Shown here: positions 1 through 64,000 of the stretch, one piece after another
Layout of the letters: each line of letters opens with the position of its first letter
How positions within the stretch are numbered: the first letter of the stretch is position 1
From: Luteimonas terricola
Lineage (GTDB): Bacteria > Pseudomonadota > Gammaproteobacteria > Xanthomonadales > Xanthomonadaceae
Reading direction: 5' to 3'
DNA length: 64,000 nucleotides
Assembly: GCF_004352845.1 (NCBI RefSeq)
Contig: NZ_SJRX01000003.1
Span: 124,001-188,000 of the forward strand
Notes under the pieces: model-generated
Databases searched by the model: none
Seen by the model: the letters and a program-made list of their open reading frames with translations, nothing else
What the model was told of the DNA's origin: nothing
Program-made: the position numbers and the translations under genes

Positions 1-483
1 CTTGGCCGCGGAATAGTTGGTCTGGCCGAACTGGCCCTTGGTGCCGTTGACCGAGGAGATGTTGACGATGCGGCCCCAGCCGCGTTCGGCCATGCCGTCG
101 ACGAAGGGCTTGCTGACGTTGAACATCGAATCAAGGTCGGTGCGCAGCACCGCGTCCCACTTCGCCTTGTCCATCTTGCGGAAGCTCGAGTCGCGGGTGA
201 TGCCGGCGTCGTTGACCAGGATGTCGATGGCGATCCCGCTGTCCTGCAGCCGCGCGGCCAGCGCCTGGCAGCTGTCGTAATCGGCCACGTCCACCGGCTC
301 CACCTGGAACCCGCGGCCCGCGGCGGCCTGCGCATCGCGCCAGGTGGACGGGTCTTCGACCCCGGCGAAGCAGGTCACGACCACGCGGTGACCGGCCTCG
401 TGCAGCGCAAGGGCGATGGCCTCGCCGATGCCGCTGGTGCCGCCGGTGACCAGCGCGGTACGCGGGTTTGCGCGATGGGACAT
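1..483 (-). CDS. phbB: Acetoacetyl-CoA reductase, short-chain dehydrogenase (3' part cut by window edge)
   Basis: Reduces acetoacetyl-CoA to (R)-3-hydroxybutyryl-CoA with NADPH, in PHB-type metabolism. The first 161 residues lie in the window; the C-terminus is off the left edge. The cofactor motif TGGTSGIG is at residues 13-20. NISS is followed by the catalytic YSAAK (Tyr157, Lys161) at the very edge. The usual LVNNAG reads LVNDAG here, and the ITRD that follows is typical of PhaB/FabG-like reductases. Starts at the ATG in front of SHRANPRTALVTGG. It is divergent from the tRNA unit. PhbB fits better than FabG, but without the C-terminus the substrate is an inference. Confidence 0.85.
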   Translation of the reverse strand, partial: MSHRANPRTALVTGGTSGIGEAIALALHEAGHRVVVTCFAGVEDPSTWRDAQAAAGRGFQVEPVDVADYDSCQALAARLQDSGIAIDILVNDAGITRDSSFRKMDKAKWDAVLRTDLDSMFNVSKPFVDGMAERGWGRIVNISSVNGTKGQFGQTNYSAAK

Positions 484-560
484 GCAGTACTCCTGGTGGA
501 AAGACAGCCGCCAAGTATCGCCGCTGCGACGGGCCATGCGGTCGATTCAGCATCCGCGTG

Positions 561-589
561 TTGACGAGTCCTGCGCCCACCCCTACAAT
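561..589 (+). promoter_or_regulatory. Sigma-70 promoter of the tRNA-Ala/tRNA-Glu unit
   Basis: TTGACG (561-566) and TACAAT (584-589) are separated by exactly 17 bp. A GC-rich discriminator (CCGCGC) follows, and the tRNA begins 17 bp after the -10 box. Strong hexamers with a GC-rich discriminator are typical of stable-RNA promoters under stringent control; that control is inferred here. Confidence 0.8.
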
Positions 590-606
590 TCCGCGCTCAC
601 CAACGT

Positions 607-682
607 GGGGCCATAGCTCAGCTGGGAGAGCGCCTGCATGGCATGCAGGAGGTCGGCGGTTCGATCCCGCCTGGCTCCACCA
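607..682 (+). tRNA. tRNA-Ala (anticodon GGC)
   Basis: A complete 76-nt cloverleaf. The acceptor stem starts GGGGCCA and the 3' end has an encoded CCA. The anticodon stem CCTGC/GCAGG encloses ATGGCAT, giving anticodon GGC. The T-arm contains GGTTCGATCC. It is cotranscribed with the tRNA-Glu 40 nt downstream. Confidence 0.97.
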
Positions 683-722
683 CTCATCGATCAGGCCGGT
701 CGTGAGTGATGGACAGTTTCAA

Positions 723-798
723 GTCCCCATCGTCTAGAGGCCTAGGACACCACCCTTTCACGGTGGACACCGGGGTTCGAATCCCCGTGGGGACGCCA
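723..798 (+). tRNA. tRNA-Glu (anticodon TTC)
   Basis: A complete 76-nt tRNA with acceptor stem GTCCCC/GGGGAC and encoded CCA. The anticodon stem CCACC/GGTGG encloses CTTTCAC, giving anticodon TTC. The T-arm contains GGTTCGAATCC. It is the second gene of the tRNA unit and is closed by a terminator 8 bp later. Confidence 0.97.
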
Positions 799-805
799 CA
801 CGAAG

Positions 806-835
806 AAAAAGCCCGCCTTGATGGCGGGCTTTTTC
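806..835 (+). terminator. Rho-independent terminator of the tRNA unit
   Basis: An 8-bp GC-rich stem, AGCCCGCC/GGCGGGCT, with loop TTGAT, flanked by an A tract on the left and five Ts on the right. The A and T tracts extend the pairing, so it may also work on the opposite strand for the small gene that ends at 870. Confidence 0.9.
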
Positions 836-869
836 TTTGCGCTTGCCGCGGGCCGGAGGCCGGAACGCC

Positions 870-1034
870 TCAGCCGCTGCTTTCGCGCGCGGCGATCTCG
901 GTCCAGTCGACCTCGACGCCCTTGCGATGTCCTTTCTCCACCAGTTTCAGGCCGGCCGGGTCGATGGTGAGGGTGTAGGCCTTGTCGCCGATCTGCACTT
1001 CGCGCTTCAGTGGCTTGTCGAGCTTCGTCGTCAT
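870..1034 (-). CDS. Small conserved hypothetical protein (54 aa)
   Basis: The frame is MTTKLDKPLKREVQIGDKAY up to a TGA at 870, 54 residues. It is basic, with alternating polar and hydrophobic residues (KREVQIGDKAYTLTID, then GLKLVEKG), suggesting a small beta-rich domain. There is no signal peptide or membrane segment. I recognise no named family; similar short proteins are common as unnamed genes in Xanthomonadaceae. Codon use matches the neighbours. It lies 4 bp after the stop of the DUF1249 gene on the same strand, so the two are probably cotranscribed. Real coding is likely, function unknown. Confidence 0.6.
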   Translation of the reverse strand: MTTKLDKPLKREVQIGDKAYTLTIDPAGLKLVEKGHRKGVEVDWTEIAARESSG

Positions 1035-1038
1035 GGGT

Positions 1039-1566
1039 TCACCTTGTGCTGTCGGGGGAACTGCCCGCCGAAGATAGCACCGGCGGCCGTGGAGGGCATG
1101 ATGGCAGCGGCCGCAGCGTGGCCACGCCGTGCCCGCGTTCGGCCAGGTACTGCAGCCATTTGCCCAGGAAGGTGTTCATCCGCATCCGGTGGCCCAGCAC
1201 TTCGGCTGGCGGCGGGAACATGCCGATCGCGTCCTGCCAGCGGCGGCCGACATAGCAGTGGGTGGCCTCCACCTGCCGTGCGTCGCGGTAGAGGCGCAGG
1301 TAGGCGGAGGGATCGGGCTCGCCGGTCACCGGATCGGGCAGCCCGACATAGGCCATGCGCAGCTCGCTGGTATAGGCATGGCGCTCGATCACGTCCAGGC
1401 GCAGGTCGAGTGCGTCGTCGACGCGGGAGACGTAGGCACCCACGGCCAGGTCGCCGGGTTCGAACAGGCGCAGCAGGCGCGAATGGTTCTCCGCGTACAG
1501 CGCCATCAGCCAGCCGAAACGGCTCAGGCTGGGGACTTTCAGGCGGCGTGCGACGAGTTGCGACAT
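1039..1566 (-). CDS. DUF1249 family protein (YqiB-like)
   Basis: A 175-residue soluble protein. The core matches the DUF1249/YqiB family: SLSRFGWLMALYAENHSRLL near the N-terminus, then LDLRLDVIERHAYTSELRM, a tyrosine-rich LRLYRDARQVEATHCY, and MRMNTFLGKWLQYLAERGH near residues 128-147. The family has no established biochemical role. The last 25 or so residues (PSCPPRPPVLSSAGSS) are low-complexity and unlike the family core. Starts at the ATG of MSQLVARRLKVP. It is followed after 4 bp by the 54-residue gene on the same strand. Confidence 0.8.
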   Translation of the reverse strand: MSQLVARRLKVPSLSRFGWLMALYAENHSRLLRLFEPGDLAVGAYVSRVDDALDLRLDVIERHAYTSELRMAYVGLPDPVTGEPDPSAYLRLYRDARQVEATHCYVGRRWQDAIGMFPPPAEVLGHRMRMNTFLGKWLQYLAERGHGVATLRPLPSCPPRPPVLSSAGSSPDSTR

Positions 1567-1649
1567 GCCCCGATGCTACACGCCGCACGCGCAACCGGGC
1601 AGCTTGACGCGTTCATGTGCGCGGCCCAGTCTGTGAAGTCTGCCGCTGG

Positions 1650-2471
1650 CTAGAACATGCCGCGCCGGATGCCCAGGGTGCTCATCACCTTGCTCGAGAT
1701 TTCCTCGATCGAGGTGTGGGTGGTGCTGAGCACGGGGATGCGCTCGGCGCGGAACAGCGCCTCGGCCGCCGCCACTTCCCGCTTGCAGGTCTCGAGCTCG
1801 GCATAGCGCGAGTTCGGCCGGCGCTCCTGGCGGATCTGCCGCAGGCGCACGGGATCGATCGTCAGTCCGAACAGCTTGGCCCGGTGGGCGCGCAGCCGGG
1901 GCGGCAGGCGATCGTGCTCAAGGTCTTCCTCGGTCAGCGGGTAATTGGCCGCTGCGATCCCGTGGTGCAGCGCCAGGTAGACGCAGGTCGGCGTCTTCCC
2001 CGCCCGGGACACCGCCACCAGGATCACATCGGCGGCGTCGTAGTTGATCGACATGCCGTCGTCGTGGGTCAGCGCGTAGTTCATGGCGTTGATGCGCTTG
2101 TGGTAGGCGTCGAAATCGACCATGCCGTGGGCCTGGCCCACGCGCGGCTGCCGGGTTTCGCCCAGTTCGGCTTCCAGCAGGCTCATGAAGGGCTCGAACA
2201 CGTCCAGCACCAGCGCCCCGCTGCCCTCGATGGCCGTGGTGAAGTCGCCGTTGACGCAGGAATTGACCACGATCGGACGTGTCCCGCTGGCCGCCCCCGC
2301 CTCACGGATCCGCCCGGCGATCTCGTGTGCGCGCTCGACGCTGTCGACGAAGGGGATGCGCTCGGTGGCGAAGGCGGAGTCCCGGAACTGGGTCAGGAGG
2401 CTGTGGCCGACGGTTTCGGCGGTGATTCCGGTGCCGTCGGAGACGTAGAAGACCGGACGCGGGCTCGACAT
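1650..2471 (-). CDS. ppsR: PEP synthase regulatory protein (bifunctional kinase/pyrophosphorylase)
   Basis: Controls PEP synthase by ADP-dependent phosphorylation and Pi-dependent dephosphorylation of a threonine next to the catalytic histidine. It is 273 residues long, close to the 277 of E. coli Pps[19 protein letters not shown] near residues 9-26 and the P-loop-like SRAGKTPT at 155-162 mark the DUF299/PSRP family. The C-terminal [11 protein letters not shown] is also typical. The start is the ATG before [12 protein letters not shown]. It is divergent from its target ppsA across 132 bp, the usual arrangement. Confidence 0.95.
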
Positions 2472-2509
2472 GCGTGTTTTCCTTAGTGTGCCGCGGGCGC
2501 CGCGGGGGA

Positions 2510-2530
2510 TTGGCTTGCTAAAATAGCCAA
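2510..2530. promoter_or_regulatory. Extended -10 promoter of ppsA inside a 6-bp inverted repeat
   Basis: TTGCTAAAAT (2515-2524) has the TGn-TAAAAT form of an extended -10 box facing ppsA, with no clear -35. It is framed by the perfect inverted repeat TTGGCT (2510-2515) and AGCCAA (2525-2530), spaced by 9 bp. A dimeric regulator bound there would block the promoter. It does not look like the E. coli Cra site, so the regulator is unknown. Confidence 0.5.
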
Positions 2531-2603
2531 ACTCGACGCGCGGCGCTCCCTGGCCCGTGCAGCCTTCCCCACCGTTCCACCGCAAATCCCTCCGGAGTCC
2601 GCT

Positions 2604-4994
<2,391 letters not shown>

Positions 4995-5020
4995 GGCGGG
5001 TCCGTCTGACGCAGACATGG

Positions 5021-5055
5021 AAGGCCGGGCTTCGTAGCCCGGCCTTCTTGTTTTT
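5021..5055 (+). terminator. Rho-independent terminator of ppsA
   Basis: A perfect 10-bp stem, AAGGCCGGGC/GCCCGGCCTT, with loop TTCGTA, followed by CTTGTTTTT. It starts 26 bp after the ppsA stop. The T tract runs directly into the left arm of the inverted-repeat element. Confidence 0.9.
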
Positions 5056-5225
5056 AACCACGGATGACGCGGATCAGCGCGGATTTGCGCGGATCCTTTC
5101 TTTGCAGAGGCACGGCAGCCGCGTCGCTTCGAGCGGGGCCGTGTGCGACAGCTGCCGAACAGCTTTTCAAATCTGCTTTATCCGCGAAGATCCGCTCTGA
5201 TCCGCGTAAATCCGTGGCAAAAACT
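5051..5225. repeat. Inverted-repeat element, copy 1 (phased CGCGGAT words)
   Basis: Two arms of about 45 bp are inverted copies. The left arm carries CACGGAT at 5059 and CGCGGAT at 5068, 5078 and 5088. The right arm carries ATCCGCG at 5180, ATCCGCT at 5190, ATCCGCG at 5200 and ATCCGTG at 5210. Spacing is 9-10 bp, about one helical turn. The ~80-bp centre has its own inverted repeat (CGGCAGCCGCGTCGC with GCGACAGCTGCCG). It lies between the convergent 3' ends of ppsA and orn. A related copy is at 20792-20925. No coding capacity is seen. Confidence 0.8.
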
Positions 5226-5264
5226 CCGCTCTTCCACAGCGCGCTCCTGCTTGCAAGGCTCGCG

Positions 5265-5819
5265 TCAGTCGTGCGGAGCGAAGGCACCCATGGCGTTGCG
5301 GTAGTGGCGGAGTTCGGCGATGGAGTCGTGGACGTCGCTCAGCGCGGTGTGGGCGGCCTGCTTGCGGATGCCGGCGTGGACCTGGGGCGCCCAGCGGCGG
5401 GCCAGCTCCTTGAGGGTGCTGACGTCGAGGTTGCGGTAGTGGAACCAGCGTTCGAGCGCGGGCATGCGGCGGTGCAGGAAGCGGCGGTCCTGGCAGATCG
5501 AGTTGCCGCATATGGGCGACTTGCCCGCGGGCAGCCACTGTTCCAGGAACTCCAGGGTACGCGCTTCGGCTTCGGCCATCGGCACGCCCTCTTCCAGCAC
5601 GCGACGCCACAGGCCCGAGCCGCCGTGCTGGTTGCGGTTCCATTCGTCCATCGCCTCGAGGATGGCCAGCGGCTGGGCGATGGCCAGCTCCGGTCCCTCG
5701 GCGAGCACGTTGAGGTCGGCGTCGGTGACCACGGTCGCGATCTCGAGGATGGTGTCGTGGTCAGTGTCGAGCCCGGTCATTTCAAGGTCGATCCACACCA
5801 GCCGTTCGTCGTTGCCCAC
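5265..5819 (-). CDS. orn: Oligoribonuclease (3'-5' exoribonuclease of nanoRNA)
   Basis: Degrades 2-5-nt RNAs to mononucleotides and also clears linear pGpG after c-di-GMP breakdown. DEDDh family: [10 protein letters not shown] holds the first Asp and Glu, [11 protein letters not shown] the second Asp, and [22 protein letters not shown] the last His and Asp. The GTG start at 5819 is preferred because GAGGAG lies 5 bp upstream and the protein then begins close to the family N-terminus ([15 protein letters not shown]), 184 residues. An ATG at 5837 would add six residues but has no ribosome binding site. tadA lies 42 bp upstream. Confidence 0.93.
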
Positions 5820-5861
5820 CCTCGCTCCTCGTTGCATGTCAGGCGCGCATGATACCGCGCC

Positions 5862-7302
<1,441 letters not shown>

Positions 7303-7309
7303 GCGGGCC

Positions 7310-8889
<1,580 letters not shown>

Positions 8890-8893
<4 letters not shown>

Positions 8894-9119
8894 GGCGTGG
8901 TGTCGGGGGGCGTCTGCTCGGGGAGCGTGAGGCGGAAGGTGCACTGCTCGAGCTCCGCGTTCCACTCGCCGCCGTTGCCGGTGCAGGAATCGCGCAGCTG
9001 CCAGTCGCGGTAGAAGCCATAGCCGTAGAGCGCCACCGCGACCACCGCCGCCAGCGCGAGGCCGCGCAGCAGGATGCGGCGGGCCGGCGAATGCGTGCGG
9101 GACGATCGCGAGCGGCGCA

Positions 9120-9120
<1 letters not shown>
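8890..9120 (-). CDS. Small single-pass membrane protein in the guaB-guaA operon
   Basis: 76 residues. A very basic N-terminus ([15 protein letters not shown]) is followed by a hydrophobic segment at about 17-37 ([20 protein letters not shown]), then a short polar tail with two cysteines ([17 protein letters not shown]). Charge suggests N-in, tail in the periplasm, where the Cys pair could form a disulfide. It overlaps guaB upstream and guaA downstream by ATGA at both ends, so it is translated as part of the operon. I recognise no named family; a link to GMP synthesis is not shown by the sequence. Confidence 0.7.
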
Positions 9121-11535
<2,415 letters not shown>

Positions 11536-11632
11536 GGGAAGTGTTTCGGGCATGCCGGTATCGTGCGCGGAAAGCACATATTGTCGCCGATCGCGCCCCG
11601 CCGGCGCGAGCGGGCGTCGCGGCCGCCGCGCT

Positions 11633-12682
11633 TCAGCGCACCGGCTGCAACCCGTCCGCAGGCGGCTGCGGTGCGTCCGCCGGGCAGCGCGGAATCCCCC
11701 CGCCGACCACGCAGTAGACGCAGCACCTTGGCGCCACCGGCGTCATCGAAGGGCCCTGCATCGGCGGCGGCGGCGCCAGGCGCGCCAGTTCCGCCTGCGG
11801 CCGCAGCTGCAGCAGCGCGGCCCAGTCCTGCCGGTTGGCATTGCAGGCCGCCGGCGCGTCCGGACTGCATGCGGGGCCGGCGTCCTGGCGCAGCGGCAGG
11901 TCTTCGAAGTGGCCGCCGGCGGTCAGCGGCAGCATCCGCATGGTGACGCCGTCAAGCACGTTGCCACCCACCAGCCGTGCCGTGCGCTCACTGCCCTCCC
12001 CGGCCGAGACCACGATGTCGCAGTGCATTCCCAGCCCGCCGCCATCCGCGCTGAGCAGGGTCGCCAGGCCGCCGAAGCCGTAGCTGCGCCCGGGCACCCG
12101 CACGTAGCAAAGCAGGTCGCCGCGGGACGGTCGTGCCGCGCGCGGATCGGCAATGCGGTAGGCGCTGCCTTCGGGGTTGCGGTATGCGTCGCGCACGTAG
12201 TCGACGTGGCTGGCCGAGGCGCGGAAGCCCGGAAGCGCTGCGCGGCGCATCACCCAGGACACGAAGGCCGCCGACCATGGCGTATCGATCACGAAGCTGC
12301 GGCAGGCCGGCGCTCCCGACTGCTCGCTGGCGTGCACGCAGTCGGTCGCGCCCGATCGCTGCATCACCTGCCACAGCAGTCCGCTGCCGCGCCAGTAGTC
12401 GGTGACCCGCAGCCAGGCCGGCTGCCCGTTGGCCAGGCGTGCCGCTTCGGCCTCGCGCACGACCGAACCCGCGAGGCCACCGTCGCCGCCGATGAAGGGG
12501 CGGTACCAGGTCTGGTGCTCCTCGCAGGCCACGGCGGCAATGCGGGTGGCCGCATCCGGCGCCGACTGCTGCGCACGCAGCAGCGGACAGGGATCCGCAG
12601 CCAGTGCGGGCAGTCCTGGCGCGAGCCAGAGGCCCAGCAGAAAGGCCGCAAGACACGCCTGCATGCGCAGTGCATTCGCCAT
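11633..12682 (-). CDS. Secreted DUF2272 domain protein with cysteine-rich C-terminus
   Basis: 349 residues with a Sec signal peptide (hydrophobic 8-22, ALA cleavage region near 28). The domain has [16 protein letters not shown], then [24 protein letters not shown] and [12 protein letters not shown], which I recognise as DUF2272. The spacing recalls papain-like NlpC/P60 and CHAP cell-wall hydrolases (C-A-x-F-V, then GD, then H), but Ser stands where the nucleophile Cys would be, so activity is doubtful. The C-terminus has a tight cysteine group ([15 protein letters not shown]) in a proline-rich tail. It sits between moeB and folD on the same strand. Confidence 0.7.
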
Positions 12683-12762
12683 CGCATCGCTCCCCGGTGT
12701 TGCCGTGGAGCGTATCGCAGCCCCGTGCAGGCGACGATCACGCCTGCCGCCGGAGCCTGCGA

Positions 12763-13905
12763 TCAGCCGGCGCAGAACGCCTCGTAGTCGATATAGCCCG
12801 GGAACTCGGTCCCCGCCGCGCATACCGGGCAATCCGGGTCCGGCGTCAGCTGCGTCTCGCGGAAGCGCATGCCCAGCGCGTCGTAGTGCAGCAGCCGGCC
12901 GCGCAGCGGCTCGCCCACGTGCAGCAGCAGCTTCAGCGCCTCGGTGGCCTGCAGCATGCCGACCACGCCCGGCAGCACGCCCAGCACGCCGGCCTCGCTG
13001 CAGTTGGGGGCTGCGTCTGCCGGCGGCGGCTCCGGGAACAGGCAGCGGTAGCACGGCGCCTCGCCGCGGTGGCGGCCGGCGTCGAACACGCTGACCTGGC
13101 CGTCGAAGCGGTGCACCGCGCCGTAGACCAGCGGCACGCCGAGATGCACGCAGGCATCGTTGAGCAGGTAGCGCACGGGGAAGTTGTCGGCGCCGTCCAC
13201 CACCACGTCGACGCCTTCCAGCAGGCGCTCGATGTTGGCCGAGGTCACGCGTTCCGCGACCGCGTCGACCTTCATCCGCGGATTGAGCGCCGACAGCCGC
13301 ACCTCGGCGGAGTCGACCTTGGGCATGCCGATGTCGGCATCGGTGTGCAGGATCTGCCGGTGCAGGTTGCTGCGCTCGACCACGTCGTCGTCGACGAGGC
13401 GCAGTTCGCCAATGCCGGCCGCGGCAAGGTAGAACGCGGCCGGCGAGCCCAGGCCGCCGGCGCCGAGCATCAGCACCCGCGCCATGGCCAGGCGCTTCTG
13501 CCCGCGCATGCCGATTTCGGGCAGCAGCAGGTGGCGCGAGTAGCGTTCGTGGAAATCCAGGTCGCGCGGCTGCGCAGGCGGTTCCGGTCGCCCCATCGGC
13601 AATCCTTCCGCGATCCAGCGCAGGGTGCCGCCGCGGATCGAACACACGTTGCGGTAGCCCTGCCGCTGCAGCGCTTCGGCGGCCAGCATCGAGCGCCCAC
13701 CGCTCTGGCAGATGAGCACCAGCTCGGTGTCCCGGTCGTGGAAGTGGAACCCGGTCTCCTGCTCCAGCTCGTCGCGGGCGATGCCGCGTGCGCCTTCGGC
13801 CATGCCGAGTTCGCGCTCATGCTCCTCGCGCACGTCAACCAGCACGGCGCCCGAGGTTTCCATGCGCCGCTGTGCTTCGCGCGGAGTGATTTCGATGATC
13901 GTCAT
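12763..13905 (-). CDS. moeB: Rhodanese-MoeB/ThiF-type sulfur-carrier adenylyltransferase
   Basis: Adenylates the C-terminal glycine of a ubiquitin-like sulfur carrier (MoaD, possibly ThiS) for molybdopterin synthesis. 380 residues. Residues 1-105 are a rhodanese domain with Cys66 in CQSGGRS. From about 115 comes a ThiF/E1-like domain with ATP motif GAGGLGSP (148-155) and zinc pairs CYRC and CPVC. The fusion lets one protein activate the carrier and hand over sulfur. The rhodanese is N-terminal, whereas MoeZ/MOCS3 have it C-terminal. Starts at the ATG of MTIIEITPREAQ; another lies 6 codons upstream. mobA lies 111 bp upstream. Confidence 0.9.
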   Translation of the reverse strand: MTIIEITPREAQRRMETSGAVLVDVREEHERELGMAEGARGIARDELEQETGFHFHDRDTELVLICQSGGRSMLAAEALQRQGYRNVCSIRGGTLRWIAEGLPMGRPEPPAQPRDLDFHERYSRHLLLPEIGMRGQKRLAMARVLMLGAGGLGSPAAFYLAAAGIGELRLVDDDVVERSNLHRQILHTDADIGMPKVDSAEVRLSALNPRMKVDAVAERVTSANIERLLEGVDVVVDGADNFPVRYLLNDACVHLGVPLVYGAVHRFDGQVSVFDAGRHRGEAPCYRCLFPEPPPADAAPNCSEAGVLGVLPGVVGMLQATEALKLLLHVGEPLRGRLLHYDALGMRFRETQLTPDPDCPVCAAGTEFPGYIDYEAFCAG

Positions 13906-14016
13906 GCCACGATTATCCTGCACCGCAAGACTCCTGCCGACTGCGGCCCACCCGAGGTGCGGTCTACGTTACGCCATGGCAAGCGCGCGCGGTGGCTGCC
14001 CGCGGGAACGCCGCGT

Positions 14017-14589
14017 TCAGCCCGCGTCGAGCCCCGCGGCGGCGAGATCGGCCGGCGTATTGAGGTTGCCGAAGCGCAGGCCCGCGAAGCGGACTCCGAC
14101 CATGTCCAGCCGCGTCTGCAACGCCCGCGCGGACAAGTCGCCCGAATCCAGCGCCGCCGGCAGGGCCGCGCGCAGCGCTGCGGTCCGCCACAGCGCCACC
14201 AGCGGCTGCCGGCCGTCGTCGTCCTCGGCCCAGGCGCCGTCGCCGCCGGCCGCCTGCAGGCTGCGCAGCAGGCAGTCGTTGACCGAGACCAGGTCGACCG
14301 GCAGCGTCAGCAGCCACGGCGTCGCGCAGGCCCACGCCAATGCGTCGAGGCCGCCGAGCGGACCGAGGTCCGGACGACGATCCGAGACTGCCGCCATGCC
14401 GTGGGCGGCGTAGCGTTCAAGGTCGCGATTGGCCGATACCAGCACGGCATCGACCTCGCCGCGCACGCGCTTGGCCAGTCGCAGCACCTGCGGCTCGCCG
14501 CCCTTCTCCAGCCAGGCCTTGTCGGCACCGCCAAGGCGGGTGGCGCGGCCTCCGGCCAGCAAGCCGAGGGTGGTCGCCCCGGCGTTCAC
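14017..14589 (-). CDS. mobA: Molybdenum cofactor guanylyltransferase
   Basis: Transfers GMP from GTP to Mo-molybdopterin. 190 residues; nucleotidyltransferase fold with [15 protein letters not shown] at 10-24 (GGxxxRxGGxDK), DLGPLGGL and [10 protein letters not shown] (metal-binding Asp). The C-terminal [10 protein letters not shown] is typical. The start is GTG at 14589, overlapping the der stop by 4 bp (GTGA), so translation is probably coupled to der. MobA makes bis-MGD for DMSO-reductase-type enzymes; MsrP in this window uses Mo-MPT without GMP, so its client enzyme must lie elsewhere. Confidence 0.9.
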
Positions 14590-16001
14590 TTGCCGCGCTT
14601 GGCGTGCCGGATCAGGCGCTTCTTCTTTGCCACCTGGCGCTCGCTGAGCACGTTCTTGCGGTCCTTGTACGGATTCTCGCCTTCCTTGAACACGAAGCGC
14701 ACGGGCGTGCCGACCAGCTTGAAGCGCTTGCGGAAGAAGTTCTCCAGGTAGCGCCGGTAGCTGTCGGACAGCGTGCGCAGGCGCGTGCCGTGGACGATGA
14801 TCGTGGGCGGGCTTTCCCCACCCGGATGCGCGAAGCGCAGCTTGGCGGCGTGGCCGCGCACCACCGGCGGCGGGTTGGTTTCCACCGCGATCTCGATCGC
14901 GCGGGTGACCTCGGCCGTGCTGAAGGTCCTGGTGGCCGACGCGTGGGCGCGATGGATCGCACGGAACAGCTCGCGCAGGCCCGAGCCGTGCAGCGCGCTG
15001 ATGCGCACGGCCTCGGCCCAGGGCACGAAGGCCAGCTTGCGCGACAGCAGCGCTTCCACCTGCTCGCGCTGGTAGGTGTCCAGGCCGTCCCACTTGTTGA
15101 CCGAGATCACCAGCGCGCGGCCGGCGTCGAGCACCGCGCCGAGCACGCTCGCGTCCTGGTCGGTCACCCCCTCCTGCGCGTCGATCATCACCACCGCGAC
15201 CTGGCACTGCTCGATCGACTGCAGGGTCTTGATGATCGAGAACGTCTCCACCGCCTCGTCCACCCGCGACTTGCGACGGATGCCGGCGGTATCCACCAGC
15301 CGGTACAGGCGGCCGTCGCGCTCGAGGTCGGCGGAGATCGAGTCGCGGGTGGTACCCGCGACTTCGGATGCGATCATCCGCTCTTCGCCCAGGATGCGGT
15401 TGACCAGCGTCGACTTGCCGACGTTGGGCCGGCCGACGAAGGCCACGCGGATGCGGTCCGGATCGTTGTCGAGCGCCTCGGTGGCGCCCTCCTCCGGCAG
15501 CTGCGCCCGGATCTCGTCGACCAGGTCGTCGATGCCGTGCCGGTGCGCCGAGGACACTGCCAGCACGTTCTTGAGGCCATAGCGCGCGAACTCGGCGAGC
15601 GCCTCGCGCGCATCGATCCCGTCGGTCTTGTTGACCACGAGGAAGGTCGGCCTGGCCGCCTTGCGCAGCCAGGCCAGGATCTCGTCGTCGACCGCCGACG
15701 GCCCTTCGCGGCCATCGACCACGAACAGCACCAGGTCGGCCTCGTCGGCGCCGGCACGGGCCTGGCGCGCGGTGGCGCCGGCCAGGTCGCCGGTGACCAG
15801 GTGCGCGCCGCCGTCGGCGATGCCGCCGGTGTCCACCAGCGCAAACGGACGCCCGTCGTCGACGCGGCAGACGCCGTAGTGACGGTCACGGGTGACGCCG
15901 GGCTGGTCGTGCACCAGGGCGTCGCGCGTGCGCGTCAGCGCATTGAAGAGCGTCGACTTGCCGACATTGGGGCGGCCGACGAGGGCGACCAGGGGAAGCA
16001 T
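14586..16001 (-). CDS. der: GTPase Der (EngA), ribosome biogenesis
   Basis: Essential double-GTPase acting in 50S maturation. 471 residues. Two G domains have identical P-loops GRPNVGKS at 9-16 and 190-197, with DTGG/DTAG switch motifs and NKTD/NKWD specificity motifs. The C-terminal KH-like domain includes [16 protein letters not shown], and the basic tail [13 protein letters not shown] is the RNA-binding end. Starts 13 bp after the bamB stop and overlaps mobA, so yfgM-bamB-der-mobA looks like one transcript. Confidence 0.97.
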
Positions 16002-16014
16002 GCGATGCGCCAGG

Positions 16015-17220
16015 TCAGTCGATGCGCCAGGCGCTCAGGTCACCGTCGACGTCCTGGACCACGAGGATGCCGTCGGCCACCGCCGGGCGCCCTGCGATTG
16101 CCGAACGGCTGGCGCGGGTGCGGGCGGCGAACTCGCCGTCGGACAGCCGCATCCAGTGCAGGTAGCCTTCAAGGTCGCCGACCACCGCATAGTCGCCGTG
16201 GACCGCGGCCGGGGCCAGGTTGCGGCGCACCAGCGCCGGTTGCTGCCAATAGGACGTGCCCACGTACTTGTCGATGCCCCAGACCCTGCCCGCGGAATCG
16301 CTCACCACCAACCGGTCGCTGGCCACGCCGACGCCGCCGGCGCCGCCGCTCTCGGCCGCCCACAGCGGTCGCCCGGACGGCCCTTCGAAGGCCACCGTGC
16401 TGTTCTTGTAGCTGCTGGCGATCACGACAGCGCCATCCACCACCGGCGCGCCGTCGACGTCGGCCATGCGCTCGAGTTCGGTGCGGCCGTCAGCTATGCC
16501 GACCGGCTGCTCCCACGCCACCCGTCCGTCACTCAAGGCCAGCGCCAGCAGGCTGCCCTCGTCGGTGCCGATGAATGCGAAGCCCGGCGCCAGGGTCACC
16601 GGAGCGTTGCCACGCACGGTCAGCGGCGGGAGATCCTGGACCCAGAACCAGCGACGCTCGCCGCTGGCGGCATCCAGGGCCGTGACCCGGCCGTCGTTGG
16701 AACGCACGACCACCAGGCCCTGGCCCACGGCCGGCCGGGTGATCACCTCGTTGGGCACCGTGGCCGTCCAGCGCAACGCGCCGGTGGCGGCATCCAGCGC
16801 CACCACCTCGCCGTCGAGCGAACCGGCGACCACGAGTCCGTCGCCGGCGCCGGGACCACCCGACAGGCGCAGATCGGAGTCGTGGTGCCAGAGGCTGCGG
16901 CCGCTCTGCAGGTCGAAGGCGCGGACGCCGCCCTTCACCGAGGCCGCATAGACGTTGCCATCGGCAATGGTGGGCGCCTGGGCGACGCCAGTGCGGCCGT
17001 CACCCTTGCCGGCGCTCGCCGTCCAGATGCGGGAGGGCGTGGCCGAAGACTGGAAGTCGACAAGTTTGGCCGGCTCCGTGTCCGCCTTGTCGTCGTTGCT
17101 GCTGAACCAGCCACGCATGGTGCTGCAGCCGGTGGCCATGGCGATGCAGGCGAGCACCAGCATGGTCCTCGCGGCAATTCGTGCGTGGCGGTGCTGGCGG
17201 ATGGGCGGTACGACGGTCAT
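16015..17220 (-). CDS. bamB: Outer-membrane assembly lipoprotein BamB
   Basis: Beta-propeller lipoprotein of the BAM complex that supports insertion of outer-membrane proteins by BamA. 401 residues. The signal peptide ends in a lipobox with lipidated Cys32 (AMATGC). Repeated WD/PQQ-like blades follow ([18 protein letters not shown], then [30 protein letters not shown], then [11 protein letters not shown]). Starts at the ATG that overlaps the yfgM stop (ATGA). Length and gene order match BamB in other gammaproteobacteria. Confidence 0.95.
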
Positions 17221-17861
17221 GGGGCCTGTTCCTCGCTGCGGTCGGGAGTACCGCCGGCGTCGATGAGCTTGATCTCGAGCAGGTGGCGCTGGGTCACGGC
17301 AGCTTCGTCGAGCACGGCGAGGGCCGCGGCGTAGGCGTCGCGCGCCTGCTCCGGGCGCCCGGCAGCGTACTCCGCGTCACCACGGACCTCGAGGCTGCCT
17401 GCGTCGTCGGCATCGCCAAGCGCAGCCAGTGCCTCGTCGGTCCTGCCGGCATCGACCAGCAGCACGGCAAGCCGGCGCGCAACCACGGCCGACAGCGTCG
17501 GCTCGCCATCGTCGATGGCCGACAGGGTGGCGATCGCGGCGTCGGTGTCGCCGGCTCCGACCTGGGCGGAGGCGAGGTCGAGTGCGACCAGGGTGCCGTA
17601 GATCCCGTCGTCGAGCCCGAAGCTTGCGGCCAGCGTGCGCGCCTTCTCGAGGTCGCCGGCGGCGATGCTGTCGTTGATCGCGGCGTAGGCCTCGCCGGTC
17701 GCGATGCGCTTGGCCTGCAGGTGGTCCTGCCACTTTCCGTATCCATAGACCAGGGCCAGCGCGACGGCAATACCTGCGATGACCCCGAAGGCGTTCTGGC
17801 GGATCCACTCGCGTACGCGTTCGCCCTGTTCGTGCTCATCGAGCAACTCGTCTACTGCCAT
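17217..17861 (-). CDS. yfgM: YfgM-like tetratricopeptide membrane protein
   Basis: 214 residues: a cytoplasmic N-terminus, a transmembrane segment at about 24-42 (FGVIAGIAVALALVYGYG), then a periplasmic alpha-helical TPR-like domain (AINDSIAAGDLEKARTLA, ALAALGDADDAGSLEVRGDA). In E. coli YfgM is an ancillary SecYEG/PpiD partner that helps hand over outer-membrane and periplasmic proteins. The 4-bp overlap with bamB fits that. The 130 bp upstream, before rodZ, are GC-rich and hold only a stem (CGGCCCG-CGAA-CGGGCCG, 17922-17939). Confidence 0.9.
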   Translation of the reverse strand: MAVDELLDEHEQGERVREWIRQNAFGVIAGIAVALALVYGYGKWQDHLQAKRIATGEAYAAINDSIAAGDLEKARTLAASFGLDDGIYGTLVALDLASAQVGAGDTDAAIATLSAIDDGEPTLSAVVARRLAVLLVDAGRTDEALAALGDADDAGSLEVRGDAEYAAGRPEQARDAYAAALAVLDEAAVTQRHLLEIKLIDAGGTPDRSEEQAP

Positions 17862-17991
17862 GTTCTTCCGATCATGCTGGGCGCCGCGCCGCCGTGGGGC
17901 GGGCGGACACCGGATTGGGAACGGCCCGCGAACGGGCCGCCGGTTTCATGCGCCGGGTCCGTTCCGGGCCGCCGCAGCCGCTGCGCCGGGC

Positions 17992-18807
17992 TCAGGGCCC
18001 TGGGGGCGCCAGCGAACCGTCAGAGGATACCGTAAAGCGGGCGACGTTCGCCCGCAGGTATGGGGAAATGTCCTGCTCGACGCCGTTGCGGCGCACGTCC
18101 ACGGCGCTGGCGTTGCCCAGTACCACGCCGCCCACCTCGCCCGCATCGAAGGCGCGCACTGCGCCGGCGTGCAGCAGGACCTGTTCGACCACGCTGCCGT
18201 CCGGGGCGGTGATTTCGACCCAGCTGTCCTCCGCCAGCCGCAGCTCCAGGCCGTTAGCCGCTGGCGGAACGAGCAGGACCGGCCTCTGCGCGACCGGGGC
18301 CATCGACGCCACCAGCGGCGTGGGCCCCCGGCTGCCCTGCGACACGGACGCGCCGGGAATCTCCACGGGCACATCAAGCGAGCCCGACACCGTGTCCTGC
18401 GACACCAGGTGCGGCTGCGTCGCCAGCCACACCGGCAGGGCGATGGCGGCGGTGATCACCACGTAGACCAGTCGGCGCGCCGACTGTTCGGCAATGATGC
18501 GCATCCGTGGCACGTAGGTGCGCGGCGTGAGTTCGACGGGGCGGATCGGGTCGACCCCCGAGGCGATGTGCACGGCTTCGGTGCCCAGGCCCAGCAGGCG
18601 CCCGTAGCTGCGCAATTGCCCGCGGATGAAGACCGGAGCGCCAAGGCGGCTCCAGTCCTCGGCTTCGAGCGATTCCACAACCCGCACCGGCATCCGCAGG
18701 CGGGTGGCGACATCGGGCACGGTCAGGCCCGCGGCCTCACGCGCAATGCGGAGGCGTTGGCCGCAGCCCTGGTTGGCGTCGGTCGTATTTTGATCTGGCG
18801 GCATCAT
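17992..18807 (-). CDS. rodZ: RodZ-like cytoskeletal helix-turn-helix membrane protein
   Basis: Links MreB to the cell-wall elongation machinery and helps set rod shape. 271 residues. Residues ~15-85 form an HTH (LRIAREAAGLTVPDVATRLR), a transmembrane segment spans ~112-129 (LVYVVITAAIALPVWLA), and the periplasmic part ends in a DUF4115-like beta domain (LRLAEDSWVEITAPDG). The gene is short of E. coli RodZ (337 aa), mainly because the periplasmic linker is reduced. Starts at the ATG overlapping pilF (ATGA); a second ATG follows directly. Part of ndk/rlmN-pilF-rodZ. Confidence 0.88.
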   Translation of the reverse strand: MMPPDQNTTDANQGCGQRLRIAREAAGLTVPDVATRLRMPVRVVESLEAEDWSRLGAPVFIRGQLRSYGRLLGLGTEAVHIASGVDPIRPVELTPRTYVPRMRIIAEQSARRLVYVVITAAIALPVWLATQPHLVSQDTVSGSLDVPVEIPGASVSQGSRGPTPLVASMAPVAQRPVLLVPPAANGLELRLAEDSWVEITAPDGSVVEQVLLHAGAVRAFDAGEVGGVVLGNASAVDVRRNGVEQDISPYLRANVARFTVSSDGSLAPPGP

Positions 18808-19628
18808 CGTGAGCGGCTGTCCCCGTGCAGCACTGCCTGCGCTTGCGGAAATTCCGTCCGCAGACGCTGAACATAACGAGCGGCGGCAGCCTTGTCGCCG
18901 AGCATTTCCTCGATTTGTGACGCAAGTAGTAACGTGGCGGGCGTTGCCCGTCCCGCATCGAGCCGCCGCTGCGAAAACGCCCGCGCCTCGAAATAGTCCC
19001 CTTGGCCGTAAAGATGCCGTGCCAGGGCCTCGAGCGCAACAGCATTCAGCGGATCCAGGCGCAGAGCGGCGCGCAGGTCACGCTCGGCCCGACCGGGCTG
19101 CCCGCCGTCCACGGCGCAGGCGCCGGCATTGGCCAGCGCCGACGCGGGGCTTGCGTAGCTGCGGTCGGCGAGCGCCCGATCGAACCAGGCCAGCGATTCG
19201 GCCGCATGGCCGTTGAGGCACAGCCAGCCGCCGTAGTTGTTGAGCGCGGGACCCGAATCCGGCGCCAGTTCGGCAGCCTTGCGGTAATGCACGCCCGCGG
19301 CATCGGCACGGCCCTGCTGCTCCAGCGCAAGCGCCATCAGGGTGTGGGCAAGTCCGTTGCGGTCGTCGATCTTCAGCGCCTTGCGCGCCTCGGCCTCGGC
19401 GTCCGCCGCCCGGCCCTGGTGCAGGGCCTGCTCGCCGCGCAGCAGGTGCGCGCGCACGCTGCCCGCGTTGCGTCCATCGCGATCACCGCCGCTGAAGTCG
19501 TAGGTTCGCGCTACCTGTTCGGAATCACCGCGCGCCGCACTCGGCTTGATGAAGCTCAGCCGCGAGCAGCCCGTGGCGAAGGCCACGGCCACCAGCAGCG
19601 ACGCGACGACAAGATCACGGCCGCGCAT
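18804..19628 (-). CDS. pilF: Type IV pilus biogenesis lipoprotein PilF (PilW)
   Basis: Outer-membrane pilotin-like lipoprotein needed for PilQ secretin assembly. 274 residues with signal peptide and lipobox AFATGC (lipidated Cys21). TPR repeats fill the rest ([60 protein letters not shown]). LNNYGGWLC is a PilF hallmark. The start overlaps the 3' end of rlmN by 14 bp and the end overlaps rodZ. It implies type IV pili, though no other pil gene is in the window. Confidence 0.93.
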
Positions 19629-20769
19629 GGCTCCCCTCCCCGTCCGCCTCGAGCGTCCGGCGGAACTCGGCCTGCCGCCGGGTGCGGTCGGCGACCTGGC
19701 CCTTCAACTGGCCGCAGGCGGCATCGATGTCGTCGCCGCGGGTGCGGCGTACCGGCGCGATCATGCCGGCGATGTTGAGCTGCTTCTGGAACGCCCGGAT
19801 CACCGACTCGTCGGGGCGCTCGTAGCGCGTGCCCGGGAACGGGTTGAACGGGATCAGGTTGATCTTGGCGGCGTCCTTCATCTGCACCGCGCGATCGAAC
19901 GCGCGCAGCAGCTGGACCAGCTCGCGCGCATGCTCCGGCTGGTCGTTGACGCCCTTCATCAGCGTGTACTCGAAGGTCACCGACTCGCCCTTCTTGCGCA
20001 GCGCGTAGCGCACGCAGGCGGCCATGAGCTCGGCGATCGGATACTTCTTGTTGAGCGGCACCAGGGTCGTGCGCAGCGCGTCGGTGGGCGCATGCAGCGA
20101 CACCGCAAGCGAGACGTCGCTCTCTTCGGCCAGGCGGTCGATCATCGGCACCATGCCCGCCGTCGACAGGGTTACGCGCTTGTTGGCCAGGCCGTAGCCG
20201 AGGTCGTCGCGCATCACGCTCATGGCGCGCACGACGTTGTCGAAATTCGCCAGCGGCTCGCCCATGCCCATCATGACCACGTTGGTCAGGCGGCGCTGCT
20301 TGTGCGGGATGTTGCCCAGGTGCTTCGCCGCCACCCAGACCTGACCGATGATCTCGGCGGTCGACAGGTTGCGGTTGAAGCCCTGCGTGGCGGTTGAACA
20401 AAATGTGCAGTTGAGCGCGCAGCCCACCTGCGAGGACACACACAGCGTGCCGCGCCCCTTGTCGGGGATGTAGACGGCCTCGATGGCGTTCTTGCCATCC
20501 ATGCCCAGCAGCCACTTGTGGGTCCCGTCGGTCGAGGCCTTGTCGAAATGCACCTGAGGCACGATGACTTCCGCGCGCTCCTGCAGCTTGGCGCGCAGCG
20601 CCTTGCCCAGGTCGGTCATTTCATCGAAGTCGGTGACGTGGCGGTGGTGGATCCACTTCATCACCTGGTGCGCACGGAAGCGCTGCTCGCCGAGTTCATC
20701 GGCGAAAAAGCGCTCCAGCCCCGCTCGGTCGAGGTCCAGGAGGTTCTGCTTGGGAGCTGTTTCGGTCAC
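19615..20769 (-). CDS. rlmN: 23S rRNA (adenine2503-C2)/tRNA (adenine37-C2) methyltransferase
   Basis: Radical-SAM methyltransferase. 384 residues. The cluster motif is Cys117-x3-Cys121-x2-Cys124 in [20 protein letters not shown] binds SAM, and a conserved Cys near 360 (DIDAACGQL) is the methyl-carrying residue expected in this family. The start is GTG at 20769 ([18 protein letters not shown]), matching family N-termini. It lies downstream of ndk with an inverted-repeat element between them. Confidence 0.95.
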
Positions 20770-20791
20770 GGGCCTTCAAAGGTCAAGAGCA

Positions 20792-20925
20792 TTTGCCACG
20801 GATTACGCGGATCAAGAGCACATCCACGCGGATAGAGCGAAAAGCAGGTGGGCCGAAAAGGCTTTTCACCTCTGATCTTGCTGTTGCTTGATCCGCGTCA
20901 TCCGCGTAGATCCGTGGCAAAAAAA
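20792..20925. repeat. Inverted-repeat element, copy 2 (phased CGCGGAT words)
   Basis: Related to the element at 5051-5225. The left arm starts TTTGCCACGGAT and carries CGCGGAT at 20806 and 20827 (a 21-bp step, as if one unit were lost). The right arm carries ATCCGCG at 20891 and 20900 and ATCCGTG at 20910, ending GGCAAAAAAA. The centre differs from copy 1 and holds GAAAAGC/GCTTTTC and AGGTG/CACCT pairs. It fills the gap between the ndk stop and the rlmN start. The right arm's final A-tract overlaps the ndk stop region. Confidence 0.75.
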
Positions 20926-21351
20926 TCAACGAACGTAAACGTCGGTTGACGGGAAGAAGTACGCGATCTCGACGGCGGCGGTTTCGGCGGCGTCGGAGCC
21001 GTGCACGGCGTTGGCATCGATGGAATCGGCGAAGTCGGCGCGGATGGTGCCGGCGGCGGCTTCCTTCGGGTTGGTGGCGCCCATCAGGTCGCGGTGCTTG
21101 AGGACAGCACCCTCGCCCTCGAGGACCTGGATCATCACCGGGCCGCTGATCATGAAGTCGACCAGGGCCTTGAAGAACGGACGCTCGCGGTGCACGGCAT
21201 AGAAGCCTTCGGCCTCGGCGCGCGACAGCTGCTTCATCTTGGCGGCGGCGACCTTCAGGCCGGCCTTTTCAAAACGGGAGTAGATTTCGCCGATGACGTT
21301 CTTGGCGACGGCATCGGGCTTGATGATGGACAGGGTGCGCTCCAGCGCCAT
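20926..21351 (-). CDS. ndk: Nucleoside diphosphate kinase
   Basis: Exchanges the gamma-phosphate between NTPs and NDPs through a phosphohistidine. 141 residues, the usual bacterial length. The N-terminus [18 protein letters not shown] is diagnostic, the catalytic His117 is in NAVHGSDA, and FRFP-like contacts are present. The start is the ATG before ALERTLSII. The upstream region holds a TAGAAT box and a terminator-like hairpin in the likely leader. Same strand as rlmN. Confidence 0.97.
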
Positions 21352-21404
21352 GGGATTCTCCGGATTGCGGGGCCGGCCATCCAGGGCACGGCGTCCAAGG
21401 TAAC

Positions 21405-21432
21405 AGAAAAACCCACGCCGGGGCGCGGGTTT
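21405..21432 (-). terminator. Terminator-like hairpin in the probable ndk leader
   Basis: On the minus strand AAACCCGCG pairs with CGTGGGTTT (9 bp, one G-T) around CCCCGG, followed by a T-rich tail. It lies between a TAGAAT box (21452-21457) and the ndk start, so it would sit inside the leader. It could be an attenuator, or stop antisense transcription from the psrA side. Confidence 0.5.
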
Positions 21433-21503
21433 AGCCGACAAGGCTGCAGTAATTCTAACGGATCGAACACGATGCCTGCACGGATTTTCGCAATGCCCCG
21501 ACG

Positions 21504-21534
21504 TTGACCTGTCGCCGCGACTGCCCCTAGTATC
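21504..21534 (+). promoter_or_regulatory. Promoter of the psrA-like gene
   Basis: TTGACC (21504-21509) and TAGTAT (21529-21534) are 19 bp apart, slightly long. The palindromic operator begins directly after the -10 box, over the expected start point. Confidence 0.55.
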
Positions 21535-21548
21535 CAAACAAGCGTTTG
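21535..21548. promoter_or_regulatory. PsrA-type operator
   Basis: CAAAC-AAGC-GTTTG is a perfect 5-bp inverted repeat with a 4-bp spacer. It matches the Pseudomonas PsrA consensus, (G/C)AAAC-N2-4-GTTT(G/C). It sits just after the -10 box and 24 bp before the psrA-like start codon, consistent with autorepression. Confidence 0.75.
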
Positions 21549-21572
21549 ATTCAGGCAGGCCTGCACCGCCCC

Positions 21573-22190
21573 ATGGCAAGTAGACAATTTTCGACCAAGG
21601 ACCGGATCCTCGGCGCCGCCGAGGAACTGTTCGCCCAGCACGGCTTCGGCGGCACCTCGCTGCGCCAGGTGACCGGCCGGGCGGACGTCAACATCGCCGC
21701 GGTCAACTACCACTTCGGCAGCAAGGAAAACCTCATCAACGAGGTCTTCCGCCGGCGCATGGACGAAATGAGCGGGCAGCGGCTGGCGATGCTGGAGCAG
21801 GCGCGCCGTGACCATCCGGGCGACCTGGAACCGGTGCTGTCCGCCTTCGTCGAGCCGGCGCTGGCGCTGGCTCGCGACCGCCAGGGCGGCGTCGCCTTCA
21901 TCCGGGTCATCGCCCGCGCCTACGCCGAAAAGAACGACGGCCTGCGCAAATTCCTGTCGGAGCAGTACGGCCACGTGCCGCGCGAGTTCGCGCGCGCGAT
22001 CGCCGAGTGCGTGCCGCACCTCGACAAGGAGCAGCTGTACTGGCGGTTGGACTTCCTGTCCGGAGCCCTGACCTATGCCATGTCCGATTTCGGGCTGATC
22101 AAGCGACCCGCCGGGGTCAGCGAGATCGCCCACCGCAAGCGCGCGGCAGAGGAGCTGATCCGCTTCACGGCCGCTGGCATCAAGAGCTGA
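21573..22190 (+). CDS. psrA: TetR-family PsrA-like regulator of fatty-acid oxidation
   Basis: Expected to repress itself and beta-oxidation genes and be released by long-chain fatty acids or acyl-CoAs, as in Pseudomonas. 205 residues. The TetR helix-turn-helix lies at ~10-57 ([20 protein letters not shown], then [20 protein letters not shown]), close to PsrA of P. aeruginosa. The C-terminal ligand domain has RRFLSEQYG-like and [19 protein letters not shown] segments, again PsrA-like. The start is the ATG of [10 protein letters not shown]; a TTG at 21546 falls inside the operator. The gene ends 30 bp before the fused beta-oxidation gene. Confidence 0.85.
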
Positions 22191-22220
22191 ACAAACTTAT
22201 GTATCAAGGAGTTGTATAAC

Positions 22221-24593
22221 ATGTCTGAGAAACTGCTTGTGCGTCGGGCCGCAGTCCTCGGCGCCGGTGTGATGGGGGCGCAGATTGCCGCCCACCTCAC
22301 CAATGCCGGCGTCGACACCGTGCTGTTCGATCTCCCGGCCAAGGAGGGCGAGCCCAACGGCGTCGTCAATCGCGCCATTGCCAGCCTCGGCAAGCTCAGT
22401 CCCGCGCCGCTGGCCTCGAAATCGCTGGCTGCGGCCATCAGGCCCGCCAACTACGAGCTGGGGCTGAAGCGGCTCAAGGACTGCGACCTGGTGATCGAGG
22501 CCATCGCCGAGCGCATGGACTGGAAGCAGGAGCTCTACGAGAAGATCGCCCCCTTCGTGGCCGACCACGCGGTGCTCGCCAGCAATACGTCGGGCCTGGG
22601 CATCAACAAGCTGGCCGAGGTACTGCCGGAAAAGCTGCGCTCCCGCTTCTGCGGCGTGCACTTCTTCAACCCGCCGCGCTACATGCACCTGGCCGAGCTG
22701 ATCCCGGCGCGCACCACCGACAAGGCGGTGCTGCAGGGGCTCGAGACCTTCCTCACCACGACGCTTGGCAAGGGCGTGGTCTACGCCCGCGACACGCCGA
22801 ACTTCATCGGCAACCGCATCGGCGTGTTCTCGATCCTGGCCACCATCCACCACACCGCCGAAACCGGCCTGGGCTTCGACGAGGTCGATGCGCTGACCGG
22901 CCCCCTCGCGGGACGGCCGAAGTCGGCGACCTACCGCACATCCGACGTGGTCGGCCTGGACACCATGGCCCACGTCATCAAGACCATGGCCGACACCCTT
23001 CCCGACGACCCCTGGCACAGATACTTCAAGTCGCCGAAGTGGCTCGCGGGCCTGGTCGAAAAGGGCGCGCTGGGCCAGAAGGCTGGCGCCGGCATCTTCC
23101 GCAAGGTCGGCAAGGACATCATGGTCCTGGACCTGGAAAAGCAGGACTACCGCCCCGCCGACCGCAAGGCCGCCGACGAGCTGGTCGCCATCCTGAAGAC
23201 GAAGGACCCGGTGGAGAAGTTCGCCGCCCTGCGCGCGAGCAGCCATCCGCAGGCGAAGTTCCTTTGGGCGGTGTTCCGCGACCTGTTCCACTACTCCGCC
23301 TACCACCTGGCCGACATCGCCGAGACCGCGCGCGACGTCGACCTGGCCATCCGCTGGGGCTACGGCTGGTCGCTGGGTCCGTTCGAGACCTGGCAGGCCG
23401 CAGGCTGGAAGCAGGTGGCGCAGTGGATCGCCGACGACATCGTCGCCGGCAAGGCGATGAGCGACGCGCCGCTGCCGGACTGGGTGTTCGACGGGCGCGA
23501 CGGCGTGCACTCGGCCGAAGGCAGCTACAGCCCCGGCAAGAATGCCCGCCTGCCCCGCTCCGCCCTGCCCGTCTACAAGCGCCAGCGCTTCCCCGATCCG
23601 CTGCTGGGCGAGTCCTTCGCCAAGGGCGAGACGGTGTTCGAGAACGACGGCATCCGCATGTGGACCGACGGCGACGACATCGCCGTGGCCTCGTTCAAGA
23701 CCAAGATGCATACCGTCTCCGACAATGTCCTGGACGGCCTGCAGGAAGCCGTGGCGCGCGCCGAGCGCGACTTCGCAGGGCTGGTGGTCTGGCAGCCCAG
23801 GGAGCCCTTCTCCGCCGGCGCGGACCTTGCTGGTGCCCTGGGCCTGCTGCAGGCCGGAAAGGTGGACGCGTTCGAGGCGATGGTCGCCAATTTCCAGGCC
23901 ACCAGCCAGAGCATCAAGTACTCGCTGGTGCCGGTGGTGGCCGCGGTGCGCGGCCTGGCGCTGGGCGGCGGCTGCGAGTTCCAGATGCACTCGGCACGCA
24001 CGGTCGCGCACCTGGAAAGCTACATCGGGCTGGTCGAAGCCGGTGTCGGCCTGCTGCCGGCAGGCGGTGGCCTGAAGGAGCTGGCCGTGCGGGCCTCCGA
24101 GGCCGCTGGCGCGAACGGTGACGTGTTCGCCGAGCTGAAGGGCGTGTTCGAGACGGTGGCGATGGCCAAGGTCTCGGCCTCCGCGGTCGAGGCGAAGGAA
24201 CTCGGCCTGCTGCGCGCCGGCGACCAGGTCGTCTTCAACGCCCACGAGCTGCTGCACGTGGCCCGCGGCCAGGCGCGGGCACTGGCTGACGCCGGTTACC
24301 GTCCGCCGATGCCGGCCCGCCGCGTGCGCGTGGTCGGCGACGTGGGCATCGCCACCTTCCGCATGCTGCTGGAAAACATGCTCGAGGGCCGCTTCATCAG
24401 CGAGTACGACTACGAGATCGCCACCCGCATCGCCACCGTGGTGAGCGGCGGCGATGTCGACCGCAACGCCGTGGTCGACGAGGACTGGCTGCTGCGGCTG
24501 GAGCGCCAGCACTTCGTCGAGCTCGCGCAGCAGGAAAAGACCCAGGCCCGCATCGCGCACATGCTCAAGACCGGCAAGCCGCTGCGCAACTGA
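22221..24593 (+). CDS. 3-hydroxyacyl-CoA dehydrogenase/enoyl-CoA hydratase (FadN-type fusion)
   Basis: Catalyses hydration and dehydrogenation of beta-oxidation in one chain. 790 residues. The NAD-binding dehydrogenase is N-terminal (AAVLGAGVMGAQIAAHL at ~9-25, then HFFNPPRYMHLAELIP and DTPNFIGNRIG). The crotonase domain is C-terminal (REPFSAGADL, then RGLALGGGCEFQMHSAR near 577). That order is the reverse of E. coli FadB and matches Bacillus FadN (789 aa). AAGGAG lies 9 bp before the ATG; an upstream TTG (22212) is not needed. Followed after 20 bp by its thiolase; both are probably under the PsrA-like regulator. Confidence 0.92.
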   Translation: MSEKLLVRRAAVLGAGVMGAQIAAHLTNAGVDTVLFDLPAKEGEPNGVVNRAIASLGKLSPAPLASKSLAAAIRPANYELGLKRLKDCDLVIEAIAERMDWKQELYEKIAPFVADHAVLASNTSGLGINKLAEVLPEKLRSRFCGVHFFNPPRYMHLAELIPARTTDKAVLQGLETFLTTTLGKGVVYARDTPNFIGNRIGVFSILATIHHTAETGLGFDEVDALTGPLAGRPKSATYRTSDVVGLDTMAHVIKTMADTLPDDPWHRYFKSPKWLAGLVEKGALGQKAGAGIFRKVGKDIMVLDLEKQDYRPADRKAADELVAILKTKDPVEKFAALRASSHPQAKFLWAVFRDLFHYSAYHLADIAETARDVDLAIRWGYGWSLGPFETWQAAGWKQVAQWIADDIVAGKAMSDAPLPDWVFDGRDGVHSAEGSYSPGKNARLPRSALPVYKRQRFPDPLLGESFAKGETVFENDGIRMWTDGDDIAVASFKTKMHTVSDNVLDGLQEAVARAERDFAGLVVWQPREPFSAGADLAGALGLLQAGKVDAFEAMVANFQATSQSIKYSLVPVVAAVRGLALGGGCEFQMHSARTVAHLESYIGLVEAGVGLLPAGGGLKELAVRASEAAGANGDVFAELKGVFETVAMAKVSASAVEAKELGLLRAGDQVVFNAHELLHVARGQARALADAGYRPPMPARRVRVVGDVGIATFRMLLENMLEGRFISEYDYEIATRIATVVSGGDVDRNAVVDEDWLLRLERQHFVELAQQEKTQARIAHMLKTGKPLRN

Positions 24594-24613
24594 CCGCCAA
24601 GGAACCAAAGATC

Positions 24614-25819
24614 ATGAGCAAGCAGGTACAGGACGCCTATATCGTCGCCGCCACCCGGACACCGGTGGGCAAGGCGCCCAAGGGCGTGTTCCGCAACACC
24701 CGTCCCGACGACATGCTCGCCCACGTGCTCAAGGCCGTGGTTGCGCAGGCGCCGGGCATCGACCTCAACCGCATCGACGATGCCATCATCGGCTGCGCCA
24801 TGCCCGAGGGCGAGCAAGGCATGAACGTGGCGCGCATCGGCGTGCTGCTGGCCGGCCTGCCCGACACCGTGGCCGCGCAGACCATCAACCGCTTCTGCTC
24901 CTCGGGCCTGCAGGCGGTGGCGCTGGCCGCCGACCAGATCCGCCTGGGCAATGCCGACCTGGTGCTCGCCGGCGGCACCGAGAGCATGAGCATGGTGCCG
25001 ATGATGGGCAACAAGGTCGCGCTGTCGCCGGCCGTGTTCCGCGACGACCACGTCGCCATCGCCTACGGCATGGGCATCACCGCCGAGAAAGTGGCCGAGG
25101 AGTGGAACGTCTCGCGCGAGGACCAGGACGCCTTCGCGCTCGCCTCGCACCAGAAGGCCCTGGCCGCGCAGAAGGCCGGCGAGTTCCGCGACGAGATCTC
25201 GGCGCTGGAAGTCGTCTCCCGCCAGCCGGACCTGGGCGGCAATGCCGTGCGCCTGAAGAAGCTGCTGGTCGAGCAGGACGAGGGCCCGCGTCCCGACACC
25301 TCGATCGAGGGCCTGGCGAAGCTGCGCCCGGTGTTCCGCAATGGCCAGTTCGGCGGCTCGGTCACCGCCGGCAACTCCTCGCAGATGAGCGACGGCGCGG
25401 GTGCCGTGCTGGTGGCCTCCGCGCAGGCGATCAAGGATTACGGCCTGACGCCGTTGGCGCGCTTCGTGTCGTTCTCGGTCGCCGGCGTGCGTCCCGAGGT
25501 GATGGGCATCGGCCCGATCGCGGCGATTCCGAAGGCGCTGAAGCAAGCCGGCCTGACGAAGGACCAGCTCGACTGGATCGAACTCAACGAAGCCTTCGCC
25601 GCACAGGCGCTGGCCGTCATTCGTGATTCCGGGCTCGATCCCGACAAGGTCAACCCGCTGGGCGGTGCGATCGCACTGGGGCACCCCCTGGGCGCGACCG
25701 GCGCCGTGCGTACGGCCACGATCGTCCACGGCATGCGCCGGCGCAAGCAGAAATACGGCATGGTGACCATGTGCATCGGCACCGGCATGGGTGCGGCCGG
25801 CATTTTCGAGGCGCTTTAG
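24614..25819 (+). CDS. fadA: Acetyl-CoA C-acyltransferase (beta-oxidation thiolase)
   Basis: Cleaves 3-ketoacyl-CoA to acetyl-CoA and a shortened acyl-CoA. 401 residues. The acyl-enzyme Cys95 is in NRFCSSGLQAV. The catalytic His is in GHPLGATG and the second Cys is in MCIGTGMGAAG. ITAEKVAEEWNVSREDQDAFA is typical thiolase. Pairing with the FadN-type gene in a two-gene operon favours degradation over acetoacetyl-CoA synthesis, but the sequence alone does not give the chain length. A strong terminator follows. Confidence 0.92.
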   Translation: MSKQVQDAYIVAATRTPVGKAPKGVFRNTRPDDMLAHVLKAVVAQAPGIDLNRIDDAIIGCAMPEGEQGMNVARIGVLLAGLPDTVAAQTINRFCSSGLQAVALAADQIRLGNADLVLAGGTESMSMVPMMGNKVALSPAVFRDDHVAIAYGMGITAEKVAEEWNVSREDQDAFALASHQKALAAQKAGEFRDEISALEVVSRQPDLGGNAVRLKKLLVEQDEGPRPDTSIEGLAKLRPVFRNGQFGGSVTAGNSSQMSDGAGAVLVASAQAIKDYGLTPLARFVSFSVAGVRPEVMGIGPIAAIPKALKQAGLTKDQLDWIELNEAFAAQALAVIRDSGLDPDKVNPLGGAIALGHPLGATGAVRTATIVHGMRRRKQKYGMVTMCIGTGMGAAGIFEAL

Positions 25820-25827
25820 CGAAAAGA

Positions 25828-25852
25828 GGGGGCGCCCTGGCGCCCCCGTTTC
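25828..25852 (+). terminator. Terminator of the beta-oxidation operon
   Basis: GGGGGCGCC/GGCGCCCCC form a 9-bp perfect stem (the inner pairs probably open to a larger loop), followed by GTTTCC. It lies 9 bp after the thiolase stop; the next gene, galU, is convergent. Confidence 0.8.
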
Positions 25853-25898
25853 CTTCTTTCAATTCGATGCAGTCGCGGCCAACACGCTCGCGCGTACT

Positions 25899-26795
25899 TC
25901 AGGACTCCACTACCCCAAGTTCGGTTAGTGCGCTGCGCATGAAGTTCTGGGCTGCTTCGCTCAGCTTCTCATGGTCGAGTGCATGTCGGATGGTAGCTTC
26001 GATCAGGCCGATGTGAGTTCCACAATCGAATCGCGTCCCCTGGAAGTTGTAGGCCAGCACATTTTCCTCGGCCAGAAGCGCGGAGATGGCGTCGGTGAGC
26101 TGGATCTCCCCCCCGGCGCCGGGTCGGGTGGATTCAAGCAGCTCGAAAATTCTGGGCGTCAGCACGTAGCGACCGACCACACCAAGATTGCTGGGGGCTT
26201 CAGCAAGCGGAGGCTTCTCGATGATGGCCGTGATCCTGCCTCGGCGGTCAGCAAATTCTTCGGTGGCAACGATTCCATAGCTGGACACCTGTTCCGCCGG
26301 CACCGCCTGGGTGGCGATGACGCTGGCACCACTCATTTCGGCAACGTCGGCCATCTGACGCAGGGCACCGGGTCCCCGGTTCCAGATCAGGTCGTCGGGC
26401 AGGATGACCGCAAATGGCTCGTCTCCAATCACCGGCTTCGCGCACAACACGGCATGTCCAAGACCCAGCGCTTCCGCCTGGGTGACGAACACCGCGCGCA
26501 CCCCTTTGGGCAACACATTGCGCACCAGTGCAAGCTGCGCTTCTTTGCCCGCGCCTTCGAGCTTGTGTTCCAGCTCGTAGGCCTTGTCAAAATAGTCGGC
26601 CACCGCGTGCTTGTAACGGTTGGTGACAAACACAAGGGTGTCACAGCCGGCCTCGATGGCTTCATCGACCGCGTACTGGATAAGCGGCCGATCAACGATC
26701 GGCAGCATTTCCTTGGGCACGGTCTTGGTGACCGGAAGGAAGCGGGTACCGAGCCCCGCCACGGGGAATACCGCTTTGCGAATACGTCGGGTCAT
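25899..26795 (-). CDS. galU: UTP-glucose-1-phosphate uridylyltransferase
   Basis: Makes UDP-glucose for LPS, exopolysaccharide and related glycans. 298 residues. The N-terminus KAVFPVAGLGTRFLPVTKTVPKEMLP carries the nucleotide-binding signature. VILPDDLIWN and the C-terminal GTRFDCGTHIG are typical. It starts with ATGA overlap to the WbpM-like gene, so it is the last gene of that operon. Its base composition (sampled lines 53-60% G+C) is clearly below that of its neighbours (about 70%), and it uses codons such as GTT, ATT and AAT freely, suggesting separate ancestry. Confidence 0.95.
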   Translation of the reverse strand: MTRRIRKAVFPVAGLGTRFLPVTKTVPKEMLPIVDRPLIQYAVDEAIEAGCDTLVFVTNRYKHAVADYFDKAYELEHKLEGAGKEAQLALVRNVLPKGVRAVFVTQAEALGLGHAVLCAKPVIGDEPFAVILPDDLIWNRGPGALRQMADVAEMSGASVIATQAVPAEQVSSYGIVATEEFADRRGRITAIIEKPPLAEAPSNLGVVGRYVLTPRIFELLESTRPGAGGEIQLTDAISALLAEENVLAYNFQGTRFDCGTHIGLIEATIRHALDHEKLSEAAQNFMRSALTELGVVES

Positions 26796-28702
26796 GTGCT
26801 GCGTGCGTTCCTCGCGGGGAAGGCGACCACTGTGGCCGCCTCGGGGTTCTCGTCCAAGACAAGAGGTGCAAATTCCGGCACCGATTCCCGCAGCACTTGA
26901 CCCAAGGTTTCGAGATCGTAATCCGTCACCGCGACACGCATTCGGGCAATCGCTGATTCGATCCGTTCCGCAGACACGCGGCGCGCCTCGGCCTGCAGGA
27001 TCTTGGGATGCGCCGTGGGCCTGTAACGCTCATCGGCATGGAACAGGGTTTCGTGCAGCTTTTCACCCGGGCGCAGACCCGTGTAGACGATGGCAATGTC
27101 GCGGCCAGGCTGCTTGCCCGCCAGGGTGATCATCTGCTCGGCTAGCACCCGGATCAACACCGGATCGCCCATGTCCAGGGTATATACCGCCTGCAGCGAA
27201 CCGATCGCGACCGCCTGCAGGATCAGCTGGCAGGCCTCGGGGATCGTCATGAAGTAGCGGGTGACGTCGGGATCGGTGACCGTGACCGGCCCACCGTGGC
27301 GGATCTGGGCACGGAACAGCGGCACCACGCTGCCCGCAGAGTCGAGCACGTTGCCGAAGCGCACGGTGACGAAGCGCGTGCCCTCGACTCCGCTCATCGC
27401 CTGGCAGACCATCTCTGCAAGGCGCTTGGTTGCGCCCAGCACGTTCACGGGATCCACGGCCTTGTCGGTGGAAATCAGCACGAAGGTGCCAACGCCGGCG
27501 GCCTGCGTCTCGCGGGCCACGGTGGCCGTGGCAAGCACGTTGTTGCGCACCGCCTCGCGCAGCTGGGATTCGAGCACGGGCACCTGCTTGTAAGCGGCGG
27601 CATGGAACACCGCCTCAGGCTGGCTCAGCGACAACGCATGGCGGATCACCGCCGGGTCGCCGCAGTCGCCGAGGACGGGCAGGCACTCGATCTGCGGGAA
27701 ATCGCGGCGCAACTCGCTCTGGGTCGTCGCCAGGGCAAGTTCGTCGACCTCGATCAGGGTGATCTGGAGTGCACCATGCCGCGCGCACTGGCGGCAGAGC
27801 TCGGCACCGATCGAACCGCCGGCGCCGGTGACCAGCACGCTGCGCCCGCCGAGCCAACCGCGGATGGCCTTCCAGTCCGGCGTGACCGGCTTGCGACCGA
27901 GCAGGTCCTCGATCGCGACCTCTTTCAGCTCGCCGGGCAAGGACCGGCCTTCAAGCAGGTCGTTGATCCGGGGCACCGTGCGGAACTGCAGGCCGGTGCG
28001 CTCGCAGGCGGCCACGACGCGACGCATCGCGGTCGCATCCAGCGATGGCATGGCGATCACCAGCAGCTTGGCCGCCGTTTCCGGTGCGATGGTGCCGACA
28101 TCCTCGATACGGCCAAGCACCGGAAGGCCCTGGAGATAGCTGCCGCGCAGCTTCGCCGCATCGTCCAGGAAGCCCACCGGCTGGTAGGCGCCGACGCGAC
28201 GCAGGTCGCGGACCAGGGCTTCGCCCGCCTGCCCGGCGCCGAGGATCAGCACGCGCAGCGCCGCCGTGTCGGTACGCTCGTTGCCGTGGTCCTTCCAAGC
28301 GCGGTACAGCAGGCGCGGCATGCCCAGCAGCGCGGACAGGACGACCGGATAGGCCAGCATCACCGTGCGCGGCACCTGGCCGGCGCGGTCGAAGACGAAG
28401 AACAGCAGCGGCAGGATGGCCAGCAGCCCGAACAGGCTGGCCTTCACGATATTGACGAGGTCGGGGATGCTGGCGAATCGCCAGACGCCCCGATACAGCC
28501 CGACCTGCCAGAAAATCAGGCCCTGCACGATCAGGATCAGCAGCATTTCCGGCGACAGGGGCGCCGAGGCCACTGCGGGTTCCATGGGCGAGTGCCGGAA
28601 ATAGTTGAGCCCGGCCCACGCCGCCCACACCATGAACAGATCGTGCACGATCACGGCCGCGCGCGGCAGGCCGTTCCGGATCCGGTCACTCAGGCTGATC
28701 AT
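26792..28702 (-). CDS. WbpM/CapD-type membrane nucleotide-sugar 4,6-dehydratase
   Basis: Probably converts UDP-GlcNAc to its 4-keto-6-deoxy form for a surface glycan. 636 residues. The N-terminal third has about four membrane segments (ILIVQGLIFWQVGLY, then LFGLLAILPLLFFVF). A first Rossmann domain has GAGQAGEALVRDLRR and a second GAGGSIGAELCRQ. The catalytic region has LISTDKAVDPVNVLGATKR, the long-type dehydratase variant without the usual Tyr of YxxxK. GLRPGEKLHE is also diagnostic. It abuts the glycosyltransferase gene (TAG then ATG) and overlaps galU. The exact sugar cannot be read from sequence. Confidence 0.9.
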   Translation of the reverse strand: MISLSDRIRNGLPRAAVIVHDLFMVWAAWAGLNYFRHSPMEPAVASAPLSPEMLLILIVQGLIFWQVGLYRGVWRFASIPDLVNIVKASLFGLLAILPLLFFVFDRAGQVPRTVMLAYPVVLSALLGMPRLLYRAWKDHGNERTDTAALRVLILGAGQAGEALVRDLRRVGAYQPVGFLDDAAKLRGSYLQGLPVLGRIEDVGTIAPETAAKLLVIAMPSLDATAMRRVVAACERTGLQFRTVPRINDLLEGRSLPGELKEVAIEDLLGRKPVTPDWKAIRGWLGGRSVLVTGAGGSIGAELCRQCARHGALQITLIEVDELALATTQSELRRDFPQIECLPVLGDCGDPAVIRHALSLSQPEAVFHAAAYKQVPVLESQLREAVRNNVLATATVARETQAAGVGTFVLISTDKAVDPVNVLGATKRLAEMVCQAMSGVEGTRFVTVRFGNVLDSAGSVVPLFRAQIRHGGPVTVTDPDVTRYFMTIPEACQLILQAVAIGSLQAVYTLDMGDPVLIRVLAEQMITLAGKQPGRDIAIVYTGLRPGEKLHETLFHADERYRPTAHPKILQAEARRVSAERIESAIARMRVAVTDYDLETLGQVLRESVPEFAPLVLDENPEAATVVAFPARNARST

Positions 28703-29725
28703 CTACGGGCACTTCCTGTCTGGGAGGGGCCAGTGGCTCGTGATGATGCGCCAGGCCAAGGCTCCAACGGCGCCGCAGCTTCCGGCGGCGGCCATTCTAG
28801 CCGTTAGGCCCTGCCCATTGGCAGCACAGGCCAAGGCGATGGCTGCCAGGGTCCAGACTCCATAGGCAGCCGTCACCGGCACATGCGACCCGATCCCGGC
28901 GGCCAGCCGTTGGTAAGCGTGCCCGACGTGGGCCGTCCACCAGCGCTCGCGGCGGACGATGCGCCCACCCAGCGTCAAGGCCGCGTCAATGAGGAAGGCC
29001 GAGACCGGAAGGAAGAGCACCGGAAGCAGGCCCGGCCCGCCGAGTGCCCCACCCTCGAGCACCAGCAGGGCGGCAAGCACCGTCAACGCGAAGCCCAGCA
29101 CGCCGCTGCCCACGTCGCCAAGAAAGATCCGCGCGCGCGGGAAATTGAACGGCAGGAAGCCCAGGCACGCGGCCGCCAGCGCCAGGGCCGGCAGTGCCGC
29201 CAGGGGCGAAGCCGCCAACAGGGCGAAAGCCAGCGCGGCCAACGCCGCCTGGGTGGTGGCCAGACCGTCGATCCCGTCCATGAAGTTCCAGACATTGACC
29301 ATGACGGGCGCGCCGACCAACGCCAACGGGGCCAACCAGGGCGCGGCACCTGCAGCCACCAACCCCGCGGCCAGCGCGGCGCCGGCGGCCACGTGGGCGG
29401 CCAGGCGCCACCAGGGCGACAGCGGACGGTGATCGTCGACATAGCCCGCGCTCCCGACCAGCACGACACCACACACCGCTGCCAGTGCGAGGGGGCCCGG
29501 CAGGACTCCAGCGAGGCCGGAGGCGATGCAGGCCATGGCCCAGGCCACGGCGATCCCGATCCCGCCACCGCGCGGCGTTGGCACCGCGTGGCTGCGGCGC
29601 TCGCCCGGCTGGTCGAGCAGCCCGTGGCGAAGCGCGTGCCGCCGGGCGAGCCAGGCCCCGGTCGCCGCCATGGCCGCCACCACCGCCAGCCAGGGCAGCA
29701 CGCGTATCCAGTCGATGGCGGCCAC
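28703..29725 (-). CDS. Glycosyltransferase family 4 (WecA/WbpL-like) sugar-phosphate transferase
   Basis: Initiates a lipid-linked glycan by moving a HexNAc-1-phosphate to undecaprenyl phosphate. About 340 residues, nearly all membrane helices. The signatures are HAVPTPRGGGIGI, the catalytic GYVDDHRPLSP (double Asp), NVWNFMDGIDGL, IFLGDVGSG and HVGHAYQRLA. I start at the GTG at 29725 (VAAIDWIRVLPW), 5 bp after the lapB stop; an upstream ATG at 29791 would overlap lapB by 61 bp with an atypical polar leader. WbpL, which pairs with WbpM in Pseudomonas, is the closest role. Confidence 0.88.
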   Translation of the reverse strand: MAAIDWIRVLPWLAVVAAMAATGAWLARRHALRHGLLDQPGERRSHAVPTPRGGGIGIAVAWAMACIASGLAGVLPGPLALAAVCGVVLVGSAGYVDDHRPLSPWWRLAAHVAAGAALAAGLVAAGAAPWLAPLALVGAPVMVNVWNFMDGIDGLATTQAALAALAFALLAASPLAALPALALAAACLGFLPFNFPRARIFLGDVGSGVLGFALTVLAALLVLEGGALGGPGLLPVLFLPVSAFLIDAALTLGGRIVRRERWWTAHVGHAYQRLAAGIGSHVPVTAAYGVWTLAAIALACAANGQGLTARMAAAGSCGAVGALAWRIITSHWPLPDRKCP

Positions 29726-29730
29726 GAGAC

Positions 29731-30909
29731 TCAAACCACGGCGTAGTTCAGCAGCGGTTTGATACTGCCCCACTCCTTGCAGGATGGGCACTGCCAGTGA
29801 TGGCTGCGCGCGCCGAAGCCGCAGCGGTTGCAGCGGTAGGCGGGATTGCGCACCAGCAGCTGGTCGGTGATGTGTCGCAGTTCGTGCAGGGTCGCGGCCT
29901 CGTTCCCGCCTTCGGCGAGGGTGAGGTCGATGAGCGCTGCCTCACCGCGCACCGAGGGACGGTCCTTGAGCTGCTGTGCCAGGAAGCGCCGGGCCGCCGA
30001 CACGCCCTCCTCCGCTTCGACCAGGCGCGTCAACGCCAGCACCGGTGCGACACCGCGGTAGTGCTCGCTCATCTCGGTCAGGAAGGCGCGCGCGCCTGGG
30101 GAGTCGCCGACGCGGTCGTAGGCCGAACGCAGCGACGGCAGGATCTCCGGAAGAAAGTCGGGGTCATGGCGCGCCGCGCGTTCGTAGGCACGGATCGCTG
30201 CGGCATCGTTGCCGGCGTCCAGCTCAAGCCTGCCCTCGAGCATGCCGGCGCGCACCGAGCCGGAGTCTGCGGCATAGGCGCGCACCACCGCGGCGCGCGC
30301 GCCCTCTCGGTCGCCGGCCGCGCGCAGGCGTTCGGCCAGCTCGCACTCGAACTGGCCCACCAGCTTGCCCATCGGCTCGCCGGTCACTTGCTCATAGCGG
30401 GTGGCGTTCTCGATCGCCTTGGGCCAGTCGCGCTCGGCCTGGTAGATGCCGATCAGGTGCTTGAGCGCCTGCGGCGCGCGCTGGTCGATGGCGGCCAGCT
30501 CGGTGAACACGGTTTCGGCACGGTCGAGCAGGCCCGAGCGCATGTAGTCCTCGCCCAGCGCCAGCAGCGCCTGCACTTTCTGCTGGTCGCTGAGGTCGGG
30601 ACGCTGCACCAGGCCCTGGTGCAGGCGGATCGCGCGGTCGACCTCGCCGCGGCGCCGGAACAGGTGGCCGAGGGCGACCTGGGTCTCGAAGGTTTCCTTG
30701 TCGAGTTCCGCGATGTGCAGGAACAGTTCGATGGCCTTGTCGGGCTGCTCGTTGAGCAGGTAGTTCAGGCCACGGAAGTAAGTGGTCGAGAGCTTGCTGA
30801 CCTGGCTGTCGCTGTGGCGCTCGCCACCGCGGCGACCGATGACCCAGCCGCTGAGCGCCGCGATCGGCAGCAGCAGGAAGAACCAGAACCACTCGGTGAT
30901 GAAGGCCAT
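29731..30909 (-). CDS. lapB: LPS assembly protein LapB (YciM)
   Basis: Inner-membrane protein that steers LpxC degradation by FtsH and so balances LPS synthesis. 392 residues. An N-terminal membrane anchor (WFWFFLLLPIAALSGWVIG at ~7-25) is followed by TPR repeats (YFRGLNYLLNEQPDKAIELF, VALGHLFRRRGEVDRAIRLH) and a C-terminal rubredoxin-like metal site, CNRCGF then CPSC. Starts 1 bp after the lapA stop, the usual lapA-lapB coupling. Confidence 0.95.
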   Translation of the reverse strand: MAFITEWFWFFLLLPIAALSGWVIGRRGGERHSDSQVSKLSTTYFRGLNYLLNEQPDKAIELFLHIAELDKETFETQVALGHLFRRRGEVDRAIRLHQGLVQRPDLSDQQKVQALLALGEDYMRSGLLDRAETVFTELAAIDQRAPQALKHLIGIYQAERDWPKAIENATRYEQVTGEPMGKLVGQFECELAERLRAAGDREGARAAVVRAYAADSGSVRAGMLEGRLELDAGNDAAAIRAYERAARHDPDFLPEILPSLRSAYDRVGDSPGARAFLTEMSEHYRGVAPVLALTRLVEAEEGVSAARRFLAQQLKDRPSVRGEAALIDLTLAEGGNEAATLHELRHITDQLLVRNPAYRCNRCGFGARSHHWQCPSCKEWGSIKPLLNYAVV

Positions 30910-30910
30910 G

Positions 30911-31165
30911 TCAGTTCGCGTCCGTGGCGCGTGGGCGGGCGGCATCGAGGCGCCGGCGCTGGCGCAGCGGCAGCAGGACCGAGGCCATGATCGCCAGTCC
31001 GCCGGCGATGGCGCCGAGCAGGAGGCTCGCCAGCAACGCGAGGCCAAGCGTCGGCCGCAGGATGGCCAGGCCGAGATCGACTTCGACCACCTGGGGATTG
31101 AGTGCACCCACCGCGACCCCGGCAACGAGGCACAGCATGGCGATGAGAATGCGGATGGGGCGCAT
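30911..31165 (-). CDS. lapA: LapA-domain small membrane protein
   Basis: 84 residues with two membrane segments: ILIAMLCLVAGVAVGAL (~5-21) and LGLALLASLLLGAIAGGLAIMASVLL (~41-66), separated by a short loop (NPQVVEVDLGLAILRPT). NPQxVxVDL and the small-residue second helix are LapA hallmarks (formerly DUF1049/YciS). It works with LapB in LPS regulation. The C-terminus is basic and cytoplasmic. It precedes lapB by 1 bp and follows ihfB by 46 bp. Confidence 0.9.
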   Translation of the reverse strand: MRPIRILIAMLCLVAGVAVGALNPQVVEVDLGLAILRPTLGLALLASLLLGAIAGGLAIMASVLLPLRQRRRLDAARPRATDAN

Positions 31166-31211
31166 GGGCGGCTAGCTTAGCCGGCCCGGGCCCCGCAGTC
31201 AGCTGAAGCGT

Positions 31212-31514
31212 TCAGTCGTCGACGGGCAGCGGCATGACGTCGCTGACGCGTTCGCGCAGTTCCTTGCCCGGCTTGAAATGGGGAACGTGCTTGCCCGGCA
31301 GGGCAACCGCCTCGCCGGTCTTCGGGTTGCGCCCGGTGCGGGGTGGACGGTAGTGCAGCGAAAAGCTGCCGAAACCGCGGACTTCGATGCGATCGCCATC
31401 GGCGAGCGCGCCACCCATCATCTCCAGCAGCGTTTTCACCGCGAGGTCGACGTCGTCGGCCTTCAGGTGCCCCTGGCGCTGGGCGAGGATTTCGATGAGC
31501 TCGGACTTGGTCAT
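31212..31514 (-). CDS. ihfB: Integration host factor subunit beta
   Basis: DNA-bending protein that pairs with IhfA. 100 residues. [17 protein letters not shown] at the N-terminus, then [29 protein letters not shown], the beta-arm region including the intercalating proline, match IhfB. It follows rpsA by 72 bp on the same strand, as in E. coli and Pseudomonas. A perfect hairpin lies in that gap. Confidence 0.97.
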
Positions 31515-31543
31515 GGTGCCCTTGATGGTCCCGGACAGTCGGA

Positions 31544-31567
31544 GCGGCCTGGCTTGCGCCAGGCCGC
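31544..31567 (-). other. Perfect GNRA-capped hairpin in the rpsA-ihfB spacer
   Basis: On the transcribed strand GCGGCCTGGC-GCAA-GCCAGGCCGC is a perfect 10-bp stem closed by a GCAA tetraloop. No T tract follows, so it is not a standard terminator. It may protect the 3' end of rpsA mRNA or mark processing between rpsA and ihfB. Confidence 0.6.
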
Positions 31568-31586
31568 CACCGGATGCCGCGAGTCC

Positions 31587-33275
31587 TTACTCGGACTTGC
31601 CGCCCAGCTGCTCGCGCAGCAGCGCGCCCAGCTTGGTGGTGCCGCTGGAGGCCTCGGCCGCCGCGCGGTTGTACTCGGCCAGGGTATCGGCCACCTCGGC
31701 CTCGTCCTTGGCGCGGATCGACAGCTGCAGGGTGCGGCCCTTGCGGTCCATGCCCGTGAACTTGGCTTCGATCGTGTCGCCCACCTTCAGGTGCTGGCTG
31801 GCGTCGTCGATGCGCTCGTCGGAGATGTCGCGCGCGGCCACGTAGCCTTCCACGCCGTCGGCGATCTCGACGACCGCGCCCTTGGCATCGACTTCCTTGA
31901 CGGTGCCGGTGACCTTGGTGCCGCGCGGGTGCGCCGCCATGAACTGGCCGAACGGATCCTGCTCGAGCTGCTTGACGCCCAGGCTGATGCGCTCGCGCTC
32001 CGGGTCCACCGCCAGCACCACGGCCTCGAGGGTGTCGCCCTTCTTCAGCTCGCGGGCCACGTCTTCGCCGCTGGTGTTCCAGCTCATGTCGGACAGGTGG
32101 ATCAGGCCGTCGATGCCGCCGTCCAGGCCGATGAAGATGCCGAAGTCGGTGATCGACTTGATCTGGCCGTCGACCTTGTCGCCCTTCTTGTGGATGGCCG
32201 CGAAGGTCTCCCACGGGTTGGACGTGACCTGCTTGATGCCCAGCGAGATGCGGCGACGCTCTTCGTCGACGTCGAGCACCATGACCTCGATGTCGTCACC
32301 GACCTGCACGACCTTCTGCGGGTTGACGTTCTTGTTGGTCCAGTCCATCTCGGACACGTGCACCAGGCCCTCGACGCCCGGCTCGATCTCGACGAACGCG
32401 CCGTAATCGGTGACGTTGGAGACCTTGCCGAACACGCGGGTGTTGGACGGGTAACGGCGGGCGATGTTGTCCCACGGATCCTCGCCCAGCTGCTTCAGGC
32501 CCAGGCTGACGCGGTTGCGCTCCTTGTCGTACTTGAGCACGCGCACATCCAGCTCTGCGCCCACCTCAACGACTTCGGACGGATGGCGCACGCGCTTCCA
32601 GGCCATGTCGGTGATGTGCAGCAGGCCGTCGATGCCGCCGAGGTCGACGAACGCGCCGTAGTCTGTCAGGTTCTTGACCACGCCCTTCAGCACGGCGCCC
32701 TCGACCAGCTTCTCCATCAGCTGCTCGCGCTCTTCCGAATGCTCGCTCTCGACCACCGCACGGCGGGAGACGACCACGTTGTTGCGCTTGCGGTCGAGCT
32801 TGATGAGCTTGAACTCGAGTTCCTTGCCTTCCAGGTACACCGGGTCGCGCACGGGGCGCACATCGACCAGCGAACCGGGCAGGAACGCGCGGACGTCCTT
32901 GATGTCGACGGTGAAACCGCCCTTGACCTTGCCGCTGATCTTGCCGGTGACGGTCTCGTTCTTCTCGAGGGCTTCCTCGAGCTCGTCCCACACCATGGCG
33001 CGCTTGGCCTTCTCGCGCGACAGCACGGTCTCGCCGAAGCCGTTCTCGAGGGAGTCGAGCGCGACCTTGACGATGTCGCCCTCGGCGACGTCGATCTCGC
33101 CGTCGTCGTTACGGAACTGTTCGATCGGCACGATGCCTTCGGACTTCAGGCCGGCGTTGATGACGACCACGTCGGTGCGCACCTGGATCACGGTGCCGGT
33201 GACGATGGAGCCGGGCTTCAGCTTGGCCAGGTTGGCCTGGCTGGCTTCGAACAGTTCTGCGAATGATTCGGTCAT
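31587..33275 (-). CDS. rpsA: 30S ribosomal protein S1
   Basis: RNA-binding protein that brings mRNA to the 30S subunit. 562 residues with six S1 motifs in tandem; the later repeats are the most regular ([40 protein letters not shown]). Each has the G-x-V/I-x3-DFG/YGA-F-V pattern. Starts at ATG ([16 protein letters not shown]). A 162-bp gap to cmk upstream is the expected place of an S1 autoregulatory leader. The same order, cmk-rpsA-ihfB, occurs in E. coli. Confidence 0.97.
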
Positions 33276-33391
33276 TGGAAATTACTCTGTTGATGAAACA
33301 GACCGGGCAGCGCCGAGGAGCGCATGTCGCCGGTCCACCCGTTGTCGGCGTGCGCGGGATTGCGCCTTGCCGTGAGTGCTGGTTGGACAGG

Positions 33392-33410
33392 AAAAATCCG
33401 CACGACGGAT
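33392..33410 (-). terminator. Possible weak terminator after cmk
   Basis: On the minus strand ATCCG-TCGTG-CGGAT is followed by TTTT, 28 bp after the cmk stop. The stem is only 5 bp, so termination is probably partial and rpsA may be read from both cmk and its own promoter. Confidence 0.4.
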
Positions 33411-33437
33411 GTCGCGCGGGGCGATCTGCCGCGGGCT

Positions 33438-34121
33438 TCAGGCCGTGCGGCCGGGCACCAGGGCCAGGACGCGTTCGACCACGCTATCGATGCCCTGGCC
33501 GGTGGTGTCGATGCGGACGGCGTCTTCGGCCGGTCGCAGCGGTGCCACCGCGCGGCTGGCATCGCGCGCGTCGCGGGCCAGAATCTCCCGTAGCAGACCA
33601 TCCAATGTAACGGAAACCCCCTTGTCCTTCAACTGTTTATAGCGCCTTTCGGCGCGCTCCTCGGCGCTGGCGGTGAGGAAGACCTTGAAGGCGGCATCGG
33701 GGAAGATCACCGTGCCCATGTCGCGGCCGTCCGCGACCAGGCCGGGGGCTTTGCGGAAGGCCCTCTGGCGCTCCTTGAGCGCGGAGCGCACCTCGGGAAT
33801 GGCGGCGATCGCGGACGCCGCCGCGCCGGCGGTCTCGGTGCGCAGCTCGTCGGTGGCGTCGTGGCCGTTGACCAGCACCCGCAGCTCACCCGCGGCATCG
33901 TCGCGAAAGCCGATCCCGGTGTCGAAGGCGCAGCGGACCAGGGCACCGGCGTCGTCGAGGTCGAGGTCGGCCCAGCCCGCGGCCACCCCCACCGCGCGAT
34001 ACAGGGCACCGGAGTCGAGGTAGTGCCAGCCCAGGCGCCCGGCCACCACGCGGCTGATCGTGCCCTTGCCCGAGCCCGAGGGGCCGTCGATGGTGAGGAC
34101 GGGAATGGCGGCTTCGGTCAT
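33438..34121 (-). CDS. cmk: Cytidylate kinase
   Basis: Phosphorylates CMP and dCMP with ATP. 227 residues. The P-loop is [11 protein letters not shown] at ~14-24. [27 protein letters not shown] and [18 protein letters not shown] (lid) are CMP-kinase signatures. It starts at ATG ([15 protein letters not shown]) with CGGAG upstream. A TAGAAT box on the minus strand (34146-34151) gives a leader of about 20 nt. The divergent gene is rpmJ. Confidence 0.96.
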
Positions 34122-34183
34122 GGCGGACTCCGGGGAGGGACAGGCATTCTAGACCGGCCGACGGACGATTGCCCTGCAAGTAC

Positions 34184-34213
34184 TTGATCCGGGGCGCCCG
34201 GGCCCGCTAGAAT
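34184..34213 (+). promoter_or_regulatory. Sigma-70 promoter of rpmJ
   Basis: TTGATC (34184-34189) and TAGAAT (34208-34213) are 18 bp apart and end 39 bp before the rpmJ start. Hexamers and spacing are good for this GC-rich genome. I see no clear Zur box. Confidence 0.7.
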
Positions 34214-34252
34214 TGCCGGCTTGTTTGCCCCAACCATTTTTCGAGGTTCGTC

Positions 34253-34378
34253 ATGAAGGTCCTGTCCTCCCTGAAGTCGGCGAAGGCCCGTCACCGCGAC
34301 TGCAAGGTCGTTCGTCGCCGTGGCAAGATCTTCGTGATCTGCAAGTCCAACCCGCGTTTCAAGGCGCGCCAGCGCTGA
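34253..34378 (+). CDS. rpmJ: 50S ribosomal protein L36, zinc-free (type B) form
   Basis: 41 residues, [20 protein letters not shown] and onward, ending NPRFKARQR. It keeps Cys17 and Cys30 but lacks the first Cys and the final His of the CxxC-C-H zinc ribbon found in 38-residue L36. The length and the SLKSAKxRHRDC start define the YkgO-like C-minus type. In many bacteria this form is a Zur-controlled spare; here a plain strong promoter suggests it may be the regular one. Monocistronic, followed by a terminator. Confidence 0.93.
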
Positions 34379-34435
34379 GTCGCGCACCGCGGCGGTCCCG
34401 CGTGCCATGCACGCGGCGGCGGCCAAGGGACGTCC

Positions 34436-34464
34436 GGAAGGCCGCAGCGATGCGGCCTTCCGCG
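34436..34464 (+). terminator. Terminator of rpmJ
   Basis: GGAAGGCCGCA-GCGA-TGCGGCCTTCC is a perfect 11-bp stem with a 4-nt loop, 57 bp after the rpmJ stop. Only GCGTTT follows, so the T tract is weak. Confidence 0.65.
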
Positions 34465-34588
34465 TTTCGGGCAGCGGCCACGGCGTGACGACGCGCCCGG
34501 TTCGCTGCTCCGTCCGCGCTGCGACCCCGCGCGATCTGTTAAAAACGCTGCGGCTGCAGCCGATGCAGCGTCCACGGGGAGATCGACC

Positions 34589-34915
34589 ATGCGCCTGTTC
34601 CTTGCACTGACCACCGCCGCCCTGCTCGCCACCGCCAGCAGCGCGTCCGCCGACACCCTGCTCATCGACCGCGTGCAGCAGCAGGCCGCCGCGCCGATGC
34701 CGACCCGCGGCATGAGCATGTCCGACGTCGAGGCCCGTTTCGGTGCCCCGAGCCAACGCCTGGATCCGCGCGGCGGCCAGAAGAGCCAGTGGCCGACCAT
34801 CAACCGCTGGGTGTACCCCGGCTTCACCGTGTACTTCGAGAAGAGCCGCGTGATCGACGCCGTCGCCAACCAGGCCACGCCGGGCGAGACCGGGCCCAAG
34901 CCTCCGATCCGCTGA
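34589..34915 (+). CDS. Small secreted protein upstream of aguA
   Basis: 108 residues with a clear Sec signal peptide (MRLFLALTTAALLATASSASA, cleavage near residue 21). The mature part has MSMSDVEARFGAPSQRL, then WPTINRWVYPGFTVYFEKSRVIDAVAN. That pattern (V-x3-FGxP, then W-Y-x-FTVYFE, then VIDAV) recalls the SmpA/OmlA/BamE fold, but there is no lipobox, so BamE itself is excluded. GGGGAG lies upstream of the ATG. The gene ends 4 bp before aguA, so the two are probably cotranscribed. Function unknown. Confidence 0.75.
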   Translation: MRLFLALTTAALLATASSASADTLLIDRVQQQAAAPMPTRGMSMSDVEARFGAPSQRLDPRGGQKSQWPTINRWVYPGFTVYFEKSRVIDAVANQATPGETGPKPPIR

Positions 34916-34919
34916 GACG

Positions 34920-35951
34920 ATGACCGAAAAGACCCTGCGTTTCCCCGCGGAGTGGGAGCCCCAGTCCGCGATCCTGCTGGCGTGGCCGCATGCCGACACC
35001 GACTGGGCCGAACGCCTGGGCGAAGTCGAGGACACCTACATCGCCCATGTGGCGGCGATCGTGCGCTTCCAGCGCGTGCTCATCTGCGTGGCCGACGACG
35101 ACGTCGAGGCCTACGCACGGGCGCGCCTGGCCTCCAACCGCATCGACATGGCGCGGGTGGGCTTCATCACCCTGCCCTACAACGACACCTGGCTGCGCGA
35201 CACCGGGCCGATCACGCTGGTGGGTGACGACGGCTTCGAGCTGCTCGATTTCCGGTTCACCGGCTGGGGCGGCAAGTTCGAGGCCGGCGAGGACGACCGC
35301 CTGGTGCAACGCCTGCAGGAAGCAGGAATCTTCTCGAAGAGTGTGCTGCAATCCATTGATTTTGCTTTGGAAGGTGGTGCCATCGAGACCGATGGCCAGG
35401 GCAGCCTGCTGACCACCTGGCGCTGCCTGCACGAGCGCCACCCGCAGGCCAGTCGCGAGGAGCTCGATCAGCGCCTGCGTGACTGGCTGCGCCAGGACCG
35501 CGTGCTCTGGCTCGACCACGGCTACCTGCAGGGCGATGACACGGATGCCCATGTCGACACCCTCGCCCGCTTCGCCCCGGGCGATGCCATCGTCTTCCAG
35601 GCCTGCGACGACCCGGCCGATCCACACCACGCCGAGCTCGGCGCGATGGCCGACGAGATCACCGCCCTGTGCACGCCCGACGGCCATCCCTACCGGCTGT
35701 TCCCGCTGCCGTGGCCGAAGCCCGTGCTCGACGGGGGCCGCCGGCTCGCCGCGAGCTATGCCAACTATCTGGTGATCAACGGCGCCGTGCTGATGCCCGC
35801 CTACGACGACCCGGCCGATGACGCCGCCGCCGACGTGCTGGCCGAGGCCCACCCCGGCCGCGAGGTGGTGCAGGTGCCGTGCCGGTCGTTGATCTGGCAG
35901 AACGGCAGCCTGCATTGCATCTCGATGCAGCTGCCGGCAGGACTCATCTGA
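34920..35951 (+). CDS. aguA: Agmatine deiminase
   Basis: Hydrolyses agmatine to N-carbamoylputrescine and ammonia, in the arginine-to-putrescine route. 343 residues; pentein fold. The signatures are FPAEWEPQSAILLAWPH, TWLRDTGPI, LEGGAIETDG and WLDHGYLQGDDTDAHVDTL, with the nucleophile Cys333 in GSLHCISMQ. A short stretch (about 35325-35385) uses AT-rich codons (ATT GAT TTT GCT TTG) unlike the rest. Starts with the ATG 4 bp after the small secreted gene and precedes aguB by 61 bp. Confidence 0.95.
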   Translation: MTEKTLRFPAEWEPQSAILLAWPHADTDWAERLGEVEDTYIAHVAAIVRFQRVLICVADDDVEAYARARLASNRIDMARVGFITLPYNDTWLRDTGPITLVGDDGFELLDFRFTGWGGKFEAGEDDRLVQRLQEAGIFSKSVLQSIDFALEGGAIETDGQGSLLTTWRCLHERHPQASREELDQRLRDWLRQDRVLWLDHGYLQGDDTDAHVDTLARFAPGDAIVFQACDDPADPHHAELGAMADEITALCTPDGHPYRLFPLPWPKPVLDGGRRLAASYANYLVINGAVLMPAYDDPADDAAADVLAEAHPGREVVQVPCRSLIWQNGSLHCISMQLPAGLI

Positions 35952-36012
35952 GGGACAGCACGGCCGGCCTACAATGTCCGGCTCGCGTGCATCACTGCCA
36001 CAGGGTCCTGCC

Positions 36013-36897
36013 ATGAACACCAACACGCTTCCCGTCGCGCTCATCCAGGAGCGCAACCACGGCGGCGCCGCTGAAAACCTCGAGCTCATCGAGCGCCGCG
36101 TCGCCGAGGCCGCGCGCCAGGGCGCGAAGCTGGTGCTGCTGCAGGAGCTGCACAACGGGCCCTATTTCTGCCAGCACGAAAGCGTCGACGAGTTCGACCT
36201 CGCCGAAACCATCCCCGGTCCGAGCACCGAGCGCCTGTCGGCGCTGGCGAAGCAGCATGGCGTGGTGCTGGTCAGCTCGCTGTTCGAGAAGCGCGCCACC
36301 GGCCTGTACCACAACACCGCGGTGGTCTTCGATGCCGACGGCTCCACCGCCGGCAGGTACCGCAAGATGCACATCCCGGACGACCCGGGCTTCTACGAGA
36401 AGTTCTACTTCACCCCCGGCGACCTCGGCTTCGAGCCGATCGACACCTCGGTCGGCCGCCTTGGCGTGCTGGTGTGCTGGGACCAGTGGTACCCGGAGGC
36501 CGCGCGCCTGATGGCGCTCGCCGGCGCCGAACTGCTGCTCTACCCGACCGCCATCGGTTGGGATCCCGACGACGACCTGGACGAGAAGCAGCGCCAGCGC
36601 GACGCCTGGATCCTGAGCCACCGCGGCCACGCCGTGGCCAACGGGCTGCCGGTGCTGTCCTGCAACCGCGTCGGCCACGAAGCCTCGCCGGTCGGCGCCT
36701 CGGGCATCGACTTCTGGGGCAACAGCCACGTGCTGGGGCCGCAGGGCGAGTTCATCGCCGAAGCCGGCGGCGACGCCACGATCCTCACCTGCGAAGTCGA
36801 CCTCGGCCGCAGCGAGCACGTGCGCCGCATCTGGCCTTTCCTCCGCGACCGCCGCATCGACGCCTATGGCGACCTGCTGCGCCGCTACCGCGACTGA
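36013..36897 (+). CDS. aguB: N-carbamoylputrescine amidase
   Basis: Hydrolyses N-carbamoylputrescine to putrescine, CO2 and ammonia, the step after AguA. 294 residues; nitrilase fold with the Glu45-Lys118-Cys155 triad (LLQELHNGPYF, RKMHIPDDPGF, VLVCWDQWYPE). GRSEHVRRIWPFLRDRRIDAY near the end is typical of the plant/Pseudomonas-type enzyme. The start is the ATG of MNTNTLPVALIQERN; a GTG-like extension upstream is not supported. Same strand and pathway as aguA. Confidence 0.95.
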   Translation: MNTNTLPVALIQERNHGGAAENLELIERRVAEAARQGAKLVLLQELHNGPYFCQHESVDEFDLAETIPGPSTERLSALAKQHGVVLVSSLFEKRATGLYHNTAVVFDADGSTAGRYRKMHIPDDPGFYEKFYFTPGDLGFEPIDTSVGRLGVLVCWDQWYPEAARLMALAGAELLLYPTAIGWDPDDDLDEKQRQRDAWILSHRGHAVANGLPVLSCNRVGHEASPVGASGIDFWGNSHVLGPQGEFIAEAGGDATILTCEVDLGRSEHVRRIWPFLRDRRIDAYGDLLRRYRD

Positions 36898-36921
36898 GCG
36901 CGCTGTCGCGCCCGACCCTGG

Positions 36922-38184
36922 ATGTCCATGACCGAGATTGAGATTCACGCCCCACCTGCCGCAGGGCCCGACCTCGCCGGACCGGCGGCTGCCGGCTTCG
37001 ACCTCGGCACCCAGCCGCACGCCATCGTCGAACGCGATGGCGTGCGCTACACACTCCTCGGCACCGCCCACGTCTCGCGCGCCAGCGTGGACGCGGTGCG
37101 CGCGGCGATCGCCACCGGCGACTACGACACCATCGCGGTCGAACTCGACGAGCAGCGCCTGTCAGCGATGACCGACCCCGCGGCGCTTGGCCGCCTGGAC
37201 CTGGTCAAGGTGCTGCGCGAAGGAAAGACGCCGCTGTTCGCCGCCAACCTGGCGCTCGCCGCCTACCAGCGCCGTCTGGCCGAGCAGATGGGCGTCGAGC
37301 CCGGCGCGGAGCTGAAGGCCGCGGCCGCCGATGCCACCGCGCAGGGCCTGTCGCTGCAGCTCATCGACCGCGACGTCGGCCTCACCTTCAAACGCGCCAT
37401 GCAGCGACTGGGCTGGTGGGGCCGCGCCAGGATCAGCGCCAGCCTGCTGATGGGCCTGCTGTCGAGCGACGAGGTCGGCGAGGACGAGATCGAGCGGCTC
37501 AAGCAGGGCGACGTGCTGGAATCGAGTTTCACCGAGTTCGCCGGCCAGACGCCGGAACTCTACGAGGCGATCATCACCGAGCGCGACCGTTACATGGCCG
37601 CCCGCCTGCGCGAAACGCCGGCGGGTGCGCGCAGCGTGCTGGCGGTGGTCGGCGCCGGCCACCTCAAGGGCCTGGCCGCGCACCTGCGCGATGACAATGC
37701 GCCGCCGGCCGAGGTGCGCGAGTCACTGGAGCGCGTGAAGCCGAAATCGCGCGTACCGTGGATGGAGATCATCATCGGCACGGTGGTGGTCGGCGGCTTC
37801 GCATGGGGCTTCTGGCGCGGCGGCTTCGACGTCGGTGCCGACCTGATGCTGCAGTGGGTGCTGGTCACCGGCGGCCTCGGCGCGCTGGGCTGCGCGATCG
37901 CCGGCGGCCATCCGCTGAGCATCCTGTCCGCCTTCGTCGCCTCGCCGTTCACGCCGCTGCACCCGGCACTGGCCTCGGGCACGGTGAGCGCCGTGGTCGA
38001 GGCCGCGCTGCGCAAGCCGACCTACGACGACTTCATGGCCCTGCGCGAGGACGTCAACACCGCGCGCGGCTGGTGGCGCAACCGCGTGGCGCGGGTGCTG
38101 CTGAACTTCTTCCTCACCAGCCTGGGGACCGCCATCGGCGTCTGGACGGGTGGGCTCAGGATGCTGGGCAAGCTGTTCGGCTGA
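36922..38184 (+). CDS. TraB/PrgY-family membrane protein
   Basis: 420 residues. The N-terminal TraB/TIKI-type domain has YTLLGTAHVSRASVDAVR, TIAVELDEQRL and VVGAGHLKGLAAHL, where the His residues and Glu resemble the TIKI metalloprotease site. The C-terminus has membrane segments (MEIIIGTVVVGGFAWGFW, LQWVLVTGGLGALGCAIAGG, and a last one near the end). In Enterococcus relatives shut down a sex pheromone; the role in gram-negatives is unknown. Starts at MSMTEIEIH, 24 bp after aguB on the same strand. Confidence 0.85.
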   Translation: MSMTEIEIHAPPAAGPDLAGPAAAGFDLGTQPHAIVERDGVRYTLLGTAHVSRASVDAVRAAIATGDYDTIAVELDEQRLSAMTDPAALGRLDLVKVLREGKTPLFAANLALAAYQRRLAEQMGVEPGAELKAAAADATAQGLSLQLIDRDVGLTFKRAMQRLGWWGRARISASLLMGLLSSDEVGEDEIERLKQGDVLESSFTEFAGQTPELYEAIITERDRYMAARLRETPAGARSVLAVVGAGHLKGLAAHLRDDNAPPAEVRESLERVKPKSRVPWMEIIIGTVVVGGFAWGFWRGGFDVGADLMLQWVLVTGGLGALGCAIAGGHPLSILSAFVASPFTPLHPALASGTVSAVVEAALRKPTYDDFMALREDVNTARGWWRNRVARVLLNFFLTSLGTAIGVWTGGLRMLGKLFG

Positions 38185-38260
38185 GCTGCGCAGGGGCGGG
38201 TCGCAGCTGTAGCTGTGAATGAACCTGCGGGGACACCACTACGCACGGCAATCACCGCGG

Positions 38261-41200
38261 TCACGCCGCCGCGGCCACCACCTCGTCCCGCCGCCTCCGC
38301 GCCCTGCGCAGCAGCCGCGACGTGCCGCCGGCGAGATCGTCCAGGATCGCGTAGATCGTCGGCAGGAACAGCAGGCTGACCACCGTCGAGAACGCCAGGC
38401 CACCGGCCACCGCGCGCGCCATCGGCGAGTACGCCAGGCCGCCCAGGACCACCGTTTCGCTGAGCGAGATCGGCACCATCGCCAGGATCGCCGTGCCCAT
38501 CGTCATCAGGATCGGGCGCAAGCGTTCGCGGCTGCCCTCGACCAGCGCATCGGTGCGCGACAGCCCGCGCCGGCGCAGGTTGTTGATGTGCTCGATCATC
38601 ACGATGCCGTTGTTCACCACCACGCCCATCAGCACCAGGATGCCGATGAAGGCCATGATCGTGAACGAGGTGCCGGTGAGCCAGAACAGCCAGAACACGC
38701 CCAGGATCGAGAACAGCACGCAGCTCATGATCGCCGAGGGGAACAGCAGCGACTCGAACACCGCCGCCATCACCACGTAGATCATCACCAGCGCCAGCAC
38801 GAAGTTGAACAGCATCTGCTTCATCGCCTGCTGGCCTTCCTCGAAGCCGCTGCCGGAGAAGCTGTGGCCGTAGCCGGCCGGCAGCGACACCGCACCCAGC
38901 ACCTCTTCCATCGCCTTGCGCGCCGCTTCCATGGTCGCCTCGCCCTCGAGGTTGGCCTGGATGCCGAGCGCGGTCTGGCGGTCGTGGCGCGAGATCTCGG
39001 TCGCCGACGGCGACACTCCCATCTCCACCATGGCCGACAGCGGCACCTGGCGTCCGTCCGGCGAGCGGACCATGAAGCCGGCGATGTCGGCGGGGCCGTA
39101 CTGCTGGGCACCGCTGAAGCGGACCCAGACCGGAACTTCGCTGTCGCCGCGGCGGTATTCGCGCAGCTGGGTGCCGCGCAACGCCATCGACACGAACGAC
39201 GACACCTGCTCCGCGCTGAAGCCGAACGCCGCCGCGCGTTCCCGGTCGACCCGCACGGCGAGCTCGTCGGTGCGGTTGCCGTCGTCCACGCGGACGTCAC
39301 GGAGTTCCGGCCGCGCCTCCAGCATCGGCACCACGTCCTCGGCCAGTTCGCGCAGCACCGCGGCGCTGTCGCCCACCAGCTGCACGCTGACGTTCTGGCC
39401 CAGGCCGCCGCCACCGCCACCCTGCCCGCCAGCGGAGGACACGCCAATCTCGGCGCGCGCCGACTTCGGAAGCGCCTTGCTGATCGCCTCCGAGAGCGGC
39501 TTGACGTCGGCAATCCCGTCTTCGAAAGTGATCATCGTTCCGGCGTTGTTGCCTTCGCTGAAGTACGAATAGATCTGCGTGATGCGGAACTCCTTCCGGT
39601 TCTCCTCCAGGAACGCCTCCACGCGCCGCACTTCGTCGGACATCTGCGGCAGCGTGTAGCCGCCATTCCATTTGTAGTACAGCTGGATTTCGCCCTGCTC
39701 GCCGCCGCCGAACATATCGAAGGTGGTCTGCGTCGCCGGCACCATGCTCACCAGCACCACCAAGGCGATCCCGAACACGCTCCAGCCGCGGTGCGCCAGG
39801 CTCCAGCGCAGCAGGCGGGCATAGCGTTCCTGCATGCGCCGGATCATGCCGCCCCTCTCGGCCACGGCCGGCGGCGTGCGCATGCGCGCCGACAGCATCG
39901 GGATCAGGCTCACCGCCACCAGCCACGAGGCCAGCAGCGAGACCGAGATCGTGATCGCGATCTGGGCCATGAAGATGCTGATGTCGTTGACCTCGCCCAA
40001 CAGGTTGGGCAGGAACACGATGCAGTGGCACAGCGTGCCCGCGGACAGCGCGATGGCGACGTGGCGCGTGCCGGTAAGCGAGGCCCGCACCGGATTGCCC
40101 GGGTCGCGCTCGCGCTCCTGGTAGATGCTCTCCACCACCACCACGGCGTTGTCCACCAGCATGCCGACCGCCAGCAGCAGGCCCATCAGGCTCAGCACGT
40201 TCAGGGTGACGCCGAAGAAGTACATGAAACCCAGCGTCATCACGAAGCAGATCGGGATCGCCAGCGTCACCATCAGCGTCGACGGCCAGTGCCGCAGGAA
40301 GAAGAACAGCACCGCGATCGAGAGCAGCAGGCCGATGCCGCCGGCTTCGGCCAGTTCGAGCAGCGAGCTGGTCACCTGCTCGCCCATGTCCTGCATGACC
40401 TTGAAATCGATGCCCTCCAGGCCTGGTTCGCTGGAGGCGGCGCGCATTTCCGCCAGCGCCGAACGCGAGACCTCGACCAGGTTCGCATCGCGCTCCTTGA
40501 AGACCTCCAGGCCCACCGCCTTGCGGCCGTCCAGGCGGCGCGCGTAGTCCATGCGCTCGGGCTTCAGGTGCACCTCGGCGATGTCCCCCAGGCGCAGTCC
40601 GCTGGGGTCGATGACGAGCTCGCGCAGCTGGTCGAGCGTGCTGATCTCGCCCTGCGGCTGCACGCGCAGGCGCATGCCGCCATCCTCGATCATCCCCGCC
40701 GACACCGAGAAGTTCACGGTGCGCAGGCGCTCGGCCAGCGTGTTCAGGGCGACGCCGTGGGCGTTGAGCCGATCGGGGTCGATCGCGATCTCGACCTCGC
40801 TGGCCGGCGCGCCGTTGATCTCCACCCGGGCCACGCCCGGGATCCGTTCGAGCCTGCGCTTGAGCAGGCGGTCGAGCATGTCGTAGGACGAGGACAGGTC
40901 GACGTCGCCGGCCAGGCGCACGCGCAGGATCGCCTGGTCGCCGCTGGACCATTTGAAGACGAAGTAGCGGCGGAAGTCGTCGGGCAGCTCGTCGCGGATC
41001 GCATCCAGGCGCTCCCGCGCCTCCGAGGCGGTGATCGCGATGTCGCGCTCCCAGTCGCGGAACTCGAGGAACACGCCGGCGCCGTTCGCGCTCGCGTTGC
41101 CGCGCATGCGCTTGATGCCGGTCATCGTGGCCAGCGCCTCCTCGGCCGGACGCAGCAGGTTCCGCTCGACTTCCTCGGGGCTCGAACCCTCGTACGGCAG

Positions 41201-41344
41201 CTGCACGAACAGGAACGGCGCCGAAACGTCGGGCAGCGCCTCCAACGGAAGTCGGAAGGCCGCGATCAGCCCGATCACCACCAGCGATATGAACAGCATC
41301 ACCGTGGTGACCGGCCGCCGCAGGCTGAACTCGGCGACGCTCAT
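38261..41344 (-). CDS. RND efflux permease (HAE-1-like), second pump of the pair
   Basis: Proton-driven inner-membrane exporter of the AcrB superfamily. 1027 residues, the standard length. A first helix (TTVMLFISLVVIGLIAAF) is followed by the porter domain, then helices including GMLVDNAVVVVESIYQERE in TM4. AcrB has two adjacent Asp there; here the second is Asn, as in the SwrC-like branch. The second half repeats the fold (GVVVNNGIVMIEHINNLRRRG in TM10). Starts with ATGA overlap to the upstream pump; the only adaptor is two genes up. Substrate unknown. Confidence 0.92.
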   Translation of the reverse strand: MSVAEFSLRRPVTTVMLFISLVVIGLIAAFRLPLEALPDVSAPFLFVQLPYEGSSPEEVERNLLRPAEEALATMTGIKRMRGNASANGAGVFLEFRDWERDIAITASEARERLDAIRDELPDDFRRYFVFKWSSGDQAILRVRLAGDVDLSSSYDMLDRLLKRRLERIPGVARVEINGAPASEVEIAIDPDRLNAHGVALNTLAERLRTVNFSVSAGMIEDGGMRLRVQPQGEISTLDQLRELVIDPSGLRLGDIAEVHLKPERMDYARRLDGRKAVGLEVFKERDANLVEVSRSALAEMRAASSEPGLEGIDFKVMQDMGEQVTSSLLELAEAGGIGLLLSIAVLFFFLRHWPSTLMVTLAIPICFVMTLGFMYFFGVTLNVLSLMGLLLAVGMLVDNAVVVVESIYQERERDPGNPVRASLTGTRHVAIALSAGTLCHCIVFLPNLLGEVNDISIFMAQIAITISVSLLASWLVAVSLIPMLSARMRTPPAVAERGGMIRRMQERYARLLRWSLAHRGWSVFGIALVVLVSMVPATQTTFDMFGGGEQGEIQLYYKWNGGYTLPQMSDEVRRVEAFLEENRKEFRITQIYSYFSEGNNAGTMITFEDGIADVKPLSEAISKALPKSARAEIGVSSAGGQGGGGGGLGQNVSVQLVGDSAAVLRELAEDVVPMLEARPELRDVRVDDGNRTDELAVRVDRERAAAFGFSAEQVSSFVSMALRGTQLREYRRGDSEVPVWVRFSGAQQYGPADIAGFMVRSPDGRQVPLSAMVEMGVSPSATEISRHDRQTALGIQANLEGEATMEAARKAMEEVLGAVSLPAGYGHSFSGSGFEEGQQAMKQMLFNFVLALVMIYVVMAAVFESLLFPSAIMSCVLFSILGVFWLFWLTGTSFTIMAFIGILVLMGVVVNNGIVMIEHINNLRRRGLSRTDALVEGSRERLRPILMTMGTAILAMVPISLSETVVLGGLAYSPMARAVAGGLAFSTVVSLLFLPTIYAILDDLAGGTSRLLRRARRRRDEVVAAAA

Positions 41345-44300
41345 GCCGGCAGGCCCTCGGCCTCGTCGTCTTCGCCCGCGGCGATGCGCGCGCGACGCCC
41401 GCGCTCCAGGTAGTACGCGTCACCGCGGCGGTCGAGCAGGTCGTAGACCACCGGAATCACCAGCAGGGTGAGCAGGGTCGACACCAGCAGGCCGCCGATC
41501 ACCGTGATCGCCATCGGCGACCGCACCTCGGCGCCCTCGCCGAAGGCCAGCGCCAGCGGCATGAAGCCGAACAGCGTCGACAGCGTGGTCATCACGATCG
41601 GCCGCAGGCGCGAACGCGCGCCTTCGACCAGCGCCTCGCGCTTGGCCAGGCCGGCCTCGCGCAGCTGGTTGATCTTGTCGATCAGGATGATCGCGTTCTT
41701 CACCACCAGCCCGACCATCAGGATCAGGCCGATGAACACCACCACCGAGATCGTGTTGCCGGTCGCGAGCAGCGCCAGCACCGCGCCCACCATCGCCAGC
41801 GGGATGGTGAACAGGATCACGAAGGGATGCAGCAGCGACTCGAACTGCGAGGCCATCACCAGGTAGACCATGAAGATCGCCAGTGCAAAGGCGAACAGCA
41901 GCGATGACAGCGACTCCGCCAGCTCCTCGCCCTGGCCGCCGATGTGCATGCCGATGCCGGCACCCAGGGAGTTGGTGGCCACCAGCGCACGCACCTCTTC
42001 CACCGCGGTACCCAGATCGATGTCGCGCAGGTTCGCCGACACCACCGCCACCCGCCCCAGGTCCGCGCGATGGATCTCGCTCGGGCCGGTGGTGGCGACC
42101 ACCTCGGCGACCGCGGACAGGCGCACCGGCCGCGCCGAGCCCGGGTTCACGATCAGGTCGCGGATCGCACGCACCGAGTCACGCTCGGACTCACGGGCGC
42201 GCACCAGCACATCGATCTTGCGGTCGCGGAAGTCGTAGCGCGTGGCCACTTCGCCACGCACCGAGTTGACCACCGCATCGGCCACCTCGCGCGTGGTCAG
42301 GCCCATGGCTCCGGCGCGCTCCTGGTCGAAGACGATGCGGATCTCGGGCGCACCCTGCTCCACCGTCGATTTCACGTCGGCGTAGTGCAGGCTGTCGCGC
42401 AGCAGCGCGGCCAGGCGGTTGCCGGCATTCGCGAGCTGGTCCAGGTCATGGCCACGGAGTTCGATCTCCAGCGGGCTGGAGAAACTGAAGAGCGCCGGAC
42501 GGCTGAAGTCGACCTGCACGCCCGGCTCGCCCTGCATGGTGTCGCGCAGCCCTTCGGTCAGCCGTGCCTCGACCTCGGCGCTGCCACCGCCCTCCATCAC
42601 GATCGACAGGCGGCCGATGTTCTCGCCGCTGTCGGTGGGATTGGCGTCCAGGCGGGTGCCGGTGCCGCTGACGCCGAACAGCACCGAGGTACCTTCGTCG
42701 GCCGCATGCGCCTGCTGCACGCGGCGCATCAGCGCATCGGTCTCGCGCAGTGGCGTGCCGGGTGGCAGCCGCATCGTCATCTCGAAGCGGTCCTGCGCGA
42801 GCTGCGGGATCAGGTCGGTACCCAGCGTCGGCACGATGGCCATGCTCGCCGCGAAGGCGACCGCGGCGACGCCCAGCACCAGGCCCGGTCGCGCCAGCGC
42901 GCCCGGCAGCAGGCGCATATAGCCGCGCTCGGCACGGTCGTAGGGCGCCATGGCCAGGCGGCTCGCCGCACCCATGGGACGCCCCACGACCGCCGTGAGC
43001 AAGCGTCCCGCGCGGATGGCCACCCATGCGACGGAGAAGACCACGGCGCGGAAGGCCTTGCCCACCCAGCGGGCCACGAACGCGAACGGACGCTGCCAAC
43101 GCGAGGTCGGGCGCCATTCCGGATGCGGCGCTTCTTCGGGGAACGCCATCGGCGCCTGCGACTTCAGCGCGCTCAGCATCGGGATCAGGGTCAAGGCCAC
43201 CGCCAGCGAGATGCCCACCGCGAGCGCGATGGTCAGCGCCTGGTCGCGGAACAGCTGCCCGGCAATACCTTCCACGAACACCAGCGGCAGGAACACCGCG
43301 ATGATCGTCAGCGTGGAGGCGACCACCGCCATGCTCACTTCGCGCGTGCCCGCGATCGCCGCGTCGAGGATGCCCAGCCCGCGCTCGCGCGCCTTGGCGA
43401 TGCTCTCCAGCACCACGATGGAATCGTCCACCACCAGCCCGGTGGCCAGCGCCAGGCCGCCCAGCGACATGACGTTGAGGCCGAGCCCCATCTGGCCCAT
43501 GAAGAAGAAGGTGGTGATGATCGAGACCGGCAGCGAAACGCCGATCACGAAGGTGCTCCAGCCGTTGCGCAGGAACAGGAAGATGATGAGGATCGCGAGC
43601 GTGCCGCCGAGGATGGCGTCGTTGCGCACGCCCGAGATCGCCGCGCGGATGAAGCGCGCCTGGTCGTCGACCACGTCGAGGCGCACGGCCTCCGGCAGTT
43701 CCTTGCGGATGCGCTGCAGCCGCTCCTCGACCGCCGCGGCCGTGGCGACGGTATTGGCATCGCCCTCCTTGTAGATTGCAAGTTCCACGGCCTCGCGGCC
43801 GTCGAGACGGATGATCGCCTCGCGCTCCTTGTAGCCCTGGCGGACCTCGGCCACGTCGCCCAGGCGCACGGCGCGCCCGTCGGCCACCGCGCGGTTGGAG
43901 GCCGCCGCGGAGCTCTGCGCCGACATCGCCGCGGCCAGCACCGAGGCGTCACCGGACGCGGCCGCGATGCGCGCGACCTCGTCGGCGCCACCGCCGCCGG
44001 AACCGGCCGACTGCGTCGCCACCAGCATGCCGCGGATCTCGTCGACGCTCGCGAACTGGTTGACGGTGCGCACCAGGTAGCGCTGCGTGCCCTGTTCCAG
44101 TCGCCCGCCCGACAGGTTGATGTTTTCCTCGCGCAGGCGCTGCACCACCGCGTCGACCGACAGGCCGATGCGCGCCAGCGCCTGCAGGTCGAGTTCGACC
44201 TGGATCTCGTCCTCGAGGCCGCCACCGACCTTGACCGCGGCCACGCCCGAGACCGGCTCGATCTTCTTCTTCAGATCGTCGTCGGCGTAGCGACGCAGCA

Positions 44301-44817
44301 GGGTGAGCTGGCGGATGGCGTCGCCCTCGCCGTCGTCGGCGCTCAGCGCCAGGCGCAGGATCGGCTCGGTGGACGGATTGAAGCGCAGCAGCACCGGCGG
44401 CTCGACTTCCAGCGGCAGCGCCAGGGTGTCGAGCTTGTCGCGCACCTCCAGGCTGGCCTGGTCCATGTCCGTGCCCCAGGCGAACTCGAGCACCACGTCG
44501 CTCTGGCCCGTGCGCGAGACCGAGCGCAGCTTGCGCACGCCCTTGACCACGCCGAGGGCCTCCTCGACGGGTTCGCTGACCAGGGTCTCGATTTCCTGCG
44601 GCGCGGCGCCGGTGTACTCGGTGCGCACCGTCAGCGTCGGATAGCTGATGTCGGGCAGCAGGTTGACCTTGAGGTTGCCCAGCGCGATCAGGCCGAACAG
44701 CAGCAGGCTCACCGTCACCATCGCCACCGTCACCCGGCGGCGCACGGAAAACCCGACCAGCCCATCGGCGCGCAGCGTGCCGTCCACGCCGTCGTGTTCC
44801 CTCCCCTGGTCGCTCAT
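41341..44817 (-). CDS. RND efflux permease (long form), first pump of the pair
   Basis: 1158 residues, about 120 longer than AcrB. TM4 has GLVVDDSIVVLESIAKARERG with both Asp. Two insertions explain the extra length: an Ala/Ser-rich loop in the porter domain (AAASGDASVLAAAMSAQSSA), and a long basic/aromatic amphipathic stretch between TM6 and TM7 (HPEWRPTSRWQRPFAFVARW to AMAPYDRAERGYMRLL). The first half starts ISYPTLTVRTEYTGAAPQEIE. It overlaps the adaptor upstream by 1 bp (TAATG) and the next pump downstream by 4 bp. No outer-membrane channel gene is present; an unlinked TolC is likely. Confidence 0.92.
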   Translation of the reverse strand: MSDQGREHDGVDGTLRADGLVGFSVRRRVTVAMVTVSLLLFGLIALGNLKVNLLPDISYPTLTVRTEYTGAAPQEIETLVSEPVEEALGVVKGVRKLRSVSRTGQSDVVLEFAWGTDMDQASLEVRDKLDTLALPLEVEPPVLLRFNPSTEPILRLALSADDGEGDAIRQLTLLRRYADDDLKKKIEPVSGVAAVKVGGGLEDEIQVELDLQALARIGLSVDAVVQRLREENINLSGGRLEQGTQRYLVRTVNQFASVDEIRGMLVATQSAGSGGGGADEVARIAAASGDASVLAAAMSAQSSAAASNRAVADGRAVRLGDVAEVRQGYKEREAIIRLDGREAVELAIYKEGDANTVATAAAVEERLQRIRKELPEAVRLDVVDDQARFIRAAISGVRNDAILGGTLAILIIFLFLRNGWSTFVIGVSLPVSIITTFFFMGQMGLGLNVMSLGGLALATGLVVDDSIVVLESIAKARERGLGILDAAIAGTREVSMAVVASTLTIIAVFLPLVFVEGIAGQLFRDQALTIALAVGISLAVALTLIPMLSALKSQAPMAFPEEAPHPEWRPTSRWQRPFAFVARWVGKAFRAVVFSVAWVAIRAGRLLTAVVGRPMGAASRLAMAPYDRAERGYMRLLPGALARPGLVLGVAAVAFAASMAIVPTLGTDLIPQLAQDRFEMTMRLPPGTPLRETDALMRRVQQAHAADEGTSVLFGVSGTGTRLDANPTDSGENIGRLSIVMEGGGSAEVEARLTEGLRDTMQGEPGVQVDFSRPALFSFSSPLEIELRGHDLDQLANAGNRLAALLRDSLHYADVKSTVEQGAPEIRIVFDQERAGAMGLTTREVADAVVNSVRGEVATRYDFRDRKIDVLVRARESERDSVRAIRDLIVNPGSARPVRLSAVAEVVATTGPSEIHRADLGRVAVVSANLRDIDLGTAVEEVRALVATNSLGAGIGMHIGGQGEELAESLSSLLFAFALAIFMVYLVMASQFESLLHPFVILFTIPLAMVGAVLALLATGNTISVVVFIGLILMVGLVVKNAIILIDKINQLREAGLAKREALVEGARSRLRPIVMTTLSTLFGFMPLALAFGEGAEVRSPMAITVIGGLLVSTLLTLLVIPVVYDLLDRRGDAYYLERGRRARIAAGEDDEAEGLPA

Positions 44818-45947
44818 TACTGCTTCCCGTCGGTCTTGTCGTCGCCCGCCGCGGCGTCGGCGACCTCGACGGGTTCGTCGCCGATCACCTGCACCGTGCT
44901 GCCGTCGCGCAGCGCGATCTTGCCCGCGGTCACCACGCGGTCGCCTTCCACCAGCCCGTCGCGGACCTCGATGAAGCCGCCGTCGACGTAGCCGGTGGCG
45001 ATCGTGGTGCGCACGGCCTTGCCGTCGCGGACCACGAACACCGCCGGCTCGCCATCATCCTCGAGCAGCGCGCCGCGCGGGATCGCCAATGCCGCGGCGC
45101 GGTTGTCGTAGTCGATGCCGATGCGCGCGAACATGCCCGGCTGCAGCGCGCCGTCGTGCGGATCGAAGGCGCAGACCACGCGGAAGGTGCCGCTGCCGGC
45201 ATCGACCACCGGCGCGATGCGGTCGACCACGCCCACGAACTGGCGTCCCGACAGCGCATCGACCTGCATGCGGACCGGCAGACCCTCGCGCAGCGTGGTG
45301 AGGTCGCGCTCGGGCACGTTGAGCGTGGCCTCCAGCCGCGAGTTGTCCACGATGCGGATGATCGGCGTGTTGATCTGCACGAAGTTGCCGGGCTTGATCG
45401 AACGCGACGCGACGACGCCGGAGATCGGCGCGGTCACGTTGGCATAGGACAGCTCCAGCTGCGCCAGGCGCCAGGTGGCGCGGGCGTTCTCGAGGTCGTA
45501 GCGCAGCTGGTCGTGGTCGCCGACGCTGACCATCTGCTGCTTCACCAGTTCGCTGGCGCGGCGGAAGTTGGCCTCGAGCTTCTTCACCTGGGCATCGACC
45601 TGGGCAAGACTGAGCCGCGCGCGGTCGGCATCGATGCGCACCAGCGCCTGCCCGGCGCGCACCACGTCGCCCTCCTCCACCAGCACTTCAAGCGCGACGC
45701 CCGAGGTCTTGGCAACCACCTGTGCCTCGGCGCGCGCCTCCAGCGAAGCGCTGCCGCTGTAGCTTGCAGCCATCGCGCGCGGCTCGGCGGCCACGGCTTC
45801 GACGGTCACCGCGGGCGGCGCCTCGTCCTCCTTCCCGGCATCGTCCTGGGCGCGGCTCCCGCATCCCGCAAGCAGGACCAGGGTGGCCAGGACCGCGATG
45901 GCGGGACCGGCGAAGGAACGTCGGGAAGCGGCGGGAATCGGATGCAT
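44817..45947 (-). CDS. RND periplasmic adaptor lipoprotein
   Basis: Membrane-fusion protein bridging the pumps to an outer-membrane channel. 376 residues. The signal peptide ends in LLAGCGSRAQD (lipobox, lipidated Cys near 29). The lipoyl/barrel-sandwich halves are LEARAEAQVVAKTSGVALEV and ANVTAPISGVVASRSIKPG, around a coiled hairpin (LSLAQVDAQVKKLEANFRRA). The C-terminal half has the beta-barrel RNVPERDLTTLREGLPV-type segment. First gene of the three-gene efflux operon; 233 bp separate it from the divergent cytochrome c genes. Confidence 0.93.
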   Translation of the reverse strand: MHPIPAASRRSFAGPAIAVLATLVLLAGCGSRAQDDAGKEDEAPPAVTVEAVAAEPRAMAASYSGSASLEARAEAQVVAKTSGVALEVLVEEGDVVRAGQALVRIDADRARLSLAQVDAQVKKLEANFRRASELVKQQMVSVGDHDQLRYDLENARATWRLAQLELSYANVTAPISGVVASRSIKPGNFVQINTPIIRIVDNSRLEATLNVPERDLTTLREGLPVRMQVDALSGRQFVGVVDRIAPVVDAGSGTFRVVCAFDPHDGALQPGMFARIGIDYDNRAAALAIPRGALLEDDGEPAVFVVRDGKAVRTTIATGYVDGGFIEVRDGLVEGDRVVTAGKIALRDGSTVQVIGDEPVEVADAAAGDDKTDGKQ

Positions 45948-46073
45948 GGGAGCGGAGCCAGAATGGTGTTGTAGGAAGGTACATCACCAGCACCCGCGTC
46001 GAATCCGCCGAAGGTCATGCTTGCCAACGGCAGGGGGAATCGCCTGCGGGCAGCTGGCGCCGGGCGCGCGACC

Positions 46074-46103
46074 TTTAACAGGACTCCGCTGCGTCGCTAT
46101 ACT
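46074..46103 (+). promoter_or_regulatory. Promoter of the cytochrome c pair
   Basis: TTTAAC (46074-46079) and TATACT (46098-46103), 18 bp apart, lie 78 bp upstream of the first cytochrome start, in the 233-bp gap shared with the divergent RND operon. Nothing else is obvious in that gap. Confidence 0.55.
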
Positions 46104-46180
46104 GCAGCGATGGCCTGCGACGGGGGATGTCGCCGGCACCAGCCTATCCCTACCCACTGATACAGGACGCGGAACCCGAC

Positions 46181-46519
46181 ATGATGCGACCGTTGCCGAT
46201 CGCCGCCTGCCTTGCCCTTGCCTTCGCCGTGCACGCACCCGCCGCCCTCGCGCAGCAGACCGCTGTCGGCGATGCCGACAGCGGCCGCGGGCTGACCTAC
46301 ACCTGCGTTGGCTGTCATGGCATCGAGGGTTACAAGAACGCCTATCCGCACTACCACGTGCCGAAGATCGGCGGGCAGTCCACCGAGTACCTGGTCAATG
46401 CACTCACCGAGTACCGCCGGGGCACGCGCAAGCACCCCACGATGGAAGTCCAGGCACAGGGTTTCTCCGACCAGGACATCGCCGACATCGCCGCCTTTCT
46501 CTCGGGCCTGACGCAGTGA
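46181..46519 (+). CDS. Periplasmic monohaem cytochrome c (c4-like domain)
   Basis: 112 residues. The signal peptide (MMRPLPIAACLALAFAVHAP) is cleaved near AALA/Q. One haem site, CVGCH (42-46). KIGGQSTEYLVNALTEYRRG and HPTMEVQAQGFSDQDIADIA match one half of the dihaem cytochrome c4, with Met as the likely sixth ligand. The frame stays open upstream to 46127, but only the ATG at 46181 gives a signal peptide; a second ATG follows directly. Expected to carry electrons to a terminal oxidase. The second cytochrome begins 9 bp after its stop. Confidence 0.88.
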   Translation: MMRPLPIAACLALAFAVHAPAALAQQTAVGDADSGRGLTYTCVGCHGIEGYKNAYPHYHVPKIGGQSTEYLVNALTEYRRGTRKHPTMEVQAQGFSDQDIADIAAFLSGLTQ

Positions 46520-46527
46520 GCCGCTCC

Positions 46528-46956
46528 ATGAAGACTTCCGCACTCGGCCTCGCCGCAGCGCTCGGCGCCAGCCTCCTGCTGGTGGCCTGCGGCGGCGCGC
46601 CCGCCGAACCCGGCACGGCGCTTGCCCAGACCGCCAACGCCCTGCCCACAGGCCGCATCGCCGACGGCGAGCTCAAGGCCAACGAAAAGGGCGCCGCCAC
46701 CGGGCAGTCCTGCATCGACTGCCACGGCGCCGACGGCAACAGCCCGCTCGACCCGACCTATCCGAAGCTCGGCGGCCAGTACCGCGACTACCTCGCGCAA
46801 TCGCTGCAGGCCTACCGCAGCGGCGAGCGCGACCACGCGCTGATGTCCAGCCAGGCCCGCGACCTCGACGACCAGCAGATCGCCGACCTTGCCGCGTATT
46901 TCGCGTCGCAGCCGGCGCAGATCCGCGACCTGCACGGCGTGCACAGCATCAACTGA
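46528..46956 (+). CDS. Lipoprotein monohaem cytochrome c (c4-like domain)
   Basis: 142 residues. The lipoprotein signal ends LLLVACGG with lipidated Cys21. One haem site, CIDCH (62-66). YPKLGGQYRDYLAQSLQAYRSGERDHALM and LDDQQIADLAAYFASQP again match a c4 half-domain, with a Met ligand. Together with the preceding gene it looks like a dihaem c4 divided between a soluble and a membrane-anchored protein. A stem-loop follows (46982-47008). Confidence 0.88.
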   Translation: MKTSALGLAAALGASLLLVACGGAPAEPGTALAQTANALPTGRIADGELKANEKGAATGQSCIDCHGADGNSPLDPTYPKLGGQYRDYLAQSLQAYRSGERDHALMSSQARDLDDQQIADLAAYFASQPAQIRDLHGVHSIN

Positions 46957-46981
46957 GGCCCACGCCAGGCAGCAGCCGTCC

Positions 46982-47008
46982 ACGAAGCCCGCCCTGCGCG
47001 GGCTTCGT
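46982..47008. terminator. Bidirectional stem-loop between convergent genes
   Basis: ACGAAGCCCGC-CCTGC-GCGGGCTTCGT, an 11-bp perfect stem, sits between the second cytochrome and the convergent transmembrane repetitive gene. There is no T tract on either side, so termination efficiency is uncertain. Confidence 0.5.
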
Positions 47009-47019
47009 GACGTCCAGGC

Positions 47020-48777
47020 TCAGGATTCCGGCGGCGGCGGACCCAGGCTCTCCTGGTCTTCCTGCAGTTCGCGCTTGAACGGCACGTCCGGCGGCTTGCG
47101 CGCGCCCGCGGGCTGTTCCTGCAGATTGGGATCGACGATGCCGCAGCCGCCGCCGAGCGCGAGCAGCACCGTGACGCAGCGGATCGTCTTGGTGGTTCCC
47201 GGGATCGGGATCAGCACCTCGGTGACGCTGCGCCTGACCCATTCCTCGAGCAGGTCTTCGCCGGGCAGCCAGAACTGGTCGAACGCGGTCGGCTCGTAGT
47301 CGTAAGGCGGGCGCTTCAGCCAGGTGCCGTGGCGATCGATGTTCTCGAAGTCCTCGGTGATGGTGCCCGGCGGCAACCCGCCGCCGACACGCCCGCTGTC
47401 CGCCAGCCGAGGGCTGCCGTCGGCGTTGAACAGGCCCGATGCACCCGGCGTGCCCGCCTGGCGCCCCGGCACGTGGCGCGTGGAATCGCCCCAGTCGTCG
47501 CTGGCACGCGTGGTGGGCATGGCACCCGGCGGCTGGCCGGGCTGTTGGCCCGCGCCGGGCGCGATGCCCGTGCTGCGCGTTCCACTGCCGGCATCCGGGC
47601 GGCCGCCGGGGGGCGTCGCGGCGGGGGCGGCCGCACTGCCCTCGCCAGCGACCGTGCGCGTGTCGGTTGACGATGCCTGCCCGCGCGCCGTGTCCCCGGC
47701 CCCCGCTGTCGCAGGCGCCGGCCGTGCGGAAGGCATGGGCACCTCGCGCGTGCGCACCGCGGGCGCCTCCACCGGCACCTGGCGGATCGCGGCGGCGGGC
47801 AGGCTGCGGGAAGGCTCGATCGCCACGTCGGCGACCTCGGCAAGTTCGATCCGACGTTCCACCACTGCCACGCCCTGCGGCGCAGCGTCGCGCACCGAGG
47901 CCTCCACTTCGCGCGGCACGCGCACGGTCGGCACCGGCACCCGCGTCGTCGCCTCGACGTCGATGTCGCGGCGACGCACGCTCACGTCCTGTGCCACGGC
48001 CTCCGGCACTTCGACCGCCAGGTCACGCGGCGGCGGCACCACGAAGCGGCTGTCTGGAATGTCCACCTCGGTGACCTGGAGCTCCTGACGCGCGGGCACC
48101 GATGGCGGCGCGAGCTCCGGCAGCTCGATGGTGAGCTCGCGCTCGGGCAGGGGCGGTGGGAGAACGTCGGGCGCCGCTTCCGGCGGGGCATCTACCGGCA
48201 CCTGCGCCGCTTCGGGCGCGGGCACGGACGGCGCGACGCTGGCCGTCGATGCCGGCGCAGCGGCGGGAGCCGGCGCGTCCGGGGACTCCACCGGCGCCTC
48301 GGGCGCACCACCGCCGGTATCGGCAGGCGTGCCTTCGCCGATGTATTCGACCTGCAGCACGTGCTCCTCGCCGTCGCGGGCATCCTCCACGGCGCCGGGA
48401 AAATGGAAACGGGTGAACATCAGCCACGCCAGCATGACCGCGAACAGCAGGTGCAGGAGCAAGGTCGCCGACATCGACGCGATGCGCGTCCAGCGCTCGT
48501 CGCGGCTGGCGGGCTGCCAGTCCTGGCGCCACAGGGAAGTGAAGGCGCGCCAGCGGCCCAATGCCTGGACCACATCCGACGATACCGCGGGCCCGCGCGC
48601 GGCGACGACCGCGACGATATCGCCCGCGGCGGCCCCCGCCACGCGCCCGGGCTGCGCGGCCATGGCCGCGAACCAGTCGCGCCAGCCCGGCGGGAACTCA
48701 CCCGGCGGCGGCGGTGGGCGCAGTGAACGCCGCATGCGGCGGCGCAGCGCTTCGATCAGTTCGGCGGAGGTGAACAT
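47020..48777 (-). CDS. Transmembrane repetitive protein (TonB/TolA-like layout)
   Basis: 585 residues. The N-terminal ~100 are cytoplasmic and basic, a single helix at ~101-122 (SATLLLHLLFAVMLAWLMF) follows, and then a long periplasmic part. That starts with VLQVEYIGEG, passes through Pro/Ala/Val-rich low-complexity sequence and a region of irregular beta-like repeats (ELTIELPELAPPSVPARQEL, DLAVEVPEAVAQDVSVRRRD, ATTRVPVPTVRVPREVEASV). It ends in an ordered domain with DRHGTWLKRPPYDYEPTAFD, LEEWVRRSVTEVLIPIPG and a Cys pair. Such proteins are known in Xanthomonadaceae as 'transmembrane repetitive protein', function undetermined. nfuA lies just upstream. Confidence 0.75.
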   Translation of the reverse strand: MFTSAELIEALRRRMRRSLRPPPPPGEFPPGWRDWFAAMAAQPGRVAGAAAGDIVAVVAARGPAVSSDVVQALGRWRAFTSLWRQDWQPASRDERWTRIASMSATLLLHLLFAVMLAWLMFTRFHFPGAVEDARDGEEHVLQVEYIGEGTPADTGGGAPEAPVESPDAPAPAAAPASTASVAPSVPAPEAAQVPVDAPPEAAPDVLPPPLPERELTIELPELAPPSVPARQELQVTEVDIPDSRFVVPPPRDLAVEVPEAVAQDVSVRRRDIDVEATTRVPVPTVRVPREVEASVRDAAPQGVAVVERRIELAEVADVAIEPSRSLPAAAIRQVPVEAPAVRTREVPMPSARPAPATAGAGDTARGQASSTDTRTVAGEGSAAAPAATPPGGRPDAGSGTRSTGIAPGAGQQPGQPPGAMPTTRASDDWGDSTRHVPGRQAGTPGASGLFNADGSPRLADSGRVGGGLPPGTITEDFENIDRHGTWLKRPPYDYEPTAFDQFWLPGEDLLEEWVRRSVTEVLIPIPGTTKTIRCVTVLLALGGGCGIVDPNLQEQPAGARKPPDVPFKRELQEDQESLGPPPPES

Positions 48778-48804
48778 CCGTCGCAGTCGAAGCGCGTCGT
48801 GGGA

Positions 48805-49398
48805 TCAGGCCGACGCGCGCGGGATGTACGGCGCCGCGCCGCTGTCGTGATCGGTGGCATCGCGCACCGCGGTCACGCCGGGGACCTGTTCGAGCAGGGT
48901 CTTCTCGATGCCCTGCTTCAGGGTCACGTCGGCCATGCCGCAGCCGTGGCAGCCGCCGCCGAAACTCAGCACCACCACGCCCTCGGCGCTCACTTCCTTC
49001 ACTGTCACGTGGCCGCCGTGCGATGCGAGCTGCGGATTGACCACGTGCTCGATCGTCCAGCGCACGCGCTCCACCAGCGAGGCCTCGTCGCCGGGCTGCA
49101 CGCCCTTGATCCGCGGCGCGCGGATCTGCAGCTGGCCGCCGGTGGCGAGCGCGGTGTAGTCGATCTCCGCGCCCTCCAGGAAGGGCACGCTCTCGGCGTC
49201 GAGCCAGAGCGTGAAGCCCTCGCAGTCGAGCGCCCATTCGTCACCGCGCAGTTCATCGGGCGCAGCGAACTCCAGGCGCACGTCGGCCTGCGGCGTGCCG
49301 GGTCGCATCGCGGCCAGGCGCACGCCCATGCCGGGCACGGCCTCGCGCTCGACCAGTTTGCGGAAATGGGTCTGGGCGGAATCTGAGATCTGGATCAT
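48805..49398 (-). CDS. nfuA: Fe-S biogenesis protein NfuA
   Basis: Carries and delivers 4Fe-4S clusters. 197 residues. The N-terminal degenerate A-type domain ([14 protein letters not shown]) lacks the usual cysteines, and the C-terminal Nfu domain has CHGC at 150-153 ([19 protein letters not shown]). The start is the ATG at 49398; a minus-strand TAGAAT ends 6 bp before it, suggesting a leaderless mRNA. It is divergent from phhB; the 99 bp between hold no other clear feature. Confidence 0.95.
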
Positions 49399-49404
49399 GG
49401 GGGT

Positions 49405-49410
49405 ATTCTA
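49405..49410 (-). promoter_or_regulatory. Candidate -10 box giving a leaderless nfuA transcript
   Basis: TAGAAT-ACCCCC-ATG on the minus strand places the expected transcription start on the nfuA ATG. No ribosome binding site is present. The best -35 (TTGCCG) is 20 bp upstream, too far for a strong promoter. Confidence 0.45.
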
Positions 49411-49497
49411 GCCGCCCCGCCCGGGTTTGCCGGCAACGGTCGCCGGCCGTGCGCCGCGCAGCGTTCAGCAGCCGGGCCGATCCAGCAGGAGCCGACC

Positions 49498-49839
49498 ATG
49501 TCCGACCTCATCCCCCTCGCCCGCGCCCACTGCCTGCCGCGCCGCGGTTCCGAGCACCGCCTGGCCGACGCCCGCGTCCGCGAACTCCTGCCCGACGTGC
49601 CCGAATGGACCCTGGCCGAGGAAGGCAAGGCGCTGGTACGCACCTTCCGCTTCCCCGACTACCGCCACACGATGTCCTTCGTGAACGCGCTGGCGCACAT
49701 GGCCAACCGGGAGGACCACCACCCCGACCTCGGCGTGCACTACGACCGCTGCGAAGTGCGCTGGTCCACCCATGACGTCGGCGGCCTGAGCGAAAACGAC
49801 TTCATCTGCGCCGCGCGCACGGACGAACTGGCGGCCTGA
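49498..49839 (+). CDS. phhB: Pterin-4a-carbinolamine dehydratase
   Basis: Recycles the pterin cofactor of phenylalanine hydroxylase. 113 residues. The core has WTLAEEGKALVRTFRFPDYR, then FVNALAHMANREDHHPDLGVHYDRCEVRWSTHD (split here by normal variation), where the HHP motif holds the catalytic His residues. AGGAG lies upstream of the ATG. No phhA is in the window. It converges with rluC, with 1 bp between the stop codons. Confidence 0.94.
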   Translation: MSDLIPLARAHCLPRRGSEHRLADARVRELLPDVPEWTLAEEGKALVRTFRFPDYRHTMSFVNALAHMANREDHHPDLGVHYDRCEVRWSTHDVGGLSENDFICAARTDELAA

Positions 49840-49840
49840 G

Positions 49841-50806
49841 TCAGGCCAGCCGGTCCAGGGCCTCGGCCAGCTCCGGCGCCAGCGGCGCGTTGAGTACGTA
49901 GGGCGCGCGCCCGGCATCGAGCGCGAATTCCAGCGATGTCGCGTGCAGGAACAGCCGGCGCAGCCCGATCTTGTCGCGCAGCCGGCGGTTGGCCTCCGCG
50001 TCGCCGTACTTGTCGTCGCCGGCCACGGCGTGGCCGATGTGCCGGGCGTGGACGCGGATCTGGTGGGTCCGCCCGGTCTCGATCCTGATCTCGCAGTACG
50101 ACTGCCCACCGCGGCGCTCGAGCACGCGGAAATGGCTGAGCGAGGGCTTGCCCGCGGGATCCACCTGCACGTGGCGCTCGCCGCCCTGGCGCAGGCCCAC
50201 GTGCAGCGGCGCATCGACGCTCATGACGCCGTCGGGCATCCGGCCCAGCAGCAGCGCGAGGTAGCGCTTGCGCAGTCCGGCGCCCGCGTCCTCGCGCATC
50301 AGCGCCTGGAGCTCGGTCAGGGCCGAGCGCTTCTTGGCCACCACCATCAGGCCCGAGGTGTCCCGGTCGAGCCTGTGGACAAGCTCCAGCTCCTGGTTCG
50401 GACGCAGGGCGCGCAGGGTCTCGATGACGCCGAAGCTGATCCCGCTGCCGCCGTGGCTGGCGACGCCCGAAGGCTTGTTGATCGCGAGCAGGCGGGCGTC
50501 CTCGAACACGATGCTCGCGGCCATCGCCTCGAGCAGACCGGGCGCGGGGCTGCCCTTTTCCGCCGGATCCTCGGTCCGCACCGGCGGGATCCGGACCTCG
50601 TCGCCCCCTTCCAGACGACGGTCGGCGCGGACCCGGCCCCCGTTCACGCGGACCTGTCCGCTGCGCACGATCTTGTAGACCAGCGAGCGCGGCGCCCCCT
50701 TCAGGTAGCCCAGCAGGAAGTTGTCCAGGCGCTGCCCGTCGCGGTCGTCGGAAATGCGGACAAGGCGTACGCCGCCGGTCGCTGGGGTCCTGCCTGGATC
50801 GGTCAT
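49841..50806 (-). CDS. rluC: 23S rRNA pseudouridine synthase RluC
   Basis: Makes pseudouridine at 23S rRNA positions 955, 2504 and 2580 (E. coli numbering). 321 residues. An N-terminal S4 RNA-binding domain (RLDNFLLGYLKGAPRSLVYK) precedes the RluA-type catalytic domain with VHRLDRDTSGLMVVAKK (catalytic Asp). HQIRVHARHIGHAVAGDDKYGD is typical. It is divergent from rne, as in E. coli, which supports RluC over other RluA paralogues. Confidence 0.93.
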   Translation of the reverse strand: MTDPGRTPATGGVRLVRISDDRDGQRLDNFLLGYLKGAPRSLVYKIVRSGQVRVNGGRVRADRRLEGGDEVRIPPVRTEDPAEKGSPAPGLLEAMAASIVFEDARLLAINKPSGVASHGGSGISFGVIETLRALRPNQELELVHRLDRDTSGLMVVAKKRSALTELQALMREDAGAGLRKRYLALLLGRMPDGVMSVDAPLHVGLRQGGERHVQVDPAGKPSLSHFRVLERRGGQSYCEIRIETGRTHQIRVHARHIGHAVAGDDKYGDAEANRRLRDKIGLRRLFLHATSLEFALDAGRAPYVLNAPLAPELAEALDRLA

Positions 50807-51263
50807 CGGGTGCTTCCTGGGGGCTGTCTGGGGGCTGTGGACGGACGCCGTTTTGGAGCGTCCTGGCTGAATTCTTTTCTGCTACACTCGCCGAGCGAGA
50901 TAAGGCCCTGATTTCGCTGGAAGTTCCCCGGCCAAAAGCCGGTCTTCCGCGAGTCCCTCCAGCGCGCGGCCACTGCCCTCGGGGTAGACATGTTAGCGGT
51001 TGGGCGGCAGGTCCTGTGATCGCCCGGTGCCACGGCACCGGCGCTGAACATGTCCCGTGCGGCGCGCAGGCCTTCCCCCAAGGATTCCTGCGCGGCCGCC
51101 GGCCCGAAACTGTGCGATATGGAAACAAGCGCTCCCGCGGCCCGCCGTGGTGTGCAGCGCTGGAAGCAACCAGGGTCGCCAGGCGCTCGCGCGCCGGCGG
51201 CAGGCCACATCCAGGCGAAACGCCCCGGCGTTCCGCGTGCGAGAGCGCGCGAGGAACGCAACA
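50807..51263 (+). promoter_or_regulatory. Promoter and long 5' leader of rne
   Basis: CTGCTACACT (50879-50888) is an extended -10 (TGn-TACACT) that would start the transcript near 50895, giving a leader of about 370 nt before the rne ATG. Long structured leaders let RNase E control its own mRNA in E. coli and Pseudomonas. An open frame from 51057 runs into rne, but its residues are atypical. No other gene is seen in this stretch. Confidence 0.55.
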
Positions 51264-54200
51264 ATGAAGCGCATGCTGATCAACGCGACGCAGGCAGAAG
51301 AACTGCGCGTCGCAATCGTCGATGGCCAGAACCTGTACGACATCGACATCGAGCAACCCTCGAAAGAGCAGAAGAAGTCCAACATCTACAAGGGCCGGAT
51401 CATCCGCATCGAGCCCTCGCTCGAGGCCGCCTTTGTCGAGTACGGCGGTGAGCGCCACGGCTTCCTGCCGCTGAAGGAAATCTCACGCGACTACTTCGCC
51501 TCCGGCGTCGACCACAACAAGGCCGGCATCAAGGAGCTCCTGCGCGAAGGCCAGGAAGTGGTGGTCCAGGTCGACAAGGACGAGCGCGGCAACAAGGGCG
51601 CCGCCCTGACCACGTTCATCTCACTGGCCGGCCGCTACATGGTGCTGATGCCGAACTCGCCGACCGCGGGCGGCGTCTCGCGCCGGATCGAGGGCGACGA
51701 CCGCGCCGAGCTCAAGAAGGCCATGGACGCGCTCGCGATCCCGGACGACATGGGCGTGATCATCCGCACCGCGGGCGTCGGCCGCGACGCCGAAGAGCTG
51801 CAGTGGGACCTGGACTACCTGCTGTCGATCTGGAAGGCGGTCGCCAGCGCCGCGCTGAGCAAGCCCGCGCCGTTCCTGATCTACCAGGAGTCGCGGCTGA
51901 TCATCCGCGCCCTGCGCGACTACATGCGCGCCGACGTCGGCGAGATCCTTGTCGACACCCCGGAGATGTACGAGGAGGCCAAGGAGTTCGTCGAGCAGGT
52001 GATGCCGCACAACCTGCGCAAGCTCAAGCACTACACCGACGACGTCCCGCTGTTCAACCGCTTCCAGATCGAGTCGCAGATCGAGAACGCCTACGAGCGC
52101 ACCATCCGCCTGCCTTCGGGCGGCGCGCTGGTGATCGACCAGACCGAGGCCCTGACCGCGGTCGACGTCAACTCGGCGCGCGCCACCAAGGGCGGCGACA
52201 TCGAGGAGACCGCGTTCCACACCAACCTCGAGGCGGCCGATGAAGTGGCCCGCCAGCTGCGCCTGCGCGACCTCGGCGGCCTGGTGGTGATCGACTTCAT
52301 CGACATGTCGTCCAACAAGCACCAGCGCGAAGTGGAAAACCGCCTGCAGGGCGCGCTCAAGTACGACCGCGCGCGCGTGCAGCTGGGCCGCATCTCGCGT
52401 TTCGGCCTGCTGGAGATGAGCCGCCAGCGGCTGCGCGCCAGCCTCGGCGAGTCCACGCAGATCGTCTGCCCGCGCTGCGAGGGCCACGGCCGCATGCGCA
52501 GCGTCGAGTCCCTGGCGCTGGCCATCATCCGGCTGGCCGAAGAGCACGCGATGAAGGACAGCACCGGACAGGTGCTGGTGCAGGCCCCGGTGGAGATCGC
52601 CAACTACCTGCTCAACGAGAAGCGCCGCGCGCTGGCCGAGATCGAGGCGCGCCACGACGCACCGATCGTGATCGTCTCCGACGAGCAGTTGCACACGCCG
52701 CATTACGAGGTCACCCGCCTGCGCACGAACGAGCTCGACGAGGAGTCTTCGAAGCCGAGCTACCGCCGCGGCACCCCGCGCAAGGTGGCGACCATCGCGC
52801 TGACCAAGGCCAACCTCAACGTGCCCGCAGCCGCGGTCACCAAGGTCCAGCACGCGCGCCCGGCGCCCATGCGTGAGCCGCGCCCCGAGCCGGCGCCGGC
52901 AGCTGCGCCTGCTCCGGCACCCGTCGCTGTGCCGGTCGCGGCCAGCGGCGGCATCGTCGGCTGGCTGAAGGGTCTGTTCGCGGGCCAGCCGGACGCGAGC
53001 ACCCCGAAGAAGCCGGCCGCGGAGACGTCCTCCGGCAGCCAGCGCCGTGGCGAGCGCAGTGAGCGTGGCCCGCGTCAGGAGCGCGACGGCCGCGGCGGCA
53101 GGAACGGCGGTCGTCGCGACGGTCGTCGCGGCGGCGGCGGCGGCGAGCAAGGCCAGGGTCAGGGCGCCGGCAGGCAAGCCAAGCCCACCGGCCAGAACGG
53201 CGAGGCCGTGGCGCAGAAGGCGCCGCGCGAGAAGCCCGTGCGTGAAAAGCGCGCCGAACGGGCCGAGGGTGAGCGCAGCCCGCAGGGCCGCCAGCGCCGC
53301 GGCGAGCAGTCACAGGCGTCCGCAGGCAACGGCCAAACCGGCACCCAGGACGTGGCCGAGAAGAAGACCGCTGAGGCAGCCATCGCCGCCACCGCCACCA
53401 CTGCGGCCGCTATGACCACAGTCGCCACGCAGGACGCCGGATCCGACAGGACGGTGCAGGCCGATGACGCCCGCCAGCTCGACCCCGGGGCGACTGCGGC
53501 CGACGGGACGGACCAGACCGGGCCTGCGACCACCGGGGCCGGCGGCTTCGCCGCCAACGCGGACGAGGATGCCGGCGACGGCACGCAGAAGCGCCGTCGC
53601 GGTCGTCGCGGCGGCCGTCGCCGTCGCCGTGGCAACGGTGAAGGCAGCGCCGCCGAAAGCACGTCGTCGGTGGACGGCGAGACGGCCGAAGATGCCGCCG
53701 AACTGCCGGTCGCACGCAGCTCGCAGCCCGAGTTCGACTTCACCGACGAGGCAGCGCCTGCGCGCCCTGCCCCCGCTACCCCCGCTGCCGCCGCGATTGC
53801 CGCAACCACGGCTGGAGTTGCAGCTGCACCTGCAGCCGTATCCGCGGAGACTTCGTCGCCGCCGGCACGGGAGCCGTCCACGCGACCGGACAACGCTCCG
53901 ACAGAGCACGGCGATTCCGGCCAGGTCGAAACAAGGCAGGCCCAAGCCGGATCGATGGACATCGCCCAGGTCGATTCTGGCCCGGCCGAGGTAGCCGCCG
54001 CCGCGACGATGCCTGCAGCAGTGGCGGAAACCACTCCGAAGATGGGGGCCGCAGTGGATGCGGATTCCGTCCCGCACGCTGAGCCCGTGGTGGACGCACC
54101 CGTGGCGGTCCAGCCGGCGGAAGCTGTCAGGTCCGAACCGGCGTCGGCCTCCACCGACGTTGCGAACGAGGTGCAAGCGACGGCCGCGGAGGCAGTGGAT

Positions 54201-54434
54201 TCGACTCCGGCGACCGTGCCCACGCCTGCATCCAAGGCACCACGCGGCCTGTTCGACGCCATCGATCCGGTCGAGCCGGTCCTGCCGGAAGCGGCGATCG
54301 ACGCGCCCGCGCACGACACCGCAGCCGTCGCTGACGTGCCCGCTACCGATATTGCCGATGCGGCCGATGCCGCGGCTGAAGCAGCGGCCGAAGAAGAAGC
54401 GAAGCAGGACGACCAGGCGCCCAAGGGCGCCTGA
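51264..54434 (+). CDS. rne: Ribonuclease E
   Basis: Single-strand endoribonuclease central to mRNA decay and rRNA/tRNA processing. 1056 residues. [20 protein letters not shown] and an S1 domain ([20 protein letters not shown]) open the catalytic half. DFIDM and the zinc-link CPRCEGHG (Cys402, Cys405) match E. coli. GAGG precedes the ATG. Past ~530 the chain is disordered: an Arg/Gly-rich region, an arginine block ([15 protein letters not shown]) and a long Ala/Pro/Thr-rich acidic tail, ending in [14 protein letters not shown]. It is the degradosome scaffold region, poorly conserved. Confidence 0.96.
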
Positions 54435-54461
54435 TCGCAGGCCACCCCCCCCCCGCGCGCG

Positions 54462-55112
54462 CTAGATGATGGCGTGCGCGGGGTCGGCCATGCCGTACTG
54501 GCTGGCCAGGCGCGCGAGCGCGATGCTGTCGTGCACCTGCAGCTTGTCGAACAGCCGCGTCTTGTGCGTGTTGATGGTCTTGGCGCTGAGGCTGAGGCGG
54601 CGCGCGATCTCTTCCTGCCGCATGCCCTGGATCAGCAGCATCGCAACCTCGGTTTCGCGCGGCGACAGCGCGTCGAACGGCGACTCCGTCGCATCCAGCC
54701 CCGACAGTGCCAATGACTGCGCGACCTTGCTCGCCAGGAACCGGCGCCCCGAAGACACCTCGCGCACTGCGCGCAACAGCTCGCTTGCGTCACCGCCCTT
54801 GCCGACGTAGCCGGCGGCGCCGGCGGCGATCATGCGCTTGGGCATCGGCCCGTCCTCGAGCACCGACACCACGATCACCTTCGGCCCGTACTCGCCGCGC
54901 ACGATGCGCTCGGTCACCTCCAGCCCGCTGACGCCGGGCAGGTGCAGGTCGCAAAGCACGATGTCGGGCTTGAGCGCACGGATCTCCGGCAGGGCGTCTT
55001 CGCCGCACTCGGCTTCGCCCACCACTTCGATGTCGGCCTCTGCCGACAGGATCATGCGCATCCCGGCGCGTACCAGTGCGTGGTCATCCACCACGTAGAC
55101 CCTGATGGTCAT
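54462..55112 (-). CDS. LuxR-type response regulator (GacA/UvrY-like)
   Basis: Two-component regulator; GacA/UvrY/VarA proteins switch on small RNAs that titrate CsrA. 216 residues. The receiver domain has phospho-acceptor Asp55 in VLCDLHLPGVSG and the conserved Lys in AGYVGKGG. The C-terminal LuxR helix-turn-helix has LSPRETEVAMLLIQGMRQEE, then AKTINTHKTRLFDKLQV. ARLASQYGM near the end is GacA-like. It converges with rne across 27 bp that hold a ten-C run. No sensor kinase is nearby. Confidence 0.88.
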   Translation of the reverse strand: MTIRVYVVDDHALVRAGMRMILSAEADIEVVGEAECGEDALPEIRALKPDIVLCDLHLPGVSGLEVTERIVRGEYGPKVIVVSVLEDGPMPKRMIAAGAAGYVGKGGDASELLRAVREVSSGRRFLASKVAQSLALSGLDATESPFDALSPRETEVAMLLIQGMRQEEIARRLSLSAKTINTHKTRLFDKLQVHDSIALARLASQYGMADPAHAII

Positions 55113-55263
55113 CCTTGTCCCCTCATGACGCGTTCGTTAACCCCTGGCAAGGAGGCTACGCCGTGCCGCAGGGGTGCCGCAAGCGAAGTGGCGACACAGT
55201 CCCGGATGCAATGTGACCATGCGTACAACCTGTGATCAAAAACCACGAAATCAGCAGGATCCT

Positions 55264-55351
55264 TGGCGGAAGAGGTGGGATTCGAACCCACGAACGGTTT
55301 CCCGTTGCCGGTTTTCAAGACCGGTGCCTTCAACCGCTCGGCCACTCTTCC
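55264..55351 (-). tRNA. tRNA-Ser (anticodon TGA)
   Basis: An 88-nt class II tRNA on the minus strand. Acceptor stem GGAAGAG/CTCTTCC, encoded CCA. The anticodon stem CCGGT/ACCGG encloses CTTGAAA, giving anticodon TGA. The long variable arm is typical of tRNA-Ser and the T-arm has GGTTCGAATCC. Confidence 0.97.
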
Positions 55352-55456
55352 GGGGACTTTGCACGGCATCGTCCTACAGCACGCAGGCGACGTATCCGAC
55401 GCCTGCAGCTGCCGCGGCGGCGATTGTCGCACGACGCGACACCGCGGCGCGCCGGT

Positions 55457-56425
55457 TCAGGCAGCCACGGCCGGCTTGGCCTCATGTGCATCGCGGCCGC
55501 AGTTCTCGCAGTCCAGCCGCGAAGCTTCGATCAGCGGCGGCAGCTTCTCGGCCAGGAAGTCGATGAACACGCGCACCGCCGGCAGCAGGCCGCGTCGCGA
55601 AGCGAACACCAGGTGTGCGATGCCCTGCGGCAGGCGCCACTGCGGCAGCACGACTTCCAGTTCGCCGTTGCGCACGGCCTCGGCGCACAGCGTTTCCGGG
55701 AGCATGGTGATGCCCAGGCCCTGGCGTGCGAGCGCCATCAGCATCGGGAAGTCGCCGCCGGCCACGCGTGGCTTGAGATCGATGCGGCGTATTTCGCCAT
55801 CGGCACCCTGCAGGTCCCAGCGCTGCCGGACCTCGTCCTCGTTCATGGTCATGGTGGTGTGGTCGTTGAGCTCCTCGGGCGTGGCGGGGCGGCCGGCGCG
55901 GTCGAGGTAGGTCGGGCTGGCGACCAGCAGCTCCTGGATCTGGCCGAAGCTGCGCATCACCAGGCTGCCGTCGTCGTCGAGCTTGTTGCGCACGCGGATG
56001 GCGACGTCGAAACCCTCGTTGATGACGTCGACGCGACGGTTGTTCACGTGCATCTGCACGCGGACCTGCGGGTAGCGGGCGAGGAATTCAGGCAGCAGCT
56101 GCGGCATCTGCTGCTGCGCCAGGCCCACCGGCACGCTGGCACGAACCACGCCGCGGGGCTCGGCGCTGAGGCGGTCGACCACCTCGCGGGCGGCCGTGGC
56201 CTCGGCGAGCATCGATTGCGTATGGCGATACACGCTCTGGCCGACATCGGTCACCGCGAAGCGGCGGGTGGAGCGCTGCAGCAGCCGGACGCCGAGTTCG
56301 GTCTCGAGCTGGCTGATGCGCCGCGACAGCCGCGATTTGGGGATCCCCAGAGCGCGCTCGGCGGCCGCGAAGCCACCGTGGTCGACGACCATCGCGAAGT
56401 AGTAAAGATCGTTCAGATCCTGCAT
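55457..56425 (-). CDS. LysR-family transcriptional regulator
   Basis: 322 residues. The N-terminal winged HTH (LYYFAMVVDHGGFAAAERAL, then IPKSRLSRRISQLETELGVR) is of the LysR type. The effector domain has VRASVPVGLAQQQMPQLLPEFLARYPQVR, resembling the subgroup that includes regulators next to quinone reductases and pirin genes. The last 20 residues contain CENC followed by a basic/Ala tail, unusual for the family. Start at the ATG of MQDLNDLYYF (an ATG five codons upstream is possible). Target genes are not indicated: neighbours are tRNA-Ser and serS. Confidence 0.88.
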   Translation of the reverse strand: MQDLNDLYYFAMVVDHGGFAAAERALGIPKSRLSRRISQLETELGVRLLQRSTRRFAVTDVGQSVYRHTQSMLAEATAAREVVDRLSAEPRGVVRASVPVGLAQQQMPQLLPEFLARYPQVRVQMHVNNRRVDVINEGFDVAIRVRNKLDDDGSLVMRSFGQIQELLVASPTYLDRAGRPATPEELNDHTTMTMNEDEVRQRWDLQGADGEIRRIDLKPRVAGGDFPMLMALARQGLGITMLPETLCAEAVRNGELEVVLPQWRLPQGIAHLVFASRRGLLPAVRVFIDFLAEKLPPLIEASRLDCENCGRDAHEAKPAVAA

Positions 56426-56599
56426 GTCATACGGCTCCACTGGAACAATGGGGCAATATTTGATCAGGAAACTGCTAAAAATGCAACGATAGACCCGCGG
56501 AACAGCGCGACGCCACAGCGGTAGTCGGCGTCATCCCATTGAAGGGCAGAACTCCTGGCAACGAGCCGCCCTACCCGCAGGCTTCCCGGGATGGCGACC

Positions 56600-57967
<1,368 letters not shown>

Positions 57968-58041
57968 TTATCGCGTGTCGCGAACGCGTTTGCCGGATGG
58001 CCCGTGGCAGAATCGGGGCCACGCGACGAGAACCGGCGAGC

Positions 58042-58671
58042 ATGAGCGCAGAGTCCAGACGCAATACCCTCCCCCTTCCCAGCGGCCGCGGCTGGTGGAT
58101 CGTCGCCGCCGGCCTCGTGCTCGGATTGGCCGTCTTCGTCATGCTTTGGCTGGCCCAACGCGACAACGGGGACCTCTACCGCCCCGACCAGCAGCCACCG
58201 GCGGCCTCTGGCCCGGCCTTCAAGCCGCTGCCCGCGCCGCCCGCGTCGGGAGCGTCCAGCGATGAGGCCATTCCCGCGGGACCCGCGTCCGGCGCCCGCC
58301 TCGAGGAGCCGTGGGAGCCGGCAGCTCCCGGCGCTCCCGCGGCCCAGGCCATCCCCCGGGACGGTCCCGCCGCGGCCGCGCCCCCGGTCGAGCTTTCCGC
58401 CAGCTCGCCGGTTCCGATCAGATCGCCCGGCCCGAGCTATCCCGCGCGCGCCCTGCGCCGCGGCGAGTCCGGCGAGGTCCTGCTGCGGATCCACGTGGAC
58501 GCCCGCGGGGTCCCGGATCGGGTCGAGGTCGCCGCCAGCAGCGGCTCCCGCGACCTCGACCGCGCCGCCCAGCGCGCGGTCCAGCGCTGGCGCTTCCGCC
58601 CGGCCATGCGTGACGGCACTCCGGTCGCCGGCGTGGTGACGGTGCCCATCAACTTCGACAGCGGCGGCTGA
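58042..58671 (+). CDS. TonB-like energy-transducer protein 1
   Basis: 209 residues: a cytoplasmic stub, a membrane anchor at ~18-38 (WWIVAAGLVLGLAVFVMLWL), a Pro/Ala-rich linker and a C-terminal TonB domain (PSYPARALRRGESGEVLLRI, then GSRDLDRAAQRAVQRWRFRP and VVTVPINF). No exbB/exbD is adjacent. It starts at MSAESRRNTLPLPSG with GGCGAG upstream; CAGAAT just before may be a -10. A second, paralogous gene follows after 81 bp. Confidence 0.8.
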   Translation: MSAESRRNTLPLPSGRGWWIVAAGLVLGLAVFVMLWLAQRDNGDLYRPDQQPPAASGPAFKPLPAPPASGASSDEAIPAGPASGARLEEPWEPAAPGAPAAQAIPRDGPAAAAPPVELSASSPVPIRSPGPSYPARALRRGESGEVLLRIHVDARGVPDRVEVAASSGSRDLDRAAQRAVQRWRFRPAMRDGTPVAGVVTVPINFDSGG

Positions 58672-58752
58672 ACAGGGGGCGCGTGCATACGCGGCCTCAA
58701 CCTCACGTGTGGAAGGCTCCCCCTACTGCACGTGCAGACCAAGGAGCCGACG

Positions 58753-59328
58753 ATGTCCGATCCGAACCCGAACATCCCCGATCCGCCCCGTGAGCAACCG
58801 CCACCGCCGGAATCCGACCGCAAGTCCGCTACACCCCTGCTCTGGATCGTGCTGCTGTTGGCGCTGCTCGCGTTCGGCTGGTTCATCTACAACCAGCGCG
58901 CCGGCGTTTCCACCGCACCGGAACCGCTGCCGCCGCCCGCGGTCGACGTCGGTGATGCCCGGGACGCGGCGGCGGAGCGCGAGCGTGCCGCCGATGATGT
59001 GCGCCGCGAGGCGCGCGTGCGGGCTCCGGAGCCGGCATCCTCGACCGGACCGGACAGCGAGCCCGAGCTGACCAATCGCATCCAGCCCGAGTACCCGGTG
59101 GCTGCGTACCGCGACCGTGCGGAAGGCACGGTGCTGGTCGGCATCCTGGTCGATGCCAACGGCCGGCCGAGCGAAGTGGATGTCGTGCGCCGCAGCGGCA
59201 ACCGCGACCTCGACCGCGCAGCCCTCGACGCGGTGCGCCAGTGGACCTTCGAGCCGGCCGTGCGCGGCGGCAGGAAGGTCGAAGCCCGGGTGGAGGTCCC
59301 GGTGACCTTCCGCCTCGACGCCCAGTAG
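58753..59328 (+). CDS. TonB-like energy-transducer protein 2
   Basis: 191 residues. AAGGAG lies upstream of the ATG at 58753. Pro-rich N-terminus, anchor at ~28-46 (PLLWIVLLLALLAFGWFIY), an acidic/basic helical linker (DARDAAAERERAADDVRREA) and a C-terminal TonB domain (PEYPVAAYRDRAEGTVLVGI, GNRDLDRAALDAVRQWTFEP). The C-terminal domain is a close paralogue of the previous gene. It converges with aroA, leaving 9 bp. Confidence 0.8.
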   Translation: MSDPNPNIPDPPREQPPPPESDRKSATPLLWIVLLLALLAFGWFIYNQRAGVSTAPEPLPPPAVDVGDARDAAAERERAADDVRREARVRAPEPASSTGPDSEPELTNRIQPEYPVAAYRDRAEGTVLVGILVDANGRPSEVDVVRRSGNRDLDRAALDAVRQWTFEPAVRGGRKVEARVEVPVTFRLDAQ

Positions 59329-59337
59329 CGCGAAGGC

Positions 59338-60672
59338 TCAGGCGCGGCGCAGGCCGAATCCGGCGGCCTGCGCCAGCGTCTCGAAGCCGGGGAACGAGGT
59401 CGCGACGTTGGCCACGTCGTCGATCGCGACCTCGCCGTCCGCAAGCTGTGCCGCCACCGCGAACGCCATGGCGATGCGGTGGTCGCCCAGGCTGTCGACG
59501 GCACCGCTGCGCAGTCGCCCGCCCTCCACGCGCATGCCGCCCGGCGACTCGCGCACGTCCACGCCCAGCGCCTGCAGGCCCGTGGCCATGGCGCGGATGC
59601 GGTCGGATTCCTTCACCCTGAGTTCCGCGGCGCCGCTGATGCGGGTGCTGCCGCTGGCGCAGGCCGCGGCCACGGCGAAGACGGGGAACTCGTCGATCAT
59701 GTCGGCCACCAGCGCCACCGGGAGCTCGATGCCGCGCAGCGGCGCGTGGCGCACCGCGATGTCGGCCACCGGCCCGCAGAGGCCTTCGCGGCGGTCGAGC
59801 TCGCGGATGTCGGCGCCCATCGTGCGCAGCGCATCGATCAGTCCGGTGCGCCGCGGATCCACGCCGACCGAGCGCAGCACCAGGGACGAGCCCGGCACCA
59901 GGGTCGCGGCCACGATGAAGAACGCTGCCGACGAGAAGTCGCCGGGCACTGCGATGTCCCGGGCCTGCAGGCGGTGTCCGCCGTCGAGGCGCGCCCTGCC
60001 CGGCGCGAAGTCCACCGGCCAGCCGAAGGCCGCCAGCATGCGTTCGGTGTAGTCGCGCGTGGGCCTCGGCTCGCGCACCCCGGTCACGCCCCCGGCGTAC
60101 AGGCCGGCCAGCAGCATCGCGGACTTGACCTGCGCGCTCGCCACCGGCGTCTCGTGATCCAGGCCGCGCAGCAAGCGCCCGCCGGTGATGCGCAAGGGCG
60201 GGCGGCCGCCGTCGTCGGAGTCGATCGCCGCGCCCATCGCGCGCAGCGGTGCCGCCACGCGCTGCATCGGCCGCTGCGACAGCGAGGCATCGCCCACGAG
60301 TTCGCTGTCGAAGCGCTGTCCGGCAAGCAGCCCTGCGAGCAGGCGCATCGCGGTGCCGGAGTTGCCGCAGTCGAGCGGACCAGCCGGCGGCCGCAGGCCA
60401 TCGATGCCGACACCGTGCACGATGCGGCACGACGGCGACGGGGCTTCGATGCCGACGCCCATGGCCGCGAAGATCGCAGCGGTGGCGCGCGTGTCCTCGC
60501 CCTCCAGGAAGCCGTCGATCCGGGAGTCGCCATCGGCCAGCGCGGCGAGCATCACGGCCCGGTGCGAAATCGACTTGTCTCCGGGCACGGCGAATTCGCC
60601 GGACAGCGCGCCGCCGCGCGACGCCACCCAGCCCGGACGATCCCCGGCGACCGCCGTGCCGCCGTTTCTCAT
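59338..60672 (-). CDS. aroA: 3-phosphoshikimate 1-carboxyvinyltransferase (EPSP synthase)
   Basis: Joins PEP to shikimate-3-phosphate in the shikimate pathway. 444 residues. PGDKSISHRAVMLAALADGDS near residues 31-51, GNSGTAMRLLAGLLAG, and RVKESDRIRAMATGLQALGV are signatures of the enzyme. The GNSGTAMR form is the class II-like or standard type depending on residues nearby. It begins with ATGA overlap to pheA and closes the serC-pheA-aroA operon. Confidence 0.96.
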   Translation of the reverse strand: MRNGGTAVAGDRPGWVASRGGALSGEFAVPGDKSISHRAVMLAALADGDSRIDGFLEGEDTRATAAIFAAMGVGIEAPSPSCRIVHGVGIDGLRPPAGPLDCGNSGTAMRLLAGLLAGQRFDSELVGDASLSQRPMQRVAAPLRAMGAAIDSDDGGRPPLRITGGRLLRGLDHETPVASAQVKSAMLLAGLYAGGVTGVREPRPTRDYTERMLAAFGWPVDFAPGRARLDGGHRLQARDIAVPGDFSSAAFFIVAATLVPGSSLVLRSVGVDPRRTGLIDALRTMGADIRELDRREGLCGPVADIAVRHAPLRGIELPVALVADMIDEFPVFAVAAACASGSTRISGAAELRVKESDRIRAMATGLQALGVDVRESPGGMRVEGGRLRSGAVDSLGDHRIAMAFAVAAQLADGEVAIDDVANVATSFPGFETLAQAAGFGLRRA

Positions 60673-61796
60673 GGCACCGCCACCGGATACGAGCCCAGCA
60701 CGCGCACGTCGCCGGCGAAGACATCGATCTCGGCCAGCGCGTCCTTCAGCGGCGACTCGTCGACGTGGCCGCCGACGTCGATGAAGAAGGCGTACTCCCA
60801 CAGCGCACCGTGCGCCGGCCGCGACTCGATGCGGTTCATGCTGATCCCATGCCGCGCCAGCGGCTCGAGGATCCGGTACAGCGCACCGGGCTGGTCGCGG
60901 ATCGACACCATCAACGAGCTGCGGTCGTGCCCGGACGGCGGGAACGCGGCGCGCCCGAGCACCAGGAAGCGGGTGGTGTTGTCGCTGCGGTCCTCGATCG
61001 GCCCGGCAACCACCTTGAGGCCATAGACCTGGCCCGCGCTCTCACCGGCGATGGCCGCGGCGTCGTCGGCATTGCGCGCGCGACGTGCGCCCTCGGCGTT
61101 GCTGGACACCGCCAGCTTCTCCGCCAGCGGCAGGTGCTGCCGCAGCCAGTTCTTGCACTGGGCCAGCGACAGGCCGTGGGAATAGATGCGCTCGATGTCC
61201 TCGATGCGTCCCGTCCGCGACATCAGGTACTGGTGCACCCGCAGCTCGACCTCGCCACAGATCATCAGGGGCGAGGTCAGGAACATGTCGAGCGTGGACT
61301 GGATCGTGCCCTGCCCCGAGTTCTCCACCGGCACCACGCCGAAATCGGCGGCGCCCGACGCGACCTCGTCGAATACCTCCTCGACGCTGGCCAGCGGCAG
61401 CCCGAGCGCGGAGTGACCGAAGTGCTTCTGCACCGCCTGCTGCGAGAACGTGCCCTCGGGCCCGAGGTAGCCGACCTTCAGCGGCTCCTGCTGCGCCAGG
61501 CAGGCCGACATGATCTCGCGGAACAGGCGCACCAGCACCGCGTCCGACAGCGGCCCCTGGTTGCGGTCGACCACCCGCCGCAGCACCTGCGCCTCGCGTT
61601 CGGGCCGGTAATACTCCACCGCCGCGGCAAGCTTGCCCTTGGCGTGCCCGACCTGGCGCGCGAACAGCGCGCGCTCGGCGATCAGCGCCTGGATCTCGCG
61701 GTCGATGCCGTCGATCTGTGCGCGCACCGCCGCAAGGTCGGTCTTCAGCGGCCGTGCGCTGCTGCCGGCCTGTCCTTCGCCGTCGTCTTCAACCAT
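60669..61796 (-). CDS. pheA: Chorismate mutase/prephenate dehydratase (P-protein)
   Basis: Makes phenylpyruvate from chorismate. 375 residues. The chorismate mutase domain (~15-100) has [20 protein letters not shown]. The dehydratase domain ([32 protein letters not shown]) follows. The C-terminal ACT domain has [16 protein letters not shown] and NRIESRP, the phenylalanine-feedback site. Starts at the ATG at 61796, overlapping serC by 8 bp; the upstream extension lies inside serC in another frame and is not credible. Confidence 0.96.
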
Positions 61797-62895
61797 GGCG
61801 GCGCTGGAAATCGTGCATGAAGGCGACCAGTGCCTCGACGCCTTGCAGCGGCATGGCGTTGTAGATCGAAGCGCGCATGCCGCCAACCACGCGATGGCCC
61901 TTGAGGCCGATCAGGCCCGCGTCGTGGGCCCGGGCCAGGAACGCGTCGTCCAGCGCAGGATCGGACAGCAGGAAGGGCACGTTCATGCGCGAGCGCACCG
62001 CGGGATCGACGTCGTTGCGGTAGAAGCCGCCGGACGCATCGACGGCCGCGTACAGCGCTTTGGCCTTGGCCTCGTTGCGACGCGCGAATACCTCCACCCC
62101 GCCCTCGTCGAGCATCCAGCGGAACGTCAGGCCGGCCACGTACCAGTTCCAGGTCGGCGGCGTGTTGAGCATCGACTCCGCCGCCAGCTGCAGGCGGTAG
62201 TCGAAGATGTCGGCGCGCGGCTGGCCGGCCCGTTCCAGCAGCTCACGGCGCACGATGACCACGCCGATGCCCACCGGGCCGAGGTTCTTCTGCGCGCCGG
62301 CGTAGATGGCACCGAAGCGCGACACGTCGATCGGCTCGGACGCGATGCTCGAACTGAAATCGGCGAACAACGGCACATCGCCGGTGTCCGGGAACGGGTG
62401 GCCGCCGGGCGCGGCGGGGCGGAACTCGACCCCGTGGATGGTCTCGCTGGCGGTGACGTGGACATAGGCGGCATCGGCCGACAGGCGCCACTCCGACGCG
62501 GGCGGAATGCTGCGGTAACCACCGGCTTCGCTGCTGGCGGCGATGTTCAGGTCGACGTAGGGCCGCGCCTGCTTCGTCGCCACCTGGCCCCAGTGGCCGG
62601 TCAGCACGTAGTCGGCGCGCTGACCTGGCGCAGCGAAGTTCAGCGGCAGCAGTGCCTGCTGCGTGGTCGCGCCGCCGGGCAGGAACAGCACGGCGTAGTC
62701 ATCGGGGATGGACAGCAGTGCGCGCAGGTCGGCCTCGGCGCGGGCCGCGATGTCCAGGAACTCCGGGCCGCGGTGGCTGATCTCGACGATGGAGGCGCCG
62801 GCGTTGCCGTACTCGAGCAGGGTGTCGCGCACCTGGTGCAGCACGGACTCCGGAAGCGTGGACGGCCCCGGGCTGAAGTTGTATGCGCGCGACAT
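61789..62895 (-). CDS. serC: Phosphoserine aminotransferase
   Basis: PLP enzyme making phosphoserine for serine synthesis and a PdxB-product homologue for vitamin B6. 368 residues. [16 protein letters not shown] at the N-terminus, [16 protein letters not shown] for phosphate binding, and [15 protein letters not shown] with the PLP-binding Lys. The start is the ATG of [12 protein letters not shown]; the longer open frame to 63051 is not supported. First gene of the serC-pheA-aroA operon. It is divergent from msrP across 112 bp. Confidence 0.96.
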
Positions 62896-63007
62896 CGTGT
62901 ACACCTCGTTCGACAGGATGGCGAGCCAGTATGCCGCAATGCAGCACCGACGCAGGTCGCGCCACGGCGTAGGATGGAATGCCCAGACAGCAGCGAGGAA
63001 GCCGCGC

Positions 63008-63985
63008 ATGCCCCCCGGCCGCCTTCCCTCCCTTCCCGGCTCGTCCATCACCGACGAGACCGTCTACCGCGGGCGCCGGCGCCTGCTCGGGACGCTCGCG
63101 GCCCTGCCGGCCCTGGCCGTGGCCGGCTGCCGCGGCGCCGAACCGCCCCCACCGGTCGACGCGCCCCGCGCCGGCGCGGCCCGCACCGGCAGCGCCACCG
63201 GCTTCATGACCGACGAGCCGCAGACGCGTTACGAAGACGCGACCTCCTACAACAACTTCTACGAGTTCGGCAGCGGAAAGGCCGACCCCTCGCGCGCAGC
63301 GAAGACGCTGGTGACCTCCCCCTGGTCGGTGCAGGTCTCCGGCGCGTGCGCGAAGCCGGGCACCGTCCCGCTGGAAACCCTGCTGAAAGGCCTGGTGGCG
63401 GAGGAGCGCGTCTACCGCATGCGCTGCGTCGAAGGCTGGTCCATGGTCATCCCCTGGCTGGGCGTTCCGCTGGGCGAGGTGCTCAAACGCTTCCAGCCGA
63501 CCTCGGATGCGAAATTCGTCGCCTTCACCAGCCTCGCCGATCCGCGCCAGATGCCGGGCGTACGCGCGCCGATCCTCGACTGGCCCTACCGCGAGGGCCT
63601 GCGCATCGACGAGGCCATGCATCCGCTCACCCTGCTGGTGACCGGCATGTACGGCAAGCCGCTGCCGCAGCAGAACGGCGCGCCGCTGCGGCTGGTGGTG
63701 CCGTGGAAATATGGCTTCAAGGGCATCAAGTCGATCGTGGCGATCGAGTTCACCAGCAAGGCGCCACGCACGGCCTGGAACGACATGCAGCCGCGCGAGT
63801 ACGGCTTCTTCGCCAACGTGAACCCGGCCGTCGACCATCCGCGCTGGAGCCAGGCGAGCGAACGCCGCATCGCCGGCGGGGGCAACCGGCTGTTCGCCGA
63901 CCGCATCCGGACGCAGCCCTTCAACGGCTATGCCGAGCAGGTCGCCGGGCTGTACGAAGGCATGGACCTTGCCCGCTGGTACTGA
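63008..63985 (+). CDS. msrP: Methionine-sulfoxide reductase catalytic subunit, periplasmic molybdoenzyme
   Basis: Repairs oxidised methionine in periplasmic proteins, taking electrons from MsrQ. 325 residues. The Tat-type signal has [20 protein letters not shown], with twin Arg at ~23-24. The Mo-molybdopterin ligand Cys140 is in [32 protein letters not shown] and the C-terminal [16 protein letters not shown] are YedY/MsrP hallmarks. It starts at [11 protein letters not shown]. The next gene begins 2 bp later, as expected for msrQ. Confidence 0.95.
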
Positions 63986-63987
63986 AC

Positions 63988-64000
63988 ATGCGTACTGAGC
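63988..64000 (+). CDS. Probable msrQ start, cut by window edge
   Basis: ATG CGT ACT GAG C begins 2 bp after the msrP stop. Only four codons are visible, so the call rests on the usual msrP-msrQ order (haem-binding membrane partner of MsrP). The sequence itself cannot show this. Confidence 0.3.

What the first reader, a model, noticed from the sequence alone, without database searches (positions are those of the whole stretch)
5051..5225. Inverted-repeat element with helical-turn-spaced CGCGGAT words between ppsA and orn
Both ~45-bp arms carry four copies of CGCGGAT/ATCCGCG-type words spaced 9-10 bp, so all face one side of the helix. That is more than a simple terminator stem. The pattern fits an array for a protein or a mobile repeat (MITE/REP-like). 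The centre adds a nested inverted repeat.
Basis: partly seen in the sequence, partly recalled or inferred. Interest (0 to 1): 0.6.

Follow-up and report, generated by a model that had tools for sequence, protein, structure and literature searches.

The report
Nuclease-linked dispersed inverted-repeat element
This hairpin-forming stretch between two genes is one of about forty scattered copies whose ends resemble those around the genome's single gene for a small DNA-cutting enzyme, which points to an apparently unrecognised enzyme-and-repeat partnership in many bacteria.

Summary
In detail: 5050-5224 is an inverted repeat, each arm with four CRCGGAT-type words 9-10 bp apart. It is not local: 41 such clusters lie in this 3-Mb genome, 39 with inward-reading arms on both sides. 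The genome's only GxxExxY / PDDEXK_3 (PF13366) gene sits between 45-bp arms, 98% complementary, built of the same words. The link is general: inverted word-arms flank the gene in 27/30, 28/30 and 54/73 loci, against 2/245 neighbouring ORFs and 0/22 loci of the control family UPF0102. The word differs by locus, clusters on the nuclease tree and usually differs between diverged nucleases of one genome. The window site holds different versions in three species and is empty in a fourth. One genome carries the whole nuclease element twice in unrelated flanks. Best reading: a non-coding member of a repeat family served in trans by a Cas4-like nuclease, working like RAYT/REPIN or TIRtrons but with an unrelated enzyme. 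The association is shown; that the nuclease moves or maintains the repeats is inferred. No target duplication was seen.

The parts
2604..4994 (+). ppsA, phosphoenolpyruvate synthase: left neighbour, not part of the element
   Evidence: NF005057 / TIGR01418
5019..5048 (+). ordinary intrinsic terminator of ppsA; its T-tract runs into the left end of the element
   Evidence: 12-nt perfect inverted pair
5050..5094 (+). left arm of the inverted repeat
5059..5094 (+). four inward-reading words CACGGAT, CGCGGAT x3 at 5059, 5068, 5078, 5088
5095..5179 (.). non-coding centre with a modest predicted stem
5180..5216 (-). four words on the minus strand (ATCCGCG type) at 5180, 5190, 5200, 5210
5180..5224 (-). 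right arm of the inverted repeat
5265..5837 (-). orn, oligoribonuclease: right neighbour, not part of the element
   Evidence: NF003765
20797..20916 (.). second element of the same family in the window (left words 20797-20812, right words 20891-20916)
   Evidence: L192; two of its words

Best explanation
The element is a non-coding, dispersed inverted-repeat unit that belongs to a single-copy nuclease gene elsewhere in the genome. SHOWN: some forty such units lie mostly outside long ORFs, with arms made of a 7-bp word repeated every 9-10 bp and read inward. The only PF13366 (GxxExxY) gene found in the genome lies between arms of the same words. The pairing of this gene with inverted word-arms recurs over many phyla, and nuclease lineages have their own words. 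INFERRED: the nuclease recognises the word array on its own element and, in trans, on the non-coding ones. It cuts or trims the hairpin or cruciform that the arms can form. Repair then inserts the unit elsewhere, replaces it at the same site, or copies one arm onto the other, which would explain why the two arms of one element change together. It works like RAYT/REPIN or TIRtrons, with a Cas4/lambda-exonuclease-like nuclease in place of the Y1 transposase.
For: Copies. Nuclease between the same arms in this genome. Inverted arms around the gene at score 14 or more: 54/73, 27/30, 28/30 and 27/27 loci (two of the last already counted) against 2/245 neighbouring ORFs, 1/365 shuffles and, with fixed flanks, 28/29 and 23/25 against 0/22 for UPF0102. 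Word class clusters on the nuclease tree: 12 changes against 35.7 shuffled (83 rows), 13 against 25.8 (48 rows of one class). Within one genome, nuclease pairs under 50% identical differ in word class in 18 of 21. Genomes with the gene hold more arrays: 12/27 against 6/123; 19/30 against 2/30. Turnover. Whole element twice in one genome, 464 bp, 90.5% identical, unrelated flanks. Concerted arms: 12 of 39 inner pairs identical, 2.0 expected. Conserved D, E-x-K, Q-x3-Y and a Cas4/exonuclease fold.
Against: No biochemical evidence; no target duplication seen. 19 of 73 loci in the wide sample lack arms at the threshold, and mismatched flanks of different loci reach it in 74/730 because loci share words. 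Arrays occur without the gene: G028 (51 matches) and G071 (61) have no PF13366. G036 has the gene with such arms but only 2 pattern matches; G146 has 45 matches while its nuclease carries CGCGAAG-type words. The nuclease element itself looks stable at one site in 11 loci, so self-movement must be rare. In one search a locus's own arms beat those of all other species in only 5 of 11. The window element's arms differ in spacing from those of its own genome's nuclease. AAG and AAT words are not confined to one nuclease clade.
Confidence: 0.65

Rival explanations
1. The arrays are host regulatory or nucleoid sites (IHF/HU-like or a dedicated global regulator), and the nuclease gene is only one of many neighbours.
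For: Phased words in pairs on opposite strands; similar paired arrays in Geobacter metallireducens were read this way (PMC2700814, passages and legends seen).
Against: It does not predict that the nuclease gene is bracketed in most loci over many phyla, nor that diverged nucleases of one genome have different words, nor empty and replaced sites.
Confidence: 0.12
2. The repeats are moved by a conventional transposase (RAYT/Y1 or a DDE IS); the nuclease is a passenger or a regulator.
For: The architecture is that of RAYT/REPIN and TIRtrons (PMC3116915, PMC3733652: passages and abstract); arrays persist in genomes without PF13366.
Against: No Y1_Tnp match in G000, and Y1_Tnp occurs in 6 of 15 array-bearing against 8 of 15 array-free genomes tested (arrays). 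The nuclease-bearing element holds no other gene between its arms. DDE transposases were not searched.
Confidence: 0.08
3. The nuclease is a selfish or defensive cutter, and the arms are its recognition, immunity or copy-control sites rather than substrates for movement.
For: Restriction-like fold matches; conserved catalytic residues; vertical persistence at one site.
Against: The only PADLOC-DB hits are weak ones to Cas4 (best E 0.0033); the arms accompany non-coding elements across the genome and change in concert.
Confidence: 0.1
4. A local structured terminator or RNA element of ppsA/orn.
For: Strong fold; it lies between convergent genes.
Against: 41 clusters in the genome; bases after the stem are A-rich, not U-rich, on both strands; ppsA has its own terminator at 5019-5048; the site is empty in G015.
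Confidence: 0.03

Closest known systems
REPIN / RAYT (REPtrons), PMC3116915 (passages read)
   Same: A gene flanked by repeats, with many non-coding inverted-pair elements in the same genome; enzyme-specific repeat families; pairs form hairpins
   Different: Enzyme is a PD-(D/E)XK nuclease, not a Y1 HUH transposase; arms are arrays of 7-bp words rather than one short palindrome; no GTAG/CGTC tag at the arm ends of the window element
TIRtron / TIRYT, PMC3733652 (abstract and passages read)
   Same: Gene between long terminal inverted repeats that also occur as dispersed families
   Different: Enzyme again a Y1 transposase; word-array arms were not described in the passages read
Geobacter metallireducens 'class 1-3 predicted global regulator binding sites', PMC2700814 (passages and legends read)
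   Same: Short tandem words in arrays, paired on opposite strands at variable distance; class 2 consensus TCTCCGTS[Y], which read in reverse complement resembles CACGGAGA words
   Different: Interpreted there as IHF/HU or regulator sites; no nuclease link in the passages seen. The resemblance is by consensus only; the sequences were not compared
Bacterial MITEs
   Same: Short, non-coding, terminal inverted repeats, a coding element with similar ends in the same genome
   Different: No transposase and no target duplication found
Cas4 and lambda/LHK exonucleases
   Same: Fold (4ic1: Foldseek E 9.6e-4, VIA Z 9.7; 3syy: E 8.5e-4) and the D, E-x-K, Q-x3-Y residues
   Different: About 125 aa, no conserved cysteines, flanked by its own inverted arms

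Membership tests
GxxExxY / PDDEXK_3 (partner protein) | Match above the curated cut-off of TIGR04256 / PF13366 | tested here: met
   129.8 bits against a cut-off of 35; 133.2 against 22
GxxExxY / PDDEXK_3 (partner protein) | Conserved catalytic D, E-x-K | tested here: met
   D73, E83, K85 invariant in 22 sequences; D73, E83 invariant and K85 at least 90% in 42
REP/REPIN-RAYT | Y1 (HUH) transposase in the genome | tested here: not met
   No PF01797 match in G000
REP/REPIN-RAYT | 20-40 bp palindrome tagged GTAG or CGTC | tested here: not met
   The window arms are word arrays without such a tag at their outer ends (read; only the window element was inspected for this)
REP/REPIN-RAYT | Many intergenic inverted pairs per genome | tested here: met
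   41 clusters, 39 with inverted arms; 8/41 spanned by a long ORF against 1483/2050 random windows
MITE | Terminal inverted repeats, no coding capacity, related coding element with the same kind of ends | tested here: met
MITE | Target-site duplication | tested here: inconclusive
   None seen by eye at the empty site in G015 or at the two G424 copies; boundaries are not exact
MITE | Parent transposase | tested here: inconclusive
   The coding element holds only the nuclease ORF; DDE transposases were not searched genome-wide
Cas4 | Four conserved Fe-S cysteines (recalled) | tested here: not met
   No cysteine among the invariant or nearly invariant columns of A1 or A3
Intrinsic terminator | Stem followed by a U-tract | tested here: not met
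   A-rich bases follow the stem on both strands; the scan finds only 5019-5048
Known Rfam family | Match at gathering score | tested here: not met
   Eight sub-threshold matches in 4900-5400, none at its gathering score

The most novel reading that the evidence does not exclude
A widespread, unrecognised class of enzyme-repeat partnership: stand-alone Cas4/RecB-like PD-(D/E)XK nucleases of the GxxExxY family each recognise a private 7-bp word arrayed in inverted arms, and spread and homogenise families of miniature elements through hairpin or cruciform processing, with no transposase. A second nuclease-like family, DUF559, does the same with its own palindromic repeats. Mobilisation of dispersed repeats by simple nucleases would then be a general route by which bacterial intergenic repeats arise.
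Probability: 0.45. Interest if true: 0.95.

Novelty: new variant of a known kind. Interest (0 to 1): 0.8.

Why it matters
GxxExxY genes turn up in 66 of 369 genomes sampled from one class and in records of about fifteen phylum-level groups by title, one archaeal assembly among them, and no function is named for the family in the libraries searched. If the pairing is functional, it gives the family a substrate, explains a large set of anonymous intergenic repeats, and supplies many natural nuclease/word pairs for studying DNA recognition by a 125-aa nuclease. It also makes testable whether a nuclease without a transposase can drive a family of mobile repeats.

Tried and rejected
Local terminator: rejected. 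Known Rfam RNA: nothing at gathering score in 4900-5400. RAYT as mover in this genome: no Y1_Tnp match. Strict helical phasing: most steps are shorter than a turn. Phage or plasmid carriage of this protein: no match in 50,697 phage records, 8 of 72,556 plasmid records, all predicted non-mobilizable (one query, E 1e-5). Solved relatives by sequence: none at E up to 1. Target duplications: none seen. Papers: searches listed three papers that each hold one of the family's names or accessions once; I did not open them. Searches gave no paper, by listing, on a GxxExxY-repeat or DUF559-repeat link; one search returned chance strings. Passages of PMC2996986 and PMC12306157 say nothing on these repeats. 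Subscription papers and preprints are not held.

Results that cut against the reading or limit it: mismatched flanks reach the threshold in 74 of 730. In one search the reversed control pattern hits 20 times in G454 and 9 times in G152; the threshold of 4 arrays was chosen after seeing the counts (at one or more: 25/30 against 9/30); the 30 genomes with the gene were those that yielded loci (best scores) of 66, and the 30 without were low-numbered ones, the 0.4-Mb G166 left out. The word labels used 83 of the 109 loci with arms, 48 in the one-class tree; the rest had too few or mixed words. Of same-genome pairs at 50% identity or more, 3 share the word class and 2 do not; under 50%, 3 share it (one locus without words, L354, and one duplicate, L380, left out). 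L380 and L381 repeat loci L090 and L285, so the 27/27 holds 25 new loci; L357 was dropped at a contig edge. In one search arms that overlap the coding end are cut, which lowers L068 and L080 below the threshold. In one search, 1, 5, 8 and 2 loci of the four sets were skipped for short flanks.

Full report
What is in the window. The inverted repeat 5050-5224 is real. Each arm has four 7-bp words, CRCGGAT on one strand and its complement on the other, 9-10 bp apart, around an 85-bp centre. Single strands fold better than all shuffles. It begins at the T-tract of an ordinary ppsA terminator and lies between ppsA and the convergent orn. The bases beyond the stem are A-rich on both strands, so it is not built as a terminator itself.

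It is dispersed. A DNA search of the window's own genome (3.04 Mb, 20 contigs) gave 165 matches at E up to 10. A three-word pattern gave 60 matches and none for the reversed control. After fetching the regions I counted 41 clusters with 110 arms, the nuclease element and the window's two elements included; 39 clusters have all + arms left of all - arms and 2 are one-sided. Twenty are simple pairs and nine are nested double pairs. Eight of 41 are spanned by an ORF of at least 150 aa, against 1483 of 2050 random windows in the same stretches. A second copy lies in the window at 20797-20916.

The partner gene. The single PF13366 match of the genome is at C10:587988-588323, a 127-aa GxxExxY protein. 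It sits between 45-bp arms, 98% complementary, with the same words. Several non-coding copies share these arms with their inner extension. The window element's arms have another spacing; its left arm is closer to the nuclease arms of the sister species G018 (34 matching positions) than to those of its own genome (26).

The pairing is general. I scored the best inverted repeat between the 250 bp on either side of the gene. Score 14 or more: 54 of 73 usable loci, out of 80 from named records; 27 of 30 loci of relatives and 28 of 30 of the class; 27 of 27 loci from genomes with several copies, 25 of them new. Controls: 2 of 245 neighbouring ORFs in the same contigs, 1 of 365 shuffles, 74 of 730 mismatched flanks. 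With fixed flanks, 28 of 29 and 23 of 25 GxxExxY loci against 0 of 22 for UPF0102 (PF02021), a conserved small family that I recall as nuclease-like. By record title the 80 loci include Bacteroidota, Acidobacteria, Chloroflexi, Planctomycetes, Nitrospirae, Ignavibacteriae, Patescibacteria and one archaeal assembly.

The word belongs to the nuclease. Words matching C-[AGT]-C-N-R-A-[TGA] read inward 492 times and outward 39 times in the arms of 109 loci. They differ: CGCGGAT, CGCAGAT, CACAGAG, CACGAAG, CGCAAAG, CGCGAAT and others. On the nuclease tree the word class needs 12 changes against 35.7 in shuffles (83 rows, quick tree) and 13 against 25.8 among 48 rows of one class (careful tree). Host ancestry alone cannot explain it: within one genome, nuclease pairs under 50% identical differ in word class in 18 of 21 cases, while the 91% identical pair of G424 shares its word.

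Genome-level link. Of 150 relatives, 12 of 27 with the gene and 6 of 123 without have at least ten GGAT-type matches (p 1e-6). With a general pattern in 60 genomes of the class, 19 of 30 with and 2 of 30 without have four or more (threshold chosen afterwards). Exceptions stand in the Against line.

Turnover. At ppsA-orn, G000, G003 and G018 carry three different versions; in G015 only 66 bp separate the flanks, against 271 here. Of 30 relatives' loci (own included), 23 gave both flanks: three hold full arrays, three have a single word pair in an interval of over 1 kb, 17 have none. The nuclease element stands at one site (enoyl-CoA hydratase / biotin carboxylase gene) in 11 of 12 loci tested, including Luteimonas lumbrici and a member of another family. 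Yet in 14 of 29 loci with both flanks the site is a gap of 100 bp or less without words, one of them with what looks like a decayed arm. In G015 most of the gene is replaced while the right arm remains. Arms at this site differ between species; own arms match best, or tie with a sister species, in 7 of 11. In this genome 12 of 39 inner pairs are identical, 2.0 expected. G424 holds the whole 464-bp element twice, 90.5% identical, in unrelated flanks.

The enzyme. The AlphaFold model of the L. lumbrici protein is confident (pLDDT 94.3). The nearest solved folds are LHK-Exo, Cas4 SSO0001 and lambda exonuclease, then more weakly Hjc resolvases; the second look puts Cas4 4ic1 first at Z 9.7, most others under 8. 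D, E-x-K and Q-x3-Y are conserved; cysteines are not.

How it most likely works. Shown: the pairing, lineage-specific words, dispersal, turnover and matched arms. Inferred: the nuclease binds the words and processes the hairpin or cruciform, and repair spreads or converts the units. It behaves like RAYT/REPIN but fails that family's enzyme criterion here: no Y1_Tnp in G000, and Y1_Tnp in 6 of 15 array-bearing against 8 of 15 array-free genomes. Similar repeats were probably seen before in Geobacter metallireducens as 'class 2' regulator sites (PMC2700814, passages and legends); I compared only the printed consensus. I found no report of the nuclease link by search listings in the held library.

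Side result. DUF559 genes of the same relatives are also flanked by inverted repeats, many of CCCCTCTCCC type, in 20 of 28 usable loci, and one stands at the very site of the GxxExxY element (L258). This suggests that nuclease-repeat pairs are a wider phenomenon.

Noticed in passing
L258, L262; DUF559 loci L294-L323: DUF559 (PF04480) genes are flanked by their own inverted palindromic repeats, many of CCCCTCTCCC type, in 20 of 28 usable loci; L258 holds one at the very site where sister species carry the GxxExxY element.
   Followed up: partly
window 20797-20916: A second element of the same family in the window.
   Followed up: partly
L380 (G114:C111, genes at 8548, 8974, 9400): Three GxxExxY genes in tandem, 426 bp apart, two of them with a stop codon inside the match.
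   Followed up: no
L061 and same-site loci: The nuclease element sits between enoyl-CoA hydratase and biotin carboxylase genes, apparently within a leucine-degradation operon (pathway recalled), in species of several genera.
   Followed up: partly
L181 (G000:C10, about 647739-648103): One cluster has an unusually long centre of about 320 bp that, by eye, holds a further long GC-rich inverted repeat between the arms.
   Followed up: no
G454: The reversed control pattern hits 20 times in this genome, perhaps another repeat family.
   Followed up: no
L237 (G015): At the nuclease site most of the gene is replaced by an insert with inverted-repeat stretches of its own, while the right arm and the gene's end remain.
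   Followed up: no
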